A DNA stretch of 48,269 nucleotides from contig CAMNAJ010000002.1 in NCBI GenBank assembly GCA_946530935.1, positions 1-48,269 of the forward strand. Reading direction: 5' to 3'. How positions within the stretch are numbered: the first letter of the stretch is position 1; every line of letters starts with the position of its first letter. The notes beneath the pieces were generated by a model. That model saw nothing but the letters and a program-made list of their open reading frames with translations, was not told the DNA's origin and did no database searches. Made by a program: the position numbers and the translations under genes. Of the stretch, positions 1-48,269 are shown in pieces. This DNA comes from an uncultured Candidatus Saccharibacteria bacterium (GTDB lineage Bacteria; Patescibacteriota; Saccharimonadia; Saccharimonadales; Saccharimonadaceae).

Positions 1-159
1 ACTCCCGCCGGAATCACCATGTTTACACGGGAAATTTTCAGAGGTAATTTGAAATCCCGTTATTTTATTGCATAATTTAACTTTATGAACCAAAGAATTG
101 GTGCGTTGGATTACCGTACGTGCCTTTTTATTGTTTATCAATGGCATTACGAAATAGGC

Positions 160-198
160 AAAATTGGTGCATATTTTATACGATGCACCAATTTTTAT
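160..198 (-). terminator. Rho-independent terminator downstream of the 203-1540 minus-strand cassette
   Basis: AAATTGGTGCAT...ATGCACCAATTT perfect inverted repeat with flanking A/T tracts. Confidence 0.75.
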
Positions 199-202
199 TT
201 CC

Positions 203-505
203 TTAGTAAATATAACAATCTTCTAAATCTTCATCGATTTCTAGAAGATTCTTACCATTAAAGCATGGGACTTTGAGTATTTCCTCCGGCGTTTTGGCAG
301 TGCCAATAACTACGCCATTGTCCGTACCCTTATTTTTGAAGAGCCAGATGCTAATTCCTGTTTCGATGTCGTGATTAAGCGAACATTCAATATCATTTTC
401 GAAACACTCAATGTTGTAGTGATCACCTTTGTAATCAAATGATATTTCGTGGTTAAGACTTAACGCCTCAATATATTCATTGGTATGATCGTAATGTCCG
501 GTCAT
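203..505 (-). CDS. Small acidic hypothetical protein (immunity-like position downstream of a toxin-like ORF)
   Basis: 100-aa ORF, overlaps/abuts the upstream ORF (502-900), followed by a terminator. Confidence 0.6.
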   Translation of the reverse strand: MTGHYDHTNEYIEALSLNHEISFDYKGDHYNIECFENDIECSLNHDIETGISIWLFKNKGTDNGVVIGTAKTPEEILKVPCFNGKNLLEIDEDLEDCYIY

Positions 506-900
506 AGGTTTATTCCTTTCAAAAATTTCTTGTATTTATTATATAACTTTTCATCAATAATGCGATTCTTGTCATACGCTATGACGTCTGGGTCGGCTTG
601 ACGGGACCCATTAGAAAGATAACGATGGATATGTAGGCTTAGTACGTGCCTATGCCCGTGGTATTCAATGTCGAATAGCGGCTTTCTATCCTCACCATAC
701 TGACGATATTGCCTAAAACTACCATCTTTATTTAGACGGATATACGCTATCCCTGGCGTATTTGAACGCGGCGGCAATGACGATCTTTCGGATTTATTGA
801 TTTTTTCTAAGACCTTGATGCCATACATTTTCTTGCCGGTATCTTCCCACCCTTGTTCCGAGAACCCCCCTGTTTCAAGGAACGCACCTGTACTACCCAC
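502..900 (-). CDS. Hypothetical protein resembling C-terminal domains of phage morphogenesis/polymorphic toxin proteins (RxYG.D.....DIEYHGHRH..SLHIHRY)
   Basis: 132-aa ORF; GTG start overlaps the stop of the DUF4417 ORF; His-rich DIxYHxHxH...HxH pattern. Confidence 0.55.
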   Translation of the reverse strand: MGSTGAFLETGGFSEQGWEDTGKKMYGIKVLEKINKSERSSLPPRSNTPGIAYIRLNKDGSFRQYRQYGEDRKPLFDIEYHGHRHVLSLHIHRYLSNGSRQADPDVIAYDKNRIIDEKLYNKYKKFLKGINL

Positions 901-1540
901 GGTGAATCCTTTCGCTGAGTCTCTGGGAAAAGTTTTTATAGTATACGATATTATCGTATAATTCGTCTAATTCCGGAACCGGACCTCCACAAATGATAAG
1001 ATGGGTAGGATGAAGCTCGTCTTGAAGAATAATGGCCCCATCGATAAATGTTTCATGGCTAACAAAATTCATCATCGAGCCGTTCGTTGAAATAGCAATT
1101 GAGGAATGTTTTGGTAGGCCTTCCAGACACCAATCAAAATCGTCTAGATAAGCGTAGGATGCAACTGGAATCACATCAATGCCGTTTTTCTGAAAACAAT
1201 AATCAATAGTGCGGTTACGTCCTACGTTATATTTTCTTTCGTATCGGCTCATATTCCGGTAGGCTGAAAAATCCGTACCAATCACACATCTAGCCATGCG
1301 ATAGTACGGAAGATACTTATAAAAATTATTATAGATTCGTTCAAAGTGATCATCCGGTGAAAAATGATCAACTCCAAAATTCTCGCGGTCTTTACGAGCT
1401 AAAAACTCGCCGACTGAAATCACATTGACTGGTAATGCCTGCGTGGGCTTAATTAGCGGGTACATTTCTCTCCCGACCAATTCCGCTCCGTCTAAATAGT
1501 TGATGATGCGAGCTTCGCGCTCATTATAAGAATTTGGCAT
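893..1540 (-). CDS. DUF4417 domain protein
   Basis: 215 aa; GTDFSAYRNMSRYERKYNVGRNRTIDYCFQKNGIDVIPVASYAYLDDFDWCLEGLPKHSSIAIST pattern typical of DUF4417; AGGAGG SD upstream of ATG. Confidence 0.75.
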   Translation of the reverse strand: MPNSYNEREARIINYLDGAELVGREMYPLIKPTQALPVNVISVGEFLARKDRENFGVDHFSPDDHFERIYNNFYKYLPYYRMARCVIGTDFSAYRNMSRYERKYNVGRNRTIDYCFQKNGIDVIPVASYAYLDDFDWCLEGLPKHSSIAISTNGSMMNFVSHETFIDGAIILQDELHPTHLIICGGPVPELDELYDNIVYYKNFSQRLSERIHRG

Positions 1541-1587
1541 CTAGCCTCCTTTCTTTATTTTTATTATTCAGGAGACTAACCCGCTCA

Positions 1588-1619
1588 AGTTTGTAAATAT
1601 CATCAACATCGTGTATAAT
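1588..1619 (+). promoter_or_regulatory. Sigma70-type promoter (TTGTAA-17-TATAAT)
   Basis: TTGTAA / 17-nt spacer / TATAAT just upstream of a short hairpin-terminated region. Confidence 0.55.
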
Positions 1620-1625
1620 ATCGAC

Positions 1626-1697
1626 ATACTCGAATACGGGTATAGTCGTTGCGCATTCGGCTCAGTTGCAATTGAATCCGAATGCGCATTTTTTAAC
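1626..1697 (+). ncRNA. Candidate short RNA (~70 nt) with intrinsic terminator
   Basis: promoter upstream; 5' hairpin ATACTC-gaatac-GGGTAT; TGCGCATTCGG...CCGAATGCGCA stem followed by TTTTTT. Confidence 0.5.
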
Positions 1698-2031
1698 TCC
1701 GCACTCTGCATACATGTACTACAGATAAAACAACACTGGGAGAAAAGTAACACTTTTGCCCACCAGTGTTTTGCGCGTTATTATTGGCCATGAAGGTTTT
1801 TATATATTATTATTGCGGCAATTTCTCGCCGCTATACCTCCATTCCACGATAATCATAGCACATAATAAAGTTTTCCACAAGACGATATCGCTTAAAATT
1901 TTGCTGATTAAAAAACTACCGAGTGTGTCATTTTATACTCGGTAGATGATTTAACTAAAATAGCCTTTACTCGGCAAACTTAAGCGTTTTATTCCGTATC
2001 ACTGGTGACGTGCCATCACAAGATTTCGAAT

Positions 2032-2061
2032 TAAAAAGGCAACAATTTGTTGCCTTTTTTG
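2032..2061 (-). terminator. Terminator downstream of the BspA-like gene
   Basis: AAAAAGGCAACAAATTGTTGCCTTTTT perfect inverted repeat. Confidence 0.75.
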
Positions 2062-2066
2062 AGAAA

Positions 2067-2153
2067 TCGCAGGCGATTCTTAGCACGCGAAGCGTGCGTC
2101 TATTACTAAATTCGCTCTCCGAAGGCGAATAACGAGCGTTAGCGAGCTAACTT
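2067..2153. repeat. Cluster of four consecutive short palindromes
   Basis: AATCGC-AG-GCGATT; GCACGC-GAA-GCGTGC; ATTCGC-n9-GCGAAT; GTTAGC-GA-GCTAAC, end to end after the BspA-like gene. Confidence 0.7.
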
Positions 2154-4126
2154 CCGTTTGGATCCAATGTAAAGTAGAACCCATTTAGCGGATTGGCGGC
2201 CACAATATCAGCGGTTTTACCGTGAATTTCCGTGGTTGAGTTTGCTACACCATTACCATTGGTTGGTGGAATAATAATCGCGAAGATTGGCGATCCATCG
2301 CCACAGTATTGGAACATATTCGTGATAGTTTCAACGGCAGACATATCCCAGCCAGCAATGCTGAGGTAGAATTCGGATGCCCAATACGTGCCAGTATAGG
2401 CAAAAGCATTGGTAGTATTAGTCACATGTGAAGTGTCCCAGCCGGAGAGGTCAATGTAAACCTTGCCAGGGACGCGACGGGCGGTCATATACATTATTTG
2501 TGAAACATTCTCTAGACTCGTAGTGGTCCAGTTTGAAAGGTCTAGATGGAAATTGTCGGCATAATAGGCGACGTTTGCAAACATGTTTGACATGGATGTC
2601 ACACTATGGACATCTAGGTCTTCAATACCCGTAATAATAACTTGGGCTGCGTTATACCCGAAATTATTAAACATAGAAGCCATGGTGCCAACTTTCCCAG
2701 TGTCGAAGCTTGAGACATTTACTGATACTCTGCCTTTAGCGTTGTAGCCAACATTACTAAACATATTAGACATGCTTTCTACACTGGAAGTATCAAAATT
2801 AGTTAGATTTAACGAAAAATCGGTAGTAACATTATACCCGGCATTACTAAACATTAAGGCCATACTATTCACTCTCTCAGTATTAAAACCTTCAATCCCT
2901 TTGATCTGCCAAGAAGAAGCATTGCGGCCGGCTGAGCTAAACATAGAGTTCATTTTTTCTACTTTTGCAGTGTCCCAACCGGTGAGATCTAACACAAAGC
3001 TCCCGGTAGCGCTATACGCAAGACCAGTAAACATAGATTGCATGGTTGTAACTTTTGATGTATCCCAATCACTAAGCCCCTCAATTGTTACACTTGAAGC
3101 ACCGCGTCCAAAATACCCAAACACAAAAGACATATCCTCTACGTTTGACGTATCCCAATTAGAAACATCTAGGGATAGTGCGGTGGTAACATTGTAACCC
3201 GCAAAATAAAACATTCTGCTCATATTGGTTACATTGTTCATATATAAGCCATCTAAATCAAATGAGTCACAGTTCCTAAGAAAATAAAACCAATAACTGG
3301 TAGACCTTGGCGCTACAGTTCCGTCTACTACTACACTAGTGATTTGGTCGCGCGTTTCACTCCAAGGAACATCGGCCGCCTTGGCGTATCCTTCCATCGG
3401 TATTTCGCCACTTAAGACCGCACCAGAAGCCGGCTCAGCATCACTAATCGTCAGCGTGTAGTTGTTTTCTTCGCCGGTCATGGCGTAGTAAATATGCTCC
3501 GACGGGGCAGAAGCCTCTGGCTCCGTTTTAGATGCTGGGTGAACTATGATGTATTTTACTTTGCCAGTGTAAGTATCGGCGATTTGGTTTCTCGCAACAT
3601 ACGTTGCGTAAGTGGATTTGAACTGCGATCCGGAAACGTTGTCAGTGTTAGCGGCATACGACGCAACTTTGGTGTATACACTTGGCACTACGTGGTAAGC
3701 ATTAAAGCCAGTAGTGAGAGTAGGGGAATAAGTGCCAGAAACGGCGGTGAGCTTCATCGCCCAATTGGACACATTACCAGAGGTGGCAGTGCCGGTGGCG
3801 ATACTATTAGATGCGTCAAGCACGGCAGGGACCATAGTGGTATTACCATACGTATCATTACCGTATCCCACTGCATAGATAGCAAACCCGTCCTGGTCAT
3901 TACAAAAGACGTTAAAGGTGGTCTCACCGATGTTTTCTGCGTAGGTGCCTATTTCAACCGTAGCACTATGCTCGGAGCCAACAGTAGCAGACATAGAACA
4001 TGAAGTCGCGATGGAAACATTAATATTGTCGTCCGCATAGACGCTAGAACCACCGAAAAACAAAGCTGGCAAAAAGGCTGTAATTAGGCCTAATGCTCTT
4101 AGAAATTTGTTTTTCATTTTTGTCAT
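2147..4126 (-). CDS. Secreted BspA/DUF285-family repeat surface protein
   Basis: Signal peptide (MKNKFLRALGLITAFLPALFFGGSSVYA); repeated W/F-DTSxVxxMxxMFxxxG units. Confidence 0.85.
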   Translation of the reverse strand: MTKMKNKFLRALGLITAFLPALFFGGSSVYADDNINVSIATSCSMSATVGSEHSATVEIGTYAENIGETTFNVFCNDQDGFAIYAVGYGNDTYGNTTMVPAVLDASNSIATGTATSGNVSNWAMKLTAVSGTYSPTLTTGFNAYHVVPSVYTKVASYAANTDNVSGSQFKSTYATYVARNQIADTYTGKVKYIIVHPASKTEPEASAPSEHIYYAMTGEENNYTLTISDAEPASGAVLSGEIPMEGYAKAADVPWSETRDQITSVVVDGTVAPRSTSYWFYFLRNCDSFDLDGLYMNNVTNMSRMFYFAGYNVTTALSLDVSNWDTSNVEDMSFVFGYFGRGASSVTIEGLSDWDTSKVTTMQSMFTGLAYSATGSFVLDLTGWDTAKVEKMNSMFSSAGRNASSWQIKGIEGFNTERVNSMALMFSNAGYNVTTDFSLNLTNFDTSSVESMSNMFSNVGYNAKGRVSVNVSSFDTGKVGTMASMFNNFGYNAAQVIITGIEDLDVHSVTSMSNMFANVAYYADNFHLDLSNWTTTSLENVSQIMYMTARRVPGKVYIDLSGWDTSHVTNTTNAFAYTGTYWASEFYLSIAGWDMSAVETITNMFQYCGDGSPIFAIIIPPTNGNGVANSTTEIHGKTADIVAANPLNGFYFTLDPNGS

Positions 4127-4185
4127 GGCCTTTATGATTTTATAGTAGCAGAAAAACAGATTATTTCAAGATGTTTTTGCTTACA

Positions 4186-4213
4186 TTGACTTTTTTGCAT
4201 TTTGTGCTATAAT
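4186..4213 (+). promoter_or_regulatory. Promoter TTGACT-16-TATAAT with extended -10 (TGC)
   Basis: direct motif match upstream of the 4253 ORF. Confidence 0.7.
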
Positions 4214-4252
4214 TATATGTGAAGTGTAGTCTTTTTTAGAGGAGGGGAGAAA

Positions 4253-4534
4253 ATGAGTATATTAGATTCGCTTCGTAGTTTAATCTTTAGGCCAAGAATC
4301 GCCAACTGCCCATCTTGCGGTTGCAAAGATATTACCGTTGAGGTATGGGAAGGTGAAGAAGATTGTTTCTTTGCTTGCATTTATTGTGAAGAGTGTGGCC
4401 GTGAGAGAATCACTTACAGTTTTGATGGAGAGGACGACGTCGTTCGTGAAATAATTTTTCGCTGGAATGACGAAGCTTCGTTTTGGAACTATCACGCTAA
4501 GCGTGGCAAAAAACATCATCGCCCTTGGTTCTAA
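4253..4534 (+). CDS. Small zinc-ribbon protein (CPSCGC...CEECGR), Lar-like
   Basis: two CxxC-type motifs; SD AGGAGGGG; promoter upstream. Confidence 0.65.
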   Translation: MSILDSLRSLIFRPRIANCPSCGCKDITVEVWEGEEDCFFACIYCEECGRERITYSFDGEDDVVREIIFRWNDEASFWNYHAKRGKKHHRPWF

Positions 4535-4542
4535 ATACCCCC

Positions 4543-4570
4543 TACCGCCTTGAAAAAGGCGGTTTTTTAT
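4543..4570 (+). terminator. Intrinsic terminator
   Basis: ACCGCCTTGAAAAAGGCGGTTTTTT. Confidence 0.8.
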
Positions 4571-4585
4571 AGTATAATAATACTC

Positions 4586-5935
4586 ATGAAAAACCTTCCA
4601 ATCGTAGCATTAATTGGACAAACTAACGCTGGAAAATCGAGTATTTTAAACCGCATGGCGCACAAAAATATTGCAATTGTAGCCCGTGAAGCTGGCACTA
4701 CACGCGATAACGTCATGGCGAGAATCGATGAGCGTTTTATTTTGATTGATACGGCTGGCCTCAAAGACCCAACCGATGATTTCGAAGCTTCAATTCAAGA
4801 CCAGATTAATGACGCGATTGAAACAGCTGATATTATTTTAGTTACACTTGATTCGACTAAATATTTTGATCATAAAGATAGCAAAATCGCAAAAGACGCC
4901 CTCCGCTCGAAAAAAACAGTTTATCTTGTCCTAAACAAATGTGATCTTGGAGAATCTTTACCAATCACCGAGTTTAGAGCACTTGGCATCGCCCCAGAGA
5001 ATATCTTTTATGTTTCTGCTACTACTGGAGAGGGAATCAATAAGCTTCTAGCAGCGCTTCCTGCAGAGAGAGTACACGAAGAAAAAAGTGACAAAATCAA
5101 GCTCGCTTTAATTGGTCGCCCAAACGTAGGAAAATCCAGTTTATTTAATTCGCTCGGCAAAAAACAACAGGCAATTGTGAGCTCAAAACAGGGCACAACT
5201 CGCGATATTAACCGTGTAACCGTAAAATACAAGGGAAAAGAGCTTGAAATTCTTGATACAGCTGGACTCAGAAAGCCAGGTAAGCGCGAAGTTGGTATAG
5301 AGAAGTTTTCTGCTATTCGTACGCTGGCCGCAATTGAAGAGGCCGATGTCTGCGCTTTGCTAGTAGACGCCACGGAGCCACATTCAAAGCTTGATCAGTC
5401 GCTAGCTGGTCAAATTGTGGACGCTGGTAAGGGAATTATTATTGTAGTTACAAAATCTGATTTGCTTGATGAAGCAACACCGACCAATTACTTTGGTGAA
5501 GAAAACATCAAAAACCGTACGGCGGCCGATTTTCTAATTGATGGCTTGGAGCGTGATTTTAATTTTCTACCCTACGCGCCAGTACTTATTACTAGCTCAA
5601 AAACCGGTGATAACGTCACTCAACTATTTGAACTAGCAATGCAGGTAACAGAGAACCGTAAATCCGAGATTAAAACCTCAGAACTTAATAAGATTCTGAA
5701 TGAAGCTATTATTGAGCATGCACCAGCTGGACTTAAAAACACTCATCCAAAACCTAAATATATTGTCCAAACTGATACTTGCCCGCCTTGGTTTGTAGTG
5801 CACGGGCATGATCTCGAGCTTCTCCACTGGTCTTGGAAAAGGTTTCTAGAGCGGAAAATCCGCGAAAAGTATCCTTTTATTGGGACGCCAATCATGTTTT
5901 CGTTTCGAAATGACAAAAACGATGGTGAAAAATAG
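4586..5935 (+). CDS. der: Ribosome biogenesis GTPase Der (EngA), tandem GTPase domains
   Basis: two GxxNxGKSS P-loops, DTAGL motifs, KH-like C-terminus; start re-assigned from ORF-track 4550 to the ATG after TATAAT. Confidence 0.92.
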   Translation: MKNLPIVALIGQTNAGKSSILNRMAHKNIAIVAREAGTTRDNVMARIDERFILIDTAGLKDPTDDFEASIQDQINDAIETADIILVTLDSTKYFDHKDSKIAKDALRSKKTVYLVLNKCDLGESLPITEFRALGIAPENIFYVSATTGEGINKLLAALPAERVHEEKSDKIKLALIGRPNVGKSSLFNSLGKKQQAIVSSKQGTTRDINRVTVKYKGKELEILDTAGLRKPGKREVGIEKFSAIRTLAAIEEADVCALLVDATEPHSKLDQSLAGQIVDAGKGIIIVVTKSDLLDEATPTNYFGEENIKNRTAADFLIDGLERDFNFLPYAPVLITSSKTGDNVTQLFELAMQVTENRKSEIKTSELNKILNEAIIEHAPAGLKNTHPKPKYIVQTDTCPPWFVVHGHDLELLHWSWKRFLERKIREKYPFIGTPIMFSFRNDKNDGEK

Positions 5936-6045
5936 AGAAAAATGATAAAATAGGGTTAAGTGGGGGTAACTTAAAACGGAATAGGTTTTCTGGACGATAT
6001 AATTCCTATTTCGCGTTTTTGTACTTTAAAAAGGAGGTATTGTTT

Positions 6046-7683
6046 ATGGCGGAAAGACCCATCTATGTCCTAGATACCAACATTCTCGTAGATTATGTTG
6101 ATATCCTTCCTGGGAGTGGCGGGCGTCAGCCGGCCGAACCAACAATCGACCTCACGGAAGCACGAATCGTCATCCCATCCATAGTGGTACGCGAACTTTC
6201 AAGTTTCAAGAAAGAAAAGACTGACCGCGGAGTGGCTGCACGCATTGCGCTGAGAAGACTTAGAGATATGTCTGAAGACAAGCTCCGTACAATCGAGGAA
6301 AACTACAATCTTACCGTTCTGGCAACATTCAATGACGGTAAGCAGCAATTCTCGATTTTGCCGGTCCACAAAGATTTCCGGAAGTGTCTTCCTTTCCATC
6401 CTTCGGATACAGACAACGACGGACAAGTCATTCTGACTTGCATCGCAGCAGCGATGATCGATAATGGACTTAAAGTCGACGGGACTGAAGACAGAACCAC
6501 AATTCTTAATTCACATTTTGATAACGTGGTGCTGCTCACAAACGACAATGGCCTGGCAATCAGAGCGCGGCAAAGAGGCATCTCTACTAGCCGTTATGGC
6601 TACAAATACCCAGAAGCGTATACGGGCAGACGTGACATCGTGGTCCCAAAAGAGGTTTTTATGGAGTTTTTGGCCAACAGATTCGTGGAACGTGCGTTCT
6701 TCGAAGAAAAAATGCCGGCCGACACTCCGAAGCTTGTCGCCAACGAGTTCCTCGTAATGAGGCTCGAAGACGAGAATGACTACCCGCCCGGTTTCTATCC
6801 TAAAGAAGACCCGTATTTCACTTTTATTGGACGCTATGACGTCGATGATGACGGTATCGTACCACTGAAATACATCGGTAATTTTCCGATTGGTCTGGAT
6901 AATCCTGGGCAAGCGATTTACGCAGAATGTCTAAATAACCCACAGTTTTCGGCGGTGGTCTGCACCGGTCCGGCGGGATCGGGCAAAACCTATATGCCGA
7001 CAATTTACGGTTATATGGCTTGCAAAGACGGTCAATACATTGGCGTAACGGTCGTACCTTGTGAAAGCCGAAGCAACATCGGCGCTCTCCCTGGTGATCT
7101 GAACGAAAAGATGGACCCCGACGTGCAGCCTATCAAGAATGCTCTCAGAAACTTTCTTTTGAGCGAGAATCAAAAGCTCAGAAAAGAGCTTGAGAACGTG
7201 CGTAAATATGGCACTGGAAAAGCAGCGCGCGCCGCGTCGAAAGGATGCAAAAACAAAGGATGTTCCGACGATTCGGATGATGACGCTCCAGATAAACGTT
7301 CGATTAAAGTCCGGCTCAAGGAGCAGGTTGATTTGATTTGGGAAAATTGGTTTTCCAATATCCCGGTTGAATCGGCCCGTGGACGCGATTTCGCGTATGA
7401 GCTCGCGATTTATGACGAGGCGCAAGACCAAAATGCCACCCAAATGGACACTTTGATTAAACGTCTCGGCGCAGAGGGCAAAATCGTCATTACTGGCGAT
7501 GTGGAGCAGATTCACGCACCTTATTTGGATCGGGCTAATAACGGCCTGGTCTACGCGCAGAGGCTTCTACTCGGCAGTAGGCGAGTCGCTCAGACTTGCT
7601 TTACTGAAGAAGAAGTCATCCGTCACCCGCTTATTAAGGAGATCGCTGGACGCCAAAAGGAAAAGAAAGCACCCCTGAAATAA
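6046..7683 (+). CDS. PIN domain + PhoH-like ATPase
   Basis: YVLDTNILVDY PIN motif; CTGPAGSGKTYMP Walker A; IYDEAQDQ Walker B; SD AAGGAGGT 7 nt upstream; start re-assigned from 6019. Confidence 0.9.
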   Translation: MAERPIYVLDTNILVDYVDILPGSGGRQPAEPTIDLTEARIVIPSIVVRELSSFKKEKTDRGVAARIALRRLRDMSEDKLRTIEENYNLTVLATFNDGKQQFSILPVHKDFRKCLPFHPSDTDNDGQVILTCIAAAMIDNGLKVDGTEDRTTILNSHFDNVVLLTNDNGLAIRARQRGISTSRYGYKYPEAYTGRRDIVVPKEVFMEFLANRFVERAFFEEKMPADTPKLVANEFLVMRLEDENDYPPGFYPKEDPYFTFIGRYDVDDDGIVPLKYIGNFPIGLDNPGQAIYAECLNNPQFSAVVCTGPAGSGKTYMPTIYGYMACKDGQYIGVTVVPCESRSNIGALPGDLNEKMDPDVQPIKNALRNFLLSENQKLRKELENVRKYGTGKAARAASKGCKNKGCSDDSDDDAPDKRSIKVRLKEQVDLIWENWFSNIPVESARGRDFAYELAIYDEAQDQNATQMDTLIKRLGAEGKIVITGDVEQIHAPYLDRANNGLVYAQRLLLGSRRVAQTCFTEEEVIRHPLIKEIAGRQKEKKAPLK

Positions 7684-7717
7684 GCCAGCACACTACCCCC
7701 ATTTCACCTACTGGTGA

Positions 7718-7751
7718 GAAAGCGCCTCGCTTCACGCGGGGCCTTTTTTAT
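7718..7751 (+). terminator. Terminator after phoH-like gene
   Basis: GCGCCTCGCTTCACGCGGGGCCTTTTTT. Confidence 0.6.
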
Positions 7752-7765
7752 GGTATAATATTTTT

Positions 7766-8284
7766 ATGAAATTAATCGTTGGCCTCGGAAATCCAGGTAA
7801 TCAGTACAACTTTACCCGCCATAACTCTGGTTTTTTGGCGCTGGATTTTTATTTTAAATTACATGACTTAAAGTGGGCCGATAAACCGAAATTTGGTGCA
7901 ATTTATCTAAAAACCACGATTAACGGGGAAGACTATATCTTTTTGAAGCCACAGGATTATTACAATGAGAGTGGCAGATCCGTAAAAGAATTCATGCGCT
8001 ATAACAAGCTCGGTTTATCAGATATTTTGATTATTTGTGACGATTTTAATCTAGAATTTGGTAAAATTCGCTACCGCGCCAACGGTTCAGCGGGCGGCAA
8101 TAATGGGCTAAAATCAATCATCGCAGCGTTAGGCACCGAGGAGTTCCCAAGGCTTCGCATCGGTACAGGGAATAATGAGCTAAGAGCTAAGCTCGGCGAC
8201 GTGGATTTTGTTTTATCTAAATTTACTCCAGAAGAAAAAGAAAAACTTCCAGAAGTCTTAAGAGAAGTTGCTGAAAAAATCTAA
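7766..8284 (+). CDS. pth: Peptidyl-tRNA hydrolase
   Basis: KLIVGLGNPGNQYNFTRHNSGF...GSAGGNNGLKSI...RIGTG. Confidence 0.93.
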   Translation: MKLIVGLGNPGNQYNFTRHNSGFLALDFYFKLHDLKWADKPKFGAIYLKTTINGEDYIFLKPQDYYNESGRSVKEFMRYNKLGLSDILIICDDFNLEFGKIRYRANGSAGGNNGLKSIIAALGTEEFPRLRIGTGNNELRAKLGDVDFVLSKFTPEEKEKLPEVLREVAEKI

Positions 8285-9207
8285 TTAAGAGCCCAAGAAT
8301 TTAAGCCAAGGGAGCGAATTTTCCCCTTAATTTCTAATAGAATCGTCGACTCATTAAATACCTCTGGTGGCAACTTAGTTTCGGCCATGATTTCTTCGCC
8401 AGAACGAAAACCATTGTAAATAGCTTTTAGAATTAGGGTTTCTACATCGGTATCGCCGACAAGATTGTTTTTCTTTAGTCTTTTTTGTTTTTTATAATAG
8501 TCTTCTGGGAAAAGCTCTCTTAAAATGTCTTCAGGCTCAGTATAAGGAAAAGCGCCTTGGCTGATAAGTTTATTACACCCTCTCGAATATGGACTAGTTA
8601 TGTTGCCAGGGACCGCAAACACTTCTTTTCCTTGTGACAAAGCGTGCGAAGCAGTGTTTAAAGAGCCAGATTTCTCGGCTGCCTCCACCACCACTACGAT
8701 GTCCGAAAGCCCTGAAATAATGCGATTTCTCTCTAGAAAACTTGTCTTTGGATAAACTTTGGCGCCGGGAGCGTATTCACTGATTATTAGTCCACCTTTT
8801 TCGACAATTTCTCTAGCTAAGGGCTGGTGGTTTTTAGGATATATTTCATTAATTGGCGTACCTAAAACCGCCACCGTGATACCTCCTGCATCAAGTGCGG
8901 CACGGTGGCTAATACTATCAATGCCATAAGCTAACCCAGAAACAACAATGACGCCATTTTTTGCTAGTTCATAACCTAATTTATAAGCAACCTCCTCACC
9001 GTATTTAGTATTATGTCTAGATCCGACGATTGCGACCGTTTTAGGGCGCGATTTTTTACCATTTTTTAACACATTTTCTGGCATTTTACCATAAAAATAT
9101 AATGTTTTAGGCGTAAGCACAATAGAGCCCAACACCTCTGTAAAATTGGCCTCTAGGGGTGAAATTGTATTGATTTTTTGAAAAAAGTGTGAAAAAAGTG
9201 TTGACAT
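8281..9207 (-). CDS. dprA: DNA processing protein DprA/Smf
   Basis: VAIVGSRHNTKYG...VVSGLAYGIDSISHRAAL...GTPINEIYPKNH...SEYAPG...NRIISGLSDIVVVVEA. Confidence 0.93.
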   Translation of the reverse strand: MSTLFSHFFQKINTISPLEANFTEVLGSIVLTPKTLYFYGKMPENVLKNGKKSRPKTVAIVGSRHNTKYGEEVAYKLGYELAKNGVIVVSGLAYGIDSISHRAALDAGGITVAVLGTPINEIYPKNHQPLAREIVEKGGLIISEYAPGAKVYPKTSFLERNRIISGLSDIVVVVEAAEKSGSLNTASHALSQGKEVFAVPGNITSPYSRGCNKLISQGAFPYTEPEDILRELFPEDYYKKQKRLKKNNLVGDTDVETLILKAIYNGFRSGEEIMAETKLPPEVFNESTILLEIKGKIRSLGLNSWALN

Positions 9208-9229
9208 ATTATCTCCCTTGTGATATAAT
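9201..9229 (+). promoter_or_regulatory. Consensus sigma70 promoter TTGACA-17-TATAAT
   Basis: TTGACA 9201-9206, TATAAT 9224-9229, 17-nt spacer; -35 overlaps the divergent dprA start codon. Confidence 0.85.
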
Positions 9230-9235
9230 CATAGA

Positions 9236-9548
9236 CAGTTAGGGCACAAAAAAGTGCTCTACACCGCACCTAAATAAGTTATAATTTCAGCTATACTTCC
9301 TATAGTGTAGCAGAAATTGCGTGCTTTTGAAACCCTTTCGGGCTTTAAATTTCTTTAAGGTTTAAAGTTTTATAAGTATTACCTCCACTTTGAAGGGGAG
9401 TCTTCGAAGGCATAGCAATCCCTCTAACCGGCGGGCCCCAATTTGTGTGAGGTGGGTCGCGCTTCCGGGGTTCTCCCGGTATCATAGAGAAGCGTTAGAG
9501 GGCCAAAATAGCCCCAGGTGATGCCCACCCTTACCTGGGGCTTTTTTG
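9236..9548 (+). ncRNA. Candidate ~310-nt structured non-coding RNA, class not identified
   Basis: perfect promoter; no plausible ORF in the ORF track; many local hairpins (GCTATAC...GTGTAGC, CTTTAAA...TTTAAAG, CTCCACTT..AAGGGGAG) and a long-range CCCTCTAAC...GTTAGAGGG stem; terminal 10-bp hairpin AGCCCCAGGT...ACCTGGGGCT + T6. Confidence 0.75.
9510..9547 (+). terminator. Intrinsic terminator of the candidate ncRNA
   Basis: AGCCCCAGGTgatgcccacccttACCTGGGGCTTTTTT. Confidence 0.9.
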
Positions 9549-9572
9549 TTACTTATTTGGTATAATATGCTT

Positions 9573-10292
9573 ATGGATAATCCCGTAGCGGAAAAACCAG
9601 AAGAAGAATCCTTGGCCAAGGAAGAAAAAACTGCAGAGCCTGGCGACAATGAGGACGAGGAAGCAGTTAAAACCGAGGAAGAGGAAATTGAAGAAATCAA
9701 ACGATCTATCAATATGAAGACCGTAAGGATTTTTGTTTCTTTAGTCTTAATTATTGCATTAATAGTAGGAATGGTTTATTTGTACTGGCTAGATAACCAG
9801 GGAATCGGCACAAGTGGAATTTACCGTTTAGTGGCAACTGGTGCTTTTGCGCCGCTAGCGGTAATTCTAATTTTTCATTTTATTCATCTGATGCTTTCTA
9901 AAAGTAATCTGAAAGAAGAGCTCCGTTTGATTAAAAAATATCCTTATAAGAAGAAAAAGCTGTTTACTTTTAGTCTTGAAGGTTTGAAACAGTTTTACGC
10001 GAGTAAACCAGAAGAAGAGAAAGAAAACAGCGAAGAATTCAACTATACAAAGGCAATGTATTTTGAGGAAGAACTAGGCGTGAACGGCTCAAGAATGGCG
10101 GGCACCTTTATACTATTGTTAATTTTGACCGGTTTATCTATTTTCTTCATTACCGGTCATGTGCTGTTATTTGGAATCCCTTTAGCATTAATTGCCGGAT
10201 TTTTTGGAATAGTTTTTATCGGTTTACTAATTACCCGACGAAAATTAAACGAAGAAATGATGAATTACGTTCATAAGATTAAAGAATTATAA
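9573..10292 (+). CDS. Hypothetical multi-pass membrane protein with acidic N-terminus
   Basis: four hydrophobic segments; start re-assigned from 9546 to the ATG 6 nt after TATAAT. Confidence 0.7.
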   Translation: MDNPVAEKPEEESLAKEEKTAEPGDNEDEEAVKTEEEEIEEIKRSINMKTVRIFVSLVLIIALIVGMVYLYWLDNQGIGTSGIYRLVATGAFAPLAVILIFHFIHLMLSKSNLKEELRLIKKYPYKKKKLFTFSLEGLKQFYASKPEEEKENSEEFNYTKAMYFEEELGVNGSRMAGTFILLLILTGLSIFFITGHVLLFGIPLALIAGFFGIVFIGLLITRRKLNEEMMNYVHKIKEL

Positions 10293-11066
10293 TTTTTCGA
10301 TTTTTGTAACGTAAATTATTTCGCAGGCACCGTTGCCATTGTCGGTGCGGCTAGTACTAGAAAATAGATTTCCTTCATATTGTGAATAAATATTGACGAG
10401 ATAGCCAACGATGCGGACCCGGTCACCTCGCTTTAACCCAAAGATTTGATTGCGTATTTCTTTAGTGCTAGGGATGAGGTGATTGTTTGACATTTGAATG
10501 TGTGATACTTTAGTGCGGAAAATACCGCGATAAGCGTCGTCGGCCTCCTCGATGACGTTGTTTTGCCATGCGATGGCACATTGGCGGGTATGCTGACGAT
10601 AAGAAATATCAGGGTTATTTAGACTGTCTTTGAGGCTGCCCCACACAAGACAGACGTCGCGCGGTACGTAAGTGCTATATAAATCAAAGCCAAAATAGTC
10701 ATGTACGCTGGTAACAACGGCACTAATGTCATAGTAGGCCTTGTATTTAATCGTAGATGGCCGTCCGTTGATGGCGCCTGTCTCTCTTCCTTCGACGTCA
10801 ATTTGAATAGGATCTTCATCGATAGAAGAATGATATTCATTGCTATAATTCGGAAGACCAGCGGCGTGGAAGGTGTTTTCAAAACGAAAACGATGAATTA
10901 AAAAAGTGACGGCTGGTATAGCGAGAATCACTACGAAACCGATAATATATATTTTGGCGTTTTTTCGATGTTTAAATTTGACATTGTGTTGATAAGTTTT
11001 AACATCTTTACTGCGCTGTTCTTTATCGTATGGATCAAAATAAATTTTAGAGGGGTCCACCTTCAT
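10287..11066 (-). CDS. Hypothetical single-TM protein with extracytoplasmic domain
   Basis: 259 aa; one N-terminal TM; C-terminal GDRVRIVGYLVNI segment. Confidence 0.65.
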   Translation of the reverse strand: MKVDPSKIYFDPYDKEQRSKDVKTYQHNVKFKHRKNAKIYIIGFVVILAIPAVTFLIHRFRFENTFHAAGLPNYSNEYHSSIDEDPIQIDVEGRETGAINGRPSTIKYKAYYDISAVVTSVHDYFGFDLYSTYVPRDVCLVWGSLKDSLNNPDISYRQHTRQCAIAWQNNVIEEADDAYRGIFRTKVSHIQMSNNHLIPSTKEIRNQIFGLKRGDRVRIVGYLVNIYSQYEGNLFSSTSRTDNGNGACEIIYVTKIEKL

Positions 11067-11123
11067 GTTTTTATTGTAACATAAAACCCTTATGGTTGAC
11101 TTGGTGTGTTATGATATATTTAT

Positions 11124-13427
11124 ATGTCTAAAAATTTAGTAATCGTAGAGAGCCCGGCCAAAGCACACACTATCGAGAAATATCTCGGAAGTGATTTTAA
11201 AGTGTTAGCAAGCGTGGGGCATATTAGAAAAGATACTAAGGTTGATAAGTCAACTTTTGATGTGACATATGAAATTGATCCAGAACATAAAGATATTATT
11301 AATGAGTTAAAAAAAGAAGTAAAAACTGCTAATAAAATTTGGCTCGCAACTGATGAAGACCGCGAAGGAGAATCAATTTCTTGGCATCTTCTTGAAGTTT
11401 TAAAACTTCCAAAAACCACTGCAAGAATAACTTTTCACGAGATTACTAAACCAGCTCTAGAAGAAGCAATCAAAAATCCACGTACTGTTGATATGGATAT
11501 GGTAGCTTCACAACAGGCACGTCAAACACTAGATATGCTGGTGGGTTACGATCTTTCTGATATGGTACGCAAAAAAGTCCCAGGTGCAATTTCGGCCGGA
11601 CGCGTACAGAGTCCAGCACTTAGGCTTGTAGTGGAGCGCGAAAAAGAAATTGAAAAATTTGACTCCAAATTTAATTTTAAAGTCACTGGAAAATTCAAGA
11701 AAAGTGCTGAGTTTGAAGCAACTTATGACGGTAACGCACCAGAAACCGAAGAGGCCGCTACAAAATTACTTGAGAAATTACTTGATGCTGATTTTGTTGT
11801 GACCGATGTGGCAGATGAAGAGGGAATTAAGTCCTCACCAGTACCATTTACTACTGCTGCTCTCCAAATCGAAGCCAACGCTAAACTTGGTTTTTCATCA
11901 CGTACCACGATGGCCGCCGCTCAGGGGCTATACCAATCTGGTTTAATCACTTATCATAGAACCGATTCTCTTAATTTGTCGCGTCAGGCAGTAGCCGAAA
12001 TGGCTAATTATATTGAAAAGAGCTTCGGAAAAGAATACTTAAAAGTGCGTTCATTTAAGACAAAAGACGCTTCAGCCCAAGAAGCACATGAAGCAATTCG
12101 TCCTACTAGTGTTGCAAGAACTGCCGCCGGCAAAAATGAATACGAAAAGAAACTTTACCAGTTGATTTGGGCAAGAACCCTTGCCACTCAAATGGCAAGT
12201 GCTAAGGTTGCGAAAACTACTATCACGCTTGAAGGTAAAAAAGAGCCGTTCGTTGCTAAAGGCGAAGTGGTGATTTTTGATGGTTTTCTTCGCGTTTATG
12301 GCAAGGCTCGCGACTTAGAGCTACCGAAGCTTAGTAAGGGTGATAAAGTGGCTAATTTGGGTCTCTACGCGCGCCAGAACTACTCAAAAGCACCGGCGAG
12401 ATATACAGAAGGTTCGCTCGTAAAGAAACTCGAAGAACTTGGAATAGGCCGACCTTCAACATATGCCTCAATTATGACCGCCATCCAGGCACGTGGTTAT
12501 GTGGTTAAGGGCGAAAGTGAAGGCTCGAGCCGCACTATTGTTGAAATTAGAGCAGAGAATGGCAAGGTACAGCGCGAAACTGTATCCGAAAAATATGGTG
12601 CCAATAAAGGTAAGCTCGTACCAACGCCAATTGGCGAATTAGTGGCAGATTTTCTAGTAGATAATTTTAAGAATATTGTTGATTACAAATTTACAGCCAA
12701 TATTGAAAAAGATTTAGATCTTGTGGCGGAAGCAAAACTCGAACGCGTTAAGATGTTAAAGGATTTTTATGGCCCATTTCGCGATACAGTTTTAGTCGCT
12801 CAAGGTGTAGAACGCTATAATAATGCAAAATTACTTGGTCATGACCCAGAGACCGGAAAGCCAATTTATGCAAAAGTTGGTAAGAATGGTGGCTTTATTC
12901 AGCTTGGCGACAACGAAAAAGAAGCTGGAGAAAAACCACGTTTTGCACCTTTACCAAAGCGTAAATCCGTAAAAACCGTGACTTTAGAGCAGGCTTTAAA
13001 ACAACTTGCTCTCCCATCTTTGCCGCGTATTCTCGGAAAAGCCAAAGACGGAAATGAAATTATTGCTGCTAATGGCCCATTCGGACCATATCTAAAGGCT
13101 GGTAAATATAATATTCCGATGAAAGATTATGACCCATATACTGTGACGCTAGAGGAAGCATTGCCTCTTTATGAAGCTAAAATAAACTCTATCATCGCCG
13201 ACTGGGAAGATATTATGATTATTAACGGTGCTTATGGCCCATATATTAAAGGTCCAGGTAGGCGCAATAATGTCAAAGTTCCTAGCGATGTTGATCCAAA
13301 GAAGATTACTCGCGAGCAAGCCGAAGAAATGCTTAAAAACAAGCCAAAAACCACCCGTAGAGGTGTACGCGGTGGTCGCTCAAAGACTCGTGCCAAAAAG
13401 TCGGCTAAAGTCTCTAAAAAATCCTAG
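11124..13427 (+). CDS. topA: DNA topoisomerase I
   Basis: KNLVIVESPAKAHTIEKYLG; ATDEDREGESISWHL; GLITYHRTDS; GIGRPSTYASIM; K/R-rich tail. Confidence 0.95.
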   Translation: MSKNLVIVESPAKAHTIEKYLGSDFKVLASVGHIRKDTKVDKSTFDVTYEIDPEHKDIINELKKEVKTANKIWLATDEDREGESISWHLLEVLKLPKTTARITFHEITKPALEEAIKNPRTVDMDMVASQQARQTLDMLVGYDLSDMVRKKVPGAISAGRVQSPALRLVVEREKEIEKFDSKFNFKVTGKFKKSAEFEATYDGNAPETEEAATKLLEKLLDADFVVTDVADEEGIKSSPVPFTTAALQIEANAKLGFSSRTTMAAAQGLYQSGLITYHRTDSLNLSRQAVAEMANYIEKSFGKEYLKVRSFKTKDASAQEAHEAIRPTSVARTAAGKNEYEKKLYQLIWARTLATQMASAKVAKTTITLEGKKEPFVAKGEVVIFDGFLRVYGKARDLELPKLSKGDKVANLGLYARQNYSKAPARYTEGSLVKKLEELGIGRPSTYASIMTAIQARGYVVKGESEGSSRTIVEIRAENGKVQRETVSEKYGANKGKLVPTPIGELVADFLVDNFKNIVDYKFTANIEKDLDLVAEAKLERVKMLKDFYGPFRDTVLVAQGVERYNNAKLLGHDPETGKPIYAKVGKNGGFIQLGDNEKEAGEKPRFAPLPKRKSVKTVTLEQALKQLALPSLPRILGKAKDGNEIIAANGPFGPYLKAGKYNIPMKDYDPYTVTLEEALPLYEAKINSIIADWEDIMIINGAYGPYIKGPGRRNNVKVPSDVDPKKITREQAEEMLKNKPKTTRRGVRGGRSKTRAKKSAKVSKKS

Positions 13428-13602
13428 TTTTACAAGATTTTTACCATAAATGCTATACTTCTAGCATTTTTTTTCACAAATGAAAAAAATGTGATACAAT
13501 AATGTGAGAAAATAAAAATTCCATAGTTGACATTTAGTGAAAACTATGTTATTATAAGCATTATTAACAGTAACAACAGGGATGGAATAAGGAAAAATAC
13601 TG

Positions 13603-14631
13603 ATGGACCAAAATGCGGAAATCCTAAAAAAAGCAATCTCCGGCAGCCTAAAAATCATTGAACAGAAACGTGAAAGAGAAATCATTTCTCGTCGTTTCGG
13701 TCTAAATGGTAAGAAAGAAACACTTGAACAAATTGGTGAAATGTTATCGATTACACGCGAGCGTGTTCGCCAACTCGAAAAAGCAATTCTAATTCGTCTT
13801 CAGATTTCCGCGGAAGATAATCAAATCCCTGAACTTGCTGCAGCTGAAAAAATCTTGATTCGTAACCTTACTGAAATGGGTCGCGTAGCTAAATTGTCTG
13901 ATCTTGCCGATAAAGTATACGGCAGAGTAGCCACTTCTTCAGAGAGAACCGGCATTTATTTTATTGCAACTTTCTCTAAAGCACTCTCTGTAATTGAAGA
14001 GAATGATAAATATAACGCAGCCGTTGGTATTGCAGAGTACGGCGATGAAAAGACAATTCGCTCTAAAACTGATGAGATCGTAAAAGTTATTCGTGAAAAT
14101 AAAGCTCCGATGACACTGGATGAGCTTGACAATAAGCTAGATTATGAGCATCCTGACCATATAAAAGCTATTGCGTCAATTTCTAAACTGTTAGCAACCC
14201 TAAATGGCCTTTGGGGACTTGCTAAATGGCCAACTGTCAATCCAAAGAACATCCGCGATAAGATTTTTGTAATTCTTGAAGCTAAAAAAGAGCCAATGCA
14301 TTTTTCAGAAATCGCAAAAGAGATTGCTGACTCTAATTTCAAGAGAAAGAATGTTACTGTACAGGCTATCCACAACGAACTCATTAAGGATTCACGTTTT
14401 GTACTAATTGGTCGCGGTATTTATGCTCTTTCGTCTTGGGGTTATAAGAAGGGAACTATTTCTGAGATCATAACTTCTATTCTAGAAAAATCTGAAACTC
14501 CACTTACTCGTGAAGAAATCGTAAAACAGGTTCTTCGTGTTCGCAAAGTAAAAGAAACTACCATTCTTCTTAATTTACAGAATAAAAAGTTATTTAAGAA
14601 AATTGATAAGAACTCTTATACTTTAGCATAG
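13603..14631 (+). CDS. Sigma-70 region 4 domain fused to HARE-HTH-like winged helices
   Basis: RREIISRRFGL-TLEQIGEMLSITRERVRQLEKA = sigma region 4; later FSEIAKEIADS..., repeated winged-helix-like blocks ending GRGIYAL; no sigma region 2/3. Confidence 0.8.
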   Translation: MDQNAEILKKAISGSLKIIEQKREREIISRRFGLNGKKETLEQIGEMLSITRERVRQLEKAILIRLQISAEDNQIPELAAAEKILIRNLTEMGRVAKLSDLADKVYGRVATSSERTGIYFIATFSKALSVIEENDKYNAAVGIAEYGDEKTIRSKTDEIVKVIRENKAPMTLDELDNKLDYEHPDHIKAIASISKLLATLNGLWGLAKWPTVNPKNIRDKIFVILEAKKEPMHFSEIAKEIADSNFKRKNVTVQAIHNELIKDSRFVLIGRGIYALSSWGYKKGTISEIITSILEKSETPLTREEIVKQVLRVRKVKETTILLNLQNKKLFKKIDKNSYTLA

Positions 14632-14650
14632 TTTATGCTAGAATATACTT

Positions 14651-17600
14651 ATGGATAAAGTCATACATTTTATTTTAACGCCGATGTTTTGGATTCCGGC
14701 TGTTGCTATTTTGGCTTATTTTACCTATAAAAACTATAAGAAACTAAACACTCTTAAAGTTTTGAATGTTGATTCTGTGCTTTTGATGCTTGAAATTCCA
14801 CGCACAAATGACAAAAAGGAGCTCGCCGCCGAGCAACTATTTGCTTCACTTCATGGTATTCTTCGCGATAAACAAGAGCTCAAAAATTCTGGTGGCGTGC
14901 AAGAGCATTTATCGTTTGAAATTGTTTCTACGGCCGGCCAAATTCGTTTTTATGTTTGGGTGCCAAAAGTCTTGCAAAGCTTTGTAGAAGGGCAGATTTA
15001 TTCACAATACCCAACCGTGCAGATTTACAAGATGAACGAAGACTATGTTGATTCTCGTGCAAAATATCCAGTGAGCTACACTGCAGAGCTAACACTGATT
15101 GACAATTCGGCACTTCCTATTAAGACTTTTGAATCCTTTGAGGTCGATCCTCTAGCTGGTATTACTGGTACACTCGCAAAACTAAGCCCTGAAAAAACTG
15201 AAGAAATGTGGATTCAAATCCTCGCTCGTCCAATTCCGGACGATTGGCACAAAAATACGACCGATAAGTGGGTGAAGGGCGTAAAATCTGGAAAGAAGAC
15301 TCTGTTTGGTGGCACGATTGATTGGACTTATATTGTAGAAATCTTAGGTGCTTTGGTTAGACCGCCAGCTGGTGGGACAACTTCTGAAGTTAAAGTTGAG
15401 CTGTCAGACCGCGCCAAAACTCAAATTGCAAAAGCCGAGGAAAAAGCCACAAAGCTCGGTTACGAAGTCAAGATTCGCTTAGTATATCTCGGTCAAAGCG
15501 ATATTGATGCCAAATTGAACATGCAGGCACTTGTTGGTACTTTCAAACAGTTTAATTCTACTAATTTGAATGGCTTTAAACAGGTTGGTGGCACATTTAG
15601 CCGTGACGAATTAGCCGCCTACAAAATGCGTTTATTCTCCGATAGTGGCTTTATTCTAAATATCTCAGAATTGGCTTCGGTTTACCATTTACCGCACACA
15701 TCGGTAGAAACACCAAATATCGTTTGGGCAAGTTCAAAGACCGCCGAGCCGCCAGCCAAACTCCCAGTACTAACTGGCGAAATGTCGAACGATGAAAACA
15801 TTTCTGCCTTTGGTTTAACCAATTTCCGTGGCATCAATCATCAGTTTGGTTTGATTCGTCGCGACCGCTCACGCCATGTTTATATTATTGGTCAGACTGG
15901 TGCTGGTAAGTCTGGTTTGCTTGAATTAATGGCACTCTCCGATCTTTTCTATAATCAAGGCTACTGTATTATTGATCCGCATGGCGATTTTGCTATTGAT
16001 AATCTTAAATTCGTACCAGAATCACGTATTAAAGACGTAGTTTATTTCAATCCAGCCGATACAGCTTATCCAGTGGCATTTAATCCGTTAGAGGTGAGCG
16101 ACCCAGCTAAAAAACCAAACATTTGCTCTGAAGTAATTGGCGTATTAAAGCGCATGTTCGGCGATTCTTGGGGTCCAAGACTTGAACATATTCTCCGTTA
16201 TACGCTGCTTGCCCTGCTCGATCGTCCAGAAACAACCCTTCTTGATATTTCAAGAATGCTTACGGACAAAGATTTCCGCAAGGAGACTTTGGAGTATTGT
16301 CACGATGTAACTGTGCTCCAGTTCTGGAAACACGAATTTGGTCAATGGAATGAAAAGCAAGTCAATGAGTCAATTGCACCAGTCCTAAACAAGGTGGGTG
16401 CATTTACGGCCAACCCGATTATTCGTAATATTATTGGTCAATCAAAATCATCATTTGATATCCGAAAGATTATGGATGAAGGTAAGATCTTAGTCGTGAA
16501 TCTATCTAAAGGTCTAATTGGCGAAGATAATGCTGCGATTCTCGGCGCATTCCTTGTAACTAAGGTTCAGCTTGCTGCTATGAGCCGTTCCGATATTCCA
16601 GACGTCAAGGATCGTCGCCCGTTCTATCTTTATGTAGATGAGTTCCAGAACTTCGCTACCGACTCGTTTGCTGTAATTCTATCCGAAGCTCGTAAATACG
16701 GCCTTAACCTTACCGTCGCCAACCAATACGTTGCCCAAATGACCGATTCAGTGCGTGACGCTGTCTTTGGTAACGTTGGTACAACTATCAGCTTCCGTGT
16801 TTCGGCAGATGATGCTCCGATTCTTTCTAAACAGTTTGAACCAATCTTTGAGGCAGCAGATTTACTCCAATTAAATAACCGCAACTTCGTGATTTCAATG
16901 ATTATTAACGGCGAAAAAGTGCCAGCCTTCTCTGCTACTACTTTGCAAATTCCAGATTCGCCAAAAGATAATTTTGCCGACATCATTTCTTACTCTCGTG
17001 CACATTATGCTCGCCCGCGCTATGACGTTGAGGCAGAAATTCGTGAGACGATTGAACAATCCGAAAAATATAAGAGGGAATTATCAGATTCTGGTCGCCA
17101 AGACGGCCCTGTATTCACTCCAGTATCCCGTACCATGGTGACTGATGCCCCTTCAATGCCGACCAATGGCTATGTCCTTAAGGCCGAACAAAAACCGAAC
17201 ATTAAAAGACCGTCTACGCCGCAAGAAGATTTCCGCCGCCAGAACCTTAGCCCGAACGCCGCTGAAGGTAAAGAACGTCTTGGGTTAAAAGATCTTGCGA
17301 AGCTCGTGAAGAAGCAGGAAACCAAGCAGGAAACGGCTCCAGAAGCCAAAATTAAGCCCGTAGAGGCTCCTAAACCGGAGGAGACGAATAAGAAAGGGAA
17401 GGAAAGGAAATCTCGCCGTAAAGCCGGTAAAAAAGCCCTAAATGCTTCCCCTGCCCCTGTCAAACAGGTAGAAACGCCTGTTAATAATGCTTCTGAAACT
17501 GTACAATCCCCTACCCCTGTTTCCACCCCTGTTAAAGCTGAAGAGAAACCTACTGTTCCCACCCCTGTTTCTACCCCTGTTAAGCCAGAGGTGGTATATC

Positions 17601-17728
17601 AGGAAAAATCAGTGGTAGAGATTTATCCATCCCATAATAAGGCTCCGCTCGACCAGCCATTAAATCGTCCAGATCATTATGCAGAAAAAGACAATTCGTC
17701 AGACGGATTTTTGGCAATCAAACACTAG
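14651..17728 (+). CDS. TraD/VirB4-like (HerA/FtsK superfamily) ATPase
   Basis: N-terminal TM; HVYIIGQTGAGKSGLLE Walker A; FYLYVDEFQNF Walker B; Pro/Lys-rich C-terminal tail. Confidence 0.8.
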   Translation: MDKVIHFILTPMFWIPAVAILAYFTYKNYKKLNTLKVLNVDSVLLMLEIPRTNDKKELAAEQLFASLHGILRDKQELKNSGGVQEHLSFEIVSTAGQIRFYVWVPKVLQSFVEGQIYSQYPTVQIYKMNEDYVDSRAKYPVSYTAELTLIDNSALPIKTFESFEVDPLAGITGTLAKLSPEKTEEMWIQILARPIPDDWHKNTTDKWVKGVKSGKKTLFGGTIDWTYIVEILGALVRPPAGGTTSEVKVELSDRAKTQIAKAEEKATKLGYEVKIRLVYLGQSDIDAKLNMQALVGTFKQFNSTNLNGFKQVGGTFSRDELAAYKMRLFSDSGFILNISELASVYHLPHTSVETPNIVWASSKTAEPPAKLPVLTGEMSNDENISAFGLTNFRGINHQFGLIRRDRSRHVYIIGQTGAGKSGLLELMALSDLFYNQGYCIIDPHGDFAIDNLKFVPESRIKDVVYFNPADTAYPVAFNPLEVSDPAKKPNICSEVIGVLKRMFGDSWGPRLEHILRYTLLALLDRPETTLLDISRMLTDKDFRKETLEYCHDVTVLQFWKHEFGQWNEKQVNESIAPVLNKVGAFTANPIIRNIIGQSKSSFDIRKIMDEGKILVVNLSKGLIGEDNAAILGAFLVTKVQLAAMSRSDIPDVKDRRPFYLYVDEFQNFATDSFAVILSEARKYGLNLTVANQYVAQMTDSVRDAVFGNVGTTISFRVSADDAPILSKQFEPIFEAADLLQLNNRNFVISMIINGEKVPAFSATTLQIPDSPKDNFADIISYSRAHYARPRYDVEAEIRETIEQSEKYKRELSDSGRQDGPVFTPVSRTMVTDAPSMPTNGYVLKAEQKPNIKRPSTPQEDFRRQNLSPNAAEGKERLGLKDLAKLVKKQETKQETAPEAKIKPVEAPKPEETNKKGKERKSRRKAGKKALNASPAPVKQVETPVNNASETVQSPTPVSTPVKAEEKPTVPTPVSTPVKPEVVYQEKSVVEIYPSHNKAPLDQPLNRPDHYAEKDNSSDGFLAIKH

Positions 17729-17752
17729 GAAACTAAACAAAATTTAAAAAAT

Positions 17753-17782
17753 AGCCGGCCACGTGAAAACGGGCCGGTTTTT
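17753..17782. terminator. Bidirectional-type terminator
   Basis: AAAAAATAGCCGGCCACGTGAAAACGGGCCGGTTTTT. Confidence 0.7.
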
Positions 17783-18346
17783 AAATGAAAACACATGCGT
17801 CCAAATCCACATAGTTCTAATGTCGCACAATATAGATTTTAAGACATTTAAGATAGATTCAAAAGACGATTCAATATACGTCTTTTACAGGGTAAATATG
17901 GCAGGCCGGCCGGGAATTACGCCATAATTCCCATTTAATGATGGTCGCACGATTGTTATTTATATTGACGTTTAAAGCGTTTTGGAATCTTCCAATATAA
18001 ACCTAAATCACGGCTCAAGTCCGGTACTGGAATACCGGCGCAAAGCCGCCTGAAATTTATATTTATATTCAGGCGAGATTTCAAGTTTTTAACTTAAATA
18101 AATTACAATCCGAGGCCTTCAGTTGGTGTATTTTTAGTCGATTTTTACCGCCACCCCTGTTCTTGTTCGACTTTTGCTTCAAGTTTTCCACAATTTGACT
18201 TTTCCCCGCTTTTATTTCCCTTTTTTCATTTTTCCCTGTTATTTTTTTATATTTTGATGTTTTTACTACCTTTTCAAACCCCTAAACCGAACAAAAACCG
18301 AACGATAGAACAGAGAAGACTAGTAGAACAAAAACCGAACAGTTCC

Positions 18347-18925
18347 CTATTTCCAGTAGGCTTTGCCCTCTATACGGACATCTATATAAGAGAAGGTTTC
18401 CCCTCTCCCGGCATCTTTAAGATAACGAATCATGCGGTCAGCGTCTTCAACAGATACAGCGGAGTCGCGATCAATAGTCATTTTGATATAGCCATTGTAG
18501 CCATCGAGGTAAAAATCGACTTCACGGATGGCTCCGTTTGGAATAACGGCTTTTGATGGATTATAGCCAAGGTCACGGAAATCTACTTCGGCCTGGCCGA
18601 TATAATCTTTCATACGCGAAGTGATGCCACCGGTCGTCGAAGAGGCCTCGTCAATAACCTCGATAGTTGGGGATGGCTTAACAGTTATTGTGTTAGAGAT
18701 GGGCTCGTCTTCTCTTGGTCCAAATAAAAGCCCAATAATATAAATGACAAAAAAAGCTGCAGCAATAAAGCCTATTACGGTAAAAGTGATGCGCAAAATT
18801 TGCTTGGTACGATTTCGTTTATGAGTTTCGGCACGCTCTGATGCAGTCTCAAGCTTTTCCCTGCGCTCAGCGATTGTGCGTCCAGATTGAATTCTTGCAT
18901 TACGTTTCACTGCCGGCCACCCCAA
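18347..18925 (-). CDS. Single-TM protein, FtsQ/DivIB-like by position and topology
   Basis: basic cytoplasmic N-terminus, one TM, ~130-aa extracytoplasmic part; immediately downstream of murG with overlap. Confidence 0.5.
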   Translation of the reverse strand: MGWPAVKRNARIQSGRTIAERREKLETASERAETHKRNRTKQILRITFTVIGFIAAAFFVIYIIGLLFGPREDEPISNTITVKPSPTIEVIDEASSTTGGITSRMKDYIGQAEVDFRDLGYNPSKAVIPNGAIREVDFYLDGYNGYIKMTIDRDSAVSVEDADRMIRYLKDAGRGETFSYIDVRIEGKAYWK

Positions 18926-20138
18926 GAATTATATCAGCGAGGCGAGATGCAGCGTCAGCACGAGCCTCTTTATGGAGAGCATCTGCCATGTCCGCACGCG
19001 TGCGGGCGGATTTAACGAGACGACGAATCACTTCTAAAAGTCTTTTTGGATCTTCCATCATATCAGAATCGTTTAATACTTCTACGGCGTTTGCAGCTTT
19101 TAGACGTTCGGCGTTTCGAACTTGATGACTACCTGGTAAGCGTTCAAATGGAACGAGGATGACTGCCTTTTTTAGAGCCGCTAGCTCGGCTATAGTGGTG
19201 GCTCCGGCACGTGAAACAACTACGTCGGCGGCGCCCATTAATTCGTTCATCGTGGTATTAAATTCCCACATTCTGAAGTTTGACTCGAGTGAAGCATTTT
19301 CCCAGTTTTCGTAGCGTTTTAAATCTACCATGTCTTCATAGTGTTTACGGCCAGCAACTAGGCCTACTGAAGTAAATTTTAAGAGGTCTGGTAAAATAGT
19401 ACGGATTGCTTCGTTTAGATTTTCGGAGCCTTGAGAACCACCAGTTATGACAACAAGAGGTTTATCAACATTAAACGAAAAGGCTTTTTTAAGGGATAAT
19501 TCCCTGGCCGGAGCGACGGCTTTATATTCTGGGCCAACTGGTATACCGGTCCAAATATAGTTTTTGTGTTGCTCTAACACTTCGTCGGACGGCGGAATGC
19601 CAAAGGCGACTTTTTCGGCTTTTTTCATAAGAATACGGTTAGCAAGACCTGCCACTGCATCAGATTCGTGGATTACATATGGTATTTTAAAGAGTCTGGC
19701 CATTAGCCCGACGGGGAGTCCTACATAGCCACCCTTTAAAAAGATGACATTCGGGCGACTAGTTTTTTTCACTAAACGGCAGAAACACGTAATAATGCCA
19801 GCTAGAAAACCAAAAAAGCCCAGTATATTGCCAAAGATTAAATCTTTCAAAGTAATATCAATATGAATAAAATAATCACGAAAAGTCCAGCCTGAATAAC
19901 GGTGAAATTTGCCGGCTGGCAAGCGACGGACTCTGATAGATGAGCTTCTGCGTTTTTCGGCAGTGTCGGTCCAAGAAACACCGAGCTCGGTAGTAAGCTT
20001 GGTGACGTTTTTATAGTATTTAAAATCAGTCCAAAATTCGATTTTGGCGCGCGGTTTTTTTTCTAGAATCTCACGAACGACGGCGACGGCTGGAGTAATG
20101 TGTCCGCCCGACCCCCCGCCGACTACTAATATCTTCAT
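18900..20138 (-). CDS. murG: UDP-GlcNAc:undecaprenyl-PP-MurNAc-pentapeptide transferase MurG
   Basis: MKILVVGGGSGGHITPAVAV; TGGSQGSENLNEAI; SRAGATTIAELAAL. Confidence 0.93.
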   Translation of the reverse strand: MKILVVGGGSGGHITPAVAVVREILEKKPRAKIEFWTDFKYYKNVTKLTTELGVSWTDTAEKRRSSSIRVRRLPAGKFHRYSGWTFRDYFIHIDITLKDLIFGNILGFFGFLAGIITCFCRLVKKTSRPNVIFLKGGYVGLPVGLMARLFKIPYVIHESDAVAGLANRILMKKAEKVAFGIPPSDEVLEQHKNYIWTGIPVGPEYKAVAPARELSLKKAFSFNVDKPLVVITGGSQGSENLNEAIRTILPDLLKFTSVGLVAGRKHYEDMVDLKRYENWENASLESNFRMWEFNTTMNELMGAADVVVSRAGATTIAELAALKKAVILVPFERLPGSHQVRNAERLKAANAVEVLNDSDMMEDPKRLLEVIRRLVKSARTRADMADALHKEARADAASRLADIILGVAGSET

Positions 20139-21297
20139 TTTTTACTACCTCTCTACTAGTATAGCATGAAAGTTGTAAAACCAAGCCGATTGCGAACGAG
20201 ATAAAGATCATGCTTGTACCACCATAAGAAAGGAGTGGAAGCGTAATCCCAGTAACTGGAACTAGGCCCGTCATAGCCATAATGTTCACCGCGACTTGAG
20301 CGAGCGTCCAAGAAAATACTCCGACAATAAGAAGTCTTTCGTTTTGGCCACTGGTATGCTCAGCAACTTTCAACATACGAAGGAGCATGGCGCCAAAAAC
20401 CGCTATAACTATAAATAGTCCCACGAAGCCAAATGTTTCGCCCATGATGGCAAAAACTGAGTCATTAATAGATTCTGGTAAGTAACCAGTTGCTTGAACG
20501 GAATTGCCAATGCCGGCGCCAAAAAGCCCACCGGTACCAATCGCGAGCATAGCATTTTCGATATGGTAGGTTGAGTCTGAACTGGCGGCACCAGAAATCG
20601 TATCTAGCCAGGCATAGATGCGTTGCATACGGTGAGAAGAAGTTGCGATAGCGCCAACGGCAACAACTAAAACAATGGCAAGCATAATTAAATATTGTTT
20701 CATAGGCACTCCAGAAGCGAGGAGTGTACCAAAAATGATAGCCATTAGAGCTACGCCAGTGCCGAGATCGCCTTGGGCAACAACAACAAGACCAAGTGAT
20801 AAACCACAAACTATGATAAGTGGTAACCAAAACTCTTTAAATTTGCCGATACTTCCCTCTTCTTTTTTACGAGTAAGAAAATCCGCAAGATAAATTACTA
20901 ATGCAACTTTTAATAGCTCGGCCGGCTGAAAACTAACTGGCCCAAGGTTATACCAACGACATTCACCGAGCTCACATTTTGCTAGCGACGAACCAGATTC
21001 GGCTAAAATCCAAAGTAAAACAGAAGCCAGAATCGCTACAATCATGATTGGTTTAGCTAGTTTTTTAATTAAATCATACGGAATGACCTTAAATGCTAGA
21101 ACAAAAGCAACGAGCGACAAAAATACTGAACGAAGTTGGCCGAAGAAAAAATCATTGGCGCCATAATTTGTGCCGTAAGTTGAATTTAAAACGTTAGCAC
21201 GCATTGGGCCAATTGCATAAATTACGATTAGGCCAAGCACCATTAAACCGATTGTCGCAAAAAGGATGCCAAAATCTGATTTGTGTTTACGATTCAC
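20071..21297 (-). CDS. ftsW: SEDS-family protein FtsW
   Basis: multi-TM; FQPAELLKVALVIYLADFL; LPLLSYGGTSMIF; GTG start overlaps mraY stop (TAGTG), re-assigned from 21363. Confidence 0.9.
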   Translation of the reverse strand: MNRKHKSDFGILFATIGLMVLGLIVIYAIGPMRANVLNSTYGTNYGANDFFFGQLRSVFLSLVAFVLAFKVIPYDLIKKLAKPIMIVAILASVLLWILAESGSSLAKCELGECRWYNLGPVSFQPAELLKVALVIYLADFLTRKKEEGSIGKFKEFWLPLIIVCGLSLGLVVVAQGDLGTGVALMAIIFGTLLASGVPMKQYLIMLAIVLVVAVGAIATSSHRMQRIYAWLDTISGAASSDSTYHIENAMLAIGTGGLFGAGIGNSVQATGYLPESINDSVFAIMGETFGFVGLFIVIAVFGAMLLRMLKVAEHTSGQNERLLIVGVFSWTLAQVAVNIMAMTGLVPVTGITLPLLSYGGTSMIFISFAIGLVLQLSCYTSREVVKNEDISSRRGVGRTHYSSRRRRS

Positions 21298-22319
21298 TAG
21301 ATAGTGCCTCCGACGGCAGCGAGAAAGATGCCAATAAACGCTAAGACGCCGGCAATAATCCAAAAACGCATCACAATCTTTGCTTCACCCCATCCGATAG
21401 CTTCTAGATGGTGATGTAGTGGTGCAGAAATAAAGATTTTTTTATGGAAGAACTTTTTACTAATAAGCTGAATCAGGCTGGAGCCAGTTTCAATTACAAA
21501 CATGAGGCCGATTACTGGAAGGAGCAAGAAAGAGTTAGTCATCATAGAAACAACGCCGAGCCCTGCACCAAGCGCAAAAGAACCAGTGTCACCCATCATA
21601 AAACGAGCTGGTGGCACGTTGAACCAAATGTAAGAAAGTAGCCAGCCGACTACCGTCATACAGAAGCCAAAGAGGAGCATTTTGCCTTGGAACATAGCGA
21701 TTACACCAAAGGCCCCGTACGCAAGCATGGCAAGACCGCCCGAAAGACCGTCAAGGCCATCGGTGATATTAACAGCGTTTGATGTAGCAACTACAGCAAA
21801 AGCAAAAACTAGAATCATGCCGACGACGCCGATTTCGAAGTCGCCGAGAAACGGAATCATGATGGTAGTCCATCCAAGTTTTACAGCAAAGAACCAACCA
21901 AGCACTAAACCGACGGCTGAAATTAAGAAGAATTTTACTGGTCCACGAAGCCCAGCTGCTCCGCGTCCGGAACCGAAGATATTAATTGAATCATCAATAA
22001 CACCTACGAATGAACCGCCAAGAAAACCAACTAAAGGTAACCAGGTTTGGCCACGATCAAGGTTAAAAATCCAAGTAACAATCGTCACAACAATGACACC
22101 AATTAATCCCGCCATGGTTGGGAAGGTGTGTTTAAACTTATGAGCATGAAGCTTCGTCATTATCGGCAAAGATTCGCCATCTACGGTAGTCTTTTTTTGC
22201 TTTTTCCAGAACTTGTATTTGTAAGCGACATAAGTATAAACTGGGGTCAGAAGCATAGCCAAAAGGAAGGCCGTAAGTGCGAGCAGGATTCCGTAAAACA
22301 TTTCATCATTAATGTTCAT
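21297..22319 (-). CDS. mraY: Phospho-MurNAc-pentapeptide transferase MraY
   Basis: NAVNITDGLDGLSGGLA; FMMGDTGSFALG; APLHHHLE; start re-assigned from 22325. Confidence 0.92.
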   Translation of the reverse strand: MNINDEMFYGILLALTAFLLAMLLTPVYTYVAYKYKFWKKQKKTTVDGESLPIMTKLHAHKFKHTFPTMAGLIGVIVVTIVTWIFNLDRGQTWLPLVGFLGGSFVGVIDDSINIFGSGRGAAGLRGPVKFFLISAVGLVLGWFFAVKLGWTTIMIPFLGDFEIGVVGMILVFAFAVVATSNAVNITDGLDGLSGGLAMLAYGAFGVIAMFQGKMLLFGFCMTVVGWLLSYIWFNVPPARFMMGDTGSFALGAGLGVVSMMTNSFLLLPVIGLMFVIETGSSLIQLISKKFFHKKIFISAPLHHHLEAIGWGEAKIVMRFWIIAGVLAFIGIFLAAVGGTI

Positions 22320-22331
22320 AATCATATTATA

Positions 22332-24068
22332 CTACGCTTTCGGTTTAATTTTATAGTAATCAATAATGTATCTTGAAAGTGAGTCAAATAAATCCATGGC
22401 GTCACCACTACCAATTGCTTGACCTTCGCCCCACATTTTAATCATGACAACATAGCTTGGCATCTCCCCTGCTGTGCCGATAAAGCCCATATAAGAACCA
22501 ATAAGGTTATTCATTTCATTATCATACGAACCGTTAACAATAACTTGTGCAGTACCAGTTTTGCCACCAATAGAATAACCCGGGCGATCGGTACCATTAC
22601 GAACTTTCCAACTACGGTTGTTGATAAGAAGATCGCGCATAATTGAGCTGGTTTCAGAAGATAATATTTGTTCTTCAACAGTTTCACGGTTTTCGAGTGG
22701 TTTGATTTCGCCATTCTTTTCTAATGTACCCTTTACGATGGAAGGTGTACGCCAATAACCACCATTTATAACAGCCGAAAAAGCCGTCGCGGTTTGAATC
22801 ATTGTGATGCCTAGGTTTTGTCCGAAAGTCATGTTGGCATAGGTTGAATTGCGGCCCCAACCTTCGTTTGGATCTTCAATGTATCCCTCTGCCTCAATGA
22901 GCTCAATACCAGTGGCGCGACCAAGACGGAATTTGTTGTGATAGTAGTCATAAAGCTTTTCCCTGCCTTTTTGATTGATTTCATCAGGGTTGTCACCGAG
23001 AAGCTTCAAAGCGTGAATTGAGCCTGTATTAAGAGACCAATAAAGTGCATCCATCATAGATATTTCGCCGTATAAACTAGAGCGAGTTTCGGCATTCCAG
23101 ATTTTCCAATCGTCAACTACTTCAAAGTGACGGTTGAAATAAGTGGTGGCACCGTTCATTTTTCCTTCATTAATGGCGGCGGAATAGGTAAAGCTTTTGC
23201 AGATGGAGGCTGGCTCGTACGGGACTTCGGTTACCTGATTAATATAGGCTGAGGCATCTTTGACATGACCGTAATTTGCAGGGTCGTAATTTGGCAAATT
23301 TGCCATTGCAAGAACGACACCGGTATTTGGGTCCATAACAAGTACGGCGGCATGGTCGGCGGCGGTATTATTAATGGCGTTAATTGCCCGCTCTTCAATG
23401 CCTTTTTCGAGATTACGATCAACGCTTAAAACAATGTTTTTGCCATCTTCGGCTGGAATTTTAATATTATCGGAGCCAATAGAGAGAGCGACTTTATTTA
23501 CGTCGGCGATAGTTTTTAATGTCCCTTCTTTACCGGTCAAAATTTTGTTTAGTGAGCCTTCGGTACCATATTGGCCAAGACCGTCGGCATTTACAAAGCC
23601 AAGCATACCAGAAGCCATTTCACCTTCTGGATAAACGCGAGCGTTGCCTTCCTTTAGCCAAACGCTACTAATTCCCTCTTCTGCGATAGCAACGGCATTT
23701 GTATAAGGAACATTTTTAGCAACAATATAATATCTTAATCCTTCAATGTTATATACTTCGTCGAGATTTGCTGTGATGTATTTTTTTGCGTGAGTTTCTA
23801 GAGCTTTTTTAATATCTTCTTTACTAGTAACAGCTGGATCGATGACGACAGAATAGACAGTTTGATTTAATACAACTGCGACTGGCTCGTTGCCGTCCAT
23901 CATATATATTTCTCCGCGTTTTGGCGAAATGGTTTCTAGGATTGTGTGTTTTTCATTGGCCTTTGCGACCCACATATCGTGTTCTACGATTTGAATGAAA
24001 AATAGTCGCACAGCAATAATAGCCAATGCGACAAAGACAGTTTTCTTAAGGATATTAATCCGCGACAT
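22332..24068 (-). CDS. ftsI: Penicillin-binding protein 2 / FtsI-type transpeptidase
   Basis: YEPASICKSFTYSAAI (SxxK), SLNTGS (SxN), GGKTGTAQ (KTG). Confidence 0.9.
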   Translation of the reverse strand: MSRINILKKTVFVALAIIAVRLFFIQIVEHDMWVAKANEKHTILETISPKRGEIYMMDGNEPVAVVLNQTVYSVVIDPAVTSKEDIKKALETHAKKYITANLDEVYNIEGLRYYIVAKNVPYTNAVAIAEEGISSVWLKEGNARVYPEGEMASGMLGFVNADGLGQYGTEGSLNKILTGKEGTLKTIADVNKVALSIGSDNIKIPAEDGKNIVLSVDRNLEKGIEERAINAINNTAADHAAVLVMDPNTGVVLAMANLPNYDPANYGHVKDASAYINQVTEVPYEPASICKSFTYSAAINEGKMNGATTYFNRHFEVVDDWKIWNAETRSSLYGEISMMDALYWSLNTGSIHALKLLGDNPDEINQKGREKLYDYYHNKFRLGRATGIELIEAEGYIEDPNEGWGRNSTYANMTFGQNLGITMIQTATAFSAVINGGYWRTPSIVKGTLEKNGEIKPLENRETVEEQILSSETSSIMRDLLINNRSWKVRNGTDRPGYSIGGKTGTAQVIVNGSYDNEMNNLIGSYMGFIGTAGEMPSYVVMIKMWGEGQAIGSGDAMDLFDSLSRYIIDYYKIKPKA

Positions 24069-24399
24069 AACCTGTTACCGTGGCGTCTTCCATGACGGCA
24101 GCAACAGTACTATTTTTAGCTGCAGCAACAGATGTTAGGCGCGCTTTTTCAACAGCGAGGTCGTCACGACGGGCGGTCATTTCGGAAATTTCGGATTCTA
24201 CATCAGAAATTTGGTAATCAAGGCCGGTTGCTTTAGTGCCTTCTGCTACGTAGATCAGTCCAAATACAAGCGTAAGCATAGCAACAATAATGGTTTGGGA
24301 AATAGTTCCGAGACTTCTTTTAGTATGTCGGACGATGTTACGATTTCTGACGAAGCCGGCACTCACCTCTCTCCTCGACACGTATGTTTGACTGATCAT
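24055..24399 (-). CDS. ftsL: FtsL-like single-TM coiled-coil protein
   Basis: one TM, then a heptad-like region; located between rsmH and ftsI. Confidence 0.65.
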   Translation of the reverse strand: MISQTYVSRREVSAGFVRNRNIVRHTKRSLGTISQTIIVAMLTLVFGLIYVAEGTKATGLDYQISDVESEISEMTARRDDLAVEKARLTSVAAAKNSTVAAVMEDATVTGYVAD

Positions 24400-24465
24400 T
24401 TTTTTGTTTTTCCTCGCTTGGTTTATAATTCTGTTTATTTTTGTTTTTTCACTTTTGTGTTTGTC

Positions 24466-24700
24466 TTAGTCCGAGGGCTCTTACAAGCAGAGCTATAAGT
24501 AACCTGTAAGAGCTTGCTCGGGAAGGTCATACACTTCACACTCTCGTGAAAAACTCTAAGTTTTGGCGGACCCGAAGGCCCATGTCACTAGTCTCAGGAA
24601 TCCGGGCGGGATGCCCCCGCCCGGCGGAAGGACTAGCGGAAGTGTACTTTGACGACTTGTTTGCGAGATTTATTCGCAACTAAAATTTGCTTTGGCATAT
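24466..24700 (-). promoter_or_regulatory. Highly structured leader/intercistronic RNA candidate in the dcw cluster
   Basis: nested inverted repeats: TACACTTC/GAAGTGTA closing stem; CTAGTC/GACTAG; 9-bp CCGGGCGGG/CCCGCCCGG; GGGCC-UUCG-GGUCC; AAAACT/AGTTTT; CCGAG..GCTCTTACA/TGTAAGAGC..CTCGG; TTGCGA/TCGCAA. Confidence 0.75.
24633..24698 (-). CDS. 21-aa basic leader peptide MPKQILVANKSRKQVVKVHFR
   Basis: AAAAGGAGG SD 6 nt upstream of ATG; stop codon lies inside the CTAGTC/GACTAG stem. Confidence 0.55.
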   Translation of the reverse strand: MPKQILVANKSRKQVVKVHFR

Positions 24701-24732
24701 TTGCCTCCTTTTATGTTTTGTTTTTATTTTTA

Positions 24733-25605
24733 TCAATTCCGCGTGACTACTCGCAGTTTGGCGCTTCTAGCTCGCGGGTTGATAACTAACTCCTGGTTTG
24801 CCGCAATAATTGGTTTTTTAGTTCCCTGGCTAAGTTCTGACTCTTCACCATGGCTCGTAGCTTCTTTAAAATAGTCTTTGACAAGACGATCTTCTAAGCT
24901 ATGAAAGGTGATGATGCCGACACGACCATTTTTATTTAGTAGTTTCGGAAGTAGCGGTAAAGTTTTTTCGATTTCAGTCAGTTCATCATTTACTACTATG
25001 CGAATGGCTTGGAACAATTTGGTAGCTGGATGAATGTGACTATGTCTAGATTTACTTGCGATAATTTCAGCAAGTTCGCTAGTAGATTTGATCGGGCGAT
25101 GATGTACGATTTCGCGTGCTAAGAGCCTTGCATGACCAGGTTTCTCTTCTCCATATTTTACAAAAATTTCTGCAAGGTTTTTTTCGCTCCAGTGATTAAC
25201 TATATCGTCTGCAGTTAATTTCTGGCGCCGATCCATCCGCATGTCTAAAGGACCGTCGTTTCGGAAAGAAAAGCCACGTTCCCCATTATCCAGTTGCGGC
25301 GAAGAAACACCAAAATCCGCTAGTATCATGTCAAAAGTCTTTCCACACTCAATTAACTGTAGCACTGCGCCATAAAAGTCTGTGTTTAGTAAAGTAAGAT
25401 CCGCTGGGAATTTTTGCTTTAGGTGCTCTATTGCAAATTCGTCGCGATCTACTAATACCGAATCTTTATAATTCAGTGTTACATCCAAAATTGATTTAGC
25501 GTGCCCACCGAGGCCAGCAGTTAAATCTAAATAAGATTCGCCTGGACGAGGGTTTAGGTTTGCTAATACTTCAGACAATAATACAGGGATATGTTGATTC
25601 TCCAT
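24733..25605 (-). CDS. rsmH: 16S rRNA (cytosine1402-N4)-methyltransferase RsmH/MraW
   Basis: HIPVLLSEVLANLNPRPGESYLDLTAGLGGHA; DFGVSSPQLD; start re-assigned from 25686 to ATG 6 nt after TATAAT. Confidence 0.93.
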   Translation of the reverse strand: MENQHIPVLLSEVLANLNPRPGESYLDLTAGLGGHAKSILDVTLNYKDSVLVDRDEFAIEHLKQKFPADLTLLNTDFYGAVLQLIECGKTFDMILADFGVSSPQLDNGERGFSFRNDGPLDMRMDRRQKLTADDIVNHWSEKNLAEIFVKYGEEKPGHARLLAREIVHHRPIKSTSELAEIIASKSRHSHIHPATKLFQAIRIVVNDELTEIEKTLPLLPKLLNKNGRVGIITFHSLEDRLVKDYFKEATSHGEESELSQGTKKPIIAANQELVINPRARSAKLRVVTRN

Positions 25606-26163
25606 ACCTATATTATACATTGTTTGAGATCGATCAACTAGAAACTTAGCATGTTTGTTTCTGTTATGATTTTTGTTTGATTTCACAATGAATCTACCAC
25701 GATTGTACCAGCGCGAAGCTAATCATATAATCGCAGCCGTTGAGAGACTTATTGTGTTTAGATTGACCTAATGGTCTATAGAGTTTTATTGGGAGGTGTG
25801 TTTAAGGAATGTGCACACGATTTTTTTGACGCATCTCGCTAAAAATTAATGCGTGCTAAAGCTCCTAGTTGGCCGATCTCAAACTTTTTTAAGGTGCTTA
25901 TTTGTTTGTGGTGTTTATGTATGATTCCACTTGACTTGAGTTTATACTATTTTTTTGAAAAAAGCAAGAGCTTTTTTGGACTTTTTTAAACAATTTTGCG
26001 ATCTTGGAGTTTTCCACAAATGTGCATAAGTTCCCTGTTATTTTTACCGAACAAACGCTATTGATTTTTGTATATTTTTATTTCATAAAACCCGAACAAA
26101 CGGAGAAAAATTGGTGATTTTACGGTTTTGTGGTATGATAAATTCAAATAAGTGGAGATAATC

Positions 26164-27141
26164 ATGGAAAATGAACCGTTTGACGTCTTTCTCTGGGCGA
26201 ACGAGATTGACGAGATAAAAAACAACGTATCGGCAGAGCTATTTCTGTTTAATAAGAACTATACGCCTTACAAGATTAAGTATTCCGACAAGCTGACCGG
26301 CGCTGTAAAATCGATGTTTATGCAAGAGGCAATTCACTATATTATCGAGGAAGCAGATAAAGGGCTGGAATGCCGCGAATATGAGAAGGCTGATGGCGAA
26401 GAAAAGGTAATTTATCGTACTTCCCTCTCTAAAGTCGGCCGTGCCGAGACTTTGATTCATCTGATTGAAAACGAATACAAAGACATTGATTATTTCTCCG
26501 AAAACGAATATGACTTTAAAAAAGTCAAAGGTATTATTGCTAAGTTTACTTATCCTGGTGAATCAGGGATGAAAACTTTTTACATTGCGAAGATTATCTC
26601 CGCTTCGTCTGCACTTAAGGGTGCTTCGTCGTGGGAGATCAACGGCGAAAGCTTTGAGCCGTTTTCCGCCGAAATCGCGCTCAAAATGCCAGATGACAAT
26701 CAAGTCGCAATTGTGGATGGTACAATTATTGTGTTCAACCAAGCAAAATTTGAGAACTTATTCCAATACGATTACAAATCACAGGTGATCGCAGAGGCGA
26801 AAGCCAAAGAACTCACTGAAAAATACAAGCTTTCGTTCGCGGAAGGGTTAACTCTTGATACGCTACTTCAGGACAAAAAACCAATTTTAAAGAAGCTTCA
26901 GGCGATGGATATCGCAGAAGAAATGCCACAAGACAAACTACTAGATTACGCAGACGAAATGCAACTTGAACTAATGACAGATAATGATGGCTCTATTATC
27001 ATCATGGATGATAAAGATCTCACGATGTTTGTAAATCTATTAAATGAAGATTATTACGTTTCGCCAGTAAACGGACGCCGCTATGAGATTAAATCAAAGA
27101 AATTACTCGGCGAGCCAGATGGCGAACCACCTAGAGGTTAA
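26164..27141 (+). CDS. DUF4868-family (KwaB-like) protein
   Basis: 329-aa ORF (326 aa from the re-assigned ATG, start moved from 26152); NQVAIVDGTIIVFNQAKFENLFQYDYKSQVIAEAKA segment resembles DUF4868/KwaB. Confidence 0.55.
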   Translation: MENEPFDVFLWANEIDEIKNNVSAELFLFNKNYTPYKIKYSDKLTGAVKSMFMQEAIHYIIEEADKGLECREYEKADGEEKVIYRTSLSKVGRAETLIHLIENEYKDIDYFSENEYDFKKVKGIIAKFTYPGESGMKTFYIAKIISASSALKGASSWEINGESFEPFSAEIALKMPDDNQVAIVDGTIIVFNQAKFENLFQYDYKSQVIAEAKAKELTEKYKLSFAEGLTLDTLLQDKKPILKKLQAMDIAEEMPQDKLLDYADEMQLELMTDNDGSIIIMDDKDLTMFVNLLNEDYYVSPVNGRRYEIKSKKLLGEPDGEPPRG

Positions 27142-27153
27142 TTATTTATTAAT

Positions 27154-27226
27154 AAAAAGATGCCATTTTCGGTAGCGCTCCGGGCCGCTAGGCCAAGTCT
27201 CACTACCTCTAATGGCACTTTTTATT
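27154..27226. terminator. Elaborate bidirectional terminator / structured convergent spacer
   Basis: AAAAAG-A-TGCCATT...AATGGCA-CTTTTT outer stem with inner GGTAG/CTACC and TAGCG/CGCTA stems. Confidence 0.6.
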
Positions 27227-27227
27227 A

Positions 27228-27761
27228 TTACATTTCAAAGTAAGGTTTTTCGACGATATCATATTCGCCGAGAGTTTCAAAGGTTTTTCTTAGATCATTT
27301 CTTGCTTCAGCGACCGATTCATTCTCGCCTAAATCAGATTCGATTTTAGCAAAATATTCACCTGGACGGCCATCAATTTCGTCGAGATAAATCTTGGTGC
27401 CTTCGCCCATAATAAGGTCTTGGCGGCGACGAGAAACTTCACCAGCTAAACGAAAGCCAAGCTGAAGGATGATGTTTACCATGTTGGTATAGTCTTCAAT
27501 TGGGGCAGTTTCAACAATATCAACACCGGAATCTTCGATGTGACGACGTAGAATTAACGTAAATCTAGGTGGTTCATTGACGGCGTTCATCTCTGTACGC
27601 ATGACGAGGCGAGGGTAATTCATTCCCTTGCTATAGCCACGTGGAACGTAGACACGGTCATGTTGCCAATACATGGCAGAAAAATCAAGGTCAATATCGG
27701 ACAATTTGTCTTCAAAAGTGTCACGACTCTGGAGTCTACATTTCAATATGACTTTCTTCAT
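27228..27761 (-). CDS. CYTH-domain protein
   Basis: TLILRRHIEDSG...ETAPIEDYTNMVNIILQLGF...RRRQDLI...IYLDEIDGRPGEYFAKIESD. Confidence 0.65.
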   Translation of the reverse strand: MKKVILKCRLQSRDTFEDKLSDIDLDFSAMYWQHDRVYVPRGYSKGMNYPRLVMRTEMNAVNEPPRFTLILRRHIEDSGVDIVETAPIEDYTNMVNIILQLGFRLAGEVSRRRQDLIMGEGTKIYLDEIDGRPGEYFAKIESDLGENESVAEARNDLRKTFETLGEYDIVEKPYFEM

Positions 27762-27798
27762 AATTTAATTATATCACAAAATGTGAAAAAAGTAAAGA

Positions 27799-29412
27799 TT
27801 AGAGCCAGATGACGTCGAGAAGACGACCTTCGGCAGAGCGGACGCCGTTCCATTCGTTTTCGACTGGACGGATTAGAAATTCACATTCATCTTCTTCAGA
27901 TAAAGTAAACCAGCGCTCTGGAGCAAAAAAGGCAACGAGTTTAATAATTTTACCGTCTCTTCCTTTAATGTCTACACGTAGATGTTGATTTTTGTCGCCC
28001 ATGGGTTTTACAGAGAGGATATTGGCGTTTTTAATGCAAAATGATGGTTCTTCGTTCCCTGGCCCAAATGGCTCGAGTTGAGCTAAATCAGCAAGAAGCT
28101 CAAGCGAAAAATCGCCAACATCTTCAGTGTCTAGATCAGGAATGATTTTAAGATATTTTTCTTGGTCCTTTAGATTTAAACTTCTGTAATATTCGTTAAT
28201 TTTTTCACGAAAAGCAAAAAGATTCTCTCTTTTTACTCTGACGCCGGCTGCAGCGGCGTGACCGCCACCATTAACTATGGTGCTTTTTGCAAAAGTTAGG
28301 GCTTCGGCTAGATTAAAATCACCAAAACTACGCCCAGACCCCTTAAAAACGCCGTTTTCTGTCTCAGAAAGAACAAAGGCAGGCTTTTTAAAGGTTTCGA
28401 CTAAACGACCAGCAACTATACCAAGAATGCCTTCGTGCCAGTTTCCGGTTTCAATAATCACAGGATCTTCTTTTTCACCGCGCCGGATAATTTCCTCGGT
28501 AGCTGAACGCTGTTCGGTGCGGCGTTTTTTGTTCAATTCTTCTAAAGTATTTGCCAGAGAGGCAGCCTCGGTGGCAGATTTAGTGCGAACAAGATTTAGG
28601 GCTAACTCGGCTGTTTCGAGGCGACCGGCGGCGTTTAAGCGTGGGCCGATTTGAAAACCAATAGAATCAGAGGTGATTGATTTAACGCCAGCTGAACGCA
28701 TAAGCTCTTTTAGGCCACTTCGACGGGTTTTAGAAAGGACTTTGATGCCATAATAGCTTAAGATACGGTTTTCACCGGTGAGCGACATGCTATCACAGAT
28801 AGTTCCAAGAAGTACGAGATCTAAAAGCCATTTTTCTTGTCCGTTCTCGATTAGCCCAGTTTTAGTTAGAGCTTCCGCTACTTTAAAAGCAACACCGACA
28901 CCAGCGAGGTCTTTTAGGGTGTTTGGGCCGGTAAAATCGTGCCTTTTAGGGTTAATTACGGCTACTGCATCAGGTATTTCATCTTCACATTCATGATGAT
29001 CGGTAACGATGGTGTCGATATTTAAAACGTTTAATTCTTCAATAATTTCGTGGTTACGAGAGCCACAGTCGACAGTAATTACTAGAGTAATTTCGTCGTT
29101 TTTGGCTTTTTCGATGAGGCGCGGGCTCATCCCATAACCATCAACAAAGCGGTCCGGGAGCATAATGTCGATATTTTTAATGCCAGACATTATTAAAGCT
29201 TCTTCCATCACAGCTGAAGCCGTAACACCATCAACATCATAATCGCCGTAAATTAGAACTTTTTCCCCTGTTTCAGCAGCAGTTTTAATGCGTGAAACGG
29301 CTTTTTTCATGTCTGGCAAAACAAATGGGTCAGTAAGGTCTTCGTATTTAGGATGTAAAAAAGAGTCGTCTAAAGCGCGGTTCTCCACCAGCTGAGTAAA
29401 AAGTTTGTTCAT
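27799..29412 (-). CDS. recJ: Single-stranded-DNA-specific exonuclease RecJ
   Basis: IYGDYDVDGVTASAV; VDCGS; TDHHECED; NGGGHAAAAG. Confidence 0.93.
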   Translation of the reverse strand: MNKLFTQLVENRALDDSFLHPKYEDLTDPFVLPDMKKAVSRIKTAAETGEKVLIYGDYDVDGVTASAVMEEALIMSGIKNIDIMLPDRFVDGYGMSPRLIEKAKNDEITLVITVDCGSRNHEIIEELNVLNIDTIVTDHHECEDEIPDAVAVINPKRHDFTGPNTLKDLAGVGVAFKVAEALTKTGLIENGQEKWLLDLVLLGTICDSMSLTGENRILSYYGIKVLSKTRRSGLKELMRSAGVKSITSDSIGFQIGPRLNAAGRLETAELALNLVRTKSATEAASLANTLEELNKKRRTEQRSATEEIIRRGEKEDPVIIETGNWHEGILGIVAGRLVETFKKPAFVLSETENGVFKGSGRSFGDFNLAEALTFAKSTIVNGGGHAAAAGVRVKRENLFAFREKINEYYRSLNLKDQEKYLKIIPDLDTEDVGDFSLELLADLAQLEPFGPGNEEPSFCIKNANILSVKPMGDKNQHLRVDIKGRDGKIIKLVAFFAPERWFTLSEEDECEFLIRPVENEWNGVRSAEGRLLDVIWL

Positions 29413-29424
29413 TTTTTACCTCTG

Positions 29425-29715
29425 TTAGCCGATAGTTTTGGACGGTTTGCTGCCCTTTTGACTTTTAATAACAATGCTTTGGAGTTCCTTTAAAATTGGG
29501 AATTGTTTGTTGGTTTGGTAGATTTTGGTCTTGCCTTTTTTGGTGACAATAAGGAATTTACCTTCGGCCATGCGTTCAAGCTCTCTCTGGATGTTGCCCG
29601 GATCCTCTTTTATTAGCTTTGCTAGACCCCTGACGTGCGTTTTAAAGTCTGGATATTTAGCAAAAACAACAACAATTTTCCGTCTAACCCTTGATGTAAT
29701 AAATATATCTAACAT
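29425..29715 (-). CDS. Small winged-helix transcription regulator
   Basis: 96 aa; VRGLAKLIKEDPGNIQRELERMAEGKFLIVTKKGKTKIYQTN wHTH pattern. Confidence 0.65.
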   Translation of the reverse strand: MLDIFITSRVRRKIVVVFAKYPDFKTHVRGLAKLIKEDPGNIQRELERMAEGKFLIVTKKGKTKIYQTNKQFPILKELQSIVIKSQKGSKPSKTIG

Positions 29716-29803
29716 ATCACCTCGCTTAATTCTCCCTATTATAACATACGCTCTGTAAAAATTACAACAATTATTACTGTTTTTTCTGTTATATAATAGA
29801 GGT

Positions 29804-31801
29804 ATGTTCTATGAGGTGATACCCGGCAGAGGGGTGGGAAGGCTAAAAACGGCCCTAACCTACTCTTTTGATGATTCCCTGTCTCTTGGGTCAATCGTGG
29901 AAATACCAATTGGAAGAAATAGAGTTCCGGGAATTGTTGTAAAAAAAGTTGCTCAACCAGATTTTCAAACCAAACCAATTTCTAGAATTTTGTATTCAAA
30001 GCCGCTGCCTAGCCACCTGATTAAGACCGCACAGTGGTTAGCTCTTTATTATCAGGCTCCTTTATCTGTTACTATGGGCATGATGATGCCGATTGGCGTA
30101 CTAAAAAAGCGTCGAAAAACAGGGGTGAATTCTGCTAAAACCGAACAGCAAGACATAAAAACCGAACAAACCGAACAAAAACGAGCCCAAGTTGGAAAAA
30201 CCGAACAGCTCGCCAAATTGCCGTTTATTGAGCTTAACCAGGCCCAAAAAATGGCCCTAGAAGCCCTTAAAAAGGCCCCAGAAGCCACGAAACTGCTTTT
30301 TGGTGTGACCGGTAGCGGAAAAACCAATATATACCTAGAAATGGCTCTAAATGCGTTAAAACGGCAAAAGTCCGTAGTACTTTTAGTGCCTGAAATTGCC
30401 TTAACGGGTCAACTTGTTCGGGTTTTTCAGGAAGTATTTGGCGACACTATTACGATGATTCATTCTAAACAAACGGAGGTGGAAAGGCAAAGAATCTTCG
30501 ATTCTCTGCTTCTTACTGACTCTCCGCGCATTGTAGTGGGGCCTAGAAGTGCACTTTTTGCACCGCTACATAATCTTGGTCTAATCATTATAGATGAGGA
30601 GCACGAATCGACCTACTATCAAGAGAATGCACCGAGGTATTCGGCGATTCGAGCGGCTAGTTTTATGGCAAAAACTCTGGAGTGTGATTTAATTTTAGGG
30701 TCTGCAACCCCGACAGTCTCTGATTACTATTTAGCCGAGAAAAAAGGATCGCTCGTAACACTTCTAGAAAAAGCGAAAACTTCGGCTAGAAAGCCAGATA
30801 TTAAGGTAATTGATTTTAAAAACCGCGATAATTTTACTAAAAACCGTTATTTTTCGAATGATTTACTGACTTCAATAGCGGACAATCTAGAAAATAAGAG
30901 GCAAACGCTGATTTTTCATAACCGAAGAGGTTCTTCCCCCCTTACGATATGTGATAACTGCGGCGAAGAGCTCCTTTGCCCGAATTGTTATCTACCTCTA
31001 ACTTTACATGCCGACAAATATGAACTGGTGTGCCATACGTGCGGTTTTTACGAAAATGTGCCAGTTTGTTGCCCAAAATGCAAATCTCCAGGGCTAATTC
31101 ATAAGGGCTTCGGGACTAAACTATTAGAATCTGAGCTGTCTCGACTATTTCCTAAAGCCAGAATTAGGCGTTTTGATGCTGATAATAAAAAAGGTGAGGG
31201 GCTTGAAGCAGTTTATTCTGAAGTAAAAGAAGGCGGTGTTGATATTTTGGTCGGGACACAGACCTTAGCTAAAGGGTTAGATTTACCTAAACTCGCGACG
31301 GTTGGTGTGGTTCAGGCCGATGCAGGGCTATCGCTACCAGATTTTGCGGCGGAGGAACGAGTATTTCAGCTTTTAACCCAGGTAATCGGACGCGTTGGGC
31401 GCGGGCACATTGACAAAGCAGAAGTAATTATCCAGACTTTTCGACCAGAACACCCGGTACTTAACTACGCTATAGACGAGGATTATGCAAATTTTTCGAA
31501 ATATCTACTTAAAAAACGTTATATGTCGCATTTTCCGCCGTTTAAACATATTATGCGGCTAGATATTACGCTTAAAACTGAGGCACTAGTCTTAAAAAAG
31601 GTGCGGGATTTATATGCGGAGCTTTCCTCCGATAAAAACTTATTAGTTTCACCGCCGATGCCGGCATTTCATGAGCGCACTTCTAGAGGTTTTACTTGGC
31701 AAATCGTGGTTAGAGCAACTTCTAGAAAAGCTTTAATTGAGGCCGCAAAAGGCATTGATAAAAACTTTAGGGTTACGCTTGACCCGCCGAGCCTACTCTA
31801 G
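29804..31801 (+). CDS. priA: Primosomal replication restart helicase PriA
   Basis: GVTGSGKTNIYLE; DEEHE; Zn-binding CxxC clusters; GTQTLAKGLDLP; Q.IGRVGRG. Confidence 0.92.
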   Translation: MFYEVIPGRGVGRLKTALTYSFDDSLSLGSIVEIPIGRNRVPGIVVKKVAQPDFQTKPISRILYSKPLPSHLIKTAQWLALYYQAPLSVTMGMMMPIGVLKKRRKTGVNSAKTEQQDIKTEQTEQKRAQVGKTEQLAKLPFIELNQAQKMALEALKKAPEATKLLFGVTGSGKTNIYLEMALNALKRQKSVVLLVPEIALTGQLVRVFQEVFGDTITMIHSKQTEVERQRIFDSLLLTDSPRIVVGPRSALFAPLHNLGLIIIDEEHESTYYQENAPRYSAIRAASFMAKTLECDLILGSATPTVSDYYLAEKKGSLVTLLEKAKTSARKPDIKVIDFKNRDNFTKNRYFSNDLLTSIADNLENKRQTLIFHNRRGSSPLTICDNCGEELLCPNCYLPLTLHADKYELVCHTCGFYENVPVCCPKCKSPGLIHKGFGTKLLESELSRLFPKARIRRFDADNKKGEGLEAVYSEVKEGGVDILVGTQTLAKGLDLPKLATVGVVQADAGLSLPDFAAEERVFQLLTQVIGRVGRGHIDKAEVIIQTFRPEHPVLNYAIDEDYANFSKYLLKKRYMSHFPPFKHIMRLDITLKTEALVLKKVRDLYAELSSDKNLLVSPPMPAFHERTSRGFTWQIVVRATSRKALIEAAKGIDKNFRVTLDPPSLL

Positions 31802-31833
31802 CTGTTTTAAACCAAATATGGTATAATTACGAT

Positions 31834-32406
31834 ATGAAAATTATTACAACGCCAGATCCGCGTTTAAGGGAGAAATCAGAGAAAGTTGGCAAGATTACGC
31901 CAGAGATTCTGGATATCATTGATGATATGCGGAAGCTTTCTTTAGATTGGGAAAAAGAACACCCTTATGAGCTTTCAGCGGCAATGGCAGCGCCTCAGAT
32001 GGGTATTAATAAGCGCATTATTATCGTCCGTGACGATATGGAAGATAAGAGTAAAGCGACTTTTACAGCGCTGATTAACCCAGTCGTAATTAAAGCTGAG
32101 GGTAAAGTTGTTAAAGATTACGAGGGCTGTCTTTCAGTTCCGTCAATTTATGGTATGGTGCCAAGAGAAACTAAAGTACGCGTAAAAGCCAAATTAGAGG
32201 ATGGTACTGAAGTACGTATTAAAGCCACAGATGAGCTTGCCAGAACACTTCTCCACGAAATAGATCATCTGGATGGAATTTTGTTTATTGATCACATTAA
32301 GGGCGAAAAGGATGCTTTTTATCGTATGAACGAGAAAGGCGACCTAGAGCCAGTCGATTATGATAAAGATATAAAGGACAATAAAGAACTCTTTCCTGAC
32401 GATTAA
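31834..32406 (+). CDS. def: Peptide deformylase
   Basis: AAPQMGINKR; EGCLSVP; LLHEIDHLDGILF. Confidence 0.93.
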   Translation: MKIITTPDPRLREKSEKVGKITPEILDIIDDMRKLSLDWEKEHPYELSAAMAAPQMGINKRIIIVRDDMEDKSKATFTALINPVVIKAEGKVVKDYEGCLSVPSIYGMVPRETKVRVKAKLEDGTEVRIKATDELARTLLHEIDHLDGILFIDHIKGEKDAFYRMNEKGDLEPVDYDKDIKDNKELFPDD

Positions 32407-32416
32407 GAGAGGTTTT

Positions 32417-33190
32417 ATGGAAAAAATTATATTTTTTGGGAATGGGCCACTGTCTGAATACGCCCTAAAAGTGTTAGAAAAGCATTTCGACGTGATTTTT
32501 CATGCCAAAATGCGTGATGATTTAGAGGCAGTTAAAAAGCTAAAAGCCTCGCATCCAGAGGCACACGGTATACTTGCATCATTTGGCGTGATGATAAAAG
32601 CTGACGTTCTTGATTTATTCGAACCTGAAGGAATTTTAAATATTCATCCTTCTCTTTTGCCACTTTATAGAGGAGCATCACCAATTGAAAGTGCAATACT
32701 TAATGGCGATACAGAATTTTCAGTATCGGTGATGAAGCTCGTAAAAGAGATGGATGCGGGTCCAGTTTATTACCAAACAACACTTAAAAACCTGCCGATA
32801 AATAAGAGTGCAATCTATAAGGCCTTATCTGAGGCGGGGGCACAATGGATTTCAAATAACCTAACAAAACTCCCTGAGCCAACGGTCCAAGATGAGAAAA
32901 AGGCAACCTTTACGGCAAAACTTGAAAAATCAATGTCAAAAATCGATCCTAAAACAGAGACGGCTGAGAAAATATTCCGAAAAATTGTAGCCCTTCAGGG
33001 CTTTCCAAAGGTCAAATATGCCTTTAACGGCATAAATTGCATCATTTTAGAAGCGCATATACTAAAGACGGGTGAGACAGCACCAATTATGCTTGAATGC
33101 AAAGACGGAGCTCTTAGCATCGATAGATTGCAACCAGAAAGCAAAAAACCGATGGATGCTAGAAGCTTTCTTAATGGATATTGTAAATAA
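32417..33190 (+). CDS. fmt: Methionyl-tRNA formyltransferase (short C-terminus)
   Basis: NIHPSLLPLYRGASPIESAILNGDTEFSVSVMKLVKEMDAGPV; follows def. Confidence 0.88.
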   Translation: MEKIIFFGNGPLSEYALKVLEKHFDVIFHAKMRDDLEAVKKLKASHPEAHGILASFGVMIKADVLDLFEPEGILNIHPSLLPLYRGASPIESAILNGDTEFSVSVMKLVKEMDAGPVYYQTTLKNLPINKSAIYKALSEAGAQWISNNLTKLPEPTVQDEKKATFTAKLEKSMSKIDPKTETAEKIFRKIVALQGFPKVKYAFNGINCIILEAHILKTGETAPIMLECKDGALSIDRLQPESKKPMDARSFLNGYCK

Positions 33191-33484
33191 TTAACCTTTA
33201 ATGAGTTTAGCGCGGTTCTGGCGGATTTCTTCTTTCATCTCAGAAATAGTGCGCGTAACGATTTCGCGATAGTCTGGGCGGTTTCTTTCAAGCCATTTGG
33301 CGGCTTCGGCTGGATCATTTATCATGTCGAATTCGTTAAGTTGGGTTTCACTTAACCCTTTAGAAATACGTTGACCGATTCGAACCTCAAGTTCCTCTTG
33401 AACGTAATCAAGAAATTTTTGTTTTTCGGCCTCTGGCATAGCCGAAAGCCCCATTTCTTGCAAGAATTTGTCGTCAAATTGCAT
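33191..33484 (-). CDS. DUF5663-like small protein
   Basis: MQFDDKFLQEMGLSAMPEAEKQKFLDYVQEELEVRIGQRISKGLS. Confidence 0.65.
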   Translation of the reverse strand: MQFDDKFLQEMGLSAMPEAEKQKFLDYVQEELEVRIGQRISKGLSETQLNEFDMINDPAEAAKWLERNRPDYREIVTRTISEMKEEIRQNRAKLIKG

Positions 33485-33486
33485 TT

Positions 33487-34449
33487 TTAGTCCTCCTCCC
33501 CATTATTCTTTTGATTATCTAAGGTTTCAAAATCATCTGGATGTTCGGTAGAAGTAGTGGCTTTACCGATGACTGGATGTTCCCCGCTATCTCCTAATTC
33601 GTGAAGTGGTTCACCGGGATTAGCATGGAGCGATTCGCCCTCAACGTGGCTCGGGGCTTTATTAATTGGCTCTGGATAAATTGGGTCCTTTTCAGTTGGT
33701 TCTTCCTCTTCCTCTACGGTGAGAATGGCTGGTGTAGAATTAGTTACAACTTTGGCCTTTAGCGGGCTTTTTGGAGTTAGAATGAGACTGTTATCGAAAT
33801 GCGACAGGTAGAAGGCAAAGACAGTGAGAGAAAGCCAGGCCAGAATCGAGAAGGCGGCAGCGTACATAATGCCGTTGTTATTACTGTAAAAGCTAATAAT
33901 AAGACTATCGGCGAAAGTTAAATATAGTTCAATACCGATGGCAATAATAAGGAAAACTGTAGCGGTAATTTTTGAAATTTCAATGGTTCTACGGTTGTGA
34001 CTATTAATAGACATCGTCATAGAGCCGATAGTGCCAAGTGACATGGCGTTACCTAGAATGACCATGGCTTTTCCAAAAAAGTTTAATGAAGTTTGTGAAC
34101 AATACGTATGGCCAAAGAGAGATGTTTCATTAGCACACTCCGTAAGTTCGATGGCACCCCAAGCATTTAAACAATAGATGATTAAAAAGAATGGGACTGC
34201 AACTAGGCTGATCGTAGCAAGAAACCTGGCGGCTTTGTTTTCGCCTGAGATTTTGTTCAAATTGTCTAGTAAACAGAATAAACAGAGGCCAATTACTAAA
34301 ATAGATGACAAAAAAGTTATTGTAACTGAACCATTTTCTGGAAAGAATCCGGTAAGAATACCTACTAAGATGTAAATAATGAATAAGATGATACCGCCAA
34401 AAATAATTTTTTCTTTAACAGCACCAACTTTTGACGAGAATTTGTCCAT
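33487..34449 (-). CDS. Hypothetical multi-pass membrane protein with acidic tail
   Basis: several TM segments; start probably the second ATG (34449) preceded by GGAG. Confidence 0.6.
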   Translation of the reverse strand: MDKFSSKVGAVKEKIIFGGIILFIIYILVGILTGFFPENGSVTITFLSSILVIGLCLFCLLDNLNKISGENKAARFLATISLVAVPFFLIIYCLNAWGAIELTECANETSLFGHTYCSQTSLNFFGKAMVILGNAMSLGTIGSMTMSINSHNRRTIEISKITATVFLIIAIGIELYLTFADSLIISFYSNNNGIMYAAAFSILAWLSLTVFAFYLSHFDNSLILTPKSPLKAKVVTNSTPAILTVEEEEEPTEKDPIYPEPINKAPSHVEGESLHANPGEPLHELGDSGEHPVIGKATTSTEHPDDFETLDNQKNNGEED

Positions 34450-34515
34450 GAATGGCTCCAAAAAATTACGTTTATGCATTTATTATAACATAAGCATTTA
34501 GTTTTTTAGGACCAA

Positions 34516-36282
34516 TTAGAGTTTCTTTTTTCTAAGTTCGCGAGAGAAGAATTTGAGACGATCGTTGATTTGAAGCTGAATTTTGTTCTCTGTTTTAAGA
34601 GCCAAGCCACCGGTTTCACCAGCGGTAAGCTCTTTGACATCAATCTTTTCCTTTTGAACGGAAGTGACTTCAACTTCACCAATATAGGTTTTATCGCGAA
34701 TCACTCGAGCGAGATAAGCTGGCTTCACATCGCCTTTTAATACTTCGCCACCAGCAATAATAGAGGTTTTTTCGGTACGGAAGACGCCAAGAACTTTCAT
34801 TTCGCCTTTATCTTCTTCAATTACTTCGGCATCAAGAAGGTTTTCCATCTCATGTTTGGCATCATCTAGAAGCTCGTAAATCACTTTGTAGGTACGAACT
34901 GGGACGTTGTCGCGGGCAGCCATTTTAGAGATATTAATTGGCACAGAAACGTTAAAGCCGTAAACTACGGTATTGCCACCAGCGGCCATATAAACATCGT
35001 TTTCATTGATGTCGCCAACACCGGTAGAAACGATGTTAAGCGTAATTTCGCCGTGAGTATCGATCATTTTAAGAGAGTCGACTACGGAAGTAACAGAGCC
35101 AAGCACGTCACCTTTGATAATGACGTTAAAGACTTTGGAATTATCCGCGACGTTCATCATTCGAAGAAGATCGCTTGAAGTAACGTTGGCTGAAGCGGTT
35201 TCGTTTGCAAGAGCTTGGGCGTTAAGAAGTGCCATTTTGCGAGCGGTTTTTTCATCTGTAGCTTCTACAAAACGATCGCCGAAGTTTGGAAGCTCCTTAA
35301 ACCCAGTGATAGTAACAGGGGTAGATGGGGTAGCTTTGCCTTTTGGCTTACCCTGGAAATCAAGCATGGTACGAACTTTGCCATAAGTAGAGCCGGCTAC
35401 AATAAAATCGCCAGTCTTTAATTCCCCACCGGTGACGAGGAGATTTACAACTGAGCCACGGCCAGTTTCCATATGGGATTCGATAACGAGACCTTCAGCT
35501 GGGATATCAACGTCTGCTTTAAGCTCTTCGATATCGGCAGTAAGAAGAATCATATCAAGGAGTTGGTCAAGGTTTTGGCCGAATTTAGCCGAAATTGGCA
35601 CCATGGTAATGTCGCCGCCCCATTCTTCTGGTTGGAGGCCGTGTTGGCTGAGATCGGCCATAGTGCGTGGGATATCGGCACCTTCGCGGTCGATTTTGTT
35701 AATGGCGACGATGATTTTTGCATTGGCGGATTTAGCAAAGTTAATTGCTTCGACGGTTTGTGGCTTTACACCATCATCGGCAGCAACGACGATAACTACG
35801 ATATCAGTAAGCATGGCGCCATGCTGACGAATGGCGGCAAATGCCTCATGACCAGGGGTATCAAGAAAAGTAATCCATCTATCATCGTGCTTTAATTGAT
35901 AGGCGGAAATATGTTGAGTAATGCCGCCGGCTTCGTCTTCGACGGTTTTTTTATGAAGTAAAGTGTCTAGGAGAGTGGTTTTACCATGATCGACGTGACC
36001 CATCACAGCAACTACCGGTGGGCGAGAAACAGCCTTATCAGAGAGTTCGCGATGAAAATCAGAGGTTTTTGTGGCGGTATTTTTCTTCTCTAGCTTAACA
36101 TTTTTTAGACCTAATTCATCAATAATAATAGAGGCGGTTTCAAAATCGAGACGTTGATTAATGGTTGCTACGATGCCGTTTTTAAAGAGTTCGCCAATAA
36201 GTTGAGTAACAGAAAGACCAAGCGCAGTGGCAAGTTCATCAACGGTAATGGAACCGGCAATTTGAATTGTTTTTTCTTCCAT
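34516..36282 (-). CDS. infB: Translation initiation factor IF-2 (short form)
   Basis: VMGHVDHGKTTLLDTL; DTPGHEAF; NKID; start re-assigned from 36330 to MEEKTIQ. Confidence 0.95.
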   Translation of the reverse strand: MEEKTIQIAGSITVDELATALGLSVTQLIGELFKNGIVATINQRLDFETASIIIDELGLKNVKLEKKNTATKTSDFHRELSDKAVSRPPVVAVMGHVDHGKTTLLDTLLHKKTVEDEAGGITQHISAYQLKHDDRWITFLDTPGHEAFAAIRQHGAMLTDIVVIVVAADDGVKPQTVEAINFAKSANAKIIVAINKIDREGADIPRTMADLSQHGLQPEEWGGDITMVPISAKFGQNLDQLLDMILLTADIEELKADVDIPAEGLVIESHMETGRGSVVNLLVTGGELKTGDFIVAGSTYGKVRTMLDFQGKPKGKATPSTPVTITGFKELPNFGDRFVEATDEKTARKMALLNAQALANETASANVTSSDLLRMMNVADNSKVFNVIIKGDVLGSVTSVVDSLKMIDTHGEITLNIVSTGVGDINENDVYMAAGGNTVVYGFNVSVPINISKMAARDNVPVRTYKVIYELLDDAKHEMENLLDAEVIEEDKGEMKVLGVFRTEKTSIIAGGEVLKGDVKPAYLARVIRDKTYIGEVEVTSVQKEKIDVKELTAGETGGLALKTENKIQLQINDRLKFFSRELRKKKL

Positions 36283-36360
36283 AGGCTCTCCTTTCTGCCC
36301 AAATAGACGCAAAAAATAGAAATAACTCATTTTATTTTACCACAAATCTTAAAATTATGC

Positions 36361-36366
36361 TATAAT
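36361..36366 (+). promoter_or_regulatory. Extended -10 (TGCTATAAT) upstream of tRNA-Asn
   Basis: TGCTATAAT 30 nt before the tRNA 5' end. Confidence 0.55.
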
Positions 36367-36396
36367 AGACATACGCACATTTTGTCGTATGGATAT

Positions 36397-36471
36397 TCCC
36401 CTGTAGCTCAATGGTGGAGCAAGAAGCTGTTAACTTCGAGGTTGCCAGTTCGAGTCTGGCCGGGGGAGCCA
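36397..36471 (+). tRNA. tRNA-Asn(GTT)
   Basis: acceptor TCCCCTG/CGGGGGA, GTAGCTC..GAGC D-arm, CTGTTAA anticodon loop, GCCAGTTCGAGTCTGGC T-arm, encoded CCA. Confidence 0.9.
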
Positions 36472-36557
36472 TTTTTTGTTGCACAAAATATCAAAAATGG
36501 CTCAGACTCGGTCTCCGCTTCGCTCCGAAGCGAGTCTGGCCGGGGGAGCCATTTTTT
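36451..36557. repeat. Direct duplication (80-nt period) of the tRNA-Asn 3' end
   Basis: CGAGTCTGGCCGGGGGAGCCATTTTTT at 36451-36477 and 36531-36557, plus an inverted partial copy AAAAATGGCTCAGACTCG at 36493-36510. Confidence 0.85.
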
Positions 36558-36569
36558 TATCCGTTAATC

Positions 36570-36598
36570 TTGACAAAACATAAGTTTTTTGATATAAT
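36570..36598 (+). promoter_or_regulatory. Consensus promoter TTGACA-17-TATAAT
   Basis: direct motif match upstream of 36634 ORF. Confidence 0.8.
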
Positions 36599-36633
36599 AT
36601 GGGTATATCTTCATCCGAGAGGAGACGATCGCA

Positions 36634-37082
36634 TGATTACAATTGGATACGCAGATCCATCAGGGTTTTTCGAGGCTTATGTTGGCGATTCTTGCCACAT
36701 CACTAGGACCGACGGCGGACATATTCGTCTCCGTGCTACACGTCCTAATGTAAAAGGAATCGAAGACCTGAACACGGACGAGCTTGCTGCTCTTGGCGGC
36801 GCTATTCAGCGCCTCTCTAAGGCAATGCAAATCGCTCTTACCCACAATGGAGTCGCTATCCGCCGAGTAAATGTTCAGATTAATAATAATTGGTCTGACC
36901 TGTATCATACCGAGCCGTCGTTTTGCGTTCACTTCTATGGACGCGCCTACGACGCCAAAGTACAGAAACTCGGCCAGGCTCTGTGCTTCCCTAGTCCTCG
37001 CGAACACAAGGAATTCTATCGGGGCATGCAGCCTATCAACTCGGATGACATTGAACTCATTCGAAAGTTACTGCTAGATTAA
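36634..37082 (+). CDS. HIT-like hypothetical protein
   Basis: 149 aa; ...FCVHFYGRAYDAK... HIT-like histidine segment; SD GAGAGGAG; start re-assigned from 36411, which overlaps the tRNA. Confidence 0.5.
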
Positions 37083-37097
37083 GCAGTCGTAGAATTC

Positions 37098-37128
37098 GCC
37101 CGCCGGTTTTAATGCCGGCGGTTTTTAT
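37098..37128 (+). terminator. Terminator of HIT-like gene
   Basis: CCGCCGGttttaatGCCGGCGGTTTTT. Confidence 0.8.
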
Positions 37129-37140
37129 TTGACTATGAAA

Positions 37141-37163
37141 AAATCCCCCGAAATCGGGGGATA
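37141..37163 (-). terminator. Terminator of 37166 ORF
   Basis: ATCCCCCGAAATCGGGGGAT. Confidence 0.7.
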
Positions 37164-37165
37164 AT

Positions 37166-37537
37166 TTAGGTAAGTTTACTAAGGTACTGAAGATAATCTT
37201 CAAATCTGATTTTTGGGCGCGAAACGATTATTCCGTCTTTTGTGATTTTAACGATGTAACGCCAGCTTATTTCCCTAGGATTATCGGCGTGAGCGCATTT
37301 TGCTGTTGTGACCAACCAAACACTCCCTTCACTTTCGAATTTTGCAATGTCGATCTTATGCTCATTGAAATCTGTGCCGTAGTAGGAGCTCTCTTTCTCT
37401 TCTCTAAAATCAGCGAGTCGCGTCCAACTACGATAAAATGGCTCAGGAACAATAGCATAGCTGTGATTTTTGAGGCCCTCGATGATTTGTTCCAATTGGA
37501 ACCCAATTGTACCGTAAAATGCTCCGTATTCGCCCAT
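37166..37537 (-). CDS. Hypothetical protein
   Basis: 124 aa from MGEYGAF; AGGAGGT SD-like sequence upstream. Confidence 0.55.
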   Translation of the reverse strand: MGEYGAFYGTIGFQLEQIIEGLKNHSYAIVPEPFYRSWTRLADFREEKESSYYGTDFNEHKIDIAKFESEGSVWLVTTAKCAHADNPREISWRYIVKITKDGIIVSRPKIRFEDYLQYLSKLT

Positions 37538-37611
37538 TTTTTTACCTCCTAATGTACTTTTGCCCAAAAACTATTACTACTATAACATATTTTTAGTAAT
37601 TATTCAACCTG

Positions 37612-37784
37612 TTATTCAGTGGCGATAGCCTGTGGCGTAGCGTCAGCACCTAGATCAGCCTTAATAATGGCAGAAATTTCGATGAGTTTACCTTTTTGAG
37701 ATTTTTGAGGTCGAGAATCTTTTTACCGACTACGACTGGCATAATTCCGGAAAAACATTCAACTAAGATGACCCCAAAATTCAT
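37612..37784 (-). pseudogene. Frameshifted small ORF: MNFGVILVECFSGIMPVVVGKKILDLKNLKK / GKLIEISAIIKADLGADATPQAIATE
   Basis: two adjacent open frames join cleanly with a 1-nt shift at an A/G homopolymer (AAAAAGG). Confidence 0.4.
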
Positions 37785-37828
37785 GGTATTTTAATAAGCC
37801 TTATTTATTTTTGGCTTTTTAGGGGACA

Positions 37829-37862
37829 CGTCTCTTGATTTTTATGCTTTTTTGTGCTATAA
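37829..37862 (+). promoter_or_regulatory. Promoter TTGATT-17-TATAAT with extended -10
   Basis: TTGATTTTTATGCTTTTTTGTGCTATAAT upstream of the L,D-transpeptidase gene. Confidence 0.65.
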
Positions 37863-37902
37863 TTAGAGCATCGTACCTTAAAAATTAGGGAGGTTATGAA
37901 AA

Positions 37903-39201
37903 ATGAAGGTATTACGTAACACAATCGTAGTGCTACTGGCAATTTTGATGACGCTGTCTTGCTCCGTGGTGTTTTCTGGATGCTCTGTTCGGGCTTCCAC
38001 CGATCCTACTCCTAGCGAGCCTGCTGTCACCGAGATTCCGGCTGCAACATCGCCGGCTACAGTAGCACCTGACCCGACTATTCAGCCGAGTCAAGCCCCC
38101 GCGCCGGAGAATACTCCGGAAACAACCGCTCCGGAGACGACTCCGGATACAAACGAGGATAACCCCAATCATAGTGGCGGACCGTACCCGAATCCCAACG
38201 AGTATGTCCCCGACCCTAACCAGAGGTTACCGATCATCATCACGAAGTATCCATACGATGAGCTTTATCTTATGGATGGACAAGAGCGGACCAGTTTCAT
38301 AGCTCGCGCCGATAACTATGACTGGATTACCTGGGAGTTCAAAATTGGCGACGATGGCGTACCCTTCTCGACAGAAACAGCAATGAACCAGTATGGCATT
38401 TCCCTTAGTGGGACCGGTGATGAGCAGATTTATATCTACAACATCTCTTGGACGCTGGATGGTTGGCGAATCAGGGCCGTATTCCACCAGAATGGTGGAG
38501 AGGACACCTACACGACCTGGGCGAAACTTGCCTTGATGCAAGACGCCGTGCCGCCTCCGGAGATCACGGCTGACCCCGGAATGGAACCGACTTGGCCTGC
38601 ACCAGAGGATTACTTTAATCCCAGAACAATGTTCGTGCTCGGTATGGGTGTGAATATAAGATCTGGTCCTGGCGAACAGTATGGCGTAGTCGGCTCCAGG
38701 AACGCTGGCGAGACCGTTGAGGTTGAGGCTACGATTGGCAATTGGTATAAGATTGCCGGTTGGGACCATTACATCTCGATGGATTGGGTCACGTCTAACC
38801 GTCAAGATGTCATCAGCCATTTCGCCGAACAGTATGGCACAATTATGATTGTCGACATTTCCTATCAGCATGCCTATTGCTATGTTGGTGGGTCTCTGCT
38901 CGGCGATACTGACTGTGTGACTGGCGACTATTACTCTTCGCCGACGCCGACTGGACTTTACACCATGTGGTATTTCCGCGATCACTTCTACATGCAGGAC
39001 AACCCGAACTGGTGGTCCAATTACGCTTCGTTCTTTAACGGCGGCATTGCGATCCACGATGCGGACGCCTGGAGAAGTGAATACGGTGGGAGTATTTACA
39101 TCGGAAATGGTTCGCATGGTTGCGTGAATACACCGGCTTGGTTCTCTGAACTGGTGTATAACAACAGTTCCATCGGAACGTATGTCCTCGTCATTCCCTA
39201 A
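37903..39201 (+). CDS. Lipoprotein with Ig-like domain, SH3b domain and L,D-transpeptidase (YkuD) catalytic domain
   Basis: lipobox-like VVFSGC; T/P-rich linker; GMGVNIRSGPGEQYGVVGS SH3; IAIHDADAW...GSHGCVNTP YkuD motif. Confidence 0.85.
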   Translation: MKVLRNTIVVLLAILMTLSCSVVFSGCSVRASTDPTPSEPAVTEIPAATSPATVAPDPTIQPSQAPAPENTPETTAPETTPDTNEDNPNHSGGPYPNPNEYVPDPNQRLPIIITKYPYDELYLMDGQERTSFIARADNYDWITWEFKIGDDGVPFSTETAMNQYGISLSGTGDEQIYIYNISWTLDGWRIRAVFHQNGGEDTYTTWAKLALMQDAVPPPEITADPGMEPTWPAPEDYFNPRTMFVLGMGVNIRSGPGEQYGVVGSRNAGETVEVEATIGNWYKIAGWDHYISMDWVTSNRQDVISHFAEQYGTIMIVDISYQHAYCYVGGSLLGDTDCVTGDYYSSPTPTGLYTMWYFRDHFYMQDNPNWWSNYASFFNGGIAIHDADAWRSEYGGSIYIGNGSHGCVNTPAWFSELVYNNSSIGTYVLVIP

Positions 39202-39217
39202 TCCCTAGCACCTTAAT

Positions 39218-39247
39218 ACCCGAGAGAGTCTCTCGGGTATTTTTTAT
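39218..39247 (+). terminator. Terminator of L,D-transpeptidase gene
   Basis: ACCCGAGAGAGTCTCTCGGGTATTTTTT. Confidence 0.85.
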
Positions 39248-39492
39248 GTATTTTTACTTTTGATTTCTTGAAGCTCAAAGCGGTATTTTTGCTTTACGTC
39301 GGGATATTTTTCGTGATCCACTTCGCTAAGAAACATGTTGAGTGGACGGCACCATAGTCTACAGTCGCCATAAAGTGACCGGTATGCGACCATGGGCTCT
39401 TTGGTTTCGCTATGATAAATAAGGCTTTCTACTAGGTATAAATCACCTTTAAAATGTCTATAAATGCCGTGAATTACTAGGTCTCTTTTCAT
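39244..39492 (-). CDS. DUF1653-like protein
   Basis: IYRHFKGDLYLVESLIYHSETKEPMVAYRSLYGDCRLWCRPLNMFLSEV. Confidence 0.75.
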   Translation of the reverse strand: MKRDLVIHGIYRHFKGDLYLVESLIYHSETKEPMVAYRSLYGDCRLWCRPLNMFLSEVDHEKYPDVKQKYRFELQEIKSKNT

Positions 39493-39546
39493 GTTTTTAT
39501 AATAACATTTTTCGTGCTAAAATGGGTTTAAGAAATAGGAGTTATT

Positions 39547-41160
39547 ATGTATATTAATCAACGGCTTTTAATTGGCAAAACTGCAGAAGGCAAAGAGCTT
39601 TCCATTTTGCCACAGATGGCAAACCGCCATGGTATCATTACTGGTGCAAGTGGTTCTGGTAAAACCATTACTCTTAAGGTGATGGCAGAGAGCTTTTCGG
39701 ATGCAGGAGTACCAGTGTTTCTTGCGGATGTAAAAGGTGATCTGGCCGGTACTGCACTAAATGGCGAAGTAAATGAAAATATCGAAAAACGCCTAAAAAA
39801 GCTTTCGCTCGAGAAGACTTTTGAAGCTAAGTCGTTCCCTGTAAGGTTTTGGGATCTTTATGGCATAAATGGACATCCGGTTCGGGCTACAGTAGAGTCA
39901 GTAGGGCCAGAAGTGCTTTCAATTATGTTAGGGCTTTCTGAAGCTCAAGAAGGCAACCTTGCAATTGCTTTTGCAATCGCTAAGGATGAGAATTTAGCCT
40001 TGATTGATCTTAAAGATTTACGTGCCGTACTCCAATATGTCTGCGAAAACCGTGATAAATATACTGCCAGATACGGCAATATCACCACTCAAAGTATTGG
40101 CGTAATCCAAAGATCACTCCTAACTCTCGAAAACCAAGGCGCCGATCATTTCTTTGGCCAGCCAGCACTCGACGTAAAGGACTTCTTCTCGCTCGATAAC
40201 GACGGAAGAGGTGTGATTAATATACTCCATGCCGTAACACTATTTGAGAGTCCAGATATGTATGCGGCGTTTTTACTCTGGCTGCTTACTACTCTATTTA
40301 CTACTTCACCAGAAGTCGGCGACCTCGATAAACCAAAGTTGGTATTCTTCTTTGATGAGGCACATCTGCTCTTCCACGATATGCCGGCTTATCGTTTAAA
40401 ACGTATTACTCAGGTTGTAAAACTGATTCGTTCACGTGGTATTGGCCTTTACTTTATTTCGCAAAGTCCAACTGACGTACCAGACGAAGTATTGGCGCAG
40501 CTTGGTAACCGCGTACAGCATTCTCTGCGCGCCTATACTCCTTCCGAACAAAAGTCGGTCCATGCCGCAGCGCAATCCTTCCGCAAGAATGATAAATTTG
40601 ATACCGAAAAAACAATCCTAGAGCTAGGCACTGGTGAGGCTTTGATTTCCTTCCAGGATGAAAAAGGTGCCCCAGAAATCGTAGAACGAGCTACGATTTT
40701 GCCGCCACAAAGTAGGATGGGTGCAATTGATGATATTACGCGAAATAAAGTGATTAATATGAGTCCACTTTGTGGTAAGTATGATGAGGCCGAGGACCCA
40801 GAATCGGCAGCTGAAATTATTGAACAAAAGGCTGAAACTAAAGCTGCTGAAGAGCAGGCTAAGCAAGAAGCCGAAGCGGCCGAAAAACAACGTGTGGCAG
40901 CTGAAAAAGCAGCCGAAAAGGCTGCTGAAGAGCAGGCTAAACTCGCTGAAAAAGAGCGCATAGCAGCCGAAAAAGCAGCCGAAAAGCTCGCTAACGAACG
41001 AGCAAAACAAGCGGAAAAAGAAGCTAAAGCCGCTGAAAAAGCCAAGGCTAACCAGAAAAAAGCCACTGATCGTTTGCTTGGTAATATTCTTGGCTCTGCT
41101 GGTAGTGCAATTGGCAGAAATATTACGAATAAGATATTTAAAGATATTTTCAAAAAATAA
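39547..41160 (+). CDS. HerA-like ATPase (DUF853 family) with Ala/Glu/Lys coiled-coil tail
   Basis: GIITGASGSGKTITLKVMAE; FFFDEAHLLF; SRGIGLYFISQSPTDVPDEVLAQLGNRVQH. Confidence 0.87.
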   Translation: MYINQRLLIGKTAEGKELSILPQMANRHGIITGASGSGKTITLKVMAESFSDAGVPVFLADVKGDLAGTALNGEVNENIEKRLKKLSLEKTFEAKSFPVRFWDLYGINGHPVRATVESVGPEVLSIMLGLSEAQEGNLAIAFAIAKDENLALIDLKDLRAVLQYVCENRDKYTARYGNITTQSIGVIQRSLLTLENQGADHFFGQPALDVKDFFSLDNDGRGVINILHAVTLFESPDMYAAFLLWLLTTLFTTSPEVGDLDKPKLVFFFDEAHLLFHDMPAYRLKRITQVVKLIRSRGIGLYFISQSPTDVPDEVLAQLGNRVQHSLRAYTPSEQKSVHAAAQSFRKNDKFDTEKTILELGTGEALISFQDEKGAPEIVERATILPPQSRMGAIDDITRNKVINMSPLCGKYDEAEDPESAAEIIEQKAETKAAEEQAKQEAEAAEKQRVAAEKAAEKAAEEQAKLAEKERIAAEKAAEKLANERAKQAEKEAKAAEKAKANQKKATDRLLGNILGSAGSAIGRNITNKIFKDIFKK

Positions 41161-41169
41161 AAGCATTAG

Positions 41170-41194
41170 AAAAGGCCCCGCTGGGGCCTTTTTT
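41170..41194. terminator. Bidirectional terminator
   Basis: AAAAGGCCCCGCTGGGGCCTTTTTT. Confidence 0.85.
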
Positions 41195-41215
41195 GGGGAA
41201 GGTGCGATTATTAGG

Positions 41216-42310
41216 AGGTTAGAGATTCATCTCAGTACCAGCCGTAATACGTCGTGCTGGTCTCTGTGGTCCAGGAATCAATTACCGTGTGAGTCTCGGT
41301 TGTAGTTACCGTGGTCTCACAGGCGGGCGGATAATATCCGCAACCGTCGAGTATGATGATGGCTTGGCCACAAGGATCGGGATTGCACGGCGGGCAAGGC
41401 GGTGCTGGGATGCACGGAGGGGGGCAGACAGGGGGACAGGGCTTGCACGGCGGGCAAGGATTAGGTACGCACTCTCTTACGAGCATGATTGCCCAGTTAG
41501 AGTACTTGACATTACCGTTGCAATCATGGAAGACTGCTCTGACATACCACCCGTTAATTCCCATGGTGATATTCCGAATGGTAATTTTTTCGGTGTCAAT
41601 GCCCTCAAGCGTCAGACCATAGTCCGAAATGGCTTTCTCGGCCGAGAATGGGCCACCGTTGTCGCCGATTTTAAATTCCCAGGAAATCCAGGAATAGTTT
41701 TCGGCATAGGACGTGAAATAGGTCGAAGACTGTCCATTGCGAAGAAGTGTTTCGTCAATAGGATGCTTCGTAATCCTGATGTCACTGTTGGTCGATACCG
41801 GGGCGGATGCCGCTGTACAAGGCGCGGGGTCATTGGCGCCAGGCTCAACAAAGAGAAACGCAGGATCGGTTTCGATGGTTTCTCCGTTCAGCTTGACAAA
41901 ATGGGCGCGAACTTTGAGACCACTCATGGTCTCGGGCACGTTTTTCAGGCGGATTCTCTGCTTGTCTGGAAACTCAACGATAAGGCCACTGAAATAATTC
42001 GGGGCATTTTCAGCCTCGATAACGTCGCCGTCGTCGGTTTCGAAGGTCCAGTATACCGAGTATACCTGGGAACCTTTGGGATAGGCCATAAAAATGGCTT
42101 TTCCTCCCGCTGGGATCGTCTCATTCGTGGGGTGTTTCTCCACGACAAACTCGCTTACAACTTCCGGACTACCGTCAGCAAATGCAGGCGGCGCTGTGAA
42201 CATCGCGATAGTGAGGATTAGAGAGATTGCGAGAACAAGGTTGAGGATCTTTTTCATCTTTTAAAACCTCCTAATTTTTAAAAGTACTAGAGCTGATGAA
42301 TCTCTAACCT
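41216..42310. repeat. Inverted repeat flanking the Ig-like secreted protein gene
   Basis: AGGTTAGAGATTCATC at 41216-41231 and its reverse complement GATGAATCTCTAACCT at 42295-42310, with further imperfect extension outward. Confidence 0.85.
41232..42257 (-). CDS. Secreted protein with two Ig-like domains and Pro/Cys-rich C-terminal tail
   Basis: signal peptide; two ExxxxP.NET...W.F...VRA.F repeats; CVPNPCPPCKPCPPVCPPPCIPAPPCPPCNPDPCG tail. Confidence 0.75.
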   Translation of the reverse strand: MKKILNLVLAISLILTIAMFTAPPAFADGSPEVVSEFVVEKHPTNETIPAGGKAIFMAYPKGSQVYSVYWTFETDDGDVIEAENAPNYFSGLIVEFPDKQRIRLKNVPETMSGLKVRAHFVKLNGETIETDPAFLFVEPGANDPAPCTAASAPVSTNSDIRITKHPIDETLLRNGQSSTYFTSYAENYSWISWEFKIGDNGGPFSAEKAISDYGLTLEGIDTEKITIRNITMGINGWYVRAVFHDCNGNVKYSNWAIMLVRECVPNPCPPCKPCPPVCPPPCIPAPPCPPCNPDPCGQAIIILDGCGYYPPACETTVTTTETHTVIDSWTTETSTTYYGWY

Positions 42311-42323
42311 CTAATCGACAGCA

Positions 42324-42352
42324 ATTATAGCAAGTTTTACCCCTTATTGCAA
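42324..42352 (-). promoter_or_regulatory. Promoter TTGCAA-17-TATAAT (extended TGC) for the Ig-like gene
   Basis: direct motif match on the minus strand. Confidence 0.65.
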
Positions 42353-42401
42353 GCATAAGCGTATTCTCTAAAGGGGTGTTCTAATATGTTATAATTAAGG
42401 T

Positions 42402-43331
42402 ATGATTCAGATATCAATTATTATACCTGTTTATAATGCTGAAAAATATTTGGAGCGGTGCGTAAAATCAGTTATTCTGGCACTCGAAAAAATCCACGGT
42501 GAAATTCTTTTAATTGATAATGGTTCAACAGACAAATCGGTTGAAATAATCCAAAAATTCCGAAAAAAATATCCGGGGGTAATACGCGCACTTCAATGCT
42601 TGAAGCCGGGAGCAGGAACTGCCAGAAACTACGGCGTAACAGAGGCCAGAGGTAATTATATCTGGTTCGTTGATGCTGACGACGAGATTAGAGAGGATGC
42701 TGTCTCAAAACTATTAACCGAGGCGGAACAAAAGAAGGCTGATCTTGTGATGCTCGGCATGAAAAGAGTATACAAAAATGGCCACACAGATTATTTGTCA
42801 GCGGTTAGACCAGACGAAGATAATTTTAAGAGCCGGTTTGTACGTTATGGGCTTGGCCCGGTGCAGGTTTTGGCAAAAAGAAACTGGTGGAACCAGTACG
42901 AATTTAAATTCAAAGAAGGTATCACTCAAGAGGATATGGAGATGATGTCGGCTTTGATTCTTTATACAGACAAATATGCTGCCGTAGATGAGCCGCTATA
43001 CTATTATTATCAAAATGATGATTCAGTACTGCACAAGACTACTTGGGACCCACACGCCTTTGATATCTTCCCTGCGCTCGAAGGTTTATATCAAAGATTT
43101 AAAGATGCTGAGGCCGAAAAAACCTATCACGATGAATTAGAATGGTTCTTTATTTGGAATCTTTTGATTGATTCAGCAAAAGATTTTGCTAAGTTTGAAG
43201 AAGGAAAACCGGGATTTGAACGTTCGAGGCAAATGCTAAAAAAATACTTCCCAAAATGGCGAAAAAATCGTTTTTTGAAACAAAAACCTTTAAAATTACG
43301 CATTAGAGTACGACTAAATTATAAAAAATAA
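42402..43331 (+). CDS. Family 2 glycosyltransferase
   Basis: ISIIIPVYNAEKYLERCVKSV...ILLIDNGSTDKS...GAGTARNYGVTEARGNYIWFVDADDE. Confidence 0.9.
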   Translation: MIQISIIIPVYNAEKYLERCVKSVILALEKIHGEILLIDNGSTDKSVEIIQKFRKKYPGVIRALQCLKPGAGTARNYGVTEARGNYIWFVDADDEIREDAVSKLLTEAEQKKADLVMLGMKRVYKNGHTDYLSAVRPDEDNFKSRFVRYGLGPVQVLAKRNWWNQYEFKFKEGITQEDMEMMSALILYTDKYAAVDEPLYYYYQNDDSVLHKTTWDPHAFDIFPALEGLYQRFKDAEAEKTYHDELEWFFIWNLLIDSAKDFAKFEEGKPGFERSRQMLKKYFPKWRKNRFLKQKPLKLRIRVRLNYKK

Positions 43332-43354
43332 CCCCCGGAGGGGTTATTTTTTAT
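43331..43354. terminator. Bidirectional terminator
   Basis: AAAAAATAACCCCCGGAGGGGTTATTTTTT. Confidence 0.8.
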
Positions 43355-45072
43355 TGCTTTGCTTTTTCTTCAGCTTCGAGTTTCTTGAAGGCGACCTTTC
43401 CAACTAGGGTTGTTGGAAGTTTATCGCGGAATTCATAAGCGGCTGGTAATGCATAGATTGGAACATTTCGTTCTAGTAGTTCCCTGATTTCTTTTTCTAG
43501 GCGTTTACCTGGCCTGTAGCCTTCTTTTAGCACGATAAAGGCTTTTGGAACTTGGCCTTTATATGGATGGTCAATACCAATAACGGTTGAAGTAAGCACA
43601 GCCTCATGTGAATTGATGATTGATTCAAGATGGGTTGGATAAATGTTGTACCCAGACGAGATAATCATACGCTTGAGACGTTGAGCGAAGTAAACAAGGC
43701 CATCGTCGTTAAGATAGCCAAGGTCGCCGGTGTGGAGCCAGATTTTACCATCGTCGTGGAGCTTAAGCGCCTGAGCAGTTTCGGCATCATCGTTGAGATA
43801 ACCCATCATGACGAGCGGACCAGAAATACAAATTTCGCCCTCTTCGCCAACTGGCAATTGTTTGAAGGTATCTTTTTTGACGATTTTGAAACCAGTATCT
43901 GGCATTGGAGCACCGATGATACCATCGCTGAAGGCGTTTTCTGGAGATAGACAAACAGCTCCGGAGCCTTCAGTTAAACCGTAACCAACGCGGATTTTAG
44001 CGCTCGAACCGTGTGCTTCGAGATAATTATTTACTTTATCACGAAGAGTTTGATTTAAAGCATCGCCACCACAGATTACTGCGGTTACAGATTTAAGATC
44101 GTCACTTTTTAGTTTAGTGTTAGTGAGAGCTTCGAATAAAGTTGGCACACCAACGATGAAGTTCGGTTCATTTTTCCTGATGATATCGGCGAATTGTTTG
44201 TGCGAGAAGGCAGGAATAAGAATACAGCCCATACCTTTACATAGAGGCGTATGAATACAAACACCAAGACCAAAACAATGGAACAAAGGTAAGATTGACA
44301 AAACTGTGGCACCAGGAACAATTTGACGAATCATGGTACCATCACAGATTGATTCGGCATTAATATTTAAGTTTGAAAGCAGAACTGCCTTTGGTGCACC
44401 AGTAGTACCACCGGAATACATAATGATAGCTGGGTCTGCTCCGCTGCGCTCCTCGTGAATATTGCCTTGGTAAAAGTAAGAATTAGCAATGAAGTCTTCC
44501 CAAAGTACTACACGGCTATCATTTGATGGGAGTTTAACTTTTTTAATATGAAGTGTAGTGTAGAGTTTCTTTTTCAAAAAACCAAGACCATCAGATGGAC
44601 GCACTACGATGATACGTTCAAGCTGCGCAATATCGCGAAGACGATAAATCTTGTCAAAAACTGCATCAATCACGAGCACATATTTAGAATCGGCTACTTT
44701 AATGTAGTATTCGAGTTCTTTTTCAGAAGAAAGTGGATGAACCATGTTACAGACGGCACCAACCATGTTGACAGCATAAACCATCGTGATCCCCTCTGGT
44801 GTATTTGGCATACAAATCGTAACACGATCACCTTCTTTTACGCCATAGTTTTTAAGTGCACGGGCAACTTTTTCAATCTTTTTAATAAAGTTCTTATAAG
44901 TTACTTTATGTCCGTAATATGAGTAAGCAACATTGTCTGGCCATTTTTCAGCTGACTGCATTACCATATCAACCATTGAACAATCTGGATATTCAATGTT
45001 ACTAGGGACGCCTTCTTCCTCATAATATTTGAGCCAAGGACGCTCCTGATAGTCTTTTTTATTATGTTTCAC
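43351..45072 (-). CDS. AMP-dependent synthetase (long-chain acyl-CoA synthetase-like)
   Basis: IMYSGGTTGAPKAVLLS; VGYGLTEGSG; WLHTGDLGYLNDDGLVYFAQRLKRMIISSGYNIYP; PTTLVGKVAFKKL. Confidence 0.9.
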   Translation of the reverse strand: MKHNKKDYQERPWLKYYEEEGVPSNIEYPDCSMVDMVMQSAEKWPDNVAYSYYGHKVTYKNFIKKIEKVARALKNYGVKEGDRVTICMPNTPEGITMVYAVNMVGAVCNMVHPLSSEKELEYYIKVADSKYVLVIDAVFDKIYRLRDIAQLERIIVVRPSDGLGFLKKKLYTTLHIKKVKLPSNDSRVVLWEDFIANSYFYQGNIHEERSGADPAIIMYSGGTTGAPKAVLLSNLNINAESICDGTMIRQIVPGATVLSILPLFHCFGLGVCIHTPLCKGMGCILIPAFSHKQFADIIRKNEPNFIVGVPTLFEALTNTKLKSDDLKSVTAVICGGDALNQTLRDKVNNYLEAHGSSAKIRVGYGLTEGSGAVCLSPENAFSDGIIGAPMPDTGFKIVKKDTFKQLPVGEEGEICISGPLVMMGYLNDDAETAQALKLHDDGKIWLHTGDLGYLNDDGLVYFAQRLKRMIISSGYNIYPTHLESIINSHEAVLTSTVIGIDHPYKGQVPKAFIVLKEGYRPGKRLEKEIRELLERNVPIYALPAAYEFRDKLPTTLVGKVAFKKLEAEEKAKQ

Positions 45073-45142
45073 AATAACTCCTTTGGTCTATTATAACATA
45101 AACAAAAGGTTTTTGGACGGAGTCAGTAGTTAGAGCTAGTGG

Positions 45143-48100
45143 TTATGCGACGTAGCCGCCGTGGTTTTGTCTCATCCAATTCATGAAGCTGTCGCCAAAG
45201 TCGCTAATGACGTCGCCGCCATTAAAGAGACTTTCTCTATTGGTTTTAAAGATAAGGTTTACAACTCTACCAACGGCTTGTTTAGTCGATTCACCTTGTT
45301 TCTCCCACCATTCAGTATATTTTTTTGCATTTTCGCTATCTTCGATGTCGGAACGAATTCTGTCTGGTTCTTTTAGCCAAGACAAGACCTCTGGCGGAAC
45401 TCCTTCAGAATTTGCCATCACATCTGCCCAGAGCTCTGCGCTTGCTTTATTCTTTGGCTCCTCCTCGGCCGAGGCTTCTTTAACTGGAGCTTCTTCAGAA
45501 TCGCCTCCAGATGATTCACTAGATTCTGTGGTGGCGCTTTCTGACGATGTTTCTTCTGGTTTTCCTTCTGTAGCTTCTTCTAGTTTTTCTGACGACTCTT
45601 TGGCTGGAGCTTCTTCAGTAGCCCTCGAAGCTTCACCACCGGCTACTGGCGCACCGACTGGTTCGCTATCTGCTGAAGTAGTTGACCTAGGAGCTTCAAT
45701 TGGTCCACCTAGACCAGTACGAGCAGTTTCGGGCGCAAAGGCAATTCCCTCAGTCATAATACTTCTGGCATTGCCAGAAACGGTTTTAACAAATTGCAAG
45801 ACTGCAGGCGTAGTGGTTGTTTCTTCAATAACTTGAGTGATAGTGCCATTAAAGCTATTCTGACCAACGTGAGTTGCAAGCGGAATAATATGAGTTAAAC
45901 CGTCTGCATCAACACCGTTATCGACGGCGACTTCAAAGTATTGGTAAAGCGGTTCGCCGTTTGCGCCAAGGCCACGAATGGTTTCACCAGTAGTGGTGGT
46001 GAAAATTCCGTTTTCCGCCCAACTCATACCGTTTCCGGTACTAGTTGGTGCTACTTCAAATTTGGCGCCGCCAATTGTGATATAGCCTTTAACTCTACCA
46101 GCAGCGGAAAGTGCATCAACGTCGAGAGCTTGACCGTTTACAGTTGAAGTACCGCCCATAGTGGCGTACAAATTACCGCTGCCTACATGGAGACCTAATT
46201 CGTTACCATCGGAATAACTGGTGCCATTATTTGCCCAGCCATCATAGATGGCACGAACTTGGTGAGTAGATGCGGAAGGTGAAACTTCTTGAAGTGTAGT
46301 CGTAGTAGTAGTAGTTGGGCCACTAATTTGCGTTTCGGTGTAACCATTGGCGCGTAAGCGATCGATTTCAGCTTGTTGATCAGAACGAAGTGTGATTGGG
46401 TCGGTAGTGTACCGAGTGCCGCCACGATTAAGACCAAACCCAGAAGCGAGTAGTGTCTCGCTAGCATTATCTGCATTAGCTGGAGTTTTAATACCGAGCT
46501 TTTCAAAGATGCCATATTTTTCGAGGATACCGACTTTACCTGGGTCCATGGCAGCCATAGCTTCTTGAGAGATAAGGAACATGCTAGCACCGAGAACGAG
46601 AGTTTTACCTGCTTTTCTAGCAGCCATTACGGCGCGAGTATGCCTAAAGTCAGAATCTTTTTCATCTACGCTTGAAGTCAGTTCTTCTTCAATTTTTGCC
46701 TTCATAGCCTCGAGCTTCTTTTTGTCTGCATCTGATAATGATTTTTCAGCACGAATAGTGGCAATATCGAGAGCTAGTCTTTCTTTGCCGCGAGCATCTT
46801 CTGATGAATAAGAAATTAAATCTTTTCTTTCAGCATCTGAAAAGTCAATACGAACTCTGGCTTCTGCAATGGCACGAAGAACGGCTTCACTTTTTTCTTC
46901 ACCTTCAGCACTCATTGCTTTTTCGATATTCGCTGCGAGCGAGGTGGCTTTTTCGACATCATAAAGCGTGCCACCAATTCTTTGTTCATATCGAGCGGAA
47001 GCACTTCTTGGTCTATCTGAGCTTTGCCCCTCATAGCTCATGCCATTAGCGACATCGCGAAGCATGCGAGCACGATCTTCGGTAATACGATTCCTTTCAC
47101 GTAGACCTGAAATAAGCGTTGAAACACCAATACCAACGCCGGCGCCACCAATCGCTCTAGCGCCGCTTTGGGTGAGAGCAGATGTTACGCCAAAGGCGAT
47201 TGCGAATACTTCAGCTGGAACCAATCCGGCTGCATTGCTGCTTTCAAGTCGATTGATGATTTTATCAACATTATCACGGTGAGCTTCGGTACGAATACCG
47301 TCACGAGCCTCTGCGTCAAAGACTTTAAAGCCCTCCATGACATCTTCCATAGCAATACCATGTTCAACTCGCATACGAGCCTGAAGAGCAACATCTAAGT
47401 AGTTATCGAAAATTAATTCGTCTGTCTCGTCACCTTTATCACGTGATTCCGCTTTGAGGCGTTTCATGTCATTTGCAAACTGACGTTTCAAATCTTCAAG
47501 ACTACCGCCTTCCGGAATTTTAGCTGTAGCAAACTTTTCGATGGCCCCACGAATTCTTGAAGAGGTTTCGGCATCGGCCTCTTTTAGCTCTTCGCCGGCT
47601 TTGCTATGAATATAGCCGTCACTATCTTCAACTACACTCATGACAAAACGCGAGATTGCGGCATCTTTACGGCCAGCAATTAGATCGTCGACGGTTAATT
47701 CTTTGCCGTCAACGTCAACCGTGCGCTCCCCTTCCATGAGTTCGCTTGTATACTTAAGTTCGAAATACTTCTTGAAGAGAGTACCTTTCCAAAGTCTCTT
47801 TAAGAGTCCGGCACGAGAAGTCTCTTCGTTTAGTTGTCTCTCTGCGATGTCGTGTGCTAAATCCTTTTTATCGCGTGAAAAGTTAGCACTCACAGCTACG
47901 AGTGGAGTATCCATATCGGCTTCTAGTGCATCGTCAATGGTTGCCAATTCTTCTTCAAGCGCATCGTATTCTTCGATTAATTCATCGACTCTTTTTAATT
48001 TTTCTTCATTTTCTTTCTGTTCTTCTAGAATGTCTTTAAGTCTAGCTTTTTTCTCAGCTTCGGACATGGCAGCAATTTCAGCACGCTTAGCGCGTTCTTT

Positions 48101-48269
48101 TTCGAGCTCTTTTGCTCGTTCTTCTTCTAACAGTTTTTCGCGTTCTTCATCACTTATTTCTTCATCGTCTTTCACTTCCGGTTCTTCTGTTTTTTTGCCC
48201 GCTGATTCTTTATCGTCTTTCACTTCCGGTTCTTCTGTTTTTTTGCCCGCTGATGCTTCAGTATCAGCC
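45143..48269 (-). CDS. Large coiled-coil/membrane protein, open at window edge (partial)
   Basis: ORF continues in frame past the GTG at 48223 to the window end; charged N-terminus, TM-like segments, Thr-rich linker, Glu/Ser-rich region. Confidence 0.7.
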   Translation of the reverse strand, partial: ADTEASAGKKTEEPEVKDDKESAGKKTEEPEVKDDEEISDEEREKLLEEERAKELEKERAKRAEIAAMSEAEKKARLKDILEEQKENEEKLKRVDELIEEYDALEEELATIDDALEADMDTPLVAVSANFSRDKKDLAHDIAERQLNEETSRAGLLKRLWKGTLFKKYFELKYTSELMEGERTVDVDGKELTVDDLIAGRKDAAISRFVMSVVEDSDGYIHSKAGEELKEADAETSSRIRGAIEKFATAKIPEGGSLEDLKRQFANDMKRLKAESRDKGDETDELIFDNYLDVALQARMRVEHGIAMEDVMEGFKVFDAEARDGIRTEAHRDNVDKIINRLESSNAAGLVPAEVFAIAFGVTSALTQSGARAIGGAGVGIGVSTLISGLRERNRITEDRARMLRDVANGMSYEGQSSDRPRSASARYEQRIGGTLYDVEKATSLAANIEKAMSAEGEEKSEAVLRAIAEARVRIDFSDAERKDLISYSSEDARGKERLALDIATIRAEKSLSDADKKKLEAMKAKIEEELTSSVDEKDSDFRHTRAVMAARKAGKTLVLGASMFLISQEAMAAMDPGKVGILEKYGIFEKLGIKTPANADNASETLLASGFGLNRGGTRYTTDPITLRSDQQAEIDRLRANGYTETQISGPTTTTTTTLQEVSPSASTHQVRAIYDGWANNGTSYSDGNELGLHVGSGNLYATMGGTSTVNGQALDVDALSAAGRVKGYITIGGAKFEVAPTSTGNGMSWAENGIFTTTTGETIRGLGANGEPLYQYFEVAVDNGVDADGLTHIIPLATHVGQNSFNGTITQVIEETTTTPAVLQFVKTVSGNARSIMTEGIAFAPETARTGLGGPIEAPRSTTSADSEPVGAPVAGGEASRATEEAPAKESSEKLEEATEGKPEETSSESATTESSESSGGDSEEAPVKEASAEEEPKNKASAELWADVMANSEGVPPEVLSWLKEPDRIRSDIEDSENAKKYTEWWEKQGESTKQAVGRVVNLIFKTNRESLFNGGDVISDFGDSFMNWMRQNHGGYVA
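48164..48254. repeat. In-frame tandem repeat, 48-nt period (16-aa KDDKESAGKKTEEPEV unit)
   Basis: ATCGTCTTTCACTTCCGGTTCTTCTGTTTTTTTGCCCGCTGAT at 48164-48206 and 48212-48254, identical. Confidence 0.9.

Follow-up and report, generated by a model that had tools for sequence, protein, structure and literature searches.

In Actinomycetales, the 5′ region of mraW harbors the mraW RNA motif. This structured RNA (RF01746) was reported from Actinomycetales by Weinberg et al. (2010; PMC2864571). Like the element described here it is linked to mraW/rsmH within the dcw cluster; however, the Saccharibacteria element is situated after rsmH and is not matched by the covariance model of the motif. Riboswitches and ribosomal-protein leader RNAs resemble it in that they, too, are conserved leaders present in one copy ahead of a biosynthetic operon, with loops that hardly vary, but the element matches none of the 4227 Rfam families and has no visible expression platform. 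Ribosome-mediated leader peptides of the TnaC, Trp, and Erm type also consist of a short ORF led by a Shine–Dalgarno sequence and followed by alternative stems, and in some members of the family described here the stop codon lies in a stem. In contrast to these systems, the peptide encoded here is found class-wide, also where the RNA is missing, its C-terminus is variable, and neither a terminator nor a block of the ribosome-binding site is seen.

tmRNA and RNase P RNA are structured RNAs of comparable length, and tmRNA also carries a short ORF. Both were rejected as identities of the element: there is no tRNA-like domain (ARAGORN, RF00023) and no match to RF00010 in the gap, and the true tmRNA and RNase P RNA are found at G000:C22:2999–3355 and G000:C31:3876–4214, respectively. 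A self-splicing intron was considered and set aside, with no conserved downstream exon seen in the alignments. The searched literature on noncoding RNA, riboswitches, the division cluster, and microproteins of Saccharibacteria, which included few subscription papers, describes neither the RNA nor the peptide.

The gap between rsmH and ftsL

The window is a stretch of 48,269 nucleotides from an uncultured Candidatus Saccharibacteria bacterium (contig CAMNAJ010000002.1). Its minus strand carries rsmH, an ftsL-like gene, ftsI, an mraY-type gene, ftsW, and a murG-type gene, assigned by Pfam except for ftsL, which was assigned by position. Between rsmH (mraW; minus strand, 24733–25686; PF01795, E 1.6e-91) and the ftsL-like gene (minus strand, 24055–24399; 46–83% identity in relatives, without a Pfam match) there is a gap of 333 nt which contains a micro-ORF and a structured RNA. 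The synteny is strict, as the element was found between rsmH and ftsL in 22 of 22 loci compared. A first-pass annotation of this DNA had argued that the gap is not an ordinary spacer, and this view holds, since the gap harbors both a coding peptide and a structured RNA family; the stems and the ORF named there are all located in the sequence where they had been placed. The checks proposed at that time, a comparison with Rfam, covariation in related gaps, and conservation of the peptide, have been carried out and yielded no known class and compensatory changes; the peptide is treated below.

A search with cmscan against the 4227 Rfam families gave no match either at gathering scores or at E values up to 10; the scan of positions 24380–24760 to E 10 brought up only RF02699 (E 2.6) and RF01553 (E 2.7), both far under the gathering scores. 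As no known family is found even at E 10, we reject a known Rfam family as the identity of the element. Pfam and NCBIfam likewise gave no match for the module of micro-ORF and RNA.

A conserved microprotein gene

The micro-ORF (minus strand, 24633–24698) comprises 21 codons and a TAG stop codon and encodes MPKQILVANKSRKQVVKVHFR. It is preceded by the strong Shine–Dalgarno sequence AAAAGGAGG (24704–24712, minus strand), and GGAG is present ahead of 107 of 108 homologous ORFs. The 94 distinct 21-codon versions from 108 loci of the genus have a dN/dS of 0.11, and in these 94 ORFs the differences at the third codon position amount to 0.45 versus 0.18 and 0.10 at the other two. Purifying selection on the protein, a start signal, and a constant location are thus found together, as well as matches to a profile of the ORF, and the proposed 21-codon ORF is truly coding. 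It is a real gene for a protein of about 20 amino acids that was previously unannotated. No relatives of the microprotein were found in Pfam, NCBIfam, or PDB. Gene callers skip ORFs this short, which is probably why the gene is missing from Pfam and NCBIfam.

Beyond the genus, the micro-ORF profile matched 28 of 61 genera of the family at E 0.1, some of them weakly, and 64 of 104 sampled genera of the order at E 0.01; where the loci from these searches could be checked, the micro-ORF was situated between rsmH and ftsL or ftsI. Inspection by eye of the region after rsmH revealed a basic micro-ORF of 19–27 residues led by a Shine–Dalgarno sequence in 18 of 18 further testable genomes, 11 of them from other orders of the class; several of these ORFs had escaped the profile, and for the divergent ones homology was judged from place, size, and pattern and not from a significant score. 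One mechanical rule scored a micro-ORF in 63 of 74 loci of the class versus none of 30 loci of other Patescibacteria classes, where ftsL usually follows close behind rsmH. All Saccharibacteria genomes that could be read have such a micro-ORF after rsmH, mostly basic and 19–24 residues long, and outside the two RNA-bearing genera third-position differences are 0.56 versus 0.22 and 0.18. Our results show that the gene for a basic microprotein of ∼20 residues is conserved throughout the class Saccharibacteria.

The C-terminal residues of the microprotein vary among the members (FR, FC, FF, FY, VG, HK, and FKKSN), and its middle is better conserved than its end. Because of this pattern, and because the gene is present in genomes without the RNA, it is unlikely that the microprotein is merely a leader peptide of the RNA, as had been proposed. 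One could also imagine that the microprotein binds the RNA downstream of its own gene and thereby autoregulates the operon. It is encoded in cis, it is small and basic (a net charge of +5 is common), and hydrophobic and basic residues alternate in its sequence. Nevertheless, it is conserved in genomes devoid of the RNA; therefore, binding the RNA cannot be its original task, and we consider autoregulation very unlikely.

Structure and covariation of the RNA

The minus strand folds with a z score of −6.4 relative to shuffled sequences (0 of 200 shuffles as good), compared to −2.8 for the plus strand. The conserved core (model R1; minus strand, 24464–24588; match in G000 with E 9.5e-27) was analyzed for covariation in 76 sequences. 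RNAalifold proposed 18 pairs, 14 of which show double compensation. The model tested comprises 27 pairs, namely the RNAalifold pairs, the candidate kissing pairs, and a basal CUU/AAG helix; here 247 cells are double compensated, versus 54 ± 10 in shuffled controls and 24–49 when the partners were slid. Compensatory substitutions exceed both kinds of control, as is typical of a structured RNA family. In addition, we compared the pairing of each sequence's own strands with that of strands exchanged between sequences, a swapped-partner test in which relatedness stays uncorrected.

The UUCG-capped hairpin of the first-pass annotation, P2 (minus strand, 24568–24581), is formed by GGGCC/GGUCC (24577–24581 with 24568–24572) and flanked by the conserved motifs ACAUGG and CCRCCA. 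It is conserved in relatives with compensatory changes: 99.6% of cells are paired, double changes occur at three pairs, and the swapped-partner z is −17. In several loci (L035, L050, L073, L077, L099, and others) the P2 loop is AGAGUGUG and equals the conserved GAGAGUGUG motif near P3b.

The long last hairpin, P4 (minus strand, 24471–24521), has also been confirmed by conservation and compensatory changes. Its lower part CCGAG/CUCGG (24517–24521 with 24471–24475) and upper part GCUCUUACA/UGUAAGAGC (24505–24513 with 24477–24485) give swapped-partner z values of −16 and −33, respectively, and 11 of the 12 modelled pairs show double changes. In helices P4 and P2 the compensations are numerous and of many types, despite the kinship left in the swapped-partner test. 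The terminal loop of P4, ACUUAUAGCUCUG (24488–24500, minus strand), is near invariant, partly by construction as it belongs to the selection pattern, and it is largely retained in relatives that were detected independently of the pattern. The same applies to the invariance within ATGACCTTYC and ACTTATNGCTCTG, which is partly built in because the loci from the species genomes were picked by the exact pattern; members found by other routes depart slightly, with ACTTTTGGCTCTG in L231 and ATGACCTTAC in L236. A strong departure is L021 (G033, same genus, found by DNA search), which retains the micro-ORF but is without the ACAUGG/P2 part and differs in its P4 loop.

Helix P3b (UUCAC..GUGAA) has a swapped-partner z of −6.9. 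The proposed AAAACT/AGTTTT hairpin, P3, is clear in a few members, for example, L022 and L045, but as a general feature it is weak and was rejected (swapped-partner z of −1.4). The 9-bp GC-rich hairpin CCGGGCGGG/CCCGCCCGG inside P1 (minus strand, 24602–24624) is present in this sequence as described, in a region that is variable in sequence and length among relatives. AGAGUU (24552–24557, minus strand) is a candidate kissing partner of the P4 loop. The AGAGU/GCUCU pairs are compatible in 96% of cells with zero double compensations, and the P4 loop may kiss AGAGU. Long insertions separate conserved parts of the RNA in L098 and L130; in L098 about 430 nt lie between the stop codon of the micro-ORF and the UAUGACC segment of the core. 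Mimicry of the anti-Shine–Dalgarno sequence by the GACCUUCC/GACCUCCUUU segment was considered. Conservation of sequence extends beyond the stems to loops and joints, and these near-invariant parts would argue for the binding of a ligand or a protein.

Distribution of the RNA

A DNA search in a sample of 60 genomes detected the element in 22 genomes of the same genus and in none of 24 genomes from other families. The core pattern has 113 matching stretches in 85,462 species genomes; among the 80 listed, all are from Saccharibacteria, many of them from rumen and gut, and they include Candidatus Nanosyncoccus alces, a member of this genus. Within 295 genomes of the class, the pattern is confined to this genus and occurs at most once per genome. 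In a sample of 199 genomes of the family, the covariance model R1 matched 17 of 17 same-genus genomes and six genomes of genus g32; a further pair of matches at about E 0.03 from two other genera may be due to chance. The g32 matches (E 2e-8 to 0.05) lie between the micro-ORF and ftsL and have compensatory changes of their own in P4. As had been stated for this RNA, its place is always between rsmH and ftsL. It is a new structured family, found in this genus and recognizably in one related genus. In the gaps of g32 (L207, L205, L224, L197, and others) UUUUGACCGAUAAA occurs up to three times between the micro-ORF and the core and echoes the core segment UUUUGACCUUC.

A search of IMG/VR with the core pattern gave zero matches. 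A mobile or viral origin of the element was rejected on this ground and on its single copy.

Alternatively, the element might be a noncoding RNA, released by processing or made on its own, that acts in trans or in a ribonucleoprotein and owes only its expression to the operon location. This would agree with the highly conserved sequence and compact core, with the open ribosome site of ftsL, and with the tolerance of insertions of ∼300 nt that separate the micro-ORF from the core (L098). However, the element is always found between the same two genes and never elsewhere in the genome, and no terminator defines a 3′ end, so that we regard a trans-acting RNA as improbable.

The hairpin position after the micro-ORF

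Elsewhere in the order and class, where the RNA is missing, what comes after the micro-ORF is mostly a strong hairpin of simple build. Class-wide, the 100 nt after the stop codon of the micro-ORF have a median folding z of −4.0, with 77% of the values below −2. We therefore regard the structured RNA found in this genus and in g32 as a probable elaboration of a class-wide hairpin position. A strong hairpin that is kept across the class without sequence conservation, together with the A-rich open linker ahead of ftsL, would be in line with a barrier to ribosomes or nucleases which keeps the strongly initiated micro-ORF insulated from ftsL and stabilizes the 5′ end of the ftsL–murG mRNA by its fold and not by a ligand. 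Such a barrier does not account for the conservation of loops and joints seen in this genus and in g32, and we deem it unlikely.

Possible coupling to translation and the expression platform

In the stop-codon stem P1, the Arg21 codon, the stop codon, and UC (24631–24638, minus strand) pair with GACUAGUG (24586–24593, minus strand). This stem, already recognized in the first-pass annotation, is supported by covariation and compensatory changes, with a swapped-partner z of −12.5 in favor of the native strands. In 22 of 99 members the whole stop codon is spanned by a helix of 8 bp or longer (swapped mean 8, maximum 14), and in 31 of 99 by one of 6 bp or longer (swapped mean 20, maximum 28). On the contrary, the proposed outer stem TACACTTC/GAAGTGTA was rejected; it is not conserved, and its own partners pair no better than swapped partners (z +2.0). 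The suggested coupling between translation of the peptide and folding thus stands for the stop-codon stem in about a third of the members and falls for the outer stem. Because P1 has this limited occurrence, we regard the coupling as a lineage feature: judging from the anatomy, translation of the micro-ORF could time folding in about a third of the members.

No intrinsic terminator was found in the gap and this candidate was rejected, in agreement with the earlier view that the structure is not a simple terminator. The Rho RNA-binding domain PF07497 had no match in 20 genomes of the genus, whereas 9 of 14 control genomes matched; the genus may lack Rho, and Rho attenuation was rejected on this evidence. 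CGAGGA (24411–24416, minus strand) is the likely Shine–Dalgarno sequence of ftsL, and the ribosome site of ftsL is predicted to be mostly unpaired, with a mean P(unpaired) of 0.63 versus 0.39 in the element. Our computations thus detected neither an intrinsic or Rho-dependent terminator nor sequestration of the ribosome-binding site, and standard attenuation or blocking of this site is therefore unsupported. In classical attenuation, stalling on the micro-ORF would flip the RNA between a fold that terminates transcription or blocks the ribosome-binding site and an open fold. The stop codon within P1 in about a third of the members would suit such a switch, but P1 is missing from most members, the outer stem is not conserved, the C-terminus of the microprotein is variable, and there is neither a terminator nor a match for Rho. 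We hold this mechanism to be highly improbable.

A possible cis-acting leader

We suggest that the gap is a two-part module, a class-wide microprotein gene followed by a hairpin region, and that in this genus and g32 the hairpin region became a compact RNA with P1 in part, P2, P3b, P4, and the conserved P4 loop. This RNA would be a cis-acting, aptamer-like leader for the ftsL–ftsI–mraY–ftsW–murG part of the dcw mRNA, and by binding a ligand or a protein it would determine how stable the downstream mRNA is, how it is processed, or how ribosomes move along it. Where P1 contains the stop codon, a ribosome ending the micro-ORF would have to melt P1, and translation would then time folding. Weighed in favor of a cis-acting leader were the synteny, the single copy per genome, covariation, the conserved loops and joints, the homologue in g32, selection on the micro-ORF, the class-wide structure, and the blank result in IMG/VR; weighed against it was that an expression platform is not visible, with no terminator, no Rho domain, and an open ftsL site. 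Taken together, we put the probability of such a cis-acting leader, with an effect on stability, processing, or ribosome traffic of the ftsL–murG mRNA, at roughly 45%. A direct control of ftsL would be suggested by position alone.

Saccharibacteria live as obligate epibionts and have reduced genomes; the literature searched contains no description of how their cell-wall synthesis and division are controlled. The new RNA family has strong covariation, and its location suggests a role in controlling peptidoglycan synthesis. It is conceivable, though rather doubtful, that the class-wide microprotein of ∼20 residues is an unrecognized component of division or translation and that in the lineage related to Nanosyncoccus its mRNA bears a sensing RNA of a new class, which adjusts peptidoglycan synthesis, possibly to host-supplied precursors, by a non-canonical output. 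In TM7x, UDP-GlcNAc synthesis is reported to be absent and peptidoglycan genes to be raised during host recovery (PMC10768705); based on this report we speculate that the signal might be a host-supplied wall precursor. Both the microprotein and the RNA are testable now, as transformation and mapping by Tn-seq are feasible in at least one member of the class (PMC10633639). This organism belongs to a different genus and therefore suits the microprotein, whereas the RNA needs a cultured relative of Nanosyncoccus or a heterologous reporter.

Neighboring genes

The rsmH ORF begins with a GTG codon at 25686; the alignment of relatives suggests that the true start is an internal ATG (MENQHIPVLL; window positions 25600–25686). 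Upstream of rsmH and divergent from it, the plus strand encodes a KwaB-like protein (26152–27141; PF16162, E 8.7e-9), possibly a defence gene of the Kiwa type.

Follow-up and report, generated by a model that had tools for sequence, protein, structure and literature searches.

Why does a gene carry, directly after its stop codon, the reverse complement of the first nucleotides of its own predicted transcript? The question arises from a gene for a 341-aa protein in the window (the whole analysed stretch of 48,269 nt), which is contig 2 of a 650-kb Saccharibacteria genome that is 83% complete. To our knowledge, post-transcriptional control in Saccharibacteria has been little studied. In the encoded protein a signal peptide is followed by two similar beta-rich repeats, and a stretch rich in Cys and Pro and a tail rich in Thr can be distinguished as well; the protein had been called Ig-like in the original prediction, and searches of Pfam and NCBIfam gave zero matches, while a single-sequence structure model was poor (pLDDT 50). 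A copy of the beta-rich repeat also resides in an L,D-transpeptidase gene of the window (37903-39201, plus strand), and a transpeptidase-like neighbour in genome G247 (G247:C1 14112-14843) contains two copies of it, compared with one in relatives.

The 16-nt inverted repeat that had first drawn attention to this locus is real and is contained in two arms of 17 nt (41215-41231 and 42295-42311), which are 100% complementary and have 1063 nt between them. Since the ORF occupies 41232-42257 of the minus strand, the left arm lies directly 3' of the stop codon. The imperfect similarity reported further outward corresponds to CGATTA (42312-42317), which can pair, past a bulge of 4 nt, with TAATCG (41205-41210). 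The right arm had also been placed close to the transcript start, and it does lie 5-7 nt downstream of the +1 predicted at ~42316-42318 from the arrangement TTGCAA-17-TATAAT (minus strand, 42352-42324), so that the leader arm would form the extreme 5' end of the predicted transcript. The features of the locus are the following:

42324..42359, minus strand: predicted promoter, with CTTATGCTTGCAA (-35 TTGCAA, 42352-42347), a 17-nt spacer and the extended -10 TGCTATAAT (TATAAT, 42329-42324); from a consensus scan, kept in 6/6 family members.
42293..42317, minus strand: 5' leader element CGATTAGAGGTTAGAGATTCATCAG, containing the right arm (42295-42311) and starting at, or at most 1 nt from, the predicted +1; its core GAGGTTAGAGATT is identical in five species.
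42265..42275, minus strand: Shine-Dalgarno (SD) region ATTAGGAGGTT, an exact 11-nt complement of the 3' element.
41232-42257, minus strand: ORF of 341 codons (341 aa).
41205..41231, minus strand: the whole leader-pairing post-stop stretch of the window, GATGAATCTCTAACCTC plus TAATCG across the bulge, including the left arm (41215-41231).
41211..41227, minus strand: conserved 3' element AATCTCTAACCTCCTAA, in which a complement of the leader (AATCTCTAACCTC) overlaps one of the SD (AACCTCCTAA); unchanged among five species, with variable bases between stop codon and element.
41166..41199, no strand assigned: GC-rich hairpin with T runs between two convergent genes, read from the sequence; a similar hairpin is found in related genes.

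The hairpin is probably an intrinsic terminator shared by the 341-aa gene and the convergent HerA gene.

A chance origin of the complementarity between leader and post-stop stretch is excluded. As a control we compared, for 216 genes from the window and 200 kb of one relative (two genomes), each gene's own upstream 90 nt with the 37 nt that follow the stop codon. Exact own-UTR complements of at least 11 nt occurred in 2/216 genes, both belonging to the family of the 341-aa gene (17 and 13 nt), and all others had at most 10 nt. The duplex energy of the leader with the post-stop stretch was reached by none of 37 other gene ends in the window and none of 177 in genome G219. Nor is there a general tendency of UTRs to pair, own pairs being no better than cross pairs over the 216 genes once this family is set aside. 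Counts of pairs in 14-nt windows that tolerate G-U discriminate poorly when the leader is purine-rich, as in the window and in one relative (L004), where 13 pairs are reached by 5/364 and 9/364 gene ends, respectively; for both genes we therefore relied on energies and exact runs. An Rfam search returned sub-threshold chance matches only, none of them at gathering score.

Exactly one gene is flanked by the inverted repeats, and this led us to consider a DNA element, either the ends of a mobile cassette, as the original prediction had offered as an alternative, or an invertible on/off segment with its promoter outside the repeats. The gene indeed appears to be inserted. In relatives without it, the HerA and glycosyltransferase genes abut or overlap (TAATG) in many of the cases examined, and in the window and four relatives these two genes are split (window 39547-43331) by an insertion of ~1.24 kb, in which the 341-aa gene lies in opposite orientation with its own predicted promoter and terminator; in a fifth relative, L012, the gene is found at a different locus. 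The repeat arms, however, are not the ends of this insertion. The insertion extends 54 nt and 90 nt beyond the arms and includes the promoter and terminator as well. Each genome holds one copy of the repeat, and no further copy of either arm was found in the window's genome with up to two mismatches allowed. A single orientation is seen in all assemblies of the gene family, and the repeat of L012 is imperfect and takes in part of the stop codon. No serine recombinase was found in the genomes searched, and tyrosine recombinases number just one or two per genome and are on other contigs, with none on the contig of the window. Given the internal position of the arms and the lack of a serine recombinase in these genomes, we regard cassette ends or an invertible segment as very unlikely.

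The pairing of the mRNA ends was examined by comparison among relatives. Five related genes were found (L003-L006 and L012), which with the window gives a family of six; a profile search for homologues in 394 family genomes yielded no additional full-length members, and viral contigs held no relative of the gene. The proteins of L003-L006 share 81-83% amino acid identity with that of the window, and their genes keep a 13-nt exact match of leader and post-stop stretch, with the cores GAGGTTAGAGATT and AATCTCTAACCTCCTAA unchanged, while at fourfold-degenerate sites no more than 40-44% of positions agree with the window. Between stop codon and core the four differ in their bases (ACAT, TCGA, ACAC and TCAA), which are mostly unpaired; four extra pairs next to the stop codon and the CGATTA pairs are specific to the window and absent from these four relatives. 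In all six members the -10 is followed by 5-6 nt that vary, and the sequence they have in common then starts at the predicted +1.

L012 (genome G310) is more distant, with 45% amino acid identity, and is located beside hrcA/grpE-like genes instead of HerA. Its leader GATTAGTGGGAGTC, which starts at the predicted +1, and its post-stop stretch TGATTCCCCCTAATC are written in different letters and pair at 13/14 positions, stop-codon bases included. The duplexes with leader (-20.4 kcal/mol) and SD (-12.8 kcal/mol) each beat all 363 other gene ends, and 13/14 pairs were reached in 17/20000 shuffles. The leader test becomes weaker without the stop codon, with 3/150 and 6/189 gene ends then scoring as well, so that L012 taken alone carries moderate weight. 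As the L012 leader can be aligned with the other members only through a gap, individual compensatory base pairs were left uncounted, and covariation is based on six members, four of them mutually close, that is mainly on the window versus the clade versus L012. That the pairing is kept despite near-random silent sites, and re-made with other letters in L012, suggests that selection acts on the pairing as such. Of the original prediction, the pairing of 5' and 3' UTR within one mRNA is thus supported by complementarity that persists in each of the five related genes, in one of them with changed sequence, whereas its cassette termini do not agree with a repeat that has no second genomic copy and lies inside the insertion; that the 3' element has the SD as a second partner had been overlooked.

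This second partner is complementary to the 3' element over 11 nt in the window (ATTAGGAGGTT/AACCTCCTAAT) and through TTAGGAGGTT/AACCTCCTAA in the four close relatives (10 nt in L004), and in L012 ATTAGGAGGAA and TTCCCCCTAAT match at 10/11 nt with one mismatch. The 17-nt core at the 3' side is the union of the 13-nt leader complement and the 10-nt SD complement, which overlap by 6 nt (AACCUC), and owing to this overlap the two pairings would be mutually exclusive. When the six mRNAs were folded in full length, all were predicted to form 13-21 expected pairs between leader and 3' element and almost none between SD and 3' element; with the first 24 nt, i.e., the leader, removed, 9-10.6 SD/3' pairs appeared. 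Two of the predictions call for caution: in the full-length folds the SD was often engaged, at least in part, by the beginning of the ORF, and for the isolated ends of L012 without the stop codon the SD pairing was preferred. In 6/6 members the leader helix was stronger than the SD helix, with a clear margin in five (leader -20.7 to -31, SD -14.7 to -16 kcal/mol).

One account of such an arrangement is a pure stabilising clamp, as known from hbs, in which the helix of leader and 3' element just shields the 5' UTR and the 5' end from nucleases and the SD match is a by-product of the similarity between two purine-rich stretches, leader and SD. The excess of the leader helix over the SD helix in every member and the start of the leader at the predicted +1 both speak for a clamp, as does the precedent of hbs itself, whose 14-nt 5'/3' UTR pairing is described as protecting from RNase Y (PMC7821165). 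A by-product, however, would hardly explain that the 3' bases CUAA beside the leader complement are kept in all five species and pair solely with the SD, or that in L012 the bases following the SD and their 3' partners have both changed (GGAGGTT/AACCTCC versus GGAGGAA/TTCCCCC). We consider the clamp the main rival to the reading developed below, and rather improbable.

We favour, with moderate confidence, a cis-acting RNA switch in which the leader pairs with the post-stop stretch and thereby keeps the anti-SD off the SD. Complementarity, conservation, the re-made pairing in L012 and the overlap of the two partners can be read from the sequences, whereas transcript start and folds are predictions and any effect on translation or stability is inferred. 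Some 20 nt at the start of the transcript would form a helix of 13-23 bp with the post-stop stretch. As long as the 5' end is intact and free, the leader would capture the 3' element and clamp the ends of the mRNA together, a state in which the helix may both hide the 5' end from 5'-end-dependent nucleases and hold the anti-SD away from the ribosome-binding site. If the leader were trimmed, cleaved or otherwise bound in response to some putative signal, the 3' element could shift to the SD and initiation would be blocked. Ribosomes that terminate at the stop codon would open up this helix again, which may couple the switch to translation. In a stricter version, the switch would sense the integrity of the 5' end: the mRNA would be translatable only while its first nucleotides hold the 3' anti-SD, and loss or occupation of the 5' end would release the anti-SD onto the SD, such that a damaged or targeted message silences itself. 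We propose this version tentatively and consider it doubtful rather than probable. The RNase J family includes 5'-3' exonucleases, and we count in favour of the switch that RNase J is present in five relatives, though fragmented in one of these; a model search in the window's own genome (83% complete) gave no match.

Two further readings place the function of the 3' element elsewhere. It might chiefly block the full-length mRNA, with translation requiring removal of the 3' end or a trans-acting factor, in the manner of icaR or hok. An anti-SD of 10-11 nt directly 3' of the stop codon in 5/6 members (10/11 nt in L012) would fit such repression, and icaR (PMC3868564) and aapA/hok (PMC6733600) are reported to act via 3' anti-SD elements; but the leader is the stronger partner here and keeps the 3' end away from the SD, and we find repression of this kind unlikely. 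The element might also act in trans, as a small RNA derived from the 3' end and carrying an anti-SD, with the leader as built-in sponge or autoregulatory target. It is in fact a general anti-SD, for which its own SD is equalled or surpassed as a partner by 9/177 other ribosome-binding regions in G219 and 23/150 in G310. Against this, we recognised neither a processing site nor a separate promoter, and the conserved core stops where the complementarity to its own mRNA stops, which leaves action in trans highly improbable.

Parts of the arrangement recur in other genes. The conserved promoter, searched in 174 genomes, was found in the six family members and in front of one unrelated gene only, which encodes a secreted SH3-domain protein (CTTATGCTTGCAA..TGCTATAAT at 1500-1535 of L044, G340:C31); genome G340 is without the 341-aa gene, and the SH3-domain gene showed no obvious 3' complement. 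An unrelated 134-aa gene (L023, G219:C1, 1574-2010) has in its 3' UTR ATACCTCCT, which complements the gene's SD AGGAGGTAT over 9 nt, and in a 112-aa gene (G310:C3, near 40730) the 3' UTR is similarly CU-rich and matches the SD over 8 complementary nt. In the window, the L,D-transpeptidase gene has a 3' UTR (39198-39230) with CTAGCACCTT in common with the 3' UTRs of the related genes (CCTAGCACCTTCCCC), and its TCCCTA complements part of the transpeptidase's own SD (TTAGGGAGG), a match that is absent from L016.

Few cases of bacterial mRNAs regulated via pairing of their own UTRs are known, among them icaR (PMC3868564), hbs and RNAIII (PMC7821165; PMC8406224) and hok/aapA (PMC6733600). In hbs of Bacillus subtilis, as related in reviews of the work of Braun et al. 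(2017), the two UTRs of one mRNA pair over 14 nt and the message becomes more stable (PMC7821165, PMC8406224), a short pairing like that of the 341-aa gene. The passages of these reviews cited here describe no second, exclusive pairing with the SD, and the gene and the phylum are unrelated. Moreover, the 3' UTR of hbs, and likewise the pairing of icaR, is reportedly unconserved in close relatives (PMC7821165), whereas the pairing of the 341-aa gene is kept and has been re-made. In RNAIII/hld of Staphylococcus aureus the 5' and 3' UTR also pair over a long range, but this is a regulatory RNA with a 26-aa ORF and, according to the same review, a 7-nt pairing (PMC7821165). In icaR of S. aureus, whose mRNA is protein-coding, an anti-SD in the 3' UTR binds the message's own ribosome-binding site, as proposed for the switch; there, the element has a UCCCC core within a long 3' UTR (390 nt past the stop codon) and no competing leader is mentioned in the account cited (PMC3868564), while in the 341-aa gene it follows the stop codon directly and has a stronger partner in the leader. 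The toxin mRNAs of hok/sok and aapA/IsoA share several features, namely pairing of the mRNA ends, mutually exclusive folds that control the SD and an anti-SD near the 3' end (PMC6733600). A type I toxin-antitoxin system of this kind does not agree with the secreted 341-aa protein or with the lack of any Rfam match at gathering score; the 341-aa gene has an ORF of 1 kb, encodes no small toxin and has no recognised antisense RNA, and the main partner of its anti-SD is the 5' leader. If the 5'-end-integrity version were true, it would represent a three-way form of 5'-3' UTR pairing in a bacterium of the candidate phyla radiation. Pairing between the UTRs of one mRNA is thus already known; what appears to be new, as judged from the complementarities, is that a single 3' element has two 5' partners whose pairings overlap, and the exclusiveness of these two partners would make the 341-aa gene a simple and testable candidate switch.
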